A DNA stretch of 64,000 bases from Asterella californica (lineage: Eukaryota > Streptophyta > Marchantiopsida > Marchantiales > Aytoniaceae), in assembly GCA_036924285.1 (NCBI GenBank), contig JAYKYS010000019.1, positions 3,410,001-3,474,000 of the forward strand, given 5' to 3'. The notes beneath the pieces are model-generated. The model saw only the letters and a program-made list of their open reading frames with translations. It was not told the origin of the DNA and ran no database searches. This document shows positions 1 through 64,000 of the stretch, one piece after another; position 1 is the stretch's first letter, and the number at the start of each line of letters is the position of its first letter. A program made the position numbers and the translations under genes.

Positions 1-217
1 CTTACACAGAAGGGTTATGCTTGTGGCTTCCTGCAGTCCACCTTGATATTTATAAAATGCATGGGTAACAGCGTGTCCGTTCTGTGAGGTTCAAGTCTCG
101 AGGTTTGGATTGTACTTTTGATTCGAAAATAGGACAAGGCTTAATCTTTAACACCACTTCTTACATGATTATATTTGGTCCAGCGGAAGAAATGAATTCG
201 GTTTGTGAGGTCTGCAT

Positions 218-260
218 CTTATGACGCAATCTCAGTCCTGAGTTGAGATTGCGTCATAAG
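218..260. repeat. Perfect 17-bp inverted repeat (hairpin)
   Basis: Two 17-base arms (218-234 and 244-260) are exact reverse complements around a 9-base loop. No coding region is recognised around it. The rest of 1-900 shows no gene I can support. Confidence 0.8.
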
Positions 261-933
261 GTGTCGCTTTTCGTGGTTTTCCACGTTCCCTTCTCCAGGG
301 GACACGGATGTACACGAGAGTTTCAGTTTGCGTGCTGGCTTGCCGTACAATGTCTAAGTCATATCGTCGAGTTTATTGTGATAATTTAATCCCTGTTCCC
401 GTGGTCGTACTGAAAATTTTACCTCTTGCTTGTCGTGTCTTGTCTGCATAATCTGGATACATCTACATAGATTCTGCGATGATGATGTGCACCAACGAAT
501 GAACTTAGGTTTAATTATAACAGACATTCCGTATCCTAGGTGCACCGACATGCATTTTTCATGGGCCATAAGAGAAGAGGGATTTTCGCGGGTCGTCGTC
601 ATTCAACTTTGCAACTATACACGATTCATGACCGAAAGTATTAACGCTGGAGACTTGTGCTGTCCAGAACAACACTAATGTTGGAGGAGAAAACCTCCTG
701 AACTGGCAACAGCTAGAAGTGAGGCAATAGGATGGTTATTAGAACACCAAGTAAAACCAAGCCAAACTCACATTGACGGTGGATTGTCATCGTATACATA
801 TGTCTGTTTCGTTCGTTTGATTCTAATCGACTCTTTATTTTTTAGCCTTCGTTCGATGCGAATAAAGAGAGAGGGAAGAAGAAAGAAGCTGGCCTCTGTC
901 TTCTCTGGAGTTCACTTCTTTCTGTTTAAGTGG

Positions 934-1760
934 TTAGTAATGTATCGCATTCATAGCCCAGTTAAGATAGAGCAACAACTTTCGAAGTCGATAGGGCACA
1001 GCTGCTTGATAAATAACACCGAAAAGCTTGTAGATATCTGCTTTGTTAGGATGTTGACCATACCTGCCAGACCGAGTATGCAGCCCTTGGAATTCCAACA
1101 CTGCCGATCGAATGTCCTCCTCCCAGCCGCTAACGTCCGTGACGACAAAGAGTCACTCCAGAGCATCCGAAACACTCCCCTTCTACCCTATTTCAAGAAA
1201 CCTAGTTCATGCTCATACTGATAAAACCTCCTGTGGATAAGCTGTATCCCTTGCTGCAAGATAAGCAAGCGTTCTCTCCGGGTAAGTGAGTTCACAGACT
1301 TGGTAGTTCAGTCTTATTCCAGGACCTGCATTTCCATTTCTGGATCCACGCGCACGGTCACTCTCACGGTCACTTCGCTAAGGTCTCTGATGAGATTTGC
1401 TGCTGCACTTCGTCTCGCAAACTGAACTTCCAGGAGACCTCACTCCAGCGTGAGACATGATCACGGAGGCTTTATTCTCTCTCCACAAGCATTGTGTGTC
1501 AAAATGGATAGCACAGACTGTTCAACTGCCGGAAGGTTGAAAAGGTTCAGCGCAGAAGCGTTCAGGTTTCGGCGTTGGTGCTCGCCCCTGGCGATGACGA
1601 CTTCAACCCTCTCGCAGCCATCGAGATATATCAAAAGCTGCATGTTTCTACACCGTTTTTGAATGTGTCACAAGCATTATAAGTTCTGGTGATGCACTTC
1701 TCGGCTAGCTCCCGCACGGTATTCTCGTCCGGGTTCAGCGAGATAAAGCCTTGTCCGAGT
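934..1760 (-). CDS. Unidentified multi-exon coding relic or gene fragment
   Basis: I do not recognise this protein. Three minus-strand segments read like exons. Segment a (1631-1760) follows a TTTAG acceptor and begins LGQGFISLNPDE. Segment b (1326-1421) is exactly 96 bp, lies between a TTCAG acceptor and a CAG|GTCCTG donor, and reads FARRSAAANLIRDLSEV and onward. Segment c (934 to about 1157) contains SGWEEDIRSAVLEFQGLH and ends at a stop. Segment a ends in a stop before b, so an unseen donor or a break lies between them. The exon chain is inferred. A segment similar to a lies on the plus strand at 2186-2330. The whole may be a broken duplicate of a host gene rather than a working locus. Confidence 0.3.
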
Positions 1761-2185
1761 CTAAAGATAACATATGTTCACTGTAAACAGTCGGAGTACG
1801 TGTAAGGTAGATATCAAACCTGACGAGATTAAGGGAACAAAAATTGGTTATTAACTTAAAATACTGTATATAATCCTTTCTTTCATCCGTAGGTGAATTT
1901 ATTTACAACGAAGTCTATGTCCATATTAGTATAAAAGGGAAGCCTGTCCATATTCCCAATATCTTCAAGTTTCCATACCGAAAGGTTACAGTTATGGAAG
2001 TACAATGTGTGTTGTGTGGTTTTCTTTCGATCCATATGCTTAACTTCGTTGAAAAGAAAATATTTGCCCCACTTACGTGCTGCCACTACGCTCTGTCTTG
2101 CGATGCAACATGCAATTTGGTATGCACTGGAAGGATTATTACAAGAATAGTTGCCGTTAAATAACTCTTACCTTTACCTCTTCAG

Positions 2186-2330
2186 GTTTAATATCTGCCT
2201 TACGTATACCGAATGAAACGATTGCTTACAGTGAATACATGTATCTTCAGGAAACTGGAGATCCACGAGTCGTGCCCTTGGACAAGGCTTTATCTCGCTG
2301 GACCCTGACGAGAAAATCAGGGAACAGCAG
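2186..2330 (+). pseudogene. Exon-like segment, inverted relative of the 1735-1835 segment
   Basis: This plus-strand stretch resembles the reverse complement of about 1727-1835. Both carry a similar intron-like lead (TCAGGTTTRATATCTRCCTTAC), a pyrimidine-AG acceptor, and a reading frame with LGQGFISL followed by D/N-PDE. A CAG|GTGTAC donor-like site follows the plus copy. The preserved frame in two diverged copies suggests descent from one real exon. The protein family is not recognised. Confidence 0.35.
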
Positions 2331-2689
2331 GTGTACTTTCTGTTTTATAGAGTTGTTATTTCCTTAGAAGAGGATCGGAAACTATGTTTGCTGTATGAGA
2401 TCTGCTATATTTCTCACAACCAGACTATACAGTTCTATAACAAACAAGTGATTTTATCAAAATTATATGTTCCAGAGTCCCATGTTTCTGTATTAAATTC
2501 TGGAAATATAAAGTCTCTCCCTCCTCTTGTATTTTGGAGTGTTTTTATATACGATACATTATCTCATGTATATTGTATATTCACCCTGCTTCACCCTCGC
2601 TGCTGGAGGTGCTTCTTAATTAAAACGGCAAAAATTTTGGTTTTCCAGCTTACAGTTATTGACCTTCCAGTCTCATTGCCATGCGAAGT

Positions 2690-2870
2690 TCTTTTTTTAA
2701 CTGCTTCTATCCTCACATTATTTTTTCCCTCATTGCCTCTTCCTCTTGTCCCGAGAAACAAGGCATTTCGGCATGCACGGTTTCTCTCCGCGAAGAACGT
2801 TTTTTTTCCTTCTTTTCCTTTTTCTTTTTTCCCTTCCGCCTTGAAAGTTTTTTCCTTCTCCCCTTATTAA
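2690..2870. repeat. Pyrimidine-rich low-complexity tract
   Basis: A T/C-dominated stretch with several runs of five to seven T. The open frames here follow from composition and are not treated as genes. Confidence 0.6.
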
Positions 2871-3096
2871 TTGTCTCTATGGCCGTTTCTGCTAAGTCTT
2901 TAGTTTTTGTGGCTAACCATCAACGCTGCAATATAGCATTGTACAGTTGGTGTGTAGGCCACTGGAAACGATAAGCGGTAAAATTTATTCCAACGTTCAA
3001 ACAGAGTGCCAACGGCAAACTGTAATATTTATTCCAACGTCTTCGAAGTCTTGTTTCCTAATACATGACAGAAGAAGCTAAGAAGCGTTGGAAATG

Positions 3097-4269
3097 CTAC
3101 AGTACAGACATTGCTGCTGCCATAAACAAACTGTTCTCGGTTGTGTGTCCCAAGATGTCTTCCGGTTCCATTCCAGCACCCCGGCAAGTAGGGACGGAGA
3201 GCAGTCTCCCTCGTCTACAGTCAGAACTACAGCACCTCGTACTCCGCTTCTCTCTCTGCAATGACAGCATAACCCTAGTTAGGCAAGAAGCAAAGAAAGT
3301 AATGAATGCAAGAAAGAAGACGGCAGAGTACATTCCATCGCTCGCTGGACTGTTGTATCTTGAATTAAAGCTGCAAAGAAGAATGAATTCAGGAAAGACT
3401 TCGACTGCTCTGAAGATTGGGCAAGGATGAGCAGGCGGGGAAGGCAGATCCAATGAGCGCTCCTCCTCCTCAGGAGTGAGGTTGGTGAAATAGCGGCGGC
3501 GGTCATCACGCTTCGAGAAGAAAATTGTGTCGATATCTGTCATGGTGATCATTTCAGGATGGACAATAGATTTCCAAAGTGCCTAGCTCCTCGCTCGTTG
3601 AATACCATTACCCATCAACCATTTGCAAGAAGGAGCATACTTCTCACAACGCACCATCGATCGCAAACAAATGCGGAGGGTACTGTCCAGAGGATGCCGG
3701 CATCTATACTTATTAAATTGCAAAGCACGCTGCAGAATATTGTTAGAGTTTAATTCGACCCTGTTTTTGGTATCAGCGGCCCCTAAAAGACGGAACAACT
3801 CATCTCCATCAGCAAGCATACCATCGGATATATTTTTCATGCAACACTTGTGATGTATCTCACATTTGTCTTTCATACAATAACCTATCATACCTACAAA
3901 AGTATGAAGGCCCCTGTTGTTAAACCTCTTGACGCATACCTCCCCTCCAAGCGGTCTAACAGTCCCCTTCCAACCCAACACTACTAAGACCCTGTTTTTT
4001 ACATCGATAGGGCTCGTAGCCTGCAAACACAAAACTCCATGGATGTGCAGATGGAATAAAGCTCCCCCTCTTTCCACCGAGATGAGAGCACTATCGCAAT
4101 GTTGCTGCAAAAAAGCACACAAACATCCCCAGCAAGAAAGGTCCAAATCGGCACCGATTTGAGCAACTGTCAGAGAAACCTCAAGAGTTTTCAGAGGTTG
4201 TCCTCTTCTGGAGCGAGGAACTGGAGGATTGCTCGCACGTCTGACGCGAGCGGCTTGTCTCATTTGCAT
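3097..4269 (-). pseudogene. Replitron-type HUH (Rep) endonuclease, decayed
   Basis: HUH endonucleases nick single-stranded DNA by making a 5'-phosphotyrosine link; Replitrons are eukaryotic transposons that encode one. From the ATG at 4269 the frame contains a basic lead, then SVERGGALFHLHIHG, with the histidine pair at residues 73 and 75 (4036-4053). GYCMKDK follows, with the candidate catalytic Tyr130 at 3880-3882 and Lys133. An ILQR helix and a conserved C-terminal block come next (ALWKSIV...DIDTIFF...RRYF). An in-frame TAG at 3583-3585 interrupts the frame between RARS and ALWK; the same frame resumes directly. Frame identity after about 3470 is unclear. No helicase is seen. A TAG stop lies in frame a few codons upstream of 4269, so any N-terminal part would need an intron. 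Family assignment rests on motif order recognised by eye, not on a search. A host-domesticated gene is unlikely given the stop. Confidence 0.65.
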
Positions 4270-4589
4270 CGGACGGAAACAAGAAGTGTTTACAACCTAT
4301 CATATAAATCCTTGTGTTGATAATCTTGCACACACACTTCAAAATGTTCTGCCTGTAGACAGAAGTAACAACAGGCTTCAAAAGGGTCTCATCGTCCTTG
4401 TGTCTAAGAAATTTTGGATAGCAGAAAACAGTAGACCTGCTGTCTTTGAGAATGAGCCAGGAACCTTCGAATTGGACATAAAGAAAAGGACCAATTATGC
4501 AGTGAAAGCACTGACTAGCCCCGGAGAAAGCATACGATATTTTAACGTAATCCAAATCTGGGAGAAGGAATTCAGGGGACTTTAAACAA

Positions 4590-5577
4590 AAATGGAAATC
4601 AACGTATATGTAGCTTCTACTGACTGCGAACAGTCCCGACGTGAAGCAAGGTCGGGTAGAAGCGAGCAAGGAACGAAGACGTGAAGTGACCGAAGGCATG
4701 AAGCATGAAGAAAAGACGAGAAGCGAGGTGGCAGAAAAAAGAAAGAATGCAAACCGTGAAAACCTCCCTTCAACGGCGGGACAAGACGGCAAGAAGACCA
4801 TTTGGCTAGCAAAATGAGTACCACAGACACGGATGAAACAATCGACGAGAAATCGAAAGGAAAGACGAGAAATCGACGACATGAAAATCAGAAAACCACT
4901 GCAAGTCGTCGCCCCGCCCGCTCCGCTGGTCCCACATCGTGAGCCAGCACCTCTTTCCAGAAAGAAGTGGTGGCTCACGACGACTCTGGTTTCTGACTCC
5001 TCCCGCTCTCATCCCGACGACAATAACCGACGGCAATCTAAACCTAATCGACGAAGCAAAAACAAGCAGCGGACGCATTTACTCTCGTGAAGTAGAGTCT
5101 GACGTCTCAACCGATCCCACGTCCTGACAGTCGAAGAATCACCGAACACGAGTGGTCGCACCTGCAGAAACGATACCGAAGGTGCAGATAGACGACGAGA
5201 CGTCGGTGCACAGACGTAGAAAGAGAAGCGAAAAAGCACACAGGCTGCAGAGAAGTACAAAGAGAATGCGATGAGGACGAAAACCAGGCAGGCTGCTGAT
5301 AGTAGGAAAGGAAGAAAGAGACAACGACAAGAGAATGATAAGAAAAAAAAGACCACGTGTAAACAAGCGGCAGCAAACTGCCACGATGCGCGATGCAAAA
5401 ACTGCACAAGAAGCGAGAAAAAAGACTAGGCGTAAACAAGCGGCAGCAAAGTGCCACGATGTGTGATGCAAAAACCGAGTCCGCTAAAGAGACGGCAGCG
5501 GACGATGTTCTCACTCACGCCTTCAACATGCATGCTGCACGATGGAGTAACGCCCTCAACGGAGAAAAAAGGTAAAT
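4590..5577 (+). pseudogene. Lys/Arg/Glu-rich coding relic, frames broken
   Basis: The plus strand is purine-rich and every plus frame gives charged K/R/E-rich peptide, for example MSTTDTDETIDEKSKG from the ATG at 4814. No frame stays open for more than about 90 codons. Two copies of a roughly 46-bp unit (5359-5404 and 5431-5476, 72 bp apart) encode AAAKCHDARCKN-like peptide, which suggests internal protein repeats. It lies divergently from the HUH relic at 3097-4269. It may be a rearranged N-terminal part of that element or another transposon protein. No family is recognised. Confidence 0.35.
4938..4981. repeat. Imperfect 20-bp inverted repeat beside the HUH relic
   Basis: CGTGAGCCAGCACCTCTTTC pairs with a nearly exact reverse complement across a 4-base loop, with three mismatches. 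It could be a subterminal hairpin of the neighbouring HUH element or chance. The element's termini are not defined. Confidence 0.5.
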
Positions 5578-5579
5578 AT

Positions 5580-8500
5580 AATGACCCGATAGAGACGTCG
5601 AGACGTTAGCGATTTTCAAAAAAGTCCAGCTATAAACGCGCATGCCAACCCAGTTTTTTGTAACGCCTGGTAGTTACACGTTTAGCGTTGGGATGTCTAT
5701 TCTTCAATAGTGGATTACCAAGTAAAATATTTGATAAATCATTATTAACTAATAGATTATAAATTTATATATTATTTCAATAGTCTTTAATGGGAAAAAA
5801 TATTTTTTAGAAACATAAATGGTAATATTTATATATTATTTTAATAATCATGGTCTTTGAATAATTATTTTTAAGAATTTAACCATTAGGTCTTTTCCTT
5901 TCTACACTTGACATCTTCACCCTGCAGAAAACATTATCGTATTCTTCGCTTCAGAGTCTTAAAAGTTCCACTCCCCTTGGTTCCACCTCGAGGAATAATT
6001 TAGGATTAAAATTCTAGTCCCCTTCGTTCTCCGGAAAGGTAGAGGACTAAAAATTCCACTATGTGGCTTATGGTACACATATACACCTTTTTCCTTGTGT
6101 TGGACGTTCCATATCTTTTGCCGGTTTCCAAATTCTTGTGCTTCACTGTGCATGTTATTTTCATTACTTTCCTTACGTAAAATACTTCCCTTACAAATTA
6201 AATTTCACTCGTAGAATAGTCATTTGTCATGATCACTACTCTTAATCATTTCAAGATGTGCGTCTTTTGCCGGTTTCCAAATTCTCGTGGTTCAGTGTGC
6301 ATGTTATTCTCATTGCTTTCCTTGCCTAATAAATCTTTTTGAATACTTTCCTTATAAATAAATTTTCACTAATAAAATAATCACTTATCATGACAATTAC
6401 TCTTAATCGATTCAAAGTGTGCATGATAATGTACATAGAGTTTTTTATCGACAAAGTTTGATAATTTACATGCAACAAGCACTTCTAACCGAGGAGAAGA
6501 AAAAGACAAACGTTTGCTCTAACTCAAAAATTTATCATCAACAACTGACTGAAAACCGATTTGGTTGCAAGTGAAAAATACGTTAACAACTAATTGGCAA
6601 CCTATTTGGCTGCAAATGAAAAATACATAAAAACGATTGAAAGAATATAAACACTAAAAGAAATACAACTAATTCTAGAAGAAAAGAAACTATTAAATGA
6701 CAAATATCTTAATTTATCTTTCTGAATTTATATAATATATAATTATATTTTCTGAAACTAAAAGAGTCAGTTCACTTCATCACACATGTCGCAGTAATGA
6801 CAAAACTCATAAACTAAACGTCTTAATGTTTATTCTCTTTGAATAAGCATTTTTTCCTTCCAACGAATGAAATTATTTAGTTAATAATTTTAATTATAAC
6901 TTAACCCTTCCAAGAAAAACTAAAAATATAAACTAAAAAGAATCCATATTTCAGAGGGTGAATGACTGACTCCTCGTAACTCGTGGAAAAGTAATGACAA
7001 AACTCATAGACAAAGAAAGTAAACTAAACCTTTTCTCTGAATAAACACTTTTGCCTTCCAACGGTAACCCAGAACCCTAACCCTCCCAAAAATTTTAAAT
7101 TTTCTTTTAGAACAATTTTTTATTTTTCTATTTTGAAAGCCGGGATTGACGGGGCAAAGCAAAGTGGCCGTCCGCCTCGAACATCCCCGAAACCCACCAT
7201 TGGACAAGATGGGCGCTGTTATCGATCTCTAATAGAGGTCGCGGATATAAATTAAAAAAATCCATATTCCCGAACTTCGTGGAGGGTGAATATCTTACCT
7301 AATAAAAGAATAAATGACCTATTCTTCTTGAGACAAGGATCGACATGCAAACTTGCACAACAAATAATATACTATTGTCGTGAACCTATTTAACACTTTA
7401 AAAACCACACAAGAGAAGAGCAAAATGTTCGCAGGTCCTCCTAGAATTATCATAGAAGTTAAATTTATTCGTAAATTATAGATTCGTAGATTATAGCTCT
7501 CCTTATTAGTTTGAGGCAGGTTAGGTTATCCTTACCACAGTCTACCATAACACAAGAACGAAAAGATGATACAATTAGAAATAGGGTGCCACAACTTATT
7601 GTTGGAGGTAGAATTTCATAAGCACCGCGATCAACTTTCGCACTCGCTACCTTCACCTTCGCTCAGTACCCCAACCAATACCTGGGTGGGGGATATTGAG
7701 CGAAAATGAAGCAAAAATATACATGCTCGATGAACTTCTCTGGAACTTCTTTCTTTCAATGATATCAGAAAACATACAAATATCCAATAATTCATATACC
7801 AAGCAGATAGAATCAAAACATTTTATAAATATTGATGGTTACCGAATGCCTGGAAACAAGGACAGACAAATATATAAACCATAAAGCATGAATACAAAGC
7901 CAAGCCGCGCTGCCAAAGATACAAGCCAAGAATCCTAACGCAGTTTACAGTAATAAACAGTGACTTTAATTTAGTACATAACCCGTACCTAACCCTTCCT
8001 TGGAAGAGGTGAATAATAATATGCACGGGTGCTCACCTTTTATAACTTTTTGTACGAATCAGATTTCGAACTACAGGTTGCGAATACGAGTAGTTAGAAA
8101 GCTTCACACTCAGAAATAAATAAAGCCGCAGAAGAACAAAGAAATAAAAAGTTAAAGGGACAACCTGATCAGAGAAAGCCGTTGCATCTAGGAGCTAGAA
8201 TCTTTTCCTAAATTGAACCGAAGTTGATTCGTTCATGCTTACCACCAGGGACTCTAACGTATCAAGATAGGCACACAAGAAGCCATGAAAAGGGGGTCAA
8301 CAGTTACCCCAGAAGTCAAATCTTTTGTAGAACCACGGACTTAATATTAAGAAAACCTAACTGGACAAGATGACATGAAATCATCTGGCAGCCATTACGC
8401 AATGATACAAGTCTAGGCTATAGATGTATCACACTTAAACCACAAACACAGGAATAAAAGAAAGAAAACGATTATTCCTCTTTCGTTCGCTTTGTACTTC

Positions 8501-8640
8501 AGGTCACATAGAAACAGCCCAATTTCAACTCCATGGTTCTCTGTCAAAGACTTGCCTGATTGGTTAGAAACAAACCGCAAAGCTCCTCGAGAGCTTTCAG
8601 TTCGATCCTCACATGTCCAATTTCATTACCAAATGGGAAG
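5580..8640. other. AT-rich intergenic DNA without recognisable genes
   Basis: Frames are short in both directions and no domain is recognised. The stretch contains a 149-bp tandem duplication (6114 onward) and a second duplicated block (about 6797-6860 resembles about 6993-7065). It looks like old, mutated repeat DNA. Confidence 0.6.
6114..6430. repeat. Tandem duplication, about 149-bp period, two copies
   Basis: Copy one starts TCTTTTGCCGGTTTCCAAAT at 6114 and copy two starts with the same bases at 6263. Similarity runs through the TCATGA...TACTCTTAATC motifs to about 6430. The copies are noticeably diverged. Confidence 0.7.
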
Positions 8641-10400
8641 TTAAACATTCTTAGTTAACGGTGCCTTTTGTGTGCCCCGCGACTGCTACCTGGCAAAATA
8701 AAGTTGGCACTCCTAGGCCAGGAACCTTTATACTCTTGTCTGCTTTAAGTGTGTCCCGTAATGGGGGGAGCGTGGTAACTACACAAAGGAGAACTGAGGG
8801 ACTAACTATATTAAAACTTATCAAACTTCTAACGACAAGGTTGTAAATCAAATCACACAATCTCAAGTGGAATTGACACATAACGCACTCCCGTGAAGGA
8901 TTGCAGGCCTGACGATCCAAACGCATTCTTCACTACTCACCCGAAAATAATCAAGGAGGAAACAGTCCTAAAGAATAAAGCTTATCTTTAACAAAATGCT
9001 ACATTGATGGCCTTCGAACTCGGGATACGCAGACCTTCACAGATCCCAACTTCAAGACTTTGAGCCTGTCACTGAAGGGACATGCTACTACTACCCATGT
9101 ACTCTGAGAATATTCAAGGAAGACCCCGCAGTACGCCACAATCATAACCCTTCCCGAGAAGGTGGAGTGGATCCAGTGATCTGAGCCGAGGTGAAAGCAG
9201 AACATGATACACGAAAATAACTTCCAACTCATATTTGAAATTCAGGAAGTTGGAAATGCTCGTGACTCGTCGAAAAGTTTACTCGATGACAGTAAGCAGG
9301 CACGCAGTACTGTTAATTCTCCCAATGTGGGAGAAGGATGTTACGCAAGGCAATATGGAGTGATCTAGACGTAAGACTTTTCTAGTGAGCATAGCCTTGC
9401 TGGCTCAGATGCGGTAGCGCGTAAGCCGTTCGAATTGCTAATGTTGGACCCACGTCTTGCAAGTACGTCTGCAGGTTAGAAAAAACTGTATCAAGCTGCA
9501 GTCTTGGTATTGGTAGGGTTGCGCGCAAATGCTGTCCAAGAGATGAAAACGACCAACATCAATACTGATGCCCTTTTTACGGACACAAAGACAAGTAAAT
9601 CCTCATTATCCAGCAAGAGTCAAAGTCACCTGAACTAGCTTCCCGCGTCCTAGAAAATTAGGCAGGTCAGATACATCATCACATGCGTCATTCTAACTGA
9701 AGCATCGTGTAAGTCACTTTCGAGAAACCGGCTCTGGGTCTTTGTAACTTCTTGTATTTCAAAGTCGATTTCAGACTGATTATAAACCTCAACAATACAA
9801 GTGAGCATAACAATACCTTGAAAGGTAAATATGTTCGGTGAAGGTAAAGCAAGATTTCGCCTACGATTGAAGATATGTCAATCACGCATGCATTGTCCTC
9901 CTCAACACGCTCTTTTGCTCTTCCTAATTCTAACAAGCTCTTGACTGGCCCCTCCAACTTCCACAGAAATCTGCATGCCGCTCATTACGTTATCCCTTGT
10001 AACAGCTCCTGCTTTCTTCTTGACGTACCCGAAATTTCGCACCTTCTGGAGCACTGGTATTGTTCGCAAAGTTCGACAAGAAGACATATGATCACTCCTC
10101 CGGTGCAGGTCGCATGCTCGTACGACACCCATCTGCGGGGAAGACCCGTCCTAAGGCATCAAAACACTCGAATCCTTTCCGGAAATGCAGCCCGACAAAT
10201 CAAGTGACAGCACATCCAAAAACTAGAAACCTAATGCCAACGTCAATCAACAGACAAGTCTAAATCACTGAAGAAGAAGACAAACCTGTAGTGCTGCGAA
10301 CAGAGAAGTTCCAATGGATAGTAGGCAGCCTTGTACCCTTCAAGACAAGAAAGGATGTAGTATCTATAATACTGCAGAGAGGGCAAAGGCTTTGCTCCTT
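8640..10400. other. No supported gene
   Basis: Only short open frames on both strands. At 9688-10132 (minus) some peptide looks weakly coding-like but matches no family I recognise. Nothing else is seen. Confidence 0.45.
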
Positions 10401-10476
10401 TCTTAGCCATTGTATCTCTTGAAGTTCCGAGCATCTCCAAGCGATGGAAGGCGATGTCTGGATTCAAGACAGGTAC

Positions 10477-10629
10477 CAGATAACAATGAGGCAGAACATC
10501 AACGCCACCCACGACAACCAGCTTCCCATCTATCACGCACTGCTGATGAAACGGACCAAACAAACCACAAGACGGAGTTGTTCCGTCATCGACTGGTGGT
10601 ACAAAAACTAAAAGTGATTCCACCAGAAA
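10477..10629 (-). CDS. Kelch-like exon candidate (F-box/kelch type?)
   Basis: A 153-bp minus-strand segment lies between an AAAG acceptor-like site and a CTG|GTACCT donor-like site. It reads in one frame and contains VFVPPVDDG, then QCVIDGKLVVVGG. The order Pro-Pro, a short loop, then a hydrophobic strand with a GG doublet resembles one blade of plant F-box/kelch proteins. No F-box and no second clear blade are found nearby, although the segment at 11074-11301 has the same orientation. It could be a gene remnant or a fortuitous frame. Confidence 0.3.
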
Positions 10630-11073
10630 CTTTCTCTAGGCGCCATCTCCCATATCCTCTCGACGATCATTATGGACGTGAATTTGTTTCTCCTTCAAAA
10701 AGGGCAAACTCATCGTCGAAAGACAAACTCGCATTTTGTAGCTCACGGGTACCTACAGAAATGTAAGTTTCACCGGCTTTACGGGATGCTTACTAGGGGT
10801 AGTGTCGCCGTTTCCCTCGCTCACTTGACCCTCCACTGCAACAGGCTTTGGTCAACATATTAACATCTTTTAGAACGAAGTTCACATGGCCCTTACATGC
10901 ATTACCAGATGACACTCCTGGAAGGGATAATTTCTGTCAAAACGATAAGCAAAATAATCGGCAATCGGCATTCTCTTGTGCTGTCTCTTGTGTAACCCTA
11001 ACGAGCTTCCTTCCTGCGCGTTCGGTTTGTCCTCATCTCCAAGCTCAGCTTACTTCCTTCCTTCTTAACATAC

Positions 11074-11301
11074 CTGCAAGAGGGTAAGCAATTTTGCTCG
11101 TATAATTTGCTTGCTTTCCACTGTGAAGCACGCCGATGTCAGCACATCTTGTGAACGAAGCTTTAATGCCATCCTTAAACCCGGAATCCACTTCTCCTCC
11201 TCACTGATATCTATCATCAGAACATCAATGAGAGTCAATCCGCGTGCTTCAGCAGCACGTTGCTCCACGGTCGAAGACATTCTGTCTGAACTGGAAACCA
11301 T
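11074..11301 (-). CDS. Unidentified exon candidate with consensus donor
   Basis: The frame from the ATG at 11301 gives 76 residues with normal protein character, including VEQRAAEARGLTLIDVL and SEEEKWIPGLRMALKLRSQD. It runs directly into a strong CAG|GTATGT donor at 11073. No downstream stop exists in the exon, so it fits the start or interior of a spliced gene on the minus strand, possibly continuing toward 10.5 kb. I do not recognise the family. Confidence 0.35.
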
Positions 11302-12966
11302 AACTGAGTTAACTTGGTACTCTTGCGTCTTTCATCGCCGTTGTCCTTTTCCTCCTGCAGCTCTCCAACAGTCTGTGTTCCACTGTACGTTTCACTCAAG
11401 TACCTAAGCCACAAAAGGACAGTCATACAGCACATAAGACTCACCGGATACTTCGATTACCTCTAATATGAGATGTAGATATTCCCGGACTTATATTCAT
11501 ACGTCGAGAATGGCAGATGTTCTCAAGGACCACTCTCTAGTATAGAGGTAACACCCAATTAGCCCGGCCAAGTACATAGTAAGAAGCGCGGGCACAATGT
11601 GCGCTAACATGCCAACTGGGTTAGCCAATTACTTTGTAACCGGGGGTGTGCCGATGGGAATGTTTAGTTCGAAGCACATTTCCAGACAAGGTACCCCTTG
11701 GTATAAGTCGAATGCGACTAGCCCATGACAAAGACATATGCAGTATGTATTGATGCAGTCTGATCGCGTCTAATTTAAAAGCTAATGTAAAAACCAATGC
11801 GGAAGTGAAGACCAACTGGAGATGTGCAATACAACTGTGAAATAAGCGTAAGGCTATCTAGGCAAAACTAGATACAGATAGCCAAAAGAACCCCGCCCAG
11901 AAGTGAAGTGAGTTAGTTTAAGTGAGTTGAGGAGCACCGATATAGCGAGTGAATACAGGGAGAAGACAGTCAGATGTAGTAACGAAGGATGAAAATTACT
12001 TATGCCAGTACGTGACTGATGCAAGAAACTAATTACCACAATCTACACTCGGAGCATGCAGCAGAACACACTCCCGCCGCATGCACCTCAACCTGCTCTC
12101 TGACTTCATCAGCACCCAATAGAGAGGGTTAGGCTGTAGATGAGTAGGAAAAGTGCTCACGCAGATGAAGACTTAACCAACTCATCAGGGCCTTGTCGGT
12201 CCAGGAGTTTCTCTTCAGTTCCGGGACATCTGAGGGTAACAAGTCTTTGTGTAGTGGTAGATCAGTGAGATTGGCAACCAAATTAACGGACACACATCGC
12301 TTTGCCTGAACGTATGTGAAGAAAGAAGCCAGCAACAAAAGAAGAAAAGGGAACTAGTACCGAACGTGAAACTGGAAGGAGGTCGGCGAAGGAAACTTAT
12401 CAGGCACCAGCCAACTGAGGTAGACGGACTAGACCGAGCCAGAGTACACTGGGGCAGATGTTGTTGCAGGTAGAAGCGCTGGACATAGGGCTGTACTAAC
12501 AAAATTACGTTGGATTATGGAACAGTACAGAAAGAAGAAAGCCTAAAATAGGCCGGGAGTCGAGGAGCCTCTGGAGAAGGTTTATGAGTGAAAAAGCAAA
12601 GGTGGTGTCTAACTGAACCCTAATGGCTCAGTTGGAAGGAGACTAGCATAGCCTAGAGGCGGAATCAGGAAGGAACCATTAGTCGTACGGGAGCAAGGCG
12701 CAGAAGTACTCGGGAAATAAGATGTAGACGTAGTGGGCAATGAATACAACACGGAGTTATGCATTCCCAGAGTTATGCAAATATCAAGCTATCGTATATA
12801 TTGATACACGGGTAAAGCAGCTTTCAGAGAAAACAGTGACTTCACCCGCACATCAAGCTACCGTATATACTCCTTGACCAAAGTATGTTCCAGTCTATGC
12901 GAATAGCAGCGCAATGCACTAACTACACACTTAGGGTAGCCCGCGAAAGTAGAATCCGGAGTAGAC

Positions 12967-13027
12967 GTACTCATTAAGAACTGCATGCCGTAGCCTTCCG
13001 ACCAAAGACCACGCGCCCTGGCTGGAC
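12967..13027. repeat. Direct repeat, left copy (61 bp)
   Basis: GTACTCATTAAGAACTGCAT and the following ~40 bp recur at 14017-14078 with a few changes. The pair flanks a LINE relic (13140-13990). The region from 11400 to 12960 otherwise holds no recognisable gene. Confidence 0.75.
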
Positions 13028-13139
13028 CGAGAAGTAAGAATAGGTTGAGAAGATGAAAAAACAGCAGAAGACACGTTACCTGAGGAGGGGAGACTTACTG
13101 AAGTAGTGAGACGACTACCTTAGAGGACATGCGTCCTCA

Positions 13140-13990
13140 CCTTCCAAGTTTCAGCCATGGAGGATTTGACTAGATCCTCAACAGAAGAACTTTGTCCGGC
13201 TGACTCCAGAAGAGTTGGACAACTAGAACCTCAAAGTTTAGTGCAGTTGCGTTGCAACTGCAGGCGATTGAACCTTGGGATAGGTCCTATAGTATCAGCC
13301 TTCTAAAGTCACTAAATAGGTTTGTTCTGAGACTATTGAACTTTACTCAGTCTACTGAATAATGGACAGTATCTTCGTCCCCATCTTCACAGAGTACACA
13401 CCTTAGTCTCGTGGTTCAACTTATTCATCCTCGTGTTCAAAGGGATGGTACCTTCTCGAAACTTAAACTTCAACCTAGTACCTAGGGTGGGTTTGCTCTC
13501 AAGGTATGTCTTGAAGCCAGCTTCTACCAGGTAAACTCTCGTCAAAGAGAAGGATGGCTTTTGTGATGCCTTCGTCTACGTCTTATGTCGGCAAAGCCAG
13601 CCCATTGCCTCTTCACAGTCATATTCAATTCGAGTTCGGACATCTTTTAGAGCTTCTCTGATAGGTCTGCTACTCTCAACATTTCTGCTATCTTCTTTGT
13701 CCAAGTCTTGGCCTGTTTAACTGGCCTGTCGTGCGCACAAGTGGTATTAAAAACCTCCTTTGGGTATCTCCTGGGTTCTAGCTGCTCCAGTTGCCATCGC
13801 CACTTGAGCTTCGTTAGGTCCCTCCGCCCCTCCGGCGCCGCAACTCGTGCATAATAGCAGAAGCGGTAACGATAATATGCCAAAAACCTTACAACTGGAT
13901 AGCCTCCAGCTGAAGTGTTTGCTTTGTACTGGCATCACAAACAGCAGCTCCATATTCGACTTCAGGGCGTGCGGTGTGCAGGAATACACT
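13140..13990 (-). pseudogene. LINE (non-LTR retrotransposon) ORF2 3' end, decayed
   Basis: On the minus strand several frames together give the typical C-terminal part of a LINE polyprotein downstream of the reverse transcriptase. The pieces are a RPEVEYGA-V-DASTKQ...LEAIQL block (about 13990-13880), then RRDLTKLKWRWQLEQL and RRYPKEVFNTT (13883-13650), then WTKKIAEML. After that comes a CTLCEDGDEDTVHY piece that fits the zinc-binding C-x2-C...H motif near 13400. Frameshifts and stops are frequent, so it is long dead. The RT core itself is not in the window. Transcription would have run toward lower coordinates. Confidence 0.7.
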
Positions 13991-14016
13991 TCGTTTAGCT
14001 AAAATCCAGAGAAGGT

Positions 14017-14078
14017 GTACTCATTAAGAATTGCATGCCTCAGCCTTTCGACCACAAGACCCCGCACCCTGGCTGGAC
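14017..14078. repeat. Direct repeat, right copy (62 bp)
   Basis: Partner of 12967-13027, offset 1050 bp, with a handful of substitutions and one or two indels. Both copies have GAGAAGT-like sequence shortly after. The origin is unknown. Confidence 0.75.
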
Positions 14079-14501
14079 GCTACTCAGAGAAGTGAACCCA
14101 GAGAAGTACATAGCAAGCAGAATGAAGTGGTGAATGTACGCTAAAATTGTTCACTAAAGCGGAAGAAAGTATGACAACGAAAATAACAGACCTCTGCCTG
14201 CCTGGGCCGCAATACGCGCATCTGGTCTTTTGCTGCTACAAATTTACCGACTTTTAGCCGGATGGTGTAGGGTGGACAGAATGTTCCTTTCATGTATCTT
14301 TTGTATGCAAACAGTCCTGATCGACACCATCCTCGATCAAGCAAATATGTTGGACGTCTCCCTGCTCCTCCCTCTTCCGGTCTTTCCATTTCGCAAATCA
14401 CGACGGAAACGACGAGACCTCTTCTGATGATCTTCCAAACTACCTTCTCTGGTTAGATCGAATGCTGGTAGCCTTGCATATGTTACAGAAGGGCTTGAAT
14501 G

Positions 14502-17500
14502 CTACTGTGAACGGTCTGCTTCAGGAACCATATCAGAAAGGACCAATCTGGGCGCTGTTGAGGCGCTGATCAGCCAACCTCTCAAACTTTCACCTCGGGC
14601 CATCCACTTCCCAGAATCGGCAGAACGTCTGAATGGCGCCCTAAGTTTGACAATTTCTTTCTGCACCGCATTTCTTAAGGTGGAGGAACCTTCTTCTTTA
14701 CTCAGCTTTCCCCATCCTGTGACGACAGAAACTAACGGTGGACACAGCAGACCAGACTCCGATCTTCCCCTTGCGCCCGACTCCTGGTCAGCCAGTACGT
14801 CTTCCAGCCGGGGAAGAAGAGGGAGCAGCAATTCCACCTGAATGGTACTTTCAAAGCTGAAATTTCTGCCTTCCTCATCTGAGATCTCGTCTTGTTTCTG
14901 CTCTACCTCACGGGCACTACCAAAACTTCCATCCTCCACAACTTTCTTGCTCTTAGCCAACTCCAAATGTTGAGCAATTATAAGCAGCCGTCCCAACCAT
15001 TGGTAAAGAGCGACCAAGGCAGCCCCAGTAGACAATCGTCTCAGATCCAGTTTCCACTCCTGTGAATGAATGAGGCATATGTCATCGAAGAGGCCTCTCT
15101 CCATAACCCACGCAACAACCAAGGTGGCTCGGCGGTACCAGCCTAAAGCCCATAGAGCATCCACCAGTGCACATGTGAAAATTGTCCAGGTCTTTATGTC
15201 CTCCTTGTCCAGTAGTGAGTAGAGCTTGTGTATGTTTCCTTGCACCTATACGCACAGATAAAATCTATGGAGTAAAACGCAGTTCAAATGTAATGCATCG
15301 ACTGCTGTCGCACGACATAGTCGAAGTCGACGACTCACAGATAATGAAATTCAGTTCATCATGCAGCTATTATACTCACACCTGCGTTAGGAGATTGAAC
15401 AATTTGCGGCATGAGTTCAATACAACAGTTCGACCGGCATCACTATCAACCAACTACAGAGGGGATCAACAGATACTAACCTCTTCATCGCTCGTCATAA
15501 TCTCCAGCAACATTCGGCAAGAATTCTTTATCAACGCGAAGTCGAAGGCTCGGAGAAACTTTACAAGGACGCATGCATCTTCCTCACTGCTGCATTTTGA
15601 ACCTAAGGCAGCAAGAACAACGCTACATGTGACCACGTCCGGTGAACAGTTGACGGCCAACATATCAAACTGTATGTCCGACACTCTCTTTATACGTCCC
15701 GACTTGATGCAAGCATCTATAGCCTCCGTAAACACGTGTTCATTGCACATCGCTCCTAGCTTGGCTTCTTCATACACTGCAAAGACCTATACAAAACGTT
15801 GTAAATTAGTACCTTGAACACACTTCCTCGTTATTCTGCTCGACTAGGATACTAACACCTTCCAGATGGTGCAGTATCTAAGAACTCCCTGAGCCAAGCA
15901 AAAGATATGTTGTACTCCTGCTAACCTACTATCGAGTGCAAAAAGGAATCTCATGGACCTCCAGGAAGCACTCGCCGGTACCTCCCTTGACGAAGAGTTA
16001 TAGAGTCAGTCATAAGACCAGCAAATCAGCCAGTGTCTTCGATAGCTTCGTTCCTCATATTTTGACTAGCCTCACCTCGTCATAAGCTCCCGAAGCCTTA
16101 TACGCTGACATAAGACTCGCAGCAGTTACGCTGGTAGGCTGAAGGCCAGCTAATCTCATTTCTTCGTACAATCTCTTCGCTGATAAGGAATCACCACATT
16201 TTTTGTAAAGATCGATCATCGAGTTATAAGTGACTACGTTCGGCTCAACTTGGAGGTCTTTCATGATTTTAAACAGCTTCTCGGCTTCATCGTATACGCC
16301 GTCGCGAGCACATGCCGTTATCAACGAGCTGAACGTGACGGCGTTGGGTAGGCAGTTGTCAGCCAACATCTCGCTTAGCAGCAGCAAAGCATCGCTGCTA
16401 TAACCTGAAAAGCGTATACCAGTTGGAGAGTTATTAGTTTAGTCTAAACGTTGTACAGCAAACCTCATGCCGATGTTAAGTACTTCGCTCTTATTCCTCT
16501 GCACACACCAAGTTGCAGTAGAGAGATGGAAACGACCTAACCACATAGAGGCGAAAATGACTTGCGCACGATGTACTGTCTAAACCAGAACCGAGAACCC
16601 ATCCGACGATGTATAAGGCAAGCAAAGATAAGAGAAGAAATCCCTCTTATATGAAGCAAACCAGGATTTACCGGCATTGGCGTAAACAGTGATCAGAGTG
16701 GTATAAGTGACAACGGTGGGCTTCAGCGCCCTTTTCTTCAAATTGTCAAAAATCTTCTGAGCTTCTTTGACGTGCCTGCCGGAAACACAAGCTTCAAGAA
16801 GAATGTTGAAAGAAACAATATCAGGTTCAATGCCTTGTGTGTACATATCCTTAAATACTGAAACCACGGTTCCGAGCCCCATGCCTGCTTTGACATAAGA
16901 GTTCATGACAATGTTGTAAGTCACAATGTCAGGTTTGTATAAGCTATTCTTCATAGACTCGAAGAGATCCTCCAGTGGCTCAATTCGCCCTGCCTTGCCT
17001 CGAGCGTTGATCATCGCGTTAAATAGTGCAACATCCTTCTCTACTTCAGAATTATTCACGCTACTAAATACCTTTTCAGCCAATTCCACGCAACCAGCCT
17101 CTCCAAGAGTGTCAATTATTGTAGTGTATAAGTGCGGATCCAGCTTGCACCAGCCCTGCCTTTCCATCCATCGTACAACTTCTAGCGCACCTTCAAGATT
17201 ACCCTGCTCACCTACAATTTGCATAACCGCATGTACTATCCGAGCTACTTCCGAATATGGTAGAAACCTACCTGTCGGGCAATGGCCACTACCACTAATG
17301 TTCCTTATCGCAGTTCCTAGCATGACTGAACGGTCTCGTCTAGAAGCAAGCTCTTTCACCCACTCGCTTAAAACTTGTCCAACTAACTTTACATCCTCCA
17401 GATTCAGGATATTGTGTACGAGATTCCGAACTATCTCCCTCCTACGTTCGAGCTTCTCCTTCGTAACGCCGTATGGCATGCGCTGAAAGGCATTTCCATT

Positions 17501-17524
17501 GTTGGTGTAACTCCTCCTAGTCCC
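14502..17524 (-). CDS. P-class PPR protein with C-terminal SMR-like domain
   Basis: PPR proteins bind organellar RNA; PPR-SMR members (GUN1, pTAC2, SVR7 and SOT1 types) act in chloroplast gene expression. Four exons join in phase: 17524-16672, 16404-16076, 15786-15481 and 15245-14502 (stop TAG). All boundaries are GT-AG; two acceptors are TATAG. They give about 743 codons. Exon 2 starts after a TTTGCAG acceptor, so an upstream exon with the start codon and transit peptide is missing; the first internal Met is at 17479. Repeats of about 35 residues carry standard motifs (PDIVTYNIVMNSYVKAG, PNVVTYNSMIDLYKKCGD). The last exon has an ALVDALWALG block, then LDLRRLSTGAALVAL, where family members usually have LDLH, and VVTGWGKLSKEEGSSTLR typical of plant SMR domains. 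Loss of the His may affect nuclease activity. The exact orthologue is not assigned. Confidence 0.85.
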
Positions 17525-17534
17525 CTGCAAAGGA

Positions 17535-18800
17535 GAAGTGATCCTTGCTAAGGTTCATAAGCGGAAAAGACTACTGCTACTGACCACATCAGAATATCAA
17601 TCAAACTCGTAACTAAAGATAGTCTAGATTAAGACTTACTACGTAGTCTGACTTGAATCCAAGGAAGAAAAGAAGTGAACGGCCAGACCAGCCCTCACCG
17701 GATATGGGAAGAAGAAACTGGCAGCTTAGTTACTGACATCTATCAAACCCCTAATGCACCATGACTGAACACGTGACACCGACAGCACTCGCAGTCAATT
17801 TCGTTCTGCTTGGCTTGTTCACAGTCTATGACTCTTCTACTAGAATCAAGATCCTTAATTCTGCTGCAGCACTATCCTGAGCTAAACGTGAGTGATCGAC
17901 AGGCATTCAATCCAAAAGATGTGTACATAAGCAGTGCTGACGACTGAATTGGCAACAGATGTCACTAATTCTGTCAGGATGGCACGAAGCAAAAAACGCA
18001 CCTGTAAACACATGGCTGCTGTGAGCGTATTTCTAATACATGTCAAATATGGCCTAAACGTGTTGGCCTGCAAAGCACATCGAAGAATGATAAGCACGCA
18101 CTCCTGCACATGAGATTCCATATTGACTTCAGTCTTCGAGAAGCCTAATAGGAGACTCTACACACGAGATACTCGTACCATATTTGCAGTAAAGCTCCAG
18201 TTTCAACCGAGATCTATAATTGTTGCTGTAGAGCAGAGGAACAGAGCTCAAACAGCTCAAAGTATAGATTCGATCGGATACTGGAAAAACTGAGAGAGCC
18301 CGTATGAACGTCCGCAGCACTGCCCTCATGTCCGGTCACGCGTCCAATGTCCGGTACCAAAATGTCCATACCCCGCTGATGCATCTGGTCCGTCACACCG
18401 CTAGGGGCGAATTCTGCAATCTCCTTCACTGAAGGACCAGCTGCTGAGCATCATGTGACCTCACGGGACCTATGCATATGCTCGTAGGGTCGAAGTTGTG
18501 TGAAACATACAATCAAAGTTCGAAGGGTACTCAAGAATAGAGCTTTGAGCTTTGAGTTGAGAGAGAAATATATTGTTTTGGGAAGTTTAAGAAAAATTCA
18601 AAGTTGCTATTAAGAATACATCAAAAGTATTCTTCGTAAATGTGAAGCATTATAAAACAAGATTTACCAAAAGAATATTTAAAGTATTAAATGTAATTTT
18701 TAAAAAATTATAAATTGATTGTAATGATTAGAAAAAGATAATTAAAAGTTAATAATCAAAAATCTTTCATATATTTTTAATATTTTCGCGATATTTACCT
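17535..18800. other. Upstream region of the PPR-SMR gene; AT-rich from about 18530
   Basis: The missing 5' exon, 5' UTR and promoter of the minus-strand PPR gene should lie here. An ATG-initiated stretch (MSVTKLPVSSSHIR) at about 17740 ends at a CG|GTGAGG site but joins out of phase, so I do not adopt it. From about 18530 the sequence is AT-rich up to the LTR border. Confidence 0.4.
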
Positions 18801-18911
18801 AGAATAAGTGTTTGGTGACGCCACGCGTGCGGGCCAGCCGCAGCGGTCGGTTCGTCTCCCACTCCAAGAGGGAAGTAGAACTGGGGATCTTGCCGGGCTC
18901 GCCTTCATCTG

Positions 18912-18942
18912 CCGCGAGTTCCCATCCAATGGGAACTCGCGG
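18912..18942. repeat. Perfect inverted repeat inside the LTR
   Basis: CCGCGAGTTCCCA and its exact reverse complement flank a 5-base loop. A related but imperfect version sits in the spacer of the 30-kb foldback. Confidence 0.8.
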
Positions 18943-19076
18943 AAGCTGGCCACTATTGTCCCCGCGACCCTTACTCAGGCCCGCGTGGCATCTTCTTACT
19001 CGCAGCGGATTTTGAGAGCCCGACACTCCACTCCGAGAGGCGAAAGACAGTCCGGCCAGTGCGCCAGGTGCCGAGG

Positions 19077-19082
19077 TATAAA
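19077..19082 (+). promoter_or_regulatory. Candidate LTR TATA box
   Basis: TATAAA lies about 270 bp inside the 5' LTR in a GC-rich context, on the coding strand of the element. Confidence 0.45.
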
Positions 19083-19604
19083 GCCCCGCGCATAGGGCAT
19101 GGTGCACACACGGAGTGAGGCCGAAACGGATGTTAGAGTGAGAGCAGGCCACGTAGAAGTACTCGCCGCGAAGATAAGGGCCGTCGAGGAGTTAAGTGTA
19201 TACGAGTCTCGATCAGCGCTAGTTCGAGATACAGACTAATGGGTCGAGATTTTAGTACAGCGTTAGGGTCTATCGTGGTCTAATTGAGGTTCGGCACCCT
19301 TCCGGAGCAGCCGCGCCTACCCTACCAAGGGCGGCCGATGTATGAGCCCGCGTTTTAGTAAAGAGGGGGTCGTTGTTGTCGAATTGATGAAGTGCAGGAG
19401 TGTGTGTTTGTGTGCGAGCTCATGGGGCAAGTGTGTTGCCCCCGATCTGACCAAGTAGACTGAGTGACAGGAGAGAGAGAAAAGACTGAGTGAGTATCGC
19501 CGGGTTGATTGAGCACAGTAGTATCGTCGGGTTACCGAGTTTTGATTTTGTTTTTCGCTAAGAGAACACGCGACGCCGCCCTCGAACCCGGGATCCACGT
19601 CCAA

Positions 19605-19620
19605 TGGTATCAGAGCGAGG
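19605..19620 (+). promoter_or_regulatory. Primer binding site (initiator Met tRNA)
   Basis: TGGTATCAGAGCGAGG matches the usual plant LTR-retrotransposon primer site, complementary to the 3' end of initiator methionine tRNA. It lies one base after the LTR. Confidence 0.85.
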
Positions 19621-19649
19621 TTGTGAGCTTTGCCACGAGCACGCACAAG

Positions 19650-21165
19650 ATGAATCGCTTTAGGAGTCGCAGCAGATCGGACCGTGAAGCCTTGACTGTC
19701 GCACGAAACAGTCACGCCGTTACGCAGGAGTCTGCAGCCCGTCGCCGCGAAGTAGAGTCGCAACTGCAGGTCGGATTCACGACTTGCAAGGGTGGGGACA
19801 CGAACCGATGCCGCCGCGGCGAGGGAAAGCACAGTTTGGAGTAGGCCGTCCCGACCGCCGCCGCCCTCGAATCCATCGTTCCCGACTCCTGTCGCGTCCC
19901 AGACGCCGTCGGGCTATGAACCCCAACCCGCCGCCTCCGGAGCCTCGGTTGCCGGATCTTCTGTAGGTCCGGCCGAACCGCCGACCGGGGGTCCAGCGTC
20001 AGCAACGCCCCCGACAAGTGCCGAGGTCCGGAAGACACTCCAGGACGTGGAGGTGTTCTTGTGAAACCTGCGAGCCCGATTTGGAGTTGCTGGAACCCCC
20101 CCAACACCGTCACCAGACTCAACTGCGCCAGCGCCGGCCCTGGCGTCTGTGCAACCGGACGCACTCGCGAATCAGCCCACGAGAGCAACGGGTCAGGCAG
20201 CGCAGCGCACTGATCCGAGCGCACTTGGCACAGGTGGTCCCGATGGAGGATCCAGCAACTCGAGTAGTTCGAGCTCAAGGGAGCCTAGTACCGACAGCAA
20301 TCTGAACGGCCGACGATCAGGAGAGAGGAAGCGCCATCAACGGGCGCCATCTCTTGAAAAGCCACAAGAGTACTTTGGGGAGCCCTCACTCCCCAAGTTC
20401 GAACTTTGGGTGGCAGCAATGGAAAATTACTTGAGCCACTACTCAAAACGAGGACGGTTCGCTTATGCTGTGAGTCGACTGAGGGGAGACGCATTGAAGT
20501 GGCTTACCAACTATCAGAGGGAGCGGATCAACAAGGGGAGGCCCGAGCTCAACACTTGGGAGGAGCTCCGGGATCGACTCAGAACCTACTTGGTCACTCG
20601 CAACGAGTACAATCACTACCGGCAGGAAATGGACGGATTGAAGTAGACGAGAGGCATCAGGGAGTACAGTCAAAAGTTCGGACACTTGTGGAATGCATTG
20701 GCGCTTACGGACGTCAATGAGAAGAAGTACCTCTTCCACCAGGGGCTCCAAGGTTGGTACAGCTACGAGATGATCCGATTTGGGTGGGACAAGCCGTTGG
20801 AGGATTTATGCGCCCACCTAGAACTTCTGGAGACCGACCGACAAAAAGAGAGAATGGGGGAGAAGCCGAGGGAGGCTCGACCCTTTCGCAAGTTCCGAGG
20901 AGGTTCCAACAATAAGGCCCGAAGGTCTTACAACCCTGCAGGAGGTCAGGGCGGACAGCGACCAGCGCTGCCCGTAGCGCCTGGCCGGAGACCAGCGACC
21001 GGAGGTCAGCGTCCACCCGAGCGCCGACATCAAGGAGGAGGAACCGCCCGCGAGAACCAAAGGCCAAGGAGGGGATAGGGCGGAGGACCCCCTAGGAGCC
21101 CGCCTAGACCGAATGCACCGTTCGCAGTTGCAGCATCCCGAGGAGATGGTTGCTACCACTGCGGC
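19650..21165 (+). pseudogene. Ty3/gypsy gag, three in-frame stops
   Basis: Gag coats the element RNA. One frame (phase of 19792) carries the whole protein: a Pro/Ala/Ser-rich N-terminus, TPPTSAEVRKTLQDVE, a Ser/Arg linker, then the capsid-like block LPKFELWVAAMENYLSHYSK...LRGDALKWLTNYQRER. An Arg/Gly-rich tail follows and the start of a CCHC knuckle, GCYHCGR. The frame is intact except for TGA at 20062-20064 and TAG at 20644-20646 and 21076-21078; the sister copy at 33821-35890 has Arg, Gln and Gln there. The sequence breaks off inside the zinc knuckle near 21165 and abuts a minus-strand gag piece. Protease and polymerase are missing. Confidence 0.85.
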
Positions 21166-21640
21166 CGATCTCTCCCATGCATCATACCACGTGAGAGCTT
21201 TATCGTTCAAGTAGTCACACACAAATACTCCCGTTACGTGATCTGTGATTTGCGTACTGAAAAGTCGTAAATATCGATTCATCCGAGAAATCCAATTCTC
21301 GACTACTCTCATGATTCGTTGACCTTTGTACTGTTCAATGTTACATGTCTTCTTCATTCATAGTAACAGAGCACCTTCATCCTCGACTGGAGCTCTAACG
21401 ATTTGTGCCACGGGTTCTCTTGGTGCAGCTTGCTCTCCCACCATTGGTACTCTTTGCGACGATCTTCCTCTTCCAACGTCTGTCATACTCTGACTCTCGA
21501 GGTTCAACATCTTGTTCTATAGTGCTTCAATCGTCATCTTCATCTCCCGAAATTCGTTCAACATGCCTTGCATCAATTTCTACATCACCAACTCCGGGTT
21601 TGGAGGTTACTTGAATGATAAAGCTCTCACGACAAGAGTG
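21165..21640 (-). pseudogene. Fragment of a different retrotransposon gag
   Basis: On the minus strand one frame reads LMQGMLNEFREMKMTIEAL, a stop, then a coiled-coil-like stretch, a further stop near 21360, and NWISRMNRYLRLFSTQITD...DKALTWYDAWE. This is the common Retrotrans_gag arrangement (helical lead, then a W-x-x-x-M-E-x-Y-like helix and KALTWY). It is unlike the neighbouring plus-strand gag. It is cut at 21165 where that gag ends, so one element was inserted into or recombined with the other. Confidence 0.6.
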
Positions 21641-21780
21641 TGTTTATCCTGTTTGAGAAGGAGAAGATCTGAACGGTTCCGTGAGTAGAGGGCGAGGTCG
21701 CGGAGCCAATAGTTTTTGTGAAAATTACTTGACGTTTCTGATCTGCGATCTAGACGCGCCTCGGGAATTCATGTCAGAGT

Positions 21781-21792
21781 GGTATCAGAGCT
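21781..21792 (+). promoter_or_regulatory. Second initiator-Met primer binding site
   Basis: TGGTATCAGAGC recurs here, preceded by ...CATGTCAGAG. An LTR should end just before it, but the upstream 140 bp is cut by the gag fragment and no TG start is clear. The leader ORF and a gag follow downstream. Confidence 0.7.
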
Positions 21793-22040
21793 TAGGTTAC
21801 TATCTATCGAATCTAGTTAGCAGGATTGAACGGACTGACGACTAAGTGATCGAGGATCGCGGAGAGTGCACGAGTCCGTGAGACAGTCTGGAGGTTCGCG
21901 AGGAAAAAAAGCTCACTAACTCGCGTTGTCGTGTTGTGAGACGTCTCACATGTGAATTCAGTACAAAACGTGTGTTGTGTTTTTTTGTGTCTCCGAACCT
22001 TTCGTGTAGTTCGCATGAGAGCGTATTAGGTGTCGCATTC

Positions 22041-22101
22041 ACTGAGATCTAGATCTCAGTCGGCACATCTTGTTATCGTACGATAACAAGATGTGCCGAC
22101 T
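22041..22101. repeat. Two overlapping perfect palindromes (20 bp and 44 bp)
   Basis: 22041-22060 (ACTGAGATCTAGATCTCAGT) is a perfect palindrome. 22058-22101, centred on ATCGTACGAT, is a second perfect palindrome of 44 bp sharing three bases with the first. They lie between the primer site and the leader ORF. Confidence 0.9.
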
Positions 22102-22248
22102 CAATGATTCGTGAACATTCACGTGAATGGCTCTTGTTGTCAAACTTAGGTATAAGATAGTGGGTCGAGGGTTTGTGAGACGTTCTTCTTTGAATGGATT
22201 TCATGAGTGTGTCTTAGTGTCTTACATGATAAGTGAAGAACTGCAAGA

Positions 22249-22633
22249 GTGGTATTTATGGATGGAGGATTAAATCGTGTTCCGAATCTTCTATTTCTAA
22301 ACCCGTTTCATATCAAGCTTCACTGCATCCACCGCGATCATTTTCGACAGTGGTTCGTCGCCCACTTTGGAGAAGAGTTCATGGGGAGGATGATGGACTC
22401 GATTACTCCGGTGGTTTTATCAATTGTCACGTATAGAGAGAACTCGGACTTGACAGTGTATATCTTATTTTGACGAGGGACGAATGGACTTCAATTATCC
22501 AGCCAACATCCTTTTCAATGTCTGGGTGGACGTTCGATGTCACTGTCGGCGGAAGATCAATCATCGTATGTGGATAGCAAGGAACTTTGACGAGGAGTAC
22601 TGTAATCAAGTGATGGCCCATTCCTTTTTGTAG
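22249..22633 (+). pseudogene. Leader ORF, copy 1 (NPFHIK family, unknown)
   Basis: About 128 codons. The start reads WMDGG...LFLNPFHIKLHCIHRDHF, then HFGEEFMGRMMDS and VVLSIVTY. Near 22470 the frame shifts and goes on with MDFNYPANILFNVWVDVRC...NHRMWIARNFDEEYC to a TAG at 22631-22633. The same protein occurs at 25123-25344 and, on the minus strand, at 36033-36427, so the frame is real and not a shadow. It lies 450 bp after a primer site and upstream of a gag. I recognise no family: no zinc finger, protease or polymerase motif is visible. Confidence 0.6.
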
Positions 22634-24250
22634 TACCTTTCATCGTAGATCGGTTCTAAGTCTTTATATTGAATCTTAAGTGTTAAGTATGATCTCTATA
22701 GTTTGACGAGTGTAATTATCCTAAGGTTGGGGCCGACGCCTTGAAGGCATGAGAGAGTATTAGAGTTATAGTGGTTCTAGGGTACCAAGTAGAGGAAAAA
22801 AGTGATTTACAGATCTGTTTTCTTGTTGGTCTACTTTCGATCAATCAACTCCATTCAAGATCTACAGACGGCTTTAGGGTTTTCGAGGTCTTCCCGGGGG
22901 TCATTTGAGGAGTGAGTGGTCTTGTTGGAAAGCTCTCAAGCCGAGCTACACTCTGGAGGCGAAGATCGGCCGATTTGGAGTTCTGAGGAGAGAGTGATGG
23001 ACGTTAAAAGACAGAGGGGTCAAATTGATATCTTGAGTGATGTTTTCAAGTGATCCAAGAGTTTGAGAGATGATCTTTAGTAGCTGTCAAGGGGATCGAG
23101 TAGTTCACTCCGTGCTGGTTACATTGATGTAAAACAATCCTACATTTGGGTTGGATTTGTTCTTGAAATGGTCGATTGAAGTTGGCTGTTACAGTTGAGA
23201 GATATGAGTACATTTGTTTTCTTTGGATTCAAAGCTTGAATTGCTCCGTGCACATGGGATTGGATCTCTGAGTGAAACTTTCGAAGATGAGAGTGTGCCC
23301 TATCAACTAGTCACGTGTAAAATTTCAGCTCATTTGGGTAAGAGAATGTGTGGAGATCTAGATTTTAGCCATCGAGATCTATAAAACTCATAGGTTAGTA
23401 CAAGCGGGTGTTTGATCCATCGCGGACAGTTGGGTTCAGATCTGAGACTGAAATTTCTTACAGTAGTAGAGAAGGGTCAAAGGGGATTCCTATGAAGTTT
23501 GATCTTGATTGGATGATCGAGATGAGAGCACGAGGTTGTCAAAGTTCAATTTACAGCGATACGAGAAAAAGACGAAGAGAAATTTCGCTTAAATCTCTTG
23601 AATGACCTTGAACAAACGACTTGAGGATTGGAGATGAGCTTCTTGAAGGTGTTGCATGGATGACAAGGAAGCTGTATTGTGAGATTGATACGGCGATCAC
23701 ATTTAGTGGAGGTGTCACGCCTTGCTGAAGCTGAGATACCGTTATCTTCGGTGTCACGCTCTGAGTTTTCTGGTTGTTCGCTGCCGATATGCCTTGTATC
23801 GTTGGGAAGCTTGTGTAATAAGCTGTCTTTTGCTGTGGACGTCTTTCTGAGTGAAGCTCGTACCAGCGAACAATAGAAGACCAGAGTCTAGCATTCTAGA
23901 TAATTTTGTCGAGAAAAAGTAGTGAAGCGGATATTGCTGAAAGATTGTATGAAAAGTGCTTAAGATCTAAAACCGACATGTATCGTCTATGAGTCTTGCT
24001 TTTACCTAAAATGGGATCGAGCTCCGAGTCGTTTGTATGATGCACATGTGTTGCACTTGAGTCATGTTAGATCGATAGTAATCAAGACAAAAGACTGATA
24101 GATTAGATAGTGAGAGCGTAAGTTTTTATCGGTTTGTCGTAGATTCTGTTTTATCTCTCCACAGCAAGATACCCCATGTATTCCCAGACCACATTTCACG
24201 TCTTACGACAACGTGATTCGACAGTCAGGAGTCTCGACTCCCTGTGGAGC
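22634..24250 (+). repeat. Leader repeat unit A (about 1.6 kb)
   Basis: This stretch aligns in scattered but collinear blocks with 25345-27060, for example TACCTTTCATCGTAG against TACCTTTTATTGTAG near the start. Near the end, CTCTCCACAG followed by ATACCCCATGTATTCCCAGA matches CTCTGCACAGCCATATACCC and onward. The copies are strongly diverged. No long frame is open except near the end. It may be an untranslated leader or an intron-like part of the element. Confidence 0.5.
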
Positions 24251-24328
24251 TTGGACTTACGTCGAAGTCTCGACTCAAGTGTAGCCTAGACTCCTTATGG
24301 AGCCTCGACTACCGAGAACACTCGACGA

Positions 24329-25118
24329 TTGCCGATTTGCCATCGCAAATCGCAGATCTATGAGATGACCCCGGAGAGGAAAAAGGGCAAGAAACGAGAA
24401 GCGGACCTTTCGCAACCTCCGGACCAGGCGTTTCTCACCCTTGTGACATCCCACGCATCACTCGGATATGCAGCCCCGGTCACGTCCCATAATTCGACGT
24501 CATCCGACCCGCCAACCAATCATCCGGTTGACATTTCGGGATCAATTCTTCGACAGTCCGTCAGTGGAGGAGCCACAGCCGGCCAATTCGTCAGCTCCGA
24601 TATTCGAGCCGCCCTTCGACATGTAGAAGCATTCTTGGAAGTGTTGAAGCAACAGATGGAGATGGCAGGAGGTTTTGCCAATCCTCCCAATCTACCTCCC
24701 AATCCACCACCAGCGAGGAGAATCGAGCAGTCCCAGAAATTCTGACAATTCCAAATTTGAGAGAGAGATGGAGGAAGGAAGCGAACTAGGCGCAAGAGGA
24801 CCCCATCTCATGAGAAGCCTCAGGAATACTATGGAGAACCGTCATTGCACAAGTTTGAGCTTTGGGTGATGACTATGAACAATTACCTGAAGCACTACTC
24901 CCGTAGTGATCGATTCATCTACGCTGTCAGTCTACTTCGGGACGATGCACTGAAGTGACTAACTAACTATCAACGAGAAAGAGTGGCAAGAAGGAGATAG
25001 CCACATGGGAGGAACTTCGAGATTATTTACGCATTTATCTAGTGCTCAAGAACGAGTACAGTCATTACAAGCATGAGCTCGATGGGTTGAGGCAGACGGC
25101 TAGAATCCGAGATTACGG
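24329..25118 (+). pseudogene. Ty3/gypsy gag, 5' part, interrupted
   Basis: Same family as the gags at 19650 and 35890. An N-terminal part (ALRHVEAFLEVLKQQMEM) is followed by a stop and frame shifts. The capsid block then reads LHKFELWVMTMNNYLKHYSR...LRDDALK, stop, LTNYQRERV, ending at ARIRDYG. At this point the sequence jumps into leader-ORF sequence. Gag resumes at 29305 with LSDICAHLELLERDRQ, about 48 residues further on in the sister gag. The gag is therefore split by about 4.2 kb of foreign retroelement sequence. Confidence 0.7.
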
Positions 25119-25122
25119 CTAG

Positions 25123-25344
25123 AATCCGTTTCACATCAAACTTCATTGCATCCACCGTGACCACTTTTGACAATGGTTAGTTGCGTACTTTGACGATGAA
25201 TTCATGGGAAGAATGATGGTCGATGTTTGGTGTCATTGCAGACCGAAGATCAATCATGGGGCTTGGATCGTGAGAAACTTCGGGCAAGAATATTACAATC
25301 GAGTGATAGCTTCATCGTTTCTTTTGTCGTACCTTTTATTGTAG
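25123..25344 (+). pseudogene. Leader ORF, copy 2, internally deleted
   Basis: The frame reads NPFHIKLHCIHRDHF, a TGA where copy 1 has Arg, then DDEFMGRMM. It skips about 50 residues present in copy 1, and continues VDVWCHCRPKINHGAWIVRNFG to a TAG at 25342-25344. The reading frame is otherwise kept across the deletion. Confidence 0.6.
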
Positions 25345-27060
25345 AACATTTCCAAGTTGTAATATTGACGTTGTATTAGTCTGCGACTCAATCGTTTCCA
25401 TTCTGGTTGAGCGCTTCTATGTAGTTACCGACCGCGAAGAATCCATCGACATATCTGAAGGATTTTCTGAGGTCTTAGAGTCTTGTTGATGTCTTGTGTC
25501 TCCTTGGAGAGTAAAAACTCGTTCTAGGGGAAAAAATTGAGTGGAGAAGAGACAAAAGTAAAGATCTTTTTGCTCTTATTGGTCCACTTTTGGACCAATG
25601 GTGTTCTAGCTGATCCTCGCGACGTTTCTGTGGTTTTTGGAGGCTTCGGAGGTCCATTCGCGAAACGAAGGGTATGGTTGGAGAGCCCCGGGGCTACAAT
25701 CTGGCTGAAGAATCGATTGATTTGATGGAAGGATGAGCGCGTTATGATCGATTGAGTGGAAGGGGGTACAATTCGTTCCTACCGTGACGTTTCTAGTTGT
25801 TTCGAGAGACTCGCGAAGAGTTTTGAGGAGCTATCTGTTGGGTTGGAGAGCTGACGACGTGCTGGTCATTTTGATATCAATTTCATCAGGTTCTTGATCG
25901 ATTTGGATTTTGAACCGACCGATTGAAATTGAGAAGTGCAGACGTGATAAGGCGAGAACAGCGAATAGTCATGGATAGGTTGCTATTGCTTAAGTTCTGA
26001 GTCGAATTTCTGAGTGAAACTTTCCAGGATTGAAGCATGTCTTATCAGTAAGATACTTGAGAAGTTTCACCTCAAATGGTCGAGTAGTTTGTTCAGAATC
26101 TTGGATCAAATGTATCTGGGTCTGTAAAGCTCTGAAGTTAGCACAGATTACGGTTTGATCCATATCTGAGAATTGGTTTAAGATTTCGACCTGAAAGTTA
26201 TTCAGGGTAGGAGTGAAGGGTCCAATCAAGCTTCCTGTGAAGTTTGATCATCATTGGTCGACTGGTTTGAGAGGACTGAGATCTCAAAGTTCAAAGATAC
26301 TTTTGTTATTAGTAGTTTCGGGTTTTTTGGTATCATCTATTGTCAATTTGGTCATTTTTGAGCAATTTGGAGAGGAGTTTGTTGCTGAAACTGCCATGCC
26401 TGCATACAACTCGACATTGGAGGATGTGGGGCTGATTTCAGCTCTTGGTGATGAAAGAGAACGGAGTCGTCATGAATCTTAAGCTGTTGTTTGGGTTCTC
26501 GGAGCTGCTAGGTATTATCGCCGTTGGTGCTATATTGAGATCTGAGTAGTGTCTTAGAGCATGCATGCTTTACCTTGCTGGAATGCTTGGTAGACCAGGG
26601 TATACATCAAGTTGTATCGATACTCTATCAAGTTGATTGAGTGATCTTATAGCATCTTTTGGTTGTACTATGAAGTTGTGATAGTTGGATTGATGGGCAA
26701 TTAGCATCGCTGGGGAGCTATTCAGAAGTCATGCTTCCAGTGATATAGAGGAATAACTTCAATTAGATAGTACAGAGCTGAGTATTTTTAGTCAGAGTAC
26801 AAAAGATATGTTTGTAACACAAGTTTATGCAACCTATACGTATCTTGGATCGTAGCAAGCTTTAAACTTGAGCCGAGCGGATACAAGGTCACTCGGGCTA
26901 GAAGAGTAGATAGTGAAACATTTGAGTGGAAACATCCAAATCTAGATCCAACCTTGTCAATCTACATACCTCTGCACAGCCATATACCCAGTGTATTCCT
27001 AGATAGAAAAACACGTTATACGATAGCTGGTGAACTCGACGTGAAAAGTCTAGGGTGAGA
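25345..27060 (+). repeat. Leader repeat unit B (about 1.7 kb)
   Basis: Diverged counterpart of 22634-24250, in the same order relative to a leader ORF copy. Its last 146 bp (26879-27024) recur almost exactly at 29156-29301. A short frame there (RRVDSETFEWKHPNLDP...HSHIPSVFLD) is shared between the two copies and partly by unit A, so this end may have been coding. Confidence 0.5.
26879..27024 (+). repeat. 146-bp direct repeat, left copy
   Basis: Starts GGATACAAGGTCACTCGGGC and ends ...CACGTTATACGAT. Nearly identical to 29156-29301, and the pair flanks the gag-protease relic. It is too short and in the wrong context to be called an LTR with confidence. Confidence 0.8.
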
Positions 27061-27065
27061 GGTAC

Positions 27066-29190
27066 GTGTGTGGTTTTGCCACCATGGACATTGAAGGGTT
27101 GGATAATTACGTAGATGAGACTTCTACATCTGGAGAGGTTCCAAAGGTGACCAAGCTTTCACGATCTGTTATGCGATTGCTTGAGACATTCGCGTTGGTA
27201 ATGCAACAACAGCAAGCCAATGAACGGAAAGAAGCAATGACTACTAAAGTCTTACAATCTGTTGTGGGGTTGCTAGATCAGTTTGACGGGAAGAACATAT
27301 CCAAGTACCTAAAGTACTATTCCCGAGAGATGGAGTTGAGTAAGGTGCTAGAAAGAGAAATGGTGAGTACATTTGAGCTTGCTGTCGTACTTGAGCTACG
27401 AGAGCATGTGAAAGACATCATCCGATCTCATGGTGCTACATGGAAAGGATTTACTCTTCAACTCAAAGAAGAATATTCTTTAAAGGATGCAGACCGAGTG
27501 ACTAAGAAGTCATTCATGGAGTGGGTAAACAAACTCAACGGCAATCAAGGGTGCTACTGGATGGGATGATCCCGTGGATACAATGTCTGTTCATGCTTAT
27601 TTGGCGAAGAGTCAACATGAGGCTCTCATGGAGGAGAAACGCAAACGAGATGAAGCACGCCCTAGCGAAGAGAGAACAACTCTCAAGAGACAAACAAGAG
27701 GAGAAAAGTTCGACCGGAGATGATGTCTCTACCAGAGGAGACTATGGAAGAGGTCATATCCTCTACTCCTGAGAAGTCAGAGAAGAGCAGAGAGGAAAAG
27801 TAAATCTCCTTCATACAAGCTTCAATCTGATATTGAAGCTGCTACGGATTTGAAAGGAGTATTAGAAAAGAGAGTACTCAATGCCAAGATCGAGTTTACC
27901 TTACGAGAAGTTCTTGGGATTGCCAAGAAGGAGTTTCATGATGTCATTATTGACACCATCAAACGAACAAGGCAATTGGCAGGGGAAACCGCTGTGTCTA
28001 ATGCATTAGACACAAGGATATCAAGAGAAAAAGAGTTAGAACTAGCTCAATGTTGCATCAACCGCAAAGTTCGATTTGAGGATGATAATGATGACAAGGT
28101 CTCTAGTCATTACACTAGAGGACATTGGGCTAGAGCTACTACCGAAGCCTTAGTGAAGGTAGGAGAGATGACAGATCCGGTGGTTGCTCTCATTGATCAT
28201 GGATCAGAGATCAATATTGTCTCTAAGGACATCTACAAGCAAGGTGGATGACCTGTTGATATAGATCATGGTTGGATGATCAGAACAGCGAACAACACAC
28301 GAGGAGAACTCTATGGAGCTTGTCTTGATGTGAGAGTGAAGATTGGAGATGTAACTATAGAACAAAACTTTTTTGTTCAAGATAGTACATCATACCTCGT
28401 GATGGCTCAACCTTACATTACAGCTGTGAGGATGGAGACCAAGGTTTTGGATGATGGATCTGCTTATGCGCGGATCAGAAGTCAGGATGGCAAGAGAGCG
28501 ATACAATTTCTAACTGTATCAGCAAACCACGAGCGGAACAGAGATTATCTGAGGGGTGGCTCTTTGCCTAAGGTCACGGAGGAGTTCAAGGATTTTTGAC
28601 AAGTACTGCTATAGAGCGAGGACATAGTGGTACATTGGAGAAGGTACTCTCGCTAGAGAAAGAAAGTGCTTTTTGTACAGGAGTTGTGAGATTTTTTAGG
28701 AGTGGATTTGCTACACATACACGACTTGCTGATTTGCAGAAGTGGGAGCAGAAGGTTGTGCGAAAAACTAAAAAAGACCTAAAGAGAGTTGGTGTGCTTG
28801 AAGAGGATGATAAGATAAAAGGTGTTTATTTGGAGTTAGGATTGGGAGATTTCATCGATGAACTTGCTATGCATGAGCAAGAAGATGAGGATCATGTGGT
28901 GGAAATACACTCTAGGGAGCTCTATACAACTATAGAGTCATTCGTAGATCCTGAAGTTAGAGTTGATACTAGGTACAAAACGGTAGACAAGAAGGTAAAA
29001 CTTGTTGCTCAGCCATTACCTAGTGATTCTAACCAGCGAGTCCAACAATCTTTGAAGGAGAAAAGCTTAAGAGATCTTAGCCGGGTCGGTCACAAGTTCA
29101 CTGAAGCTACGCTCAAGGAGTTGAAGGTTGGTTCTGCAGATTTTCTTTTGCCTGTGGATACAAGGTCACTCGGGCTAGAAGAGTAGATAG
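27066..29190 (+). pseudogene. Second Ty3-like gag-protease lineage, truncated before RT
   Basis: Unlike the neighbouring gag family. The parts in order are a helical gag lead with LLDQFDGKNISKYLKYYSREME (27066-27555); after a frame shift, a charged linker; SDIEAATDLKGVLEKRVLNA and EFTLREVLGIAKKEFHD; then a retropepsin-like domain with ALIDHGSEINIV, where Asp-[Ser/Thr]-Gly is expected and His replaces the second residue. A TGA at 28249-28251 stands where Trp is expected; the same frame continues to 28599. The 28596-29186 frame (YKTVDKKVKLVAQPLP...HKFTEATLKEL) resembles the segment that precedes RT in fungal and bryophyte Ty3 elements. RT, RNase H and integrase are absent: the sequence runs into a 146-bp repeat and then foreign gag. 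Confidence 0.65.
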
Positions 29191-29301
29191 TGAAACATTT
29201 GAGTGGAAACATCCAGATCTAGATCCAACCTTGTCAATCCACATACCTCTGCACAGCCATATACCCAATGTATTCCTAGACAGAAAAACACGTTATACGA
29301 T
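29156..29301 (+). repeat. 146-bp direct repeat, right copy
   Basis: Partner of 26879-27024. The 3' end of the preceding frame runs into it, and gag of the first family resumes within a few bases after it. Confidence 0.8.
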
Positions 29302-29304
29302 TGC

Positions 29305-29460
29305 AGATGGGAGCACGACCTATCCGACATTTGCGCCCATCTGGAGTTGCTCGAAAGGGACCGACAGACGAAGAAGACGAGAGAGACTTCAAAAACCTAC
29401 CCGAGGTTTCAAGAAGTTCAAAGATGAAGCAATAGTGACCGAAGATTCAAACGGAACAGA
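29305..29460 (+). pseudogene. Ty3/gypsy gag, continuation after the insertion
   Basis: LSDICAHLELLERDRQTKK and a following PRF-x-x-F-like piece match the gag segment just after the capsid in the 33821-35890 copy (LEDICAHLELLEADRQ). This is the second half of the gag begun at 24329. The arm of the foldback begins immediately after. Confidence 0.6.
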
Positions 29461-29465
29461 GAGCA

Positions 29466-30797
29466 AAGAAGGACCTCGAGAGAAAAAGGAAATCTCTTCG
29501 GTAGAAGTCTCAAGTGTGGGATCACACCTCTTTGTTTGTGCGGTAGTATGTCATAAGGACCCTTGGTCATCCCCGCGGGTCCCCAACCCAGAAGCGGAAG
29601 AGGTAAAAGAGGTCGAACACTAACCCCAAGATCCCAACGTCGGTTCATTTCAGGTCGGCTATGATTTAAACGGCTAAAAGGCTGTCTGGAGGCCCCGGGA
29701 AGTGAACAGTCGGGTCACGGCTTAGTTAGGTCCAAGTCCAGGGAGTAGACATAGGTCGGAGTGAGGCCTTAAGGCTTCGAAGGTGATTTTGGACCATGGG
29801 GTACCCCCTGGCCACCCCGCAGCCAATCGGAGGTAGACACGTACCCCGAAGTAGAGGCGAGGACCAAGAAACGGACTGGCTAGTCCATGGGCACGCATCC
29901 CTATGCGTCCACGCAAGCTGAAGGTGAAGCGACGCCGCGTGGCAGCGGAGGACAGGTCCGCGGAGGCCACACGCGTGAGAAGGGGGAGTGGATGTACCAA
30001 AGGTCCGCTTCCCTATGAAGAGGGAACGGCCGCAGAGGACGTGGCAGGACGGCGAGTTTCCATTGGCTGGGAACTCGCGCGTGGGGCTGCGGGCCCGGCT
30101 AGCTTTCCAATCATGCTTCCCTCCTCGAGGGAAGGCGAACGGCCACGCTTACGCGTGTGTCGTTGTCACCCCGAGGGGTTCTCAGCCAATGGGGTTGCTC
30201 CGTCGGACTGCCGTCCTGCCACGTCCTCTGCGGCCGTTCCCTCTTCATAGGGAAGCGGGCCTTTGGTGCCTCCACTCGCTCTTCTCACGCGTGTGGTCTC
30301 TGTGGATCTGTCCTCTGCTGCCACACGGCGTCGCTTCACCTTCAGCTTGCGCGGACGCATAGGGATGCGTGCCCGTGGATTGGTCAGCCCGTTTCTTGGT
30401 CCTCGCCTCTACTTCGGGGTACGTGTCTGCCTCCGATTGGCTGCGGGGTGGCGAGGGGTACCCCTTGGTCCAAAATCGCCTTCGAGGCCTTAAGGCCTCA
30501 CTCCGACCTATGTCTACTCCTTGGACTTGGACCTAACTAAGCCGTGACCCGACTGTTCACCTCCCGGGGCCTCCAGGCAGACTTTTAGCCGTTTAAATCA
30601 TAGCCGACTTGAAACAAACCGACGATGGGATCCTGGGGTTAGTGTTCGACCTCTTTTATCTCTTCCGCTTCTGGGTTGGAGACCCGCGGGGATGACCAAG
30701 GGTCCTTATGACATACTACCGCACAAACAAAGAGGTGTGATCCCACACCTGGGACTTCTACCGAAAAGATTTTCTTTTTCTCCCGAGGTCCTTAATT
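29466..30797. repeat. Large inverted repeat (foldback), arms about 590 bp
   Basis: 29466-30052 and 30211-30797 are reverse complements at high identity by eye, around a 158-bp spacer. Arm landmarks include TATGAAGAGGGAACGGCCGC on the left with its complement on the right, GCGTCCACGCAAGCTGAAGG, and the GTTTAAATCATAGCC region. The arms are GC-rich and produce mirror-image open frames that are shadows. The spacer, read on the minus strand, resembles the first about 150 bp of the LTR at 18809. Plus-strand gag ends at its left edge and minus-strand pol ends to its right, so it may be two 3' LTRs meeting tail to tail. Confidence 0.85.
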
Positions 30798-31315
30798 CGG
30801 TCTCGATCCTTTCTGTGACATGAGAGTCTTACCCGAGATAAGATTTTAAGTGCACCGGGTACATGTAGTGTACCTCGAGCTCAGCTAGGTCAGCTGGCTT
30901 TAACTTTTCTCCTCCCTACTCTCTTGAGGTTGACCTGTAAGAGCCGGCTGGGCCTTAAGAGGGAGTCTACACTTATGTGCATTCAGGCTCGCGACTTCCT
31001 CATGCAGTGCAGTGATCTCTGACCCCTCCAGGCCTCTCGCGCAATCCTCTTACACTCCCCCTCTCAAGTCGGGGCATCAGGGCGGGCTACTTGCGGGGCC
31101 CTGCCCCGGACAAAAACTTGATATGGCCGGGCTATCAGTACCCAAGGGATCTCTGCCAGAGTTACTCACGTTTGGGCTACCATGCCTCGACCTTCCCATT
31201 CAACAAGTAGTTCGACTCTTTCGGACTCAGTATTGGGACTAGACAAGGACCTCTGGTCCAGTATCCTCCTTACCCTCATGTCAGAAAGCATGGGTAAGTG
31301 TTCCATGGCAGGGGT

Positions 31316-32690
31316 CTATTTCTGGATCCTCCTTGGAATCTGCAGGTCATCGGGGACAAACTTCTTTAAGTTCGAAATGTGTATGATCGAGTGATAACCT
31401 GACATGCTTGAGGAGGAATTCAAGTGATAACTTACAGGTGTAACCTTCTTAAAACTCTCGAAGAGCACGGCCCATCTAGGGATGAACTTCCCTGTCATTC
31501 CTTGGGGAATAGAGTAGGCTTTAGTCTTTAGCCAAACCCTGTCCCCTACTTCTAACTGCACATCTCGCCGTTTGAGGTTAGCATATTTAGTGTACCTCGC
31601 TTGTGCCTTAAGGATATTTTGTTTGGCCATGTGTAAGACATACGATCTTCTGCCTAGAAACTCAGCAACATTCAATGGTGTTTCCCTCATGGCATTCTCA
31701 AACTCGGGCGACTGCAACTGAAAGCTGACGGGTGACAAGGGAGACTTATTATCTCTATAGACCAGCTCGAAAGGTTTGTATCCCGTGACCGAGTGCAATG
31801 CGTCATTGTACGCAAACTCTACTAGATCCAGATGGTCGGATCAATCCGACTGGTCCCTTAGCATGTAGTTTCCATCCCCTGCTCTATGACCTGGTTAACC
31901 CTTTCACTTTGCCCATCCGTTTGCGGGTGGTAAGCAGCAGTGAATTTCAATCGGGTTCCTAAGCTAGAGAACAGCGCAGTCCAAAACTCGTTTGCAAATC
32001 TGAAATCATTATCGGCTATTATCTCTTTGGGAAGTCCATGATACTTGAACACATGGGTCAAGAACAACCGGGCAACTTCCGAGACTGAGATCAGGGTAGT
32101 ACAGAGTATGAAGTGAGCCATCTTGCTCAACCTGTCTATTATCGTCAGTATGCAATCATATCCGTGGGAAAGGGGAAGTTGCGGGATGAATCCATCGTCA
32201 AACTCTCCTAGAGGTTCTCGGGCACTGGTAAGGATTGCAGTAACCCAACGGGCCTCTGAGTATCCGGCCTGGTCTGCTGACAGACCAGGCAGCTCTCTAC
32301 ATACCTACTCACATCTTGACTCAAAGTAGGCCAGTAGTATTTCTGCCGAACTCTGTGTAGTGTCCTAGCCTGACTCCCATGACTGGCAGAGGGAGCATCA
32401 TGCTCCTCATAGAGCACTCTTGCTCTTAGGGGTCCGGGCGGGATGTAAAGTCTACTTTGTTTAAAGAACCAGCACCCCTCTCGCTTGCTAAGGTGCCTCA
32501 TCCCCGGGTCTGAAAGATCTTGGCTAGCCCACTGGGCAGCCTGCGGATCCAAGGCTGTGGCCCTCCTCACAAATTCCACTAGGCTAAACTGTGGAGCCGA
32601 GGTTAAAGCCATCACTTGTCTGGAGAGGGCATCGGCCGAGGCATTGTCCTTGCCCTTCCGATACTTCCAGGTGAGGTTATACCGGGACAA
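31316..32690 (-). pseudogene. Ty3/gypsy integrase, frame broken
   Basis: Integrase inserts the cDNA into the host genome. The 32690-32208 frame begins with the end of RNase H (GKDNASADALSRQ). It then gives the zinc-binding N-terminus (HDAPSASHGS...CLVCQQTRPD) and stops where Trp is expected. After a shift, the core reads HGYDCIL and DRLSKMAHF (32170-32100), IIADNDFRFANEFW, and HPQTDGQSERVNQVIE with the catalytic Glu. The C-terminal part (31798-31316) has VGDRVWLKTKAYSIPQGMTG and IIHISNLKKFVPD. No chromodomain is evident. Breaks near 32208 and 31850 make it non-functional. Confidence 0.85.
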
Positions 32691-33203
32691 CTCAAGATGC
32701 CACCTCTACTATTTAAGTGAGAGCTTGGGTTTAGTCTGAAAATATATGTTGGATATGTTATCTGTCACTACAGTTACCTCGCAAGGCAGAAGGTAGTGTT
32801 CCCATCGTTTCAGACACCAAATGACAACTAGCATCTCCTGTTCGTGGGTTTTCCACCTAGCCTCCTGCTCACTCAGTCTATGGCTCTTGAAAGCTACCGG
32901 ATGACCTTCCTAGATCAACACACCACCTATGACCAACTTCGATGCATCGGTGTGGATCTCAAAAAGCTTTCCCAAGTCAAGAAGTATAAGGACCGGTGCT
33001 TCTGTCAAAGCCTTATTCAAAGAGTCGAAAGCTTTCTGTTGTGACAGTCCCCACTCAAAGCTTTTCTTCGAGTCTCGAAGTAAGTCGAAGATAGGGGATG
33101 CGAGGTGGTCAAAGCCTCGGATAAACTTTCGGAAGTATGAGGCAAGGCCCAGAAATGACCGAACCTCCGAAACTGTTTTCAGGGCTGGCCATGACCTGAT
33201 TGC
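32690..33203 (-). pseudogene. Ty3/gypsy RNase H region, decayed
   Basis: Between the RT and integrase frames the minus strand gives pieces of the usual tether and RNase H, for example WEHYLLPCEVTVVTDN around 32795-32750, a stop, then RYNLTWKYRKGKDNASADAL. Stops and shifts break the frame several times. Confidence 0.65.
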
Positions 33204-33812
33204 CTACACCTTCCTCTTGTTTATATGGACACTTGTATGGTCGATAAGACACCCAAGGAATACTACACTTTCCTGCCCAAATGAACATTTAGAAGCTTTG
33301 AGTACTAGCTTCTCCCTCTCTAGTTTCCGAAACACAGCTTCCACATCGGCTAAGTGCTTCAGCCAGGTAGGGGAATAAACTATAATGTCATCCAAATAAA
33401 CGACTACTGAGTCGTCCAGTTGGTCCCGGAGTATATCGTTTATTAATCGGCAGAAAGTGGCTGGGGCATTCGACAGTCCAAAAGGAAGCACTGTGTATTC
33501 GAACGGGTCGTATCTGGTAATGATTGCCGTCTTCTCCTCATCACCCTCGGCGATCCTAATCTGGTGATACCTTGATCTAAGGTCGAGTTTAGTAAAATAT
33601 CGATCCTTAACTAATATGTCCATCGTTTCATCCATCAGTGGAATAGGATACTTGTTTTTGATTGTGACCTTGTTCAAAGCACGGTAATCTCCACATAAGC
33701 GTAAGGTACTCTCCTTCTTACTCACGAACATTATGGGGGTAGCATAGGGTGAACAACTGGGGCGTAAGATCCCCTGCTCAACCATCTCCCCTAGTTGTGC
33801 TTTGAGTTCTTA
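33204..33812 (-). pseudogene. Ty3/gypsy reverse transcriptase
   Basis: Core RT motifs are all in one frame: MVEQGILRPSCSPYATPIMF, LRLCGDYRALNKVTIKNKYP, FTKLDLRSRYHQIRI, FGLSNAPATF and the catalytic VVYLDDIIVYS. Upstream, a TAA at 33810-33812 stands before ELKAQLGEMVEQG, where Gln is likely, and a frameshift near 33840 separates RT from the gag-protease frame. Downstream the frame ends at 33204. Confidence 0.9.
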
Positions 33813-33820
33813 TAGCAGGT

Positions 33821-36030
33821 TCAAGGGCATCCGCTGGCACCTCCCAACTGGTGGGGCGGAGCCGGGATAAGATCTATCTTCTGATCAATCGCCCTTCGCG
33901 GAGGCAGGGTGTTCGAGAGTTTTTCGAGAAGAAGGTGCGAGTATTTAGCTAACAACTGCTGCATTTCTTTTCGGATCGGCAGTTGGGCTACTCGATCTTC
34001 TTCATCGACTTCCTCAAGAGTTTTCTCCGGCAACACCATCCATGCCTCTTCCACTCCTTGCATAGACTTCTTGAACTGTCGAGCTGTGCATACCATGAAT
34101 GCAACTCGACAAGACATATATTGGAGAAACTCGGCGGGTGACTGAGTTTGGAGATCCACCTCTAGTGCAGTACAGTGGTCAATGCCTCGGAGATCCTTTA
34201 ACCACAGATTTTCTTCGGTCAAGTCTATACAGGCTAAGTTTTGCCGAAGCCAAGCCCAAGACAGAATTCCCTCGGTCTTCCCTAGTGGCATAACTAAGAA
34301 GTCATGGCTACGGGTGATCCCAGCGCACTCAACCGGTAACCGTGGTACAGTATGAGTCACCTTAGAAGTACCTCGGACAAATCTGACTATAAGAGGCGAG
34401 GCTAGTCTCTTCGGGGTGAGGTGTAGGTCTAATGCTGTACTCGAAGACAAGACACTGATATCGGCTCCCGTGTCTACCAGCATACGTACTACCCTCCCCT
34501 TGATCCCAACTTTTATCCATGGCAAGTATGCAGGCAGTTTCGAATTACCTCGATCCGCGGTCGGAGGTGCATCTCGGATCGGTGCCTCTCCTCTGTGAAC
34601 TTCGAACTCTGCTGCATCAGGAACAGGTTCTTCAGCCGCGGCTGCCTTCATGTTCAAGGCCCCCATTCGCGCGAGGTATTCTCGGACGAAGTGGCCAGGT
34701 CGATCACAATGGTAACATCCATCAGTACGGGCCGCGGCAGCAGGGAACAGTGGGTTTGGTCGGGGTGGACCTCTCGGCTGTCCCCCTCCTTGGTCTTGCC
34801 TGGGCCGCTGGTTGCCGCGGGCCACTCCTCCACCTTGTGGCCTACGATCGGGTGGCCGCTGACCTCCGATGGCAGGTCCGCGGCCGGCTGCTGCTGGTGG
34901 GGGTGCGCGTTGTCCACCTTGGCCTCCTCCCGAATGATAAGGCCTCCTAGCTCGGTTCTCGGATCCGCCTCGAAACCTCCTGTAGGTGCGAACTTTCTTA
35001 CTCTTCTCCCCAGACTTACCTCTCTGGCGGTCGGCCTCGAGGAGTTCGAGATGTGCGCATATGTCCTCCAATGGCTTCTCCCACCCGAATCTCGTCATTT
35101 CATAGGAGTACCACCCCTGCAACTCCTTATGGAACAGATATTTCTTTTCATTCCCATCCGTAAGGACAAGAGCATTCCACAGATGCCCGAACCTTTGGCT
35201 GTACTCCCTTATGCCTCCAGTTTGCTTAAGGCTATCCATTTCTTGCCTACAGTGACTGTATTCATTGCGGGGCACAAGGTATGTGCGAAGTCGATTCCGC
35301 AATTCTTCCCAGGTGTTGATCTTTGGCTTGCCCTCATTGGAACGCTCCTTCTGATAATTGGTCAACCATTTGAGGGCATCTCCCCTCAGCCGACTGACAA
35401 CATACGTGAATCTGCCTCTCTTAGAATAATGGCTAAGATAATTTTCCATTGAGGCAACCCATAGTTCAAACTTGGGGAGCGAGGGCTCCTCGTAGTATTC
35501 CTGTGGCTTCTCAGGTGAGGGTGCGCGTCGGCGTCTTTTCCTCTCACCTGACCTCCCTCCGGATCGACCACTACTCGGCGGGCTACCTTTCGAGTCCGTC
35601 GAACTCTCAGAACTATCACCTGGATCGTCTGTTCCGACCGCGTCGGATACCGTCGGGGCACCATCGGTCGGATCGGCGGCAGGCGGCGGTGACGGTCCCG
35701 GAGCCGGCGGCTGACTCGCGTGAGACGAGGCTGGCGGAACCGGCGATTGTCCGTTCGGAGCATCAGCCATCCCGAATCGCGTGCAGAGGTTCCTGAGGAA
35801 CAGTTCGACGTCGTTCACTGTCTGTCTTAGTTCTGCACTCGTCGGCGGTGTCCCCGAATGGGCTCCACTCGAGACCGCGGCGGCTGGCACAGGCAGTGAA
35901 GCAGCCTTCGAACCTCCGGAGTCGGTCGGTCGAGGGACGTAATCCGTGGGTGTGTGCGATGCGACAAGGCTGGGAAACCCTGCGTCGGACGATGGGGGCC
36001 GTGAGAGCCCTGCTCTCGGATGTCCCTTCT
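33821..36030 (-). pseudogene. Ty3/gypsy gag-protease, long open frame
   Basis: One open frame of about 690 codons, open further upstream to about 36030. In order: TPPTSAELRQTVNDVELFL; a Ser/Arg linker; the capsid-like block LPKFELWVASMENYLSHYSK and DALKWLTNYQKERS; EDICAHLELLEADRQ; an Arg/Gly-rich basic tail; and a zinc knuckle CYHCDRPGHFVREY, in which the last Cys of C-x2-C-x4-H-x4-C is replaced by Tyr. The retropepsin follows (MLVDTGADISVLSSS, near 34450-34485). The frame runs into the start of RT and is then lost. Length and order match plant Ty3/gypsy polyproteins. The leader ORF copy 3 ends just upstream. Confidence 0.85.
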
Positions 36031-36032
36031 GT

Positions 36033-36427
36033 TTACGTGATATCGATTATCTCGCAATAGAAATCCTCACCAAAATTTCTAATCACAAACTCTCTATGTA
36101 ACGATTTTGGTCTACAGACATAGCGGATCTCCACCCACGTGTTGAATGAAACAAGAGCGGGTAGGTTTAGATCCATGCTCATGAAATCAAGGTATAGACG
36201 GTCAAATCTCAACTGGCCGCATATGTCACTACTGGAAGAATCACCGAGACTGGCGAATTCATCACTTGACCCATGAAATCGTAACCAAAATGATAGACAA
36301 GATACACTCGAAAATACTCACGACGTAGATACATAAGTTTGATGTGGAAAGGATTCAAGAATGATAATTCTGGAGCTGGAAATCTATCCCCATCCATCAC
36401 ATAGCTCTCTTGATCCTTTCGACGCAC
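36033..36427 (-). pseudogene. Leader ORF, copy 3, directly upstream of gag
   Basis: The minus strand reads MDGDRFPAPELSFLNPFHIK, HFGYDFMGQVMNS and VILPVVTY. After a TGA and a frame change it continues MDLNLPALVSFNTWVEI, RPKSLHREFVIRNFGEDFYC to a TAA at 36033-36035. It aligns along its whole length with copies at 22249 and 25123. Here the gap to gag is essentially zero, so it lies between primer site and gag in the same orientation. The family is unknown. Confidence 0.6.
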
Positions 36428-36501
36428 TCATAGTTTCAATTGCCCGGTACCTCGATCAAAGGTCCTTCTAAGAGAGATAATCCGTTCTCTTGGAGTTCTC
36501 T

Positions 36502-36513
36502 GTTCTGATACCA
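36502..36513 (-). promoter_or_regulatory. Primer binding site, minus strand
   Basis: On the minus strand TGGTATCAGAAC lies two bases after ...ATCTTACA. It differs from the canonical TGGTATCAGAGC at one position. Confidence 0.65.
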
Positions 36514-36514
36514 T

Positions 36515-36924
36515 TGTAAGATGAGCTCTAGAGTGAATTCACAACTCGAATGCTCGTGGAGGTGCATTCGCATCCTTTATATAGTGAAAGGAATAGTACA
36601 TGATAAGCTCTCGGGCAATGCTGACCTCTCAAAGTGAGCACATGGATCGCTGACGTGGCTTACATGCAGCCTTAGATCTGAAACAACATCTAGAGGGTTC
36701 AGAATGAACCACGTAAGAGCTCGCTGGAAAGTTCTCAAAACTTCATTCCAGAAACTTCCTTCTGGAAGTTTCTCGGCGGACTTTTGGCACACCCGTCTAT
36801 TGACAGAAGTACTATTTTGCTACATGTATTCTCAGGCCAACTTAGCCGTAACTAATTCTTATACCAAAAACTTCTACCAAACCAATTTCCCCTCTAGTTG
36901 ATAAGTAGAGCTCTACTTATTACA
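36515..36924 (-). mobile_element. Candidate 5' LTR of the minus-strand element
   Basis: Read on the minus strand it begins TGTAATAAGTAGAGCTCTAC and ends ATCTTACA, one base before the primer site, about 410 bp in all. Its right border cuts an integrase frame at 36930. No second copy is recognised at the left end of the gag-pol relic, so pairing with the 31.3-36 kb gag-pol is an inference. Confidence 0.5.
36902..36921. repeat. Perfect 20-bp palindrome at the LTR edge
   Basis: ATAAGTAGAGCTCTACTTAT is its own reverse complement and lies just inside the TG end of the candidate LTR. Confidence 0.85.
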
Positions 36925-36929
36925 CATGT

Positions 36930-37630
36930 CATCCCGTAAGGTATTGAGTAAGCCTTAGTCTTCAGCCACACTCGATCTCTCACCTCCAACTAGACCTCTC
37001 GATGTTTTTGGTTAGCATACTTCGTGTACCGAACCTGAGCCCTCAAGATGTTTTGCTTAGCCTGATGCATTATGCAAGACCGCCTATCTATAAACTCAGC
37101 CACATCAAATGGAGCCTCCCGAATAGTTGCTTCAAATTCTGGGGATTGCAACTGGAGACTAGCGGGAGAGAGAGGGGACTTTTTCTCTCTGTAAACTAAC
37201 TCAAACGGTTTGTAACGCGTGGTTGAATGCAGAGAGTCATTATATGCAAACTCTATGAGGTCTAAATGAGTGGACCAATCGGACTGATCCCTTAAGATGT
37301 AGTTTTTGACCCCTTGTTCGATCATCTGATTCACTCTCTCACTCTGCTCGTCTGTTTGGGGATGATATGCAGCCGTAAACTTAAACTTTGTCCCCAAACC
37401 AGCAAATAATGCAGTCTAAAAGTCATTGATGAACCGAAAGTCATTATTAGATATTATCTCTCGAGATAAACCATGATACTTGAAAATGTGAGTCAAGAAT
37501 AATTGAGCTACTTCCGAGGTTGAGATAATGGTAGTACATGTCACGAAGTGCGCCATTTTGCTCAGCCTATCTACAACGGTCAAAATACAATCATACCCAT
37601 GTGATTGGGGCAACTGTATGATAAAGTTGT
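36930..37630 (-). pseudogene. Ty3/gypsy integrase fragment, older copy
   Basis: The same integrase family as 31316-32690. One frame holds LPQSHGYDCILTVVDRLSKM, IISNNDFRFINDF, a TAG at 37416-37418 where the sister has Trp, AAYHPQTDEQSERVNQMIEQ, FELVYREKKSPLSPASLQL, and a TAG at 36990-36992 where the sister has Gln, ending at KTKAYSIPYGMT. The left edge is cut by the candidate LTR and the right edge by AT-rich DNA at about 37630. Both edges are breakpoints. Confidence 0.8.
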
Positions 37631-40100
37631 TATAAATTTAATTTTATAAACAAAATTGTATATTTATAAAATTAGAAATAAATATATTATTTATTAGATA
37701 ACATGTATATTAATATTTAATATATCTTGTTTCAAAAATATGTGAATTTTTTATTCATTACTGTATTATTTTTATATTTTTCATAATCATATATTTAATA
37801 ATGGATTGTTTATTCATTATTTTTACTTTAATCAAATGAAAATTATATTTTGATCAAACGAAAGAAAAAGACAATGTTAAAATTTATGATTGCTAGATTT
37901 GTGCATGTTTGATATCATTATAAAAACTCATCAATTTAATTTTAAATCTAACTAATTCAAGTCAATGTAAAATTAAGAATGAAAATTTATTATAAAATTA
38001 TCACGATAGATGATATTTATTATTATGTTATGTTAACTTTTACGTTTGAAAATGATACGAATGACTTTGTTGTTAGTGTGTGTAATTCATTAAAAATATT
38101 TATAAGAAAAATGTGAAATAAAACTGAGAAGAATTTTGATATTTAAAGAATTTTTTCAAAAAACTATTACATTTGTTTGTGGGTCTAAAGAGGATCTAAA
38201 AACTTTATGACTCCACTTTGTGAATCTTGATAGTGTGATCTCTTGAATTTCTCATGAGATCTAAACCCACGTCGACTATTAGTTAATTGACATTTCTCTC
38301 GCTATGTTCTCAAAATTTAAGAACTCCGTTGTGTTATTTTTCAAAATTGAGTGATTGGTTTTTAGTTTTTAGTTTTTTCACGTGTATATGAAACGTAATG
38401 TAAAAATATCAATACAATTATAAATACATGATGTTCTCAAAAATATTATGTGAGATTAAGAAATGTCATAAAATATGTCAAGTGTGTCATTTTTTGATGC
38501 GGATGCGGATCTAAAAACTCTATGTTGCATTAAAAAAGTGTGATTTACGATCTCTTTGTCATCCGCATCAATTACAACCAGAACTTGATGACGATCAAAT
38601 TTGTGAGATTAAAAATAACGATTAACATTCACATTGAAATCTCGTACTCATCCCTTAGGAATATCTCATATATCCAACTACTCTTCTAAACGTACGTGGT
38701 ACACAACATTGTTATAGTACTCGTTTTATTAGTTTTATAACGATCTATGTTACATATAAGAAATATATTTATTAATATAATAATAATAATTAAATTTGAA
38801 AAATATTTCTTTGATAATTGATTGATCTTGCTAATAGTCATATGCTTATCTCAAATATTAAGCAATGCGAGTATTGGGTATTGTGTTCTTCGTGAGCCAC
38901 GTTGCAACTATTTTTCGACCAATTGAGATCTATTTTATACCTTTTGCGATACACGTGTTTGAAATAATTTTTTTCTTCTCTCTTGGTATTATATTTCGCA
39001 ATAGGTGGTAATTACATATCCGCTCAAAGCTTTTGGCTGACTTTTATGGAGATAGATCCTTTCCAAAATTTTCTTATTTTTCTTTGGTGTTATTCTGTTA
39101 TATCTTTGAGGCTTCTTTGATGTATTCATCATAAGATATCGAGGTATCTATGGTTTTTTCATTTTGTAACAACCTATGTTACACATAAAAAATTTGTCTA
39201 TTAGTAAAGTGTTTAGTTATAATTAAATGTGGAGAATGTTTATTTGCTGTCCAAGTATTTTAAGGAGGTTCAAGTCAGTCATGACTAGCTAAAGTTAGTT
39301 ATGGTTTAACCTAGCTAAAGTTAGTTATGGTCCTATGTTATCGATAGGACAGTTGAGGATTTATATTTTTGTTTTCGTTATCGTGATCTCACTTGAAGAG
39401 ATCATTGGAAAATGTTTAGAGTTCAATTTTACATTCGGTAGAAGGAGATCATGTGACAGCACATGGAGAGAACGTTGGGTGGAGAGAGAGAGCTAACGTG
39501 ATGTTATCAACATTAGAACTTTTCGTGTATCCCGTAATGATCTATGACGCATTCAAAGTCATTCTTATATCTTGTTCACTTAGAAAAGGTTTGAAGAGAG
39601 TTGAAAGTGGATGCAACAAGAGTGATAGAGAAAAGAGGAGAAAAAAGTTACTTGAAGAGGAAACTTTGAAAGTTTAAGAATTTTACTCTCTGGAAAATTT
39701 ATACAGTCGTTGTCAAATTTTATATGATTTTTATTTTCTTGTAAAAATTTCTAGTATTATAACTTGTCTGATAATCTATATTGGACAACAAAAATCATGA
39801 GAAGAAGAGGTCTAGAGAGGGAGATATATAATTTCAAAATTGAGAGTGTTTATTCGTGAAAATTTAGAAATTCTTTTCTGTGGAAATTTTATACAGTCGT
39901 TGTCATCTTTTCTGTGTTTTTTATTTCTCTATGAATTCCAAGATTGAATCTTGATCTCCATCTTGTAACTACTCTTTCTACTTTTCTAATATTCGTGCAA
40001 TAACTACTCGCTAAAAGAGTACGAACATCACCAATTTCATTCGAGAATAATCTATCATAGATAAAATGAAAAAAATGATTGTAACAACATCTCTTGTGTC
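37630..40100. other. AT-rich DNA, no gene seen
   Basis: Strongly AT-rich, with short frames only. Two related blocks containing TTTATACAGTCGTTGTCA occur near 39700 and 39890. Nothing else is supported. Confidence 0.6.
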
Positions 40101-40159
40101 ATTTCTTCTCCCAAGATAATCATGAGCTTGAGTAACATCATCGTCTTTTCCATCATCCG

Positions 40160-41110
40160 AATGACGACTTCACAACTCAGTCGAGTCCTCTTTTGAAGTG
40201 GACAACTTCTTCGTCTCAATTCTCTTAATCTCGTCCAACTTCTCGACTATTGACTTAAGTAGAGCAGTTACATCTACGCACTTGTGTCTTTTTGTTAAGT
40301 CATCCACTCCACAACTTAGACAAGGATCTTTTCTTAGGAGATGAACTGACTATGATGACAATGGATCTACTCAAAGATTTAAATCAGTAACCTCTTACTT
40401 TTCTTTGGCTCTCTCTGCTCTGATTCTAGTTGGACAATTCACTATTTTATGTCATGACCCTCCACAAAAATAACACCACAAGTCAGTTTCTACTCTTCTC
40501 TTCGAAAATTCTACTTGAGGTTTTGTACTAATGTTCTCAAACTCAACGATAATCTCTTTGGAGCTTTCTCCGACATTTACTATGACATCTAAACTTTGAG
40601 AAAGATTTCTAAGTTTAATGTTTTAATCTTTTGAACTCCCACTCATGTTGTTACACCTTCTCAACCATTAAATGGACGAAACATCTTTTAAGTAAAATAA
40701 TTCTACATTACTTTCTTTAATTCTTCAGAGCTTTATATTAGACAATTGTGTATTATACATGCTATATCGAAATAAAATCCAATCTAAAATTAAATGTTTA
40801 AGATAATATCCTCATGACCATCGTCTGTACTAATCACAACAGACAACTTAAAGTCACTCTTGTAAGGATCCAACTCTACTTCACCATTAGCATTCGTAAC
40901 TTTCACAATGAATGATGCTTTCAACTCCACCTTCTTCACATCTACGCCAATGGTGTAAGAAGCTTTTTAATATAGATCTAAGAGAGCATCCCATGTGTTA
41001 TAGATACGTGTTTGCAACTCTTCTATATTTAACTTTCGCTTCTTTATTTTCGTTCGAACTTCCAAACGTTTCTTCTTCCACCTCGGCATCCACATTAGAT
41101 TTTCTATGAA
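40160..41110 (-). pseudogene. Fossil retrotransposon gag with CCHC knuckle
   Basis: Minus-strand pieces read as protein in shifting frames: EEETFGSSNENKEAKVKYRR (41100-41040), SFIVKVTNANGEVELDPYKS and FKLSVVISTDDGHEDIILN (40925-40800), and then CYFCGGS-stop-HKIVNC at about 40480-40430. The last has exact C-x2-C-x4-H-x4-C spacing with a TGA inside, and is followed by PTRIRAERAKEK. This knuckle and the charged tail are typical of gag nucleocapsid. It differs from the gag families at 19-36 kb. Confidence 0.5.
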
Positions 41111-43079
41111 ATATCTTCAATACTCACTTGTATGCCGAAACGTATATCTTTTACTCGATAAAAGATCTCTCTAAGATTTTTGTGGTCTCTAGTAGCTCAA
41201 CCTCTAAGTTAGTAACTCATGAAGTTTGAACAAAAATTTCTCTAATCATAAGAAACGGTGCTAAAGTTATAAATTTTCAGAGAATTGAAATTTATATATT
41301 TTGACTTCACTCATGATTGTCAACTTTTTATACTTTAAAAAATTATATATCTCTCTCTCCAGTCTCATCTTCTCATCATTTTTGTTTCTTATGATAGCTT
41401 ATCAATCAATGTTTCATGAGAAAGACAATGAATATATAGAACCGTTTGTTTGAAATTTCAAAGGAGATTACATTGGAAATAACGTGAAAATGAAAGAAGA
41501 ATGAATGTTTTTACTACTAGAGTTTTTAAAAGATTTTGTTTTTACGTGATATGAACACCGAGTGAAGAACAATACACATAGTGCAATTGAAGATAAATAA
41601 AAAACGTTGAGTAACGTATTCATCAAAGAAATTTTTTTTCAAAAAAAGTTTATGAGAAATTCACGATGGAGCTCACTCATTTGGATCGACAGGACGACAA
41701 GAGCATTCTCGTCGAGAGGATCGGACCTAAAGACGACCCAGCGGAAAGAACCAGTCGGTCCTAGACGTGTATAAACGTTGGAAAAAAACATGGAAAAAGA
41801 CGGTTGCTTCGCAGTGGGCTACAAGTAAACAGCCGCCTTCCACCGCTCCTGAGGTGGCCACGCCATGAGACGGTTTACATCCGGACAGGTCCTTCACAAG
41901 GTCGAAGGACTGGCCAGCTCTCACCATGAGAACTCATGACTCATGAGTCCTTCGTCAGAAAACCACACACTACGCAGCAAAACAACAGCGTAAACAGGAG
42001 AACAGGACCTTATCCTATACACGTTGTATAAGGACATGAGCGCACTGCGCGTCTCACGACCGCTAGGTGATACTACTCTCTACAAGGACACTCTGTACAA
42101 GGCGTTCTCCGACGATGCCTCGTGTGTTTGTGCGTCTCCCAGTTAGCTCAAATAAGAAGAGAAGAAAGAGCAATACGCACAGGAGAGAGACCGAGGAAAG
42201 AAGAATAAGGAAGATGCTAATGAAATGATGGACATCCAGAAATACGCCGTTGGATCGTTGGACACAATTTTCTATATTCCTGATTTCCCGACGTCTGCTG
42301 AACAGGATTCTGTACCGCCAAGTTAAGTGACAAATTCTTTCACTGCATATTCCGCTTCTGCCGCGCGGCTCCATACAGGCACTAGATGCACCTGAGGAAA
42401 TCCAGTATGCTTCTGTGAACTGATTGGCTTGAGCTTTAGATGCAGTCTGTTTCAGGAAATTCAGGTACTTACGTGTTCAAGATTCTCATGTGAATCTTGA
42501 ACACGGTATATACATGGGAGAGTGCAAGATTAGGTTATCATATTATGTTGTGCTGTGGATGGCGAGACCAAGGGTTTTACAGTTGTGAATGTATGTTTTG
42601 ATCAGTTGCTTTAAAGAGGAATTGGCTCTCATTGCGGATCGTTGTGGTCACAGGTCAAGGGCGCTCCTATCGCGAAGTGGAAATCTCTGAAGAATCGAAG
42701 ACTGCTGCGGTCACCATAGTTCCGCCACCAGGGAGACAGCCATTCCTCCTGGGAGCCGTATTACCTCCCCACCGAATATTTGTATCGTCGTTGCCTTCCA
42801 ACTTTTCAACAGATTATCTGCGTCTGGGCATAGTTTATTATAGGTTTTCTGAATTTTCAAAATCTTGAAGTACGCAGAATGATGTTCTTCGAGAGAACGT
42901 TACAAAAAACAAATGCCGAATAGAGAAGAGACGGATAAAGTAGATTGGCGTTCAACGAGGACACGTACAAACTGAACGTTCGGTGTTCGAGCTCTTCTCG
43001 AGGTGTGATATAGAGAGATATTGATAGAGGATCACTCAGGTGTAAAGTGCATTTGACAGAGGGTTTATGTACCTAAAGG
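41110..43079. other. Upstream region of MED9; no gene seen
   Basis: AT-rich to about 41650, then mixed composition. It contains a perfect 13-bp hairpin (42473-42504). The MED9 promoter and 5' UTR should lie in the last several hundred bases, but no clear TATA box or start site is identified. Confidence 0.4.
42473..42504. repeat. Perfect 13-bp hairpin
   Basis: GTGTTCAAGATTC and its exact reverse complement flank TCATGT. Confidence 0.75.
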
Positions 43080-44859
43080 ATGTCTTGGCAAACACCACAG
43101 CAGCTCGGCCAGCAGCAACAGCCGCAGCAGGACCTGGCATCTCATTTTCATCTGCTTCCAGTATCCTCTTTCATATTTCTTAGTATCCCCTTTCATATTT
43201 CTTTTAGCGGAGTAGCTTGTTGTGTATTTAATTTATGTATACTCTCAGCAATGTTATCGACGGTTTTAAAGCACATAAGTGTTACAGTCATGAGTTAGAA
43301 AACGTTTTGTATATATTTATATGTGTCAACTTGTTGCTTCGACAAAGAAACCTTTGTCGACGACAAAGGTTTCTTTGTCCTTGACACCTGTTGATTTCTT
43401 CGTGAAATGAATGTAAAGATATCATCTTTCAGTCGTAACTTTCTGATGAGTATCTGCCATAAGTTGACGAACCTGGTTAGAGCTAAAAACCAAGGCGCAG
43501 AAGGTGGTTAGCAATGCTGTCTGTACACTCTATTGTGTTTATTGCCGTCTCCATAAAATGAATTCCAACCTCTTGTTTGTCTGTAGACTTAGTCAACTGA
43601 TATAGACAGGGATATCATGATGAAGACTTTAATCTGACGATAGTCTTTTGACGTCTCGAAACAAGTGTTCAGCTGAGTCCACGTTTGAGACTGAACTGGC
43701 CACTTTATTTTCTTTCGCACGTCAACAGCTAATAACAGCTCCTACTACAGTGTATTGACCCTTAACGTTTGCAAGGTCATCGAATCTGCAGCAGATGCAT
43801 TGGAGAGAGGAGCGGTGGACCAGCACGTGAATGAGCTGGTATGTCTATCAGGGCTGTAGAACTTACTGCTGTGATTATTGACGAGATGACATTTGCATTA
43901 TTAACAAAGCTGGAAGTCTCACTAGAGTCTTCTCTGACCAGGTACTGAATTTATTTTTCGCACAGGTTAGTGATCTTGCCGCTCGTTTCGAGAGATGCCA
44001 ACAGCTGTTGAATAACATCACGATCACCACTAACTCAAAACCTGTGGTGCGTACGTCGATTTCTTTTACTGTTGTTCAAGATTTTCGAACGGTCGTTCTC
44101 ACTCTACTTTTCGAGCGAGACTGTCATCCTATATTTCCTCGAAAGGTTAATACTTGCAGTACATCCCTAATAAGCTCTGTCTTCGAGGATGCAGACACTT
44201 CGTTGGCAGAAACAGAAACTTGAAGAATATGAGAATCAGCTCAATTTAAGGAGGTAAGACGATGTCTATGCACATAAGTTCTTTTGACGATACCGTTCTC
44301 TCTTAGGTCCAAGTGGAAAATACATTGGATTTCAGTTTAGAGTGAAAGGTTCACTTTCGTGGTGGTTGTAGAGCAAGGACCTGAGACACAAGACGCTGCA
44401 GGCTTGAACCATGGACTAGGAATAGGAGTCAATGCACTAACAATCGTGTGATGTCCGTATGAGTTCTATGACGATAGACTTATGGATGTGGGACTAACAA
44501 TCGTGTGATGTCCGTATGAGTTCTATGACGATAGACTTATGGATGTGGGACTAACAATCGTGTGATGTTCGCATGAGTTCTATGACGATAGACTTATGGA
44601 TGTTGGGGGAGGCGTGAATTTATCAGGCTGACATTGTTGGCTATTGTCATCTTCAGTGATTTGCTCTTGGAATACAAGACGATGGTGGAGCAGGTTGTAA
44701 ATCCAGATCATTGATATTCGCCAGCGTTTAGTCTGCTTAGGAGGAATCACGGTGAAGTTCACGGCTTATAGACATACAATGGTCTTTGGATGGAGGAGTG
44801 GGACCTTGGGTCTTCGCCAGTTCTATTTAAGCCATTGTACATTTCTCTCCCACAGTTAG
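43080..44859 (+). CDS. MED9: Mediator complex subunit 9 (MED9)
   Basis: MED9 is a small middle-module subunit of Mediator, linking transcription factors to RNA polymerase II in the nucleus. Exon 1 is 43080-43160 (MSWQTPQQLGQQQQPQQDLA, then SHFHLLP), matching the Gln-rich lead and the SHFHLL motif of plant MED9. Exon 2 is 43776-43838 (VIESAADALERGAVDQHVNEL). Exon 3 is 43966-44046 (VSDLAARFERCQQLLNNI...), matching the family's NEL...F-KCQQLLNSI core. All three are in phase with GT-AG borders. A fourth exon ending at 44253|GTAAGA encodes MQTLRWQKQKLEEYENQLNL. Its start is uncertain (perhaps 44175 with the exon 3 donor at 44050). The last exon probably adds one residue and a stop after the acceptor at 44855; an alternative acceptor lies at 44306. 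Residues expected between HLLP and VIE are not found, so a microexon may be missed. The protein, about 100 residues, is short for the family. Confidence 0.75.
43341..43379. repeat. Perfect 19-bp hairpin in MED9 intron 1
   Basis: GACAAAGAAACCTTTGTCG and its exact reverse complement are separated by a single base. Confidence 0.85.
44436..44606. repeat. Tandem repeat, three copies of 57 bp, in the last MED9 intron
   Basis: Copies start ACTAACAATCGTGTGATGT at 44436, 44493 and 44550. The first two are nearly identical; the third has a few changes. There is no coding meaning. Confidence 0.9.
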
Positions 44860-44861
44860 AT

Positions 44862-44930
44862 CAGCAATATAGTATTGGAGGGCAATGTCGGAGCATCTAC
44901 AGCAATACAGTACTGGAGGGCAATACGATC
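44862..44930. repeat. 28-bp duplication around the MED9 3' end
   Basis: CAGCAATATAGTATTGGAGG at 44862 recurs as CAGCAATACAGTACTGGAGG at 44900. The 38-bp offset is not a multiple of three. Confidence 0.7.
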
Positions 44931-44999
44931 AAGAAGAGTGGGATTTTGAGCGAATCCGAATTCGCTTTGTGTATGTCATTTCTGTGATTGAAATTGACC

Positions 45000-47900
45000 A
45001 TCGCGACCTGAGAGTACAGTGGGATCCCATGACTCCTTTTCGTTCTGAAAATTAGTACGTTTTGATAAATGAGCTCTGAATCGGATTGTCAGAAACTGCT
45101 CGCGGATGGAGAAAACTATATAATCACTTGCAATCACTCGAGATGCAATGGTTTGTTTTCTATAATAGTGACACCAGAAAAGCGAAGAACAGCCCGTATT
45201 TTAACACTTAGTACTCTGTAACTTCCGAAACCAATGATTTATGAAAGAATCAAATGAACACACAGAAAGTTCTTGTTCATTTTAACGATAGTAATAAACT
45301 AATGTATTGTGCTCACTTGTAGAATTCCATCTCGCGACAGGACTTATTTGCTACCATTGTGTAGGTATAGACAAACTTACAACTTCGACGTAAACTCATG
45401 GATTATGTCCTGCTTTTCTGCATCACTCTCCTCAGTTATAGATTCTTTTACATGTTTTTATAGTACTTGTATATTTATTGTTAACAAGGTATAGACAAGC
45501 TTATAGCTTCGATGTAAGAGAGAATTCAATTGCGTGAAGCTACTAAAGATGGATCGCTTTGAATTTCATTTTATATATTCATCGTTGGGTTGTAAGTATA
45601 AATGTAATTTTTTGCAACGTGTGGTATATTGTTGAACTATCAAATGGTTAAAAGTTAATTCTTGACTTTTGAAGTTATGATTCAAGCAGCAAAAAAATAG
45701 ACAAAAAAGGCCAAAGATCAATAGAGCGAAGAATTATCATGAATAACAAGTTGATTATATTGAAAACATAATCACAGAAAATAAAATATATCAAGAAAAA
45801 ATATATCAAGAGAACTAATGAGTTTAAGTTACAAGAGTTATATTTACTGAATGTGAAAAAGTGATCTCTAGATTTTACTCTAATTTTGGACGTAAATTTC
45901 TTTAGTCTACCAATATTATCACTTTTCTACAACTCTTTTTATATTCTTATCCAGTATGGTGTGATTATGTAGTGCAGGTGAAAACAAAATGATAGTATCA
46001 ATCTAAATCAATACTTTTTTGCATAGTGACCTTGTACCTCTGAATTCAGTTTACAAGATCAAAACTATTACTTTTAGTCAACAAAATAAAACCTAAGACA
46101 TCTAATTGAAATAACTTTTAGTCTATTGTCATGATAGTATACATTATATTTATCTTGGATAGAAAGTGATATTATGAACATTTTCTTTTTCATGTTCATA
46201 TGTACAATGAATTCCACTACATTCAAAAAGTAAAAGTATGAAAAAAGTTTCAAGAGAAAACAGTGATTTGAAGAAGAACTCTTACTACATGATGTGAAAA
46301 ATAATCACAATATTGAACTCACAATAGAAATATTGAAGCAACCAAGTTCTACTCCATCATCTCTCATAAAATCTTCAAAAAAAAACAAAATTAACATACA
46401 ATTATTTCATTATAAATGCTAAGTCTAAATACAAACTTTTTAGTGTTAATAGATAACATAAAGTAAGCCAAATAAAATGATACTTTTTAAAAAATTATAT
46501 TAAAGAAATACAATAAAATTTATAAATTGTAACCAAAAACTCTATTTTTGGTTACAAAACCAAAATACCAAAATACAATAACCAAAATACTACAACATGT
46601 AGTGCACAAAGCAACAACGTAGTGAATTGCTCCGACAAAGTCTACACAAATATGTATTGTAGGATACAATACTTTGGTGGTAGACCAATGTAGGTAGAAA
46701 GACTCTCAAAAATCTTTAGTCACAAGGAATATGCAAAATTCATCCTCTTGATCGATGGTCAGACGAAGTTTGAGACAATTAAACTGTGGAGTTCTATTTT
46801 AGTTTCCAAATTTCCAAATTTTTTGTCGTTCTGAATATGCATGTGTTATCTTATCGTTCGATCTATGATAGTAGAGCTATTGTCTTTATTGTTGTACACA
46901 ATGAAAATGAATACCACAAAGTTGAGATAACAATCGTGGATGATGATTCTGAAGAAAATAAGATGACAGTAAGTAATTATGTATATTAAATAAATTATGT
47001 ATATTTAAGATAAATTATATCATAAATTACATTAGTTAAGATTTTATTATTCATGAAACTTCTAGACTAACACAAACTTTTGTTCATGTTATAGTTGATC
47101 ATAAATTATGATTTTGCTATAGAGTACAAAAATATCAGAATGTTTTTTCATTATAGACATGTCGTATTGTGCACTTAAAATCTGTATCAAGATAATTTTT
47201 GTTCACGAGAGAAGAAAATGATGTTTCTAAATTGCATACACACAAAGCCATTATATGGGCGACTCCTTTTGTCAGATCTAGACTTGACGTTCTAAAAAGA
47301 GTGTAAAAGGTTCATATTACAAAAAAATAGCAAAAGTATCAAGGTATATAATCAATTTTTCATATGAATTATCTAAATCAATCTTCCTATTAATATATCA
47401 ATCTTCCTATAAATATATTTTATATTTATAACTTCTTTCCATGTGTTTAGGTTCATGGTACTTTCAAATCACTCAATTATGATAACAGACATACAAATAC
47501 ACGTGTGTCACGTGCAATTTGACGCATTTATAAATTCAAGATTTAAATAATCTTCAAGGTTTTTGTGAAAATTGTAAATTGAATTGCCAGTTTTGACTTG
47601 TGTCATGGATTGAAAGATATGTTGAAGATCTTTTCAATGGTAAACAATACATTGTCCATGCAAAAGACAATTGGTTGCAAGATCTAACAAGTCCAGTAGA
47701 AATGAAGGTTGTCCAAGATTACAACAAAGATAACCACCGATATATGATATTGGACCAAATTGAAGAGATCGCAACAGTGTGAATTTTTTGTTTAATTCAA
47801 ATGATGATTTTTGTGGATTTGATAAGACATATAATCTAACCATCCGTTACAAGATATTGACTCTCACCAATTAAATATTCTATATTTAGAACTTTATTTA

Positions 47901-48370
47901 TTATATCAAAAATATCTGTATTTATCGTAAAAAATTTCATACAATCTCATAAGAAGTATGAAATACAACTCATTCGAATGAAAAAAAACTTTTGATAAAA
48001 CAAAATAATATAAAATAATTTAAATATATGATTCAACTAACACATATAGTCATACTTTTAAAAAATGAAAAATACTATCACATAGATACTTACTCCAAGT
48101 CTTTATTGGATGTGTCCACAAGTTGCCACATATCGTGTTTGACTCCATCTCTCAATGTCATTCTTATTGGACGGTGAGTTTGCCCTCGATGTATATAGCA
48201 GGGATAATCAGTTAGATCTTTGCGTGGTATGGATTGTAGACAGACGATTAACGATGAGGTGATGTAGCACCCGCCTCCTGATCCTTGTATCCATGAAGAT
48301 GTATATCACGTAGTTGGGATATGAGGCTATCTAGAGTTAGAGGGATCTAACTGCCAGTTAGGGAGACAAT
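45000..48370. other. AT-rich DNA, no gene supported
   Basis: Mostly strongly AT-rich. A related pair of blocks occurs at 45365 and 45489 (GGTATAGACAARCTTA). A perfect 11-bp hairpin is at 46529-46555. A 60-codon frame at 47600-47782 looks mildly protein-like (NGKQYIVHAKDNWLQDL) but matches nothing I know. Confidence 0.5.
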
Positions 48371-48378
48371 TGTGGTAT

Positions 48379-48472
48379 ACTTGTGTATGTGTATGACATC
48401 GTCCATGTGTTATGTGTATTCTGTGGTGTACCTCCAACAGCAATATATGTTGTGTAGCTACGTGTATGCGCA
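48379..48472. repeat. Direct repeat, left copy (about 94 bp)
   Basis: ACTTGTGTATGTGTATGACA followed by CATCGTCCATGTGTTATGTG-like sequence; recurs at 48781-48873. The pair encloses GC-richer sequence in an otherwise AT-rich region, which suggests a small inserted element. Confidence 0.75.
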
Positions 48473-48780
48473 TGACAGCTGTCACGTTAGTTTGACACCT
48501 TGGCTAGGTTGACCGAGTGCGGAGTGGCTAATCTCAATAAGGTCGTTAGTGCCGTTAGGGCGAGTTCTTGGGATAGCCCACTAGGGGTATACTTTGCAAG
48601 TAGGGCTTGGAGGCCTTAGTTCTTCGAGCTGAGCCTTCTAGCTCCTGGCTATGGTGGATAGTCTTGGTGAGTGCAGTCTGGAATCTCTGCGAGCACAGAG
48701 TGGATTTAGCTCGACTTTAGTGGTTGTTTACTGCCGGTTGGTATGGTGGAGTGAGTACATACCGTTTATCATTGTAGTAC

Positions 48781-48873
48781 ACTTGTGTATGTGTATGACA
48801 TCGTCCATGTGTTATGTGTATGTGTGGTGTATCTCTGACAGCGGTGTATATTGTGTAGCGATGTGTATACGCA
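48781..48873. repeat. Direct repeat, right copy (about 93 bp)
   Basis: Partner of 48379-48472 at an offset of 402 bp, with a few substitutions and small deletions. Confidence 0.75.
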
Positions 48874-48899
48874 CGATGTAGTTGTATAGAAATCTCCTC

Positions 48900-51800
48900 G
48901 TATGCATCTCGATGAGTTTTTGATCAATTTTACTATCATTATTCATAAGATGCATAAGAATTATCCAACTATAATCATAAGAGAATTCAGTATCGATCTA
49001 CTCAAAATTGATAATCATCAAATTGCATCCTTCACATCTTATGAATTCATATAACTTTTTCTTGACTTTCATGAAACCAATCACAATATACGGATCAAAT
49101 CTAGATCAAATATGGATTAACGTTCCCTTGTATGAAAATCTCTTTTCATCATAACATGCTTATTAGACAAATCCTGATCTTGTTTTTATTCTCTATAAAA
49201 AACCATCACATGTTAATATGTTTTCATCTACGTGAACAAACGAAACTAATCTTCTTTCCTTCGTATACTCATCAATCGAGCTATGCGAATGATGTTCATG
49301 ATCATATATTTCAGATTCAAGAGATTTTCAACACTTGCGAAACAATGTACTCTCTCATACGTTTCTTGAAATAACTTTTTCTTATATAAATTAAAAATAA
49401 TCATCATATCATGAGCTACTGACTTCACAAAATTCTCAAATATATGCATCTACAAATGTTCTCAATACTATATAAACATGCTTATTCTAACATCCATAAT
49501 ATTCCATATGTTTGCTTTGCAGTAACGATTCATTGTTGCTCTGAAGACGATCTCAATATTCAAATAATCATTTCTTGCATATCTTATATATTATCGATAC
49601 TCAAATGTACATAATCTTGACAACATCTCTCACCTTCTTCATTATATTTTACTTCATTTGATAAAAATCATAACATGTTAATATAGTCTCATCTACCTAA
49701 AAAAATTAGTTTATTTTGTTTCTTACTATGCTCATCATTCGAACCATTAACTAGAAATTCATATGCATCAAAATGAAGATATCCTCAACAATTATGACAT
49801 CATATACTCCTTCATATTTTATAACAATAATTGCATCATACACAAACTGCAAACTAGCACATTGTCATTTATGTATCTTTTCTAAACTTCCATAAATTTC
49901 GAAATGTATGTAATAATTTAGTTCAAAGTTATTTTTCCTGACCTCCACAATATTCTAAATATTTTTTTCTGCAGTTTGTTATAGGACTGATTGCACTTTC
50001 GTGGGGAGCTCTTACGCGAGGTCGACTGTATTGGCCCTTTGTCTTGTCCAACGTTTTGGAGATTATTTTAGTGTTAACTACATAGAGTATGAAGTCGTTA
50101 ATTCTAATTACGGTAAAACATACTCAATAACAATGTTCATTTGTTCATGAGTATATAACGATAAAGTAACTATACACTATCTAATTTTGTTATGCAGAAA
50201 CATTATTTTCAGGAAACAACTATAGAACAGATGAAGTTGGAATAGACATGATTCTCAATATTACACACTAATGAACGTCTGCCACTGAAAACATAATATT
50301 TTCAGGAAACAACTCCAGAAAAGATGAAACTGGAATAGACATAATTCTCAATATTCCACACTAATCAGGGTTTGTCACTGAAAATAGAATACTGGAAACA
50401 AATGAGACATTAACATTTTTGAAGCTTTAAACATCTGTAACTTACTTAGATTCAAGCGTTGAAAACCAAAAACAATAATCATTTTTTAGTTTTAGTTACA
50501 CTAATGTCAACTTTATAATTAATATTTAAGAGCGTTAATAACAATAAATTATGCATAAACGTGTTCTTGGAAACTGACTTATATAGTGTGTATAACACTA
50601 GATGTAATTGCAAGTGTAAGTAGAAAGCAAAACTACTAAGGGAACTATGTTATCTTTTGCAATGTATGCACACATATGCAAGTAAGATTGATCTTAAGAC
50701 TCTAGGCAAATATACCAAAAAGATATTTAGATAATTACTTGTAGTCAACATTTCAGTTCAATCATGGCTGAACTTTTCTGAGTAAATTTACTTTAAAAGA
50801 AGTGAATCATTAGATGCATTTCTCCGGCCATATGACGGTTCATCGGAAAAGTGGGCACGTTCAATTATTTTTTTAATAATATTAAGTAAATGAATTATAA
50901 TTTCCCGCTTAACAACGGGACATCTGCGGAACGTTGGGACGATGTCCTGAAACCAAAAAATAACAAGAAAATAAAATATTAATAAAAATAATAAAAAATA
51001 TTAATTTCTCTTTGAACCACGAGACTATCAGCGGTGTGAGAACTTTCTGAAGACTTCGCAACCAAACAAAAATATATAAAAATTTAAAATTATAGAAATA
51101 TAGATTGTGACAGTCGTTCCGTGGATCGTCCCGTTGTGAAAAAGTTTTGTAACCAAAAATTTTATTAAAACTTAAAAAAGAAACAGTTTCTTCCTTATGT
51201 AATTCTCGGAATACTCATAAAAAGTTCTAAATGGCAGGCCTGGCTGGTCGTACTTTAATTGTTCAATGATTTCTCGAACAGCTTTCCTTTTAGCTTCTTT
51301 CTATCGGTCTTACGTGTCTCTATTTTCAAATTGTGGTCTACATGAAAAGTCATCATTAATATCAATTAATTTATGGCTAATGTTCACTATGAAAGTTACT
51401 TCAAAATACATAGAATTTGTACGTACCACCTCTGTTGATGGTACGAGAAATTTACCGCCAGAGTACATAAAAGCTTTTACAACACTTACCATACACTTAT
51501 AAGGACAAGGTTTGAGTTACCTAAATTTTAAAGAACGATAGTCAGACAAACAAACGAATAGTTTTTTCTTCTCTTTAGTTCTCTCTAGTATGAAATCGGT
51601 TCTTATATGTCTTGGACGCTAACGAGAGATATGAAGATAATGAACATTCTGAAAGAAATTTGAACTTTATATAATATTTGCATAAGAGTATTTATGTCAT
51701 GAAAAACCTAACCTCGAGTGGAAATGAAGATGTCGAGTAATGGGCAAAGTGCCACGTAATTAACTTTAGATAGTGGGTTTTGTCCCCACACCGGGGTTAA

Positions 51801-52540
51801 GAACTGAACACAGCGAACTTAAACCCTCAAGAAGAAGATCTATTATCCGGTAGCTGACTAGACATCCACGTCATACAGAGGTCATGAGTCAGGTGTATGA
51901 TAAAGTAAATCTTGTAGATTGGGATATGAGAAAATCCAAAAGTAAGATTCGAGGTCATGATCTGGAAGGATCATGACCGATGTAAATCTTGGCGGGTGAA
52001 AAGGGAAGGTTCTCCCTGCTTGCCTTTCACTTGGATTCTAACGGCGCTGACCCACAGCTCTCCAATTGACTTACTCCCGAGTCCAGGTCGACTTGATGAG
52101 TTATTTCTGGATATTCTCGCATTTCTAGTTTTGACTATCATTTGACATTTATAAATAATTTGATTTTTTCTTTCAGTTTGGTAAGAATTTTCACTTAAAA
52201 CTTATCTCTTTCCTGATAACAACAAGTGAACAAAAGTTCTCCGAAGTTAGATCTTGTTTTCATATAATTGAACATCCATAATAATCATCTCCTCCCTATT
52301 CAGATGGAAGTGGTATTGCTGCATGCCTCATTTATAACCAAACATTTCTTCTTGGAAGAGTTCGGTCATAAATTAATATGTCTAAATAAATATTTTTATT
52401 TATTCGAGTACATTACTTTTTTACTAAGAAAAAATCACTGTACATGTTGCTCTTACAGGTTTAAGTTTGCAGCGGCCATGTGTAACTAGATTAATCAGGT
52501 TTAATTATAAATTTAGTTATTTAAATATAGCAAAATTTCT
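48900..52540. other. AT-rich DNA, no gene supported
   Basis: Short frames only. It contains the 93-bp tandem duplication near 50.2-50.4 kb. Confidence 0.5.
50201..50390. repeat. Tandem duplication, 93-bp period
   Basis: TTTTCAGGAAACAACT occurs at 50206 and 50299. The following sequence (GGAATAGACAT...ATTCTCAATATT...CACACTAAT) repeats with several substitutions. Confidence 0.75.
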
Positions 52541-52551
52541 TAGTACATCTC

Positions 52552-52608
52552 TTCTTCTCTCACATATATGCTTTCGACCCTTTCGAAAGCATATATGTGA
52601 GAGAAGAA
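52552..52608. repeat. Perfect 26-bp hairpin
   Basis: Arms 52552-52577 and 52583-52608 are exact reverse complements around a 5-base loop. The arms contain CACATATATGCTTTCGA. No flanking gene is recognised. Confidence 0.9.
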
Positions 52609-52609
52609 G

Positions 52610-55500
52610 GAAGGAATCATAATGTTTAGGTTCGCCGGGGCACTTTGCATCTTTACTACGTATGTATGTATATTCACTGATAAACTCACCTGTAAGAATT
52701 CCCAAAGACTATATAGACAATATATCACTTATGTCCCTATTATATCCCAGGTTGAAACTTTGGATCGTGTCTCACAAGGCAAGATTATTACTAATACACA
52801 GATCCCGAAGACAGAGAGTGCATTTTATGTTCGGCAAAGTTTTATCATCTGGGTATGCGGGAAAACTTGTGCGATAAAATTCGGCTACGGGGGGTTTTTA
52901 GAAATCAATAGTTATTTAATTCAGCTACGGAGCTAGTCGGAATAACCAACAGACTTGTGGGGAAAACGTAAAAGGAAGGCAATGGGAGTCCCAATGCTCT
53001 GCGCGAGTTTATTCACGTGAGTGAATGGATGAGGCAGCTGACTTTCCACGGCAGCTGAAGAGAAGAATAATATCGGACAAAAGCGTTTTATAACAGTAAG
53101 AATCATGTCAGTAAAATCATACCTCCTGAATCCTGATCTGTGAAAAGTGTAAAAAGTACACTTTGAGCTGGATTCGACTTTCTATCGTCCGTGGAATCAA
53201 ATAAATCTTTTTCCTTTTCTTTCCTTCCCTTTCCGTTCTCGTCTGTATGTTCCTGCTTGATGTAGCACGCATTTCTCACTCAAAGCGGCGCCGCACGGCA
53301 CCAGCCGGCTCTCACTTTCCGAGTCTGTTCCCGCACGCCAACTGCAACTTTGAGATGGCAGCGCTACTTCATGACTAAACCCTTCCGCCCCGGACTCCGG
53401 AGGTCAAGGACCGCTTTCCATTGAAGAAACGCCGGTCCCCCACACGACTGAGTGGTGACCGATCTTTGGTGTGGGTCCTTTATGCAAGACCGGTCCTTTG
53501 AAAGACCGCAAGTCCCTTCGGTAGAGAGACCTTCTTCCTATACATTTTGACAGGACAAACACAAGATCACAGGATGAACAAAAGACAACTAGGTAATCTT
53601 TTCAACCACTTAAACCATTTTTGCCTTTTGCCTTTTGTATTTTCCCGTGGTTTACATCTGATTAACCATCGATCTAATTTCCATGCACCACTGTCTAGGT
53701 TGAGACAACTCACAGAACCAGTTTAGGTCTGGAAATTGATATATCACTGTTTAGTCACGGTTTTACATCCATAAATTTGATATGCCACTGTTTAGACCAG
53801 GTTTTGGTTGGAAAATGGTATATTATTGTATAAGTGATATGCAACTGGTTTTCTTTTCTTTTTTTCACACAAGAAATAGAAACTTTACTAACCAGGCAGA
53901 GCCAGCCGAGAAAAACTAGGTTTGGTTGGAAAGACTGCACTTACAAGTTTCGATAGAAGGAGAAGTAAAGAAGAAAATAGATGTTAAAAACAATAACCTG
54001 AAATTACGACTAATAACATCTCCACCCGTATAGCGATCGAGGTCCATTACCATCATATACTAATCGACGTTTGAGTACTATGTGCTTATACTAATCATCG
54101 TACTAATTGAATTCTTATAATGTATTCTTTTTAGCAATCCTTCGTACATTGTCTACTAAATATATTTTTTCTTTTCAAAATATTCGATAAATTACTAATA
54201 TCAGACGAAAAGTGTCTAATATCAACATATCAGTGGCTGATTATTGATGTTATACATTTTCTTCTTTTTACTCGTGCTTTTAGTTCAAATAAAAAATTTA
54301 ATAGAGTTTTACTGTCGGAGAAAAATATCTCCAAGAACACAAACATTCTCCACATAGGGAGGACGGTTAGGCGAAAGTATTTTGCTTGACTATAAAATAA
54401 ACAATAAAGAATTAAATATAACATATGTAAAGTATACCATTGGAGATACTGTCATATGAAAATACTTACCATCAATTTTCCAGTCTCATGACTATAAATT
54501 TCTCGCTGTACGGCGCCTTTCAAATAAAAATGAGAAAGAGAAAGGAAGGAGCGTCCCCTAGAATGTTTCCTATGAGCCCTACATTTACCACCAGTTTCAA
54601 AATTTAAAGGACTAGAGAGTATCTAAGGGTTGTAAACAGCGCTACCCGATTATTTTTGCAATATTCTTGCACAACAGTAATATGTAAATCAGTTTTACCG
54701 GCAAAGATCTGACCGTTTCATATGTGCTCTCCATTTCTTGAAGATGATTCTTTCTCTTTTCTTAAGCACCATTAAAACTGAAAGTATCATTTGTGAAATC
54801 TGGAATTATACCAGAGATCACACCAAAACTACAAGTTCCGGTTCTCCGTTTCTACTATCTAGTAAGTATCTTCTTGTATGGTTCATATTCTGGATTAGGA
54901 TAATCTTTATAGGAAAAAGTATGTATTCTGTATGATGTACTTTTGGGAAGTTTCATTTAATTGATTTCTCCAAGTTGGGATATAATCAAATCGCACGTTG
55001 TTCTTGTCACATTCAATGGGTCTTCCAGTTGTTGATGCCATGGTCACTTGCTGTGACAATGAGTCCATTCTTGAAGTCAATCTTGATTGCTTGCTACTAG
55101 AATGCGCCTTTTTTTTCAAAATCTTGCTTTGTAGTTAAGGTCCTTATTGAGTTTGTGCACTCCACACTCTGGTAGAGAAACTATGCACAGAAAACAATTC
55201 ATTGCAAAACAACATAGAAGGGGTACACATCTTGCCTCTATGCAAACATCTTTAAAACAAAATTTATTGTAGAGTTTAAGTGTGTAAAAGCTAGTGGGAA
55301 GTCACTGTCTACTATCACAACATCCAAAGACCTAAGAGGCTAGTAGGAAGGGTGTCTAAGAGAGCATCTGCATCACATTTACCTTATACGCACCTTACTC
55401 ACCGTACTGTACTGTGATATTTATGGTCAAATTAAAATAAGGTTAAATAGTTTCCATCGCATTTCTACACAACGTATAATACTATAATGAATATACCTAT
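52610..55500. other. No supported gene
   Basis: A locally GC-rich patch at 53270-53500 stands out from AT-rich surroundings. Degenerate repeats of a GATATRYCACTGTTTAG-like unit lie near 53730-53850. Open frames are short and unconvincing. Confidence 0.45.
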
Positions 55501-55509
55501 TTAATATTA

Positions 55510-55792
55510 GTGCGTGTCAAAGCTGGAACCTTTCATAAATATTATTCTTCAGCGGGTGATTGTTACGGCTGTGGCCAAACGCCCGCGGCGTCTACAATTG
55601 ATTTTTTGTTCAGTTTTGATGTCTGTTTTATAATTTTTAAGAAGTTACAATGTCAAAAAGATAATTACTTACAGCGATACAAAGCTAACGCACTAAGCGA
55701 TACACGTCTCTAGACAAAGCTACCGTTGGACAAACTACCGACTTTTCTCTTCTGGACGTTAGAGAATATTTTGCTTTAGCTTTGACACGCAC
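55510..55792. mobile_element. MITE, 15-bp terminal inverted repeats, TA target
   Basis: GTGCGTGTCAAAGCT at 55510-55524 and its exact reverse complement at 55778-55792 bound a 283-bp segment. TA dinucleotides lie immediately outside both ends, as for Tc1/mariner (Stowaway-like) insertions. An ATT just outside an extended repeat is an alternative target reading. No transposase is encoded. Confidence 0.65.
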
Positions 55793-56253
55793 TATTAATC
55801 GCAGTATGAATTACACAATCTATAACAAGGAGAAGTGGAAAATAGTGATTTTCTTACCTGCTACGTACTTCATCAAATGGGCGAGGCGGAGAAAAGAAAA
55901 GAAAGAAGATAACATTGGTTCATATGATGCTTTTCCTTTTCTCTTCTTGAACTGAAGAAGTAGTATAGCATTAGAATGAAGTTCATAAAACTTCAAATGA
56001 TTGATTAACAATGGAAGAAATATGCCACGAATAATTATTTCTAGCATGGGTGTGCATCAAGCTTCCAAACTTGTCCCTAAGCTAATCTTTGGCAATGCAA
56101 TGTGCGTTCTAATATACCACACTAGAATCTCCAAAATTTCAACCTTGCCTCCATTTCTAATGGAAGCAACCTTCACGTTAGACCGAACGTGAAGCCGGGA
56201 AAAGGGAGATCACATCCTGCTTTCAATAGTATTCTCTTTCTCAGTTCTCGATC

Positions 56254-56725
56254 ATGGTCGAACTGATACAACCACTTGCGCGGAAACAATGGGGGAATAT
56301 CACTCATACGCATAATGACATACGCACAATATCAATCGGTACGCATGGTCACTCCAGTAGTTGTGGACTTGGAAGTGACCTTGAACTAGGATGTGATGTA
56401 AGATTGATCTGCCTGCTAATAACTTCGTCAGTGCTTGAGATTGCTACGGTAAGCTTGTAGTACTTTAGGTTTCCGTCGTTTTTCTGCACATTATGACTAC
56501 AGTAGCGAACTTGCTGTAGGAGATTGTCGCCATCTTGAGGTGAGTGCTACTTTAAAGTAACCGGTTGAATGTAACATTCAAAAACGTCTTTCGTGATCGT
56601 TCAAAGCTGTGTTTTTGCAGGTTGTGATTAGGATCTCCACCCATGGCACCGCACCCTACTTCCAGCCAGGGAGCAAAAGAGAAGAAAGAAGACGCAAGCC
56701 AACTAACAAAGCAATAGACCTTAAT
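56254..56725 (+). CDS. Possible small two-exon ORF, unidentified
   Basis: An ATG frame at 56254 (MVELIQPLARKQWGNITH...) reaches a GAT|GTAAGA donor-like site near 56398. After a TTTGCAG acceptor at about 56621 an open frame (VVIRISTHGTAPYFQPGSKR..., ending NLATSLS) runs to a stop near 56746. The peptide halves look plausible but the join is speculative and no family is recognised. A non-coding transcript or chance is equally possible. Confidence 0.15.
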
Positions 56726-56749
56726 CTGGCTACTTCGCTAAGTTAGCAC

Positions 56750-59700
56750 GGGAAAGCAACAATTTCCATTCGCTGGACACCATACTTCAGTAAGGACGTA
56801 TAAGATGAAGGACCGTTCGGGTTTCCAGGTTGCTATTTTGCCGTATCCTGCAGCGGCCACACTGATTCCGCATTTCCAGCCTGCAGACCCTTCTTTCTCA
56901 GTCATTTAGACTACTGGTAGTTCAACATTTGTTCGCAAGTTAACTGAATCACTTGAGATCTTTCAGCTCATCTTTCAGCCGTTGTCTCCGCCCTCCTGAT
57001 CGGGCAACCATAGCCAAGTCGAGTAAGCGGATCAAGCTATGCCTACAATGACTCAGTTAGATGGTGCTGGTTTCCTAGTGATTGTTCTTCGCTCTGTCTT
57101 AGCACTGTCCATGCAGCTAGAAAGTTGTGTTCTCCTTGGTCCTATTCTCTCTTTGACTTCTGCTGTAAGGCGAATTGCATGCTATCTAACAAACAACCCA
57201 TCCAATCTCCTCTCTAACCTTACTAACACATTTTGAGAGTCAATTGTTTGTGGAGTTCGCTTCTGGAAGTTCAGCAACTTGAGTGAGCTGGATGACTCCG
57301 GCAGTTCTCACACCTTGTGATTAGACAACTTTTACGGTAAGTGATCTTCTAGCTTACTCCATCTGCTGCTGTTGTGCGTTAGCTAGTGTTTGACAAGCGC
57401 ATGCGCATGACGGAGCAACTTATGGGCCTTGTTTAGGTGAAAAGAGCATGGTATTCTTTCTCACGGTTCATACTTACATTTAGAAACAGCATATAGCTAA
57501 TTGAACTGCACAAAGTCTGTGCTACATCCATCTTTTCTTATGTGTTTCCTTGATACTCGGAGGACCAACTAACTTTGCGTGGTCGAAGGTCATACTGCAG
57601 TATCCAGGTGAGCTCTCTGTAACCCTGTAACCTCCAGTAATCAGAGGTGTAAGGGAAATCCCTAGCACCCCACAGGGTCACACGAGAGGCCTTCGCTATT
57701 TTTTGAGAATTTAGTAAGCATGACCCGCAGGATTCACGGAGAAGGAGAAGTAACAGCAGGTGAAGGCGGGGGATAGTGTGTTTAGTCCTGTACACACGGG
57801 AACGATGATTGATCCTCCCGAAGCAGCTCTCTACTTTCACCAGCTGAAATTCTGGGTCAGAATTCGATTTCGTGGTGCAGATTGAGCCGCGCTGATAACT
57901 ACCCCCATTGAGGTGAGTAGATACAGTGTTACAACGCTTGTCGTCTGGGCTCAGCAGCGTCTTAACTGCGCAAGTCTGAAAGGGTGCTTAGTTTTCCTGG
58001 GGCGTAAGGAAGGAAGGTTAGTTGGGCCTAAAAGTTGAAGTGCGTGATGTCTCCACAGCAAGACCACTCATTGTGGAAGTGAGAGATCTTCATGTGGAGC
58101 AAAGCCAAGCTGGGCTTGTGGCGATGCCGCGCGTACCTCCCCCCTTTCTTGATTTGAAAAGAGGCAACCGTTATGGTGGACATGGATGTCAGTGCATACC
58201 GGCTGGAAATACATGGACCAAGTGACGGGGAGTGGCACCCCTTAACTTCTTGTGCAGTCAAGATCTTTGGGTCCGACCGAGTTGGTTGCACTAGGTGGAA
58301 ATGTGCTGTCAAAGATTTCATTCGGTATCGACAAACTGTATCTTTAACTGTCCATATCCTTCTTTGTCTGTTATACTCTCTGACACTCTTGAAGGTCAAC
58401 TGCCAGAAGAACGAGATTGCCATGGAAATGGGATTTTCCTCCTCGAGAATATAGACCACAAAACATGTAAAATCTTAAGCATACCAGCAAGTGTGGATCT
58501 AATATTTGGATCCATGCTGCAAACATCCACAATCATAGGAGATTTAATCTTCATTTGCAGGAGGTCTAGGAGATTTGTCATTTCGGCTAGACTGACCAAA
58601 GGAAATATACGCTCGCTCGCAGGTAAGTGTTGAATTTTGAGGGTGAAAAGTGGGGAACACACGCTTACCTCTTGATTTAATATCCCATGACTACCGGCTC
58701 CTTGAAAGTCTCCCTGCTCCTGCACAACATTGCATCTGAGCTTGGGCTTGTGTTCAGTACAGTAGGTTGGCAGCTGCGCTGCAAAGCTCCCAAGCAAAGC
58801 ACGCACAACTCTGGAGATACTACTGAGCCCCGTTCCCAGCAGATGAGGAGTTACCTCCTCAAAGCTTTCCCTCAAGAGTAACAATTGACGAACTCGTCAG
58901 GTATATATATGAGGAACGGCATGTTCAAGTCATCTATCGGTTAGGTGACGGTAGATGACTTTTGTCAACAAATGTACTCCATACGCTCTTGAAGACCAAC
59001 TGGCAACCGTGTTCTGCTAGACTGAAAGGAACGAAAATATTCAAAGGCTCAAACGATCATTGAGCCTTGAAATGTTGTACTAGAATAATAGCAACTCTCC
59101 AGTTGGCACAGAAGAAAGACGTCACGAGAAGGAACTAGACAGTTCACGGCCTCCCTGTCTACACGTCGACGAGCTTGCGGTGGTGTTACAGTACAGTATC
59201 AACATTTAGCTAGCATCAAAAGTCCGAAAGTCCGTGATCATTTACTGGTACAGCACGGCCACATTCACATGATACGGATCAGTGGAAAACATTCCGGCTG
59301 TTCACTACGGATGTTATCTTCGTATCTGAACATGTGGATTACCGGATTACCATTGGGTATCATCTGAGAGCCAGGAGTATCATATTTTATTCCAAACAAA
59401 TCAGCCAAGCCAGCCCAGCCAGCCGACCTACTGCTTAGTTCTCCTCTCGTGGAAGCCTGTCCTCTACGGCGCCAGTTTTAGATTTGGAATGCTACTTGAA
59501 CCCAGAAGAGAACAGCACGGACGATGATGACGGGATTGAGTTCGTAACAATTCTCAAGCTTCCTGGAATTCCCACTTTTGCCAGCTTGGCTCATGTTATG
59601 ACCTCGTTTGACCAATGACCAACTATTGTCCTAGTCTTCTGTGGGGCCCAGCTGCACCTTCCAAAGATTGTCTCGTTCATCTCACCGCATCACTTTCTTG

Positions 59701-61540
59701 CGTCACATCGGAAAGGATCCTGTGGAGTGATACGCTACAGCTGGACGACTACTTGACGGGACCGTAGCTTATCTCAGAAGGTCAAGGACATTGAGGGAGA
59801 GAGGAGGATGAAGAGAAGAAAGCGGGAAACGAAAGTTTCCTCCCAACCGACCCAAGATTTTTGTGACCTGTCCAGCGAGGGGACGGTAAATGTACAGTCC
59901 GCCAGCACCTGCCTACAGATAGGGAGGGGCGAAGCCGCCACCGAAAGGTGGGCTGAAGCTCGTGAAGAGAGGAAAGCAGAGTAGATGGTGGGGGGAATGT
60001 CATCGAATGTCTTTACTATCGTACCTCCTCGGCCACTATTTCCGATTCTCCACATCATTTGCAGCACCATTCCGCTGATTAGAGTCCGTTTGCAGGAACT
60101 TTCGTGTACAGTAATATATTTGTAAGTTTGATTGAAGGGGAAGGTGCTGCCCGCCTGCAACAACCATCTGGAAACAGTAGTTCAGGATGGATCCTGTGAC
60201 ACATGACGTCAGGAAAACTGTTCGCGTTTAAAGTGAAGAAAGCCGCCTCTTCTTCAACCTATCAGATAAACCTCCTCTTCAAATTTCCGGCTTGTTTAAG
60301 TCAGGCTTACAGAATTCAGTAAAGGGAAAATAGAGAAAGAGGCAGGCTTACACGAAACAGGGAAGAACGAGAAGGTACTGTCAGTAAGTTGATGAAGTGA
60401 GCGAAATAGTGAAAGACAGAAATTCTACTGAAGGAATGAGAAGGAAAGAAGCCGCCTCCCCTTTTAACGTATGAAAGAAAGATACATATGTACAACTGTT
60501 TGGACGTTAAGTCGTGGAGTCACACAAGCCATGCCATGCCCAGTAGAGCGATGAAGGAAGTAAAGGCATGTAAAAGCTGCTGCAGCTGCTGGGGTTCAAG
60601 TGATAGAGAGGGCGGCACGCAGAGGAATTTGTGATTAAGAGAGGGAATCAGAATATCCCAGATTCGGTGCTCTGGCCCATACCAACTGAACATATCCTTA
60701 TATGGACTCCTGATGTGAAATGGAACCTAGTAACTGCGCGGGAGCTGAACTGAACTCAGTAGAGCATAGGACAGCGCAGCAGTATCAATCAATCAGGCAA
60801 TCAACTGGGATTCGGCATCAACCACATCCCGCATCACGACACGACTTGTCTCCGGTCGTAACTGACTGTGCTGCCGAAATGGACAGGTGCAGTGACGAAG
60901 CAGTCATCAGCTTGGCGATGGCCCACAAAGCTGGAGTATGATATCGGTGGGGGGGGGGGGAGGGGGGAAACCAGTCAACGCGTTTGTATGGAGCGAAGTC
61001 CAGAACAGCGCACGGAAGCAAGCACGGAAGCAAGGCAGCCTTCACTCACTGCAACGCATGCGTCGTGACACGGCTTCCAGGAAAATGATGGGGCCCCTGA
61101 TCTATCGCCACAGAGTGCCAAAAGCGTTATGCAGACAGGCTGTGCCATCTCAACAACACCCCCCAATTCGGGCTTGCCTCCTCCCCACCTCCCCACTCTG
61201 CCACTGCTTGCCCCTCCCCTCCCCTCCAGGCATCGCTTCCCTCCTTAGTAGTCGTTCCCTTCTTCCTCCTGCTGCTGGCCATGCTGTGGAATGGGGTTCT
61301 AACTTTCTAACCCCACCCACAAGTGGGAAGCTTTATTTCCCTTTTCTCTAATAAGCTGCTTTCCTGTTCGCTGTCTACTCCCCCTTCCAGCTAACAGCCG
61401 ACGGATAGGCGTGTGGAAGTATCGCCGTGACACTCGCCTTGTCTACACTATCCAGTCGCGCACAGCCAGATGCCTTGGAGCACTTTGGGGTTGGAGTGCT
61501 GACGCGGATTCCACCTTATCGTTTCCCTGTTACTCCAACA
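56750..61540. other. No gene identified
   Basis: Composition is close to that of the flanking genes rather than AT-rich, so exons could hide here. The best frames are 58396-58884 (minus, 162 codons) and 58173-58454 and 58295-58633 (plus). They overlap one another and show no domain I recognise. A G-run (60948-60966) and a C/T-rich tract (61150-61280) lie toward the EXORDIUM-like gene. Confidence 0.4.
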
Positions 61541-61547
61541 TACATAC

Positions 61548-61557
61548 TTATATAAAC
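61548..61557 (+). promoter_or_regulatory. TATA box of the EXORDIUM-like gene
   Basis: TTATATAAAC lies about 330 bp before the ATG at 61880, in a good TATA context followed by a pyrimidine-rich stretch. Transcription would start near 61580. Confidence 0.6.
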
Positions 61558-61879
61558 CCGCTCACTTCGGTCTTCCAGCATCCTTCTCAAATTCCTTCCT
61601 TCTTCTCCACAGCCAAGACTCTAGCCCACTACTATTGTGTACTGTAGTGTTTTTAAGTAGGACTACTAAAACTACGAGTGAATACTGGTTTTTCATTTTC
61701 TTTGAGAGAAGCGTACTCTGAACTCTCATTTTGCTCCTGGCGACCTCGTCCAGAAGGGTGGTGGTTCGATTGGTTGTACTGAGTTATCACAGGTATTGTT
61801 ACAGAACGATCGAACTAGTTGCTAGAAGCAAAGCAGCTCACTTAGCTCGGTTGGCTCGGTTTAGCTCCGTAGGAGATTG

Positions 61880-62911
61880 ATGGGTTCCATGGCAGCAGCT
61901 TGTCGGCCACTGTACCAAAGAATCACTGCGATGTGGATTCTGCTCTTGTGTGTGCTTGGGAACGTTGCAGCAGGTAATGTAGGGCCGATCTCTTCAGTAT
62001 TGCCGATGAGTGAGAGTGCACTGAATGGCGATGGGGGCATGAAACCTGAGAAATTAGTCGAGCCCGAACCGCTCGTTCTTACTTACCACAACGGGCCACT
62101 GCTCACTCAGCGGGCCAGCATTCCTGTGTATATTATCTGGTATGGTACATTCAGCACGGGGCAGAAGAGGATTATGAGTGACTTTTTTGCTTCCTTCGGA
62201 ACTCCTCTGCCTAAACCGTCGGTTAGCAGCTGGTGGAAGATAACGAGTGGATACACTGCCAGTGGAGCACCGGTTTCTCAGTCTCTGAAGGTCTTGAAGC
62301 AGGTTTCTGATGCTAAGTACTCGAAAGGGAAGGTTCTGAAGAATGCGGATCTCGAAGCTCTGATAGTGGGTTCTCTGTCACAGTTTCCTGCTAATCCTAG
62401 CGCAATTTACTTCATATTCACTGCTTCGGACGTCGATGTGGAGGACTTCTGCATGAACTCATGCGCATCACATTTTGCGACTGAACCGACGGCTGCCACT
62501 GGAAAGATGCAGCTGCCATATGTTTGGGTGGGGAATGCTGTCACTAAATGCGCCGGTATGTGTGCTTGGCCATTCGCTAAGCCTGCGTACGGGCCACCCG
62601 ATGCACCACTTCTGCCACCGAACGGGGACGTGGGCTTGGACGGCATGGTGATCAACACTGCAGCCATGATTGCCGGTACTGCCACCAATCCTTTCAACAC
62701 TGGTTACTACCAAGGTGACGCTGGATACCCATACGAGGCCGCCACAGCTTGTTCAGGAATGTATGGTGCTAATTCTTATCCAGGCTATCCCGGAGATTTA
62801 CTTGTAGACACCGCCACGGGAGCAAGTTACAATGCGGTTGGTGCCAACAAGAGGAAGTTTTTACTGCCTGCTTTATGGAATCCAGCTACGCAAAAGTGCA
62901 CCCCTCCTTAG
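61880..62911 (+). CDS. EXORDIUM/PHI-1 family secreted protein
   Basis: Plant EXO/PHI-1 (phosphate-induced) proteins are extracellular and linked to brassinosteroid- and carbon-dependent growth. This intronless ORF has 343 codons from the ATG at 61880; ATGs at 61889 and later are alternatives. The N-terminus is a signal peptide with the hydrophobic core MWILLLCVLGNVAAG (residues about 18-32). The family signature follows: LTYHNGPLLTQ, VYIIWYGTFS, SVSSWWKITSGY, then the DLEALI region, YFIFTASDVDVEDFC, LPYVWVGN, CAWPFAKP, PNGDVGLDGMVINTAAMIAG, ACSGMYG and GASYNAVGANKRKFLLPALW. Conserved cysteines are present and the length fits the family. The frame is intact, with a TATA box at 61548, so the gene is likely active. 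Which member it corresponds to cannot be told. Confidence 0.93.
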   Translation: MGSMAAACRPLYQRITAMWILLLCVLGNVAAGNVGPISSVLPMSESALNGDGGMKPEKLVEPEPLVLTYHNGPLLTQRASIPVYIIWYGTFSTGQKRIMSDFFASFGTPLPKPSVSSWWKITSGYTASGAPVSQSLKVLKQVSDAKYSKGKVLKNADLEALIVGSLSQFPANPSAIYFIFTASDVDVEDFCMNSCASHFATEPTAATGKMQLPYVWVGNAVTKCAGMCAWPFAKPAYGPPDAPLLPPNGDVGLDGMVINTAAMIAGTATNPFNTGYYQGDAGYPYEAATACSGMYGANSYPGYPGDLLVDTATGASYNAVGANKRKFLLPALWNPATQKCTPP

Positions 62912-64000
62912 AGTAGGTTCATCTAACATCACAGACACACAATGAGACTGGAAGCGGCAGGAAAGCAAAGCAATCGCCTCGGTTGAGTTCAAGTCACCCA
63001 CTCACTATAGTTTAGCACATTCATGGAACTATCATTAGTTCATAAGAGGACCCCGACTGTAGATAGCTGGTTGCAGCTCAATCAATCGCCGGTATTTTAG
63101 CGACTGCCTGGCGTAGAGTTGGAACGAAACATTTTGTACATATACGTCATAATTTGCTTTTCACGAACTTTCACAGAAGTGGAGGTCGTTCTTCCCATAC
63201 TCCTCTCCCGTCCGCGCTTTCACTTTTTCGACCATGTAAAAATTGTTTCTTCCACGTTGTCAACTTCTTAATTATTATCTTTCTAGAACAGAACCACTTT
63301 CTCTCTGGTTGCCTCAGTTCGGATGTCAGGGAAGCGTTGAATCTGCGCCAGATAGTGAGGATGTAACGAAAACGATTGCACTGCGTGTACCTTAGACAAC
63401 GAGCAACCAGGAAATGGGAACACGGCTTGTAGTGTTTTTACATTTCCTGTAAAACGTGAAAATGTCATCGACTCTGCTGAGTAGATGACAAATTCTCGGA
63501 TCAAGTCTGCTGAAAGAGCCGGTGGAAGAATTACGTCCCGCAGCTGCCTGATGCCAGGCCCAGAGCTTTGCCAACGAACGATCAGGTAGAGATTGTTGGG
63601 ACGACGAATATCTCAACACTGTCTATATCTGACACTTATCGGTTACGGCACTGCTCAAGGGAGCATCCTGGCCTTCAGCCTCTCAAGAAGAACAGCTCTC
63701 AAGACACACTGAAAGGAGCTGCTTGCTGGCTGAGTGCATCCTGTGAGAAAAGAGTAAAGCGGTTCATTCTTCTCTCGGAACTCACTGACGAAGTTCAAAC
63801 TCCTCCATCTCTGTAAACAGTCTCCATTCTAAATCTCTCCTCGGTACCTTTGCGTCGTGCCAGTAGGTTGTACAGAAGGAGAAGGAATAAGACCGTTGGG
63901 ACCGAGGTCGTATTCAGCGCCAGCCTAGATCCGGCATCCCGTGTAATGTGCCCCTGCAACTTTTCTGAAAATGCAGGGGAAGTAGAGAATGCGTGGGATA
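62912..64000. other. 3' flank of the EXORDIUM-like gene; no further gene seen
   Basis: The 3' UTR presumably lies in the first few hundred bases. No polyadenylation signal is assigned with confidence. Remaining frames are short and overlap on both strands. Confidence 0.4.

Follow-up and report, generated by a model that had tools for sequence, protein, structure and literature searches.

What did the minus strand between positions 3100 and 4296 once encode, and is the gene still whole? The window, by which we mean the entire 64-kb stretch of DNA that was analyzed, carries at this place a reading frame for a Replitron-type HUH endonuclease (hereafter, the Rep frame) with one in-frame TAG. Replitrons are a recent addition to the known transposons; the group was reportedly named only in 2023, in the original Replitron paper by Craig in PNAS. 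We conclude, with a probability of roughly 93%, that the locus is a decayed copy of a Replitron transposase gene, carried by a complex thalloid liverwort in its nuclear genome.

Results

A long frame interrupted by one stop codon

The Rep frame is open for 237 codons (3583–4296, minus strand); the last three of these positions on the minus strand, 3583–3585, are the TAG at residue 238, and the same frame continues through 3097–3582. Along it, the motifs ERGG..HLHIHG, GYCMKDK, and DIDTIFF follow one another in this order, and the TAG lies between the second and the third. The initial annotation had described both the motif order within one frame and a single TAG between conserved blocks, and both were found at these positions.

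To gauge the openness of the frame, stop codons were counted in the 699-nt block 3517–4215. The Rep frame contains 1, the other two minus-strand frames contain 15 each, and the plus-strand frames contain 4, 6, and 10. A first-order Markov simulation of the block gave a mean of 12.4 stops, and none of the 5000 runs had one or fewer. This openness is suggestive; taken alone, it is weaker evidence and proves little, because equally long one-stop runs occur elsewhere in the window. Across all 64 kb, none of the 12 longest one-stop runs is shorter than 304 codons (752, 750, 413, 398, and then 370 or fewer), and the Rep frame, with its 398 codons, ranks fourth among them. The G+C content at the three codon positions of the frame is nearly flat (0.476, 0.412, and 0.451), with no strong pattern. 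That the Rep frame is probably former coding sequence is, then, an argument from homology.

An intron replacing the stop was also considered. GT..AG pairs with the AG at the TAG were inspected by eye, which gave two candidates, of 29 and 65 nt. Both candidates would shift the frame away from DIDTIFF.

Profile searches point to Replitrons

When the part before the TAG was searched with hmmscan, it matched Pfam PF21859 (Replitron_HUH) with an E value of 4.1e-13 and 50.2 bits, at a cut-off of 28.5. The match defines an HUH endonuclease domain at 3802–4149 (residues 50–165, profile positions 10–124 of 128). The initial annotation had assigned the frame to Replitrons and had proposed a profile search as the check; with a score well above the Pfam cut-off, the search supports that assignment. 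Replitron_HUH was the sole family listed for the unbroken part at a limit of E 10, a limit at which the filters of the tool drop most matches above about 0.1.

The C-terminal domain matched less strongly. With the read-through frame, in which the TAG was replaced by X, Pfam PF21860 (Replitron_C) gave an E value of 6e-5 and 23.8 bits, below its cut-off of 27. This match spans 3517–3669 (residues 210–260, profile positions 24–77 of 77), ends at DIDTIFF, and has the TAG inside it. The two short pieces that flank the TAG (23 and 25 amino acids) had no profile match when scanned separately. No Helitron HUH or helicase domain was matched in Pfam, either by the unbroken frame (limit E 10) or by the read-through frame (limit E 0.1), and searches of the Rep frame against PHROGs and NCBIfam profiles gave no match.

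A Riccia sorocarpa protein aligns straight through the stop

A single homologue was found, the 437–amino acid hypothetical protein R1sor_020130 of Riccia sorocarpa (P0122 in the collection searched). With the read-through frame as the query, it was the only protein at E 10 or better among 841 candidates (E 1.4e-67). Its UniRef name begins “Replitron HUH endonuclease domain-c,” and it matches the same two profiles, Replitron_HUH with E 2e-12 and Replitron_C with a subthreshold score of 21.9 bits. In a search with the 237–amino acid part, none of the 449 candidates reached E 0.1; that search admits proteins up to 1.75 times the query length, about 415 amino acids in this case, and the Riccia protein was missed because it exceeds this limit.

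In BLASTP, 111 of 233 residues (48%) of the Rep frame and R1sor_020130 are identical, with one gap and no frameshift, over residues 28–260 of the read-through frame (3517–4215). The Riccia protein is unbroken, unlike the Rep frame, and aligns straight through the place of the TAG, where it has an amino acid. In the reverse direction, tblastn of R1sor_020130 against the window gave one strong match, at 4215–3517 (E 1e-71), and the runner-up had an E value of 0.37. Overlaps of later matches aside, tblastn with the first 118 residues of the Riccia protein found nothing in the window below E 6.3.

Both ends of the Rep frame lie outside the BLASTP alignment. At the N terminus, this applies to a short basic stretch (4216–4269) that runs from the first in-frame Met, the putative start codon; at the C terminus, the tails that follow IFF in the two proteins are excluded. 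The 138 amino acids past the supported block (3100–3513) have LGT as their sole profile match, at E 0.032 and below the cut-off of that profile. Thus, of the extent 3097–4269 given in the initial annotation, the part at 3517–4215 is supported by homology, and 3100–3513 has this subthreshold LGT match and nothing else.

The two copies share the HUH pair, the YxxK motif, and the C-terminal domain up to D(I/V)D.IFF. ERGG is common to both, HLHIHG faces NLHLHG, GYCMKD faces GYCLKD, and the C-terminal domain is conserved through DIDTIFF and DVDQIFF. H84, H86, Y139, and K142 are kept in both sequences of this two-sequence comparison. The alignment bears on which histidines form the HUH pair. His73 and His75 had been proposed, which correspond to H82 and H84 of the frame. 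Since Riccia has Asn in place of the first His in HLHIHG, the conserved pair is H84/H86, the second and third His of that motif (75 and 77 in the earlier numbering), rather than H82/H84. The HUH motif H84-I-H86 is at 4039–4047, and its two histidines, both kept in Riccia (LHLHG), form a putative metal-binding pair; H82 (4051–4053), a little ahead of the motif, is not conserved. The YxxK motif with Tyr139 and Lys142 is at 3871–3882 and is likewise kept (YCMK and YCLK), making Tyr139 the putative catalytic tyrosine.

Structure models were too poor to place these residues: the mean pLDDT was 34.6 for the unbroken part alone (208 amino acids) and 41.8 when the Riccia protein was added. Among solved structures, there were only unrelated-looking matches, the best with E 0.095. 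Two scans of IMG/VR viral contigs found no related locus, one scan of genome contigs found nothing related, and phage records gave no match to the Rep frame. Within the 64-kb window, tblastn and a repeat search found no second copy of the frame.

The window resembles liverwort nuclear DNA

The initial annotation had placed the Rep frame in a plant nuclear genome, and the other genes of the window fit this. An EXORDIUM-like gene (phosphate-induced protein 1) at 61865–62911 encodes 348 amino acids with a Phi_1 match of E 2.8e-106. Part of a pentatricopeptide repeat gene (PPR_2, E 1e-38) lies on the minus strand at 16580–17554, and a retrotransposon, probably Ty3-type and likewise on the minus strand, occupies 31493–37610, with a gag and protease open reading frame at 33821–36046 and reverse transcriptase at 33204–33809. 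The EXORDIUM-like product is closest to proteins of Marchantia paleacea (77%) and Riccia fluitans (78% over 90%). In a tree of 26 hand-picked rows of this one gene, it falls in a four-row clade with M. paleacea, R. fluitans, and R. sorocarpa, with a support of 100/100. In combination with the Riccia homologue of the Rep frame, the EXORDIUM tree points to Marchantiopsida and makes a complex thalloid liverwort the probable host.

Several repeats were also recorded. A direct repeat pair at 31493–32175 and 36927–37610 (70% identity) flanks the retrotransposon and may represent old long terminal repeats. A second, inverted copy of part of the gag region is located at 20317–21161 and is 71% identical to 34707–35551. 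Within 26879–29304, two direct repeats of 149 bp, which are 97% identical and lie 2.3 kb apart, may bound a younger mobile element, and 44436–44603 is a tandem array with a 57-base unit, 2.9 copies, and 98% matches. Inverted repeat arms at 1722–2314, 38 nt at 92% with a weaker extension inward and about 590 bp across, may belong to a small inverted-repeat element.

Origin-like signals near the Rep frame

A pair of 30-nt copies, 83% alike and 44 bases apart from start to start, lies downstream of the Rep frame at 2967–3040; one of them reads AAATATTAC on the minus strand and fits the motif NANTATTAC, the consensus for nick sites of CRESS viruses. The minus-strand occurrence of this motif at 3030 is unsurprising because the 64 kb contain 10 such occurrences, counting both strands. 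A hairpin with 21-nt arms that are 90% complementary is located at 4937–4980, some 670 bases upstream of the first Met in the frame. Five 141-nt stretches around the Rep frame were folded as single-stranded DNA and gave z scores of −0.40, 1.20, −0.49, −0.87, and −1.81; the last value belongs to the stretch containing the hairpin, whose folding was equaled or bettered by 10 of 200 shuffles. The origin-like motif and the folding signals were set aside as evidence.

Discussion

As named in passages of a 2023 review, the plant carriers of Replitrons are green algae, liverworts, mosses, lycophytes, and ferns, and not hornworts or seed plants (PMC10741241). The same passages give these elements a length of 0.9 to 4 kb, short direct terminal repeats of 5 to 11 bp, and target-site duplications of 2 to 8 bp, and state that annotation software for them was not yet developed (PMC10741241). 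The locus resembles Replitrons in that Replitron_HUH scores above its cut-off and Replitron_C just below, and the probable liverwort host falls within the carriers named there; it differs in that the copy carries a stop. Since those passages list liverworts (PMC10741241), the Rep frame would be one more copy from a lineage where Replitrons are expected, of a kind already known from liverworts. Repeats as short as those described would not be specific unless a second copy could be compared.

How an intact protein of this type would act can be sketched by analogy with the HUH superfamily, in which, according to parts of a published account, a tyrosine cuts single-stranded DNA and the enzyme stays linked via a 5′ phosphotyrosine (PMC13231165). 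An intact Replitron protein would bind the ends of its own element; the His pair, with a metal ion, would position single-stranded DNA; and one Tyr would cut it, staying covalently joined to the DNA during copying and transfer of the element. The conserved His, Tyr, and Lys residues fit such a cutting mechanism. The stop would deprive the protein of the end of its conserved C-terminal domain, and because of this loss, the copy probably no longer moves itself.

Instead of being defunct, the locus may still produce a shortened protein of 237 amino acids or less, with a whole HUH domain and a cut C-terminal one, that nicks DNA for its own or related elements. The HUH domain indeed lies entirely before the stop (residues 50–165 of 237), the Riccia alignment has one gap and no frameshift, and a single stop in 233 codons suggests that the loss is recent. 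However, the conservation of the C-terminal domain through DIDTIFF and DVDQIFF suggests that this domain is needed, and we consider continued activity of a truncated product unlikely.

It is also conceivable, although very improbable, that the two copies belong to a group of liverwort Replitrons whose C-terminal domain is divergent, and that the 30-nt pair at 2967–3040 possibly supplies a CRESS-like origin sequence alongside. The divergence is proposed because both copies compared score below the Pfam cut-off for Replitron_C. If this were true, Replitron ends would be tied to virus-like nick sites.

A host gene domesticated from a Replitron, as opposed to a transposon copy, would agree with the single relative found in the protein collection. 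Weakly against it are the stop, which falls within a conserved domain, and the 48% identity to the Riccia copy, compared to 73 to 78% between the EXORDIUM-like product and its relatives in Riccia and Marchantia; we find domestication scarcely credible.

Helitrons, too, are eukaryotic transposons with an HUH endonuclease; they have two tyrosines and a helicase, whereas the Rep frame has one visible Tyr motif and no Helitron profile match. CRESS-type Reps also carry the YxxK motif, but to identify the frame as a Helitron, or as the Rep of an integrated CRESS virus or plasmid, is almost certainly wrong, since Pfam lists Replitron_HUH alone at E 10, with no Helitron or viral Rep family, PHROGs and phage records give no match, and two scans of IMG/VR found no related locus.

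As a decayed Replitron transposase gene, the Rep frame adds one more liverwort copy to a recently named transposon group, a modest gain by itself, and the likely active His pair of this copy is corrected. With a set of closely related copies from liverworts, the ends of these elements could be defined.
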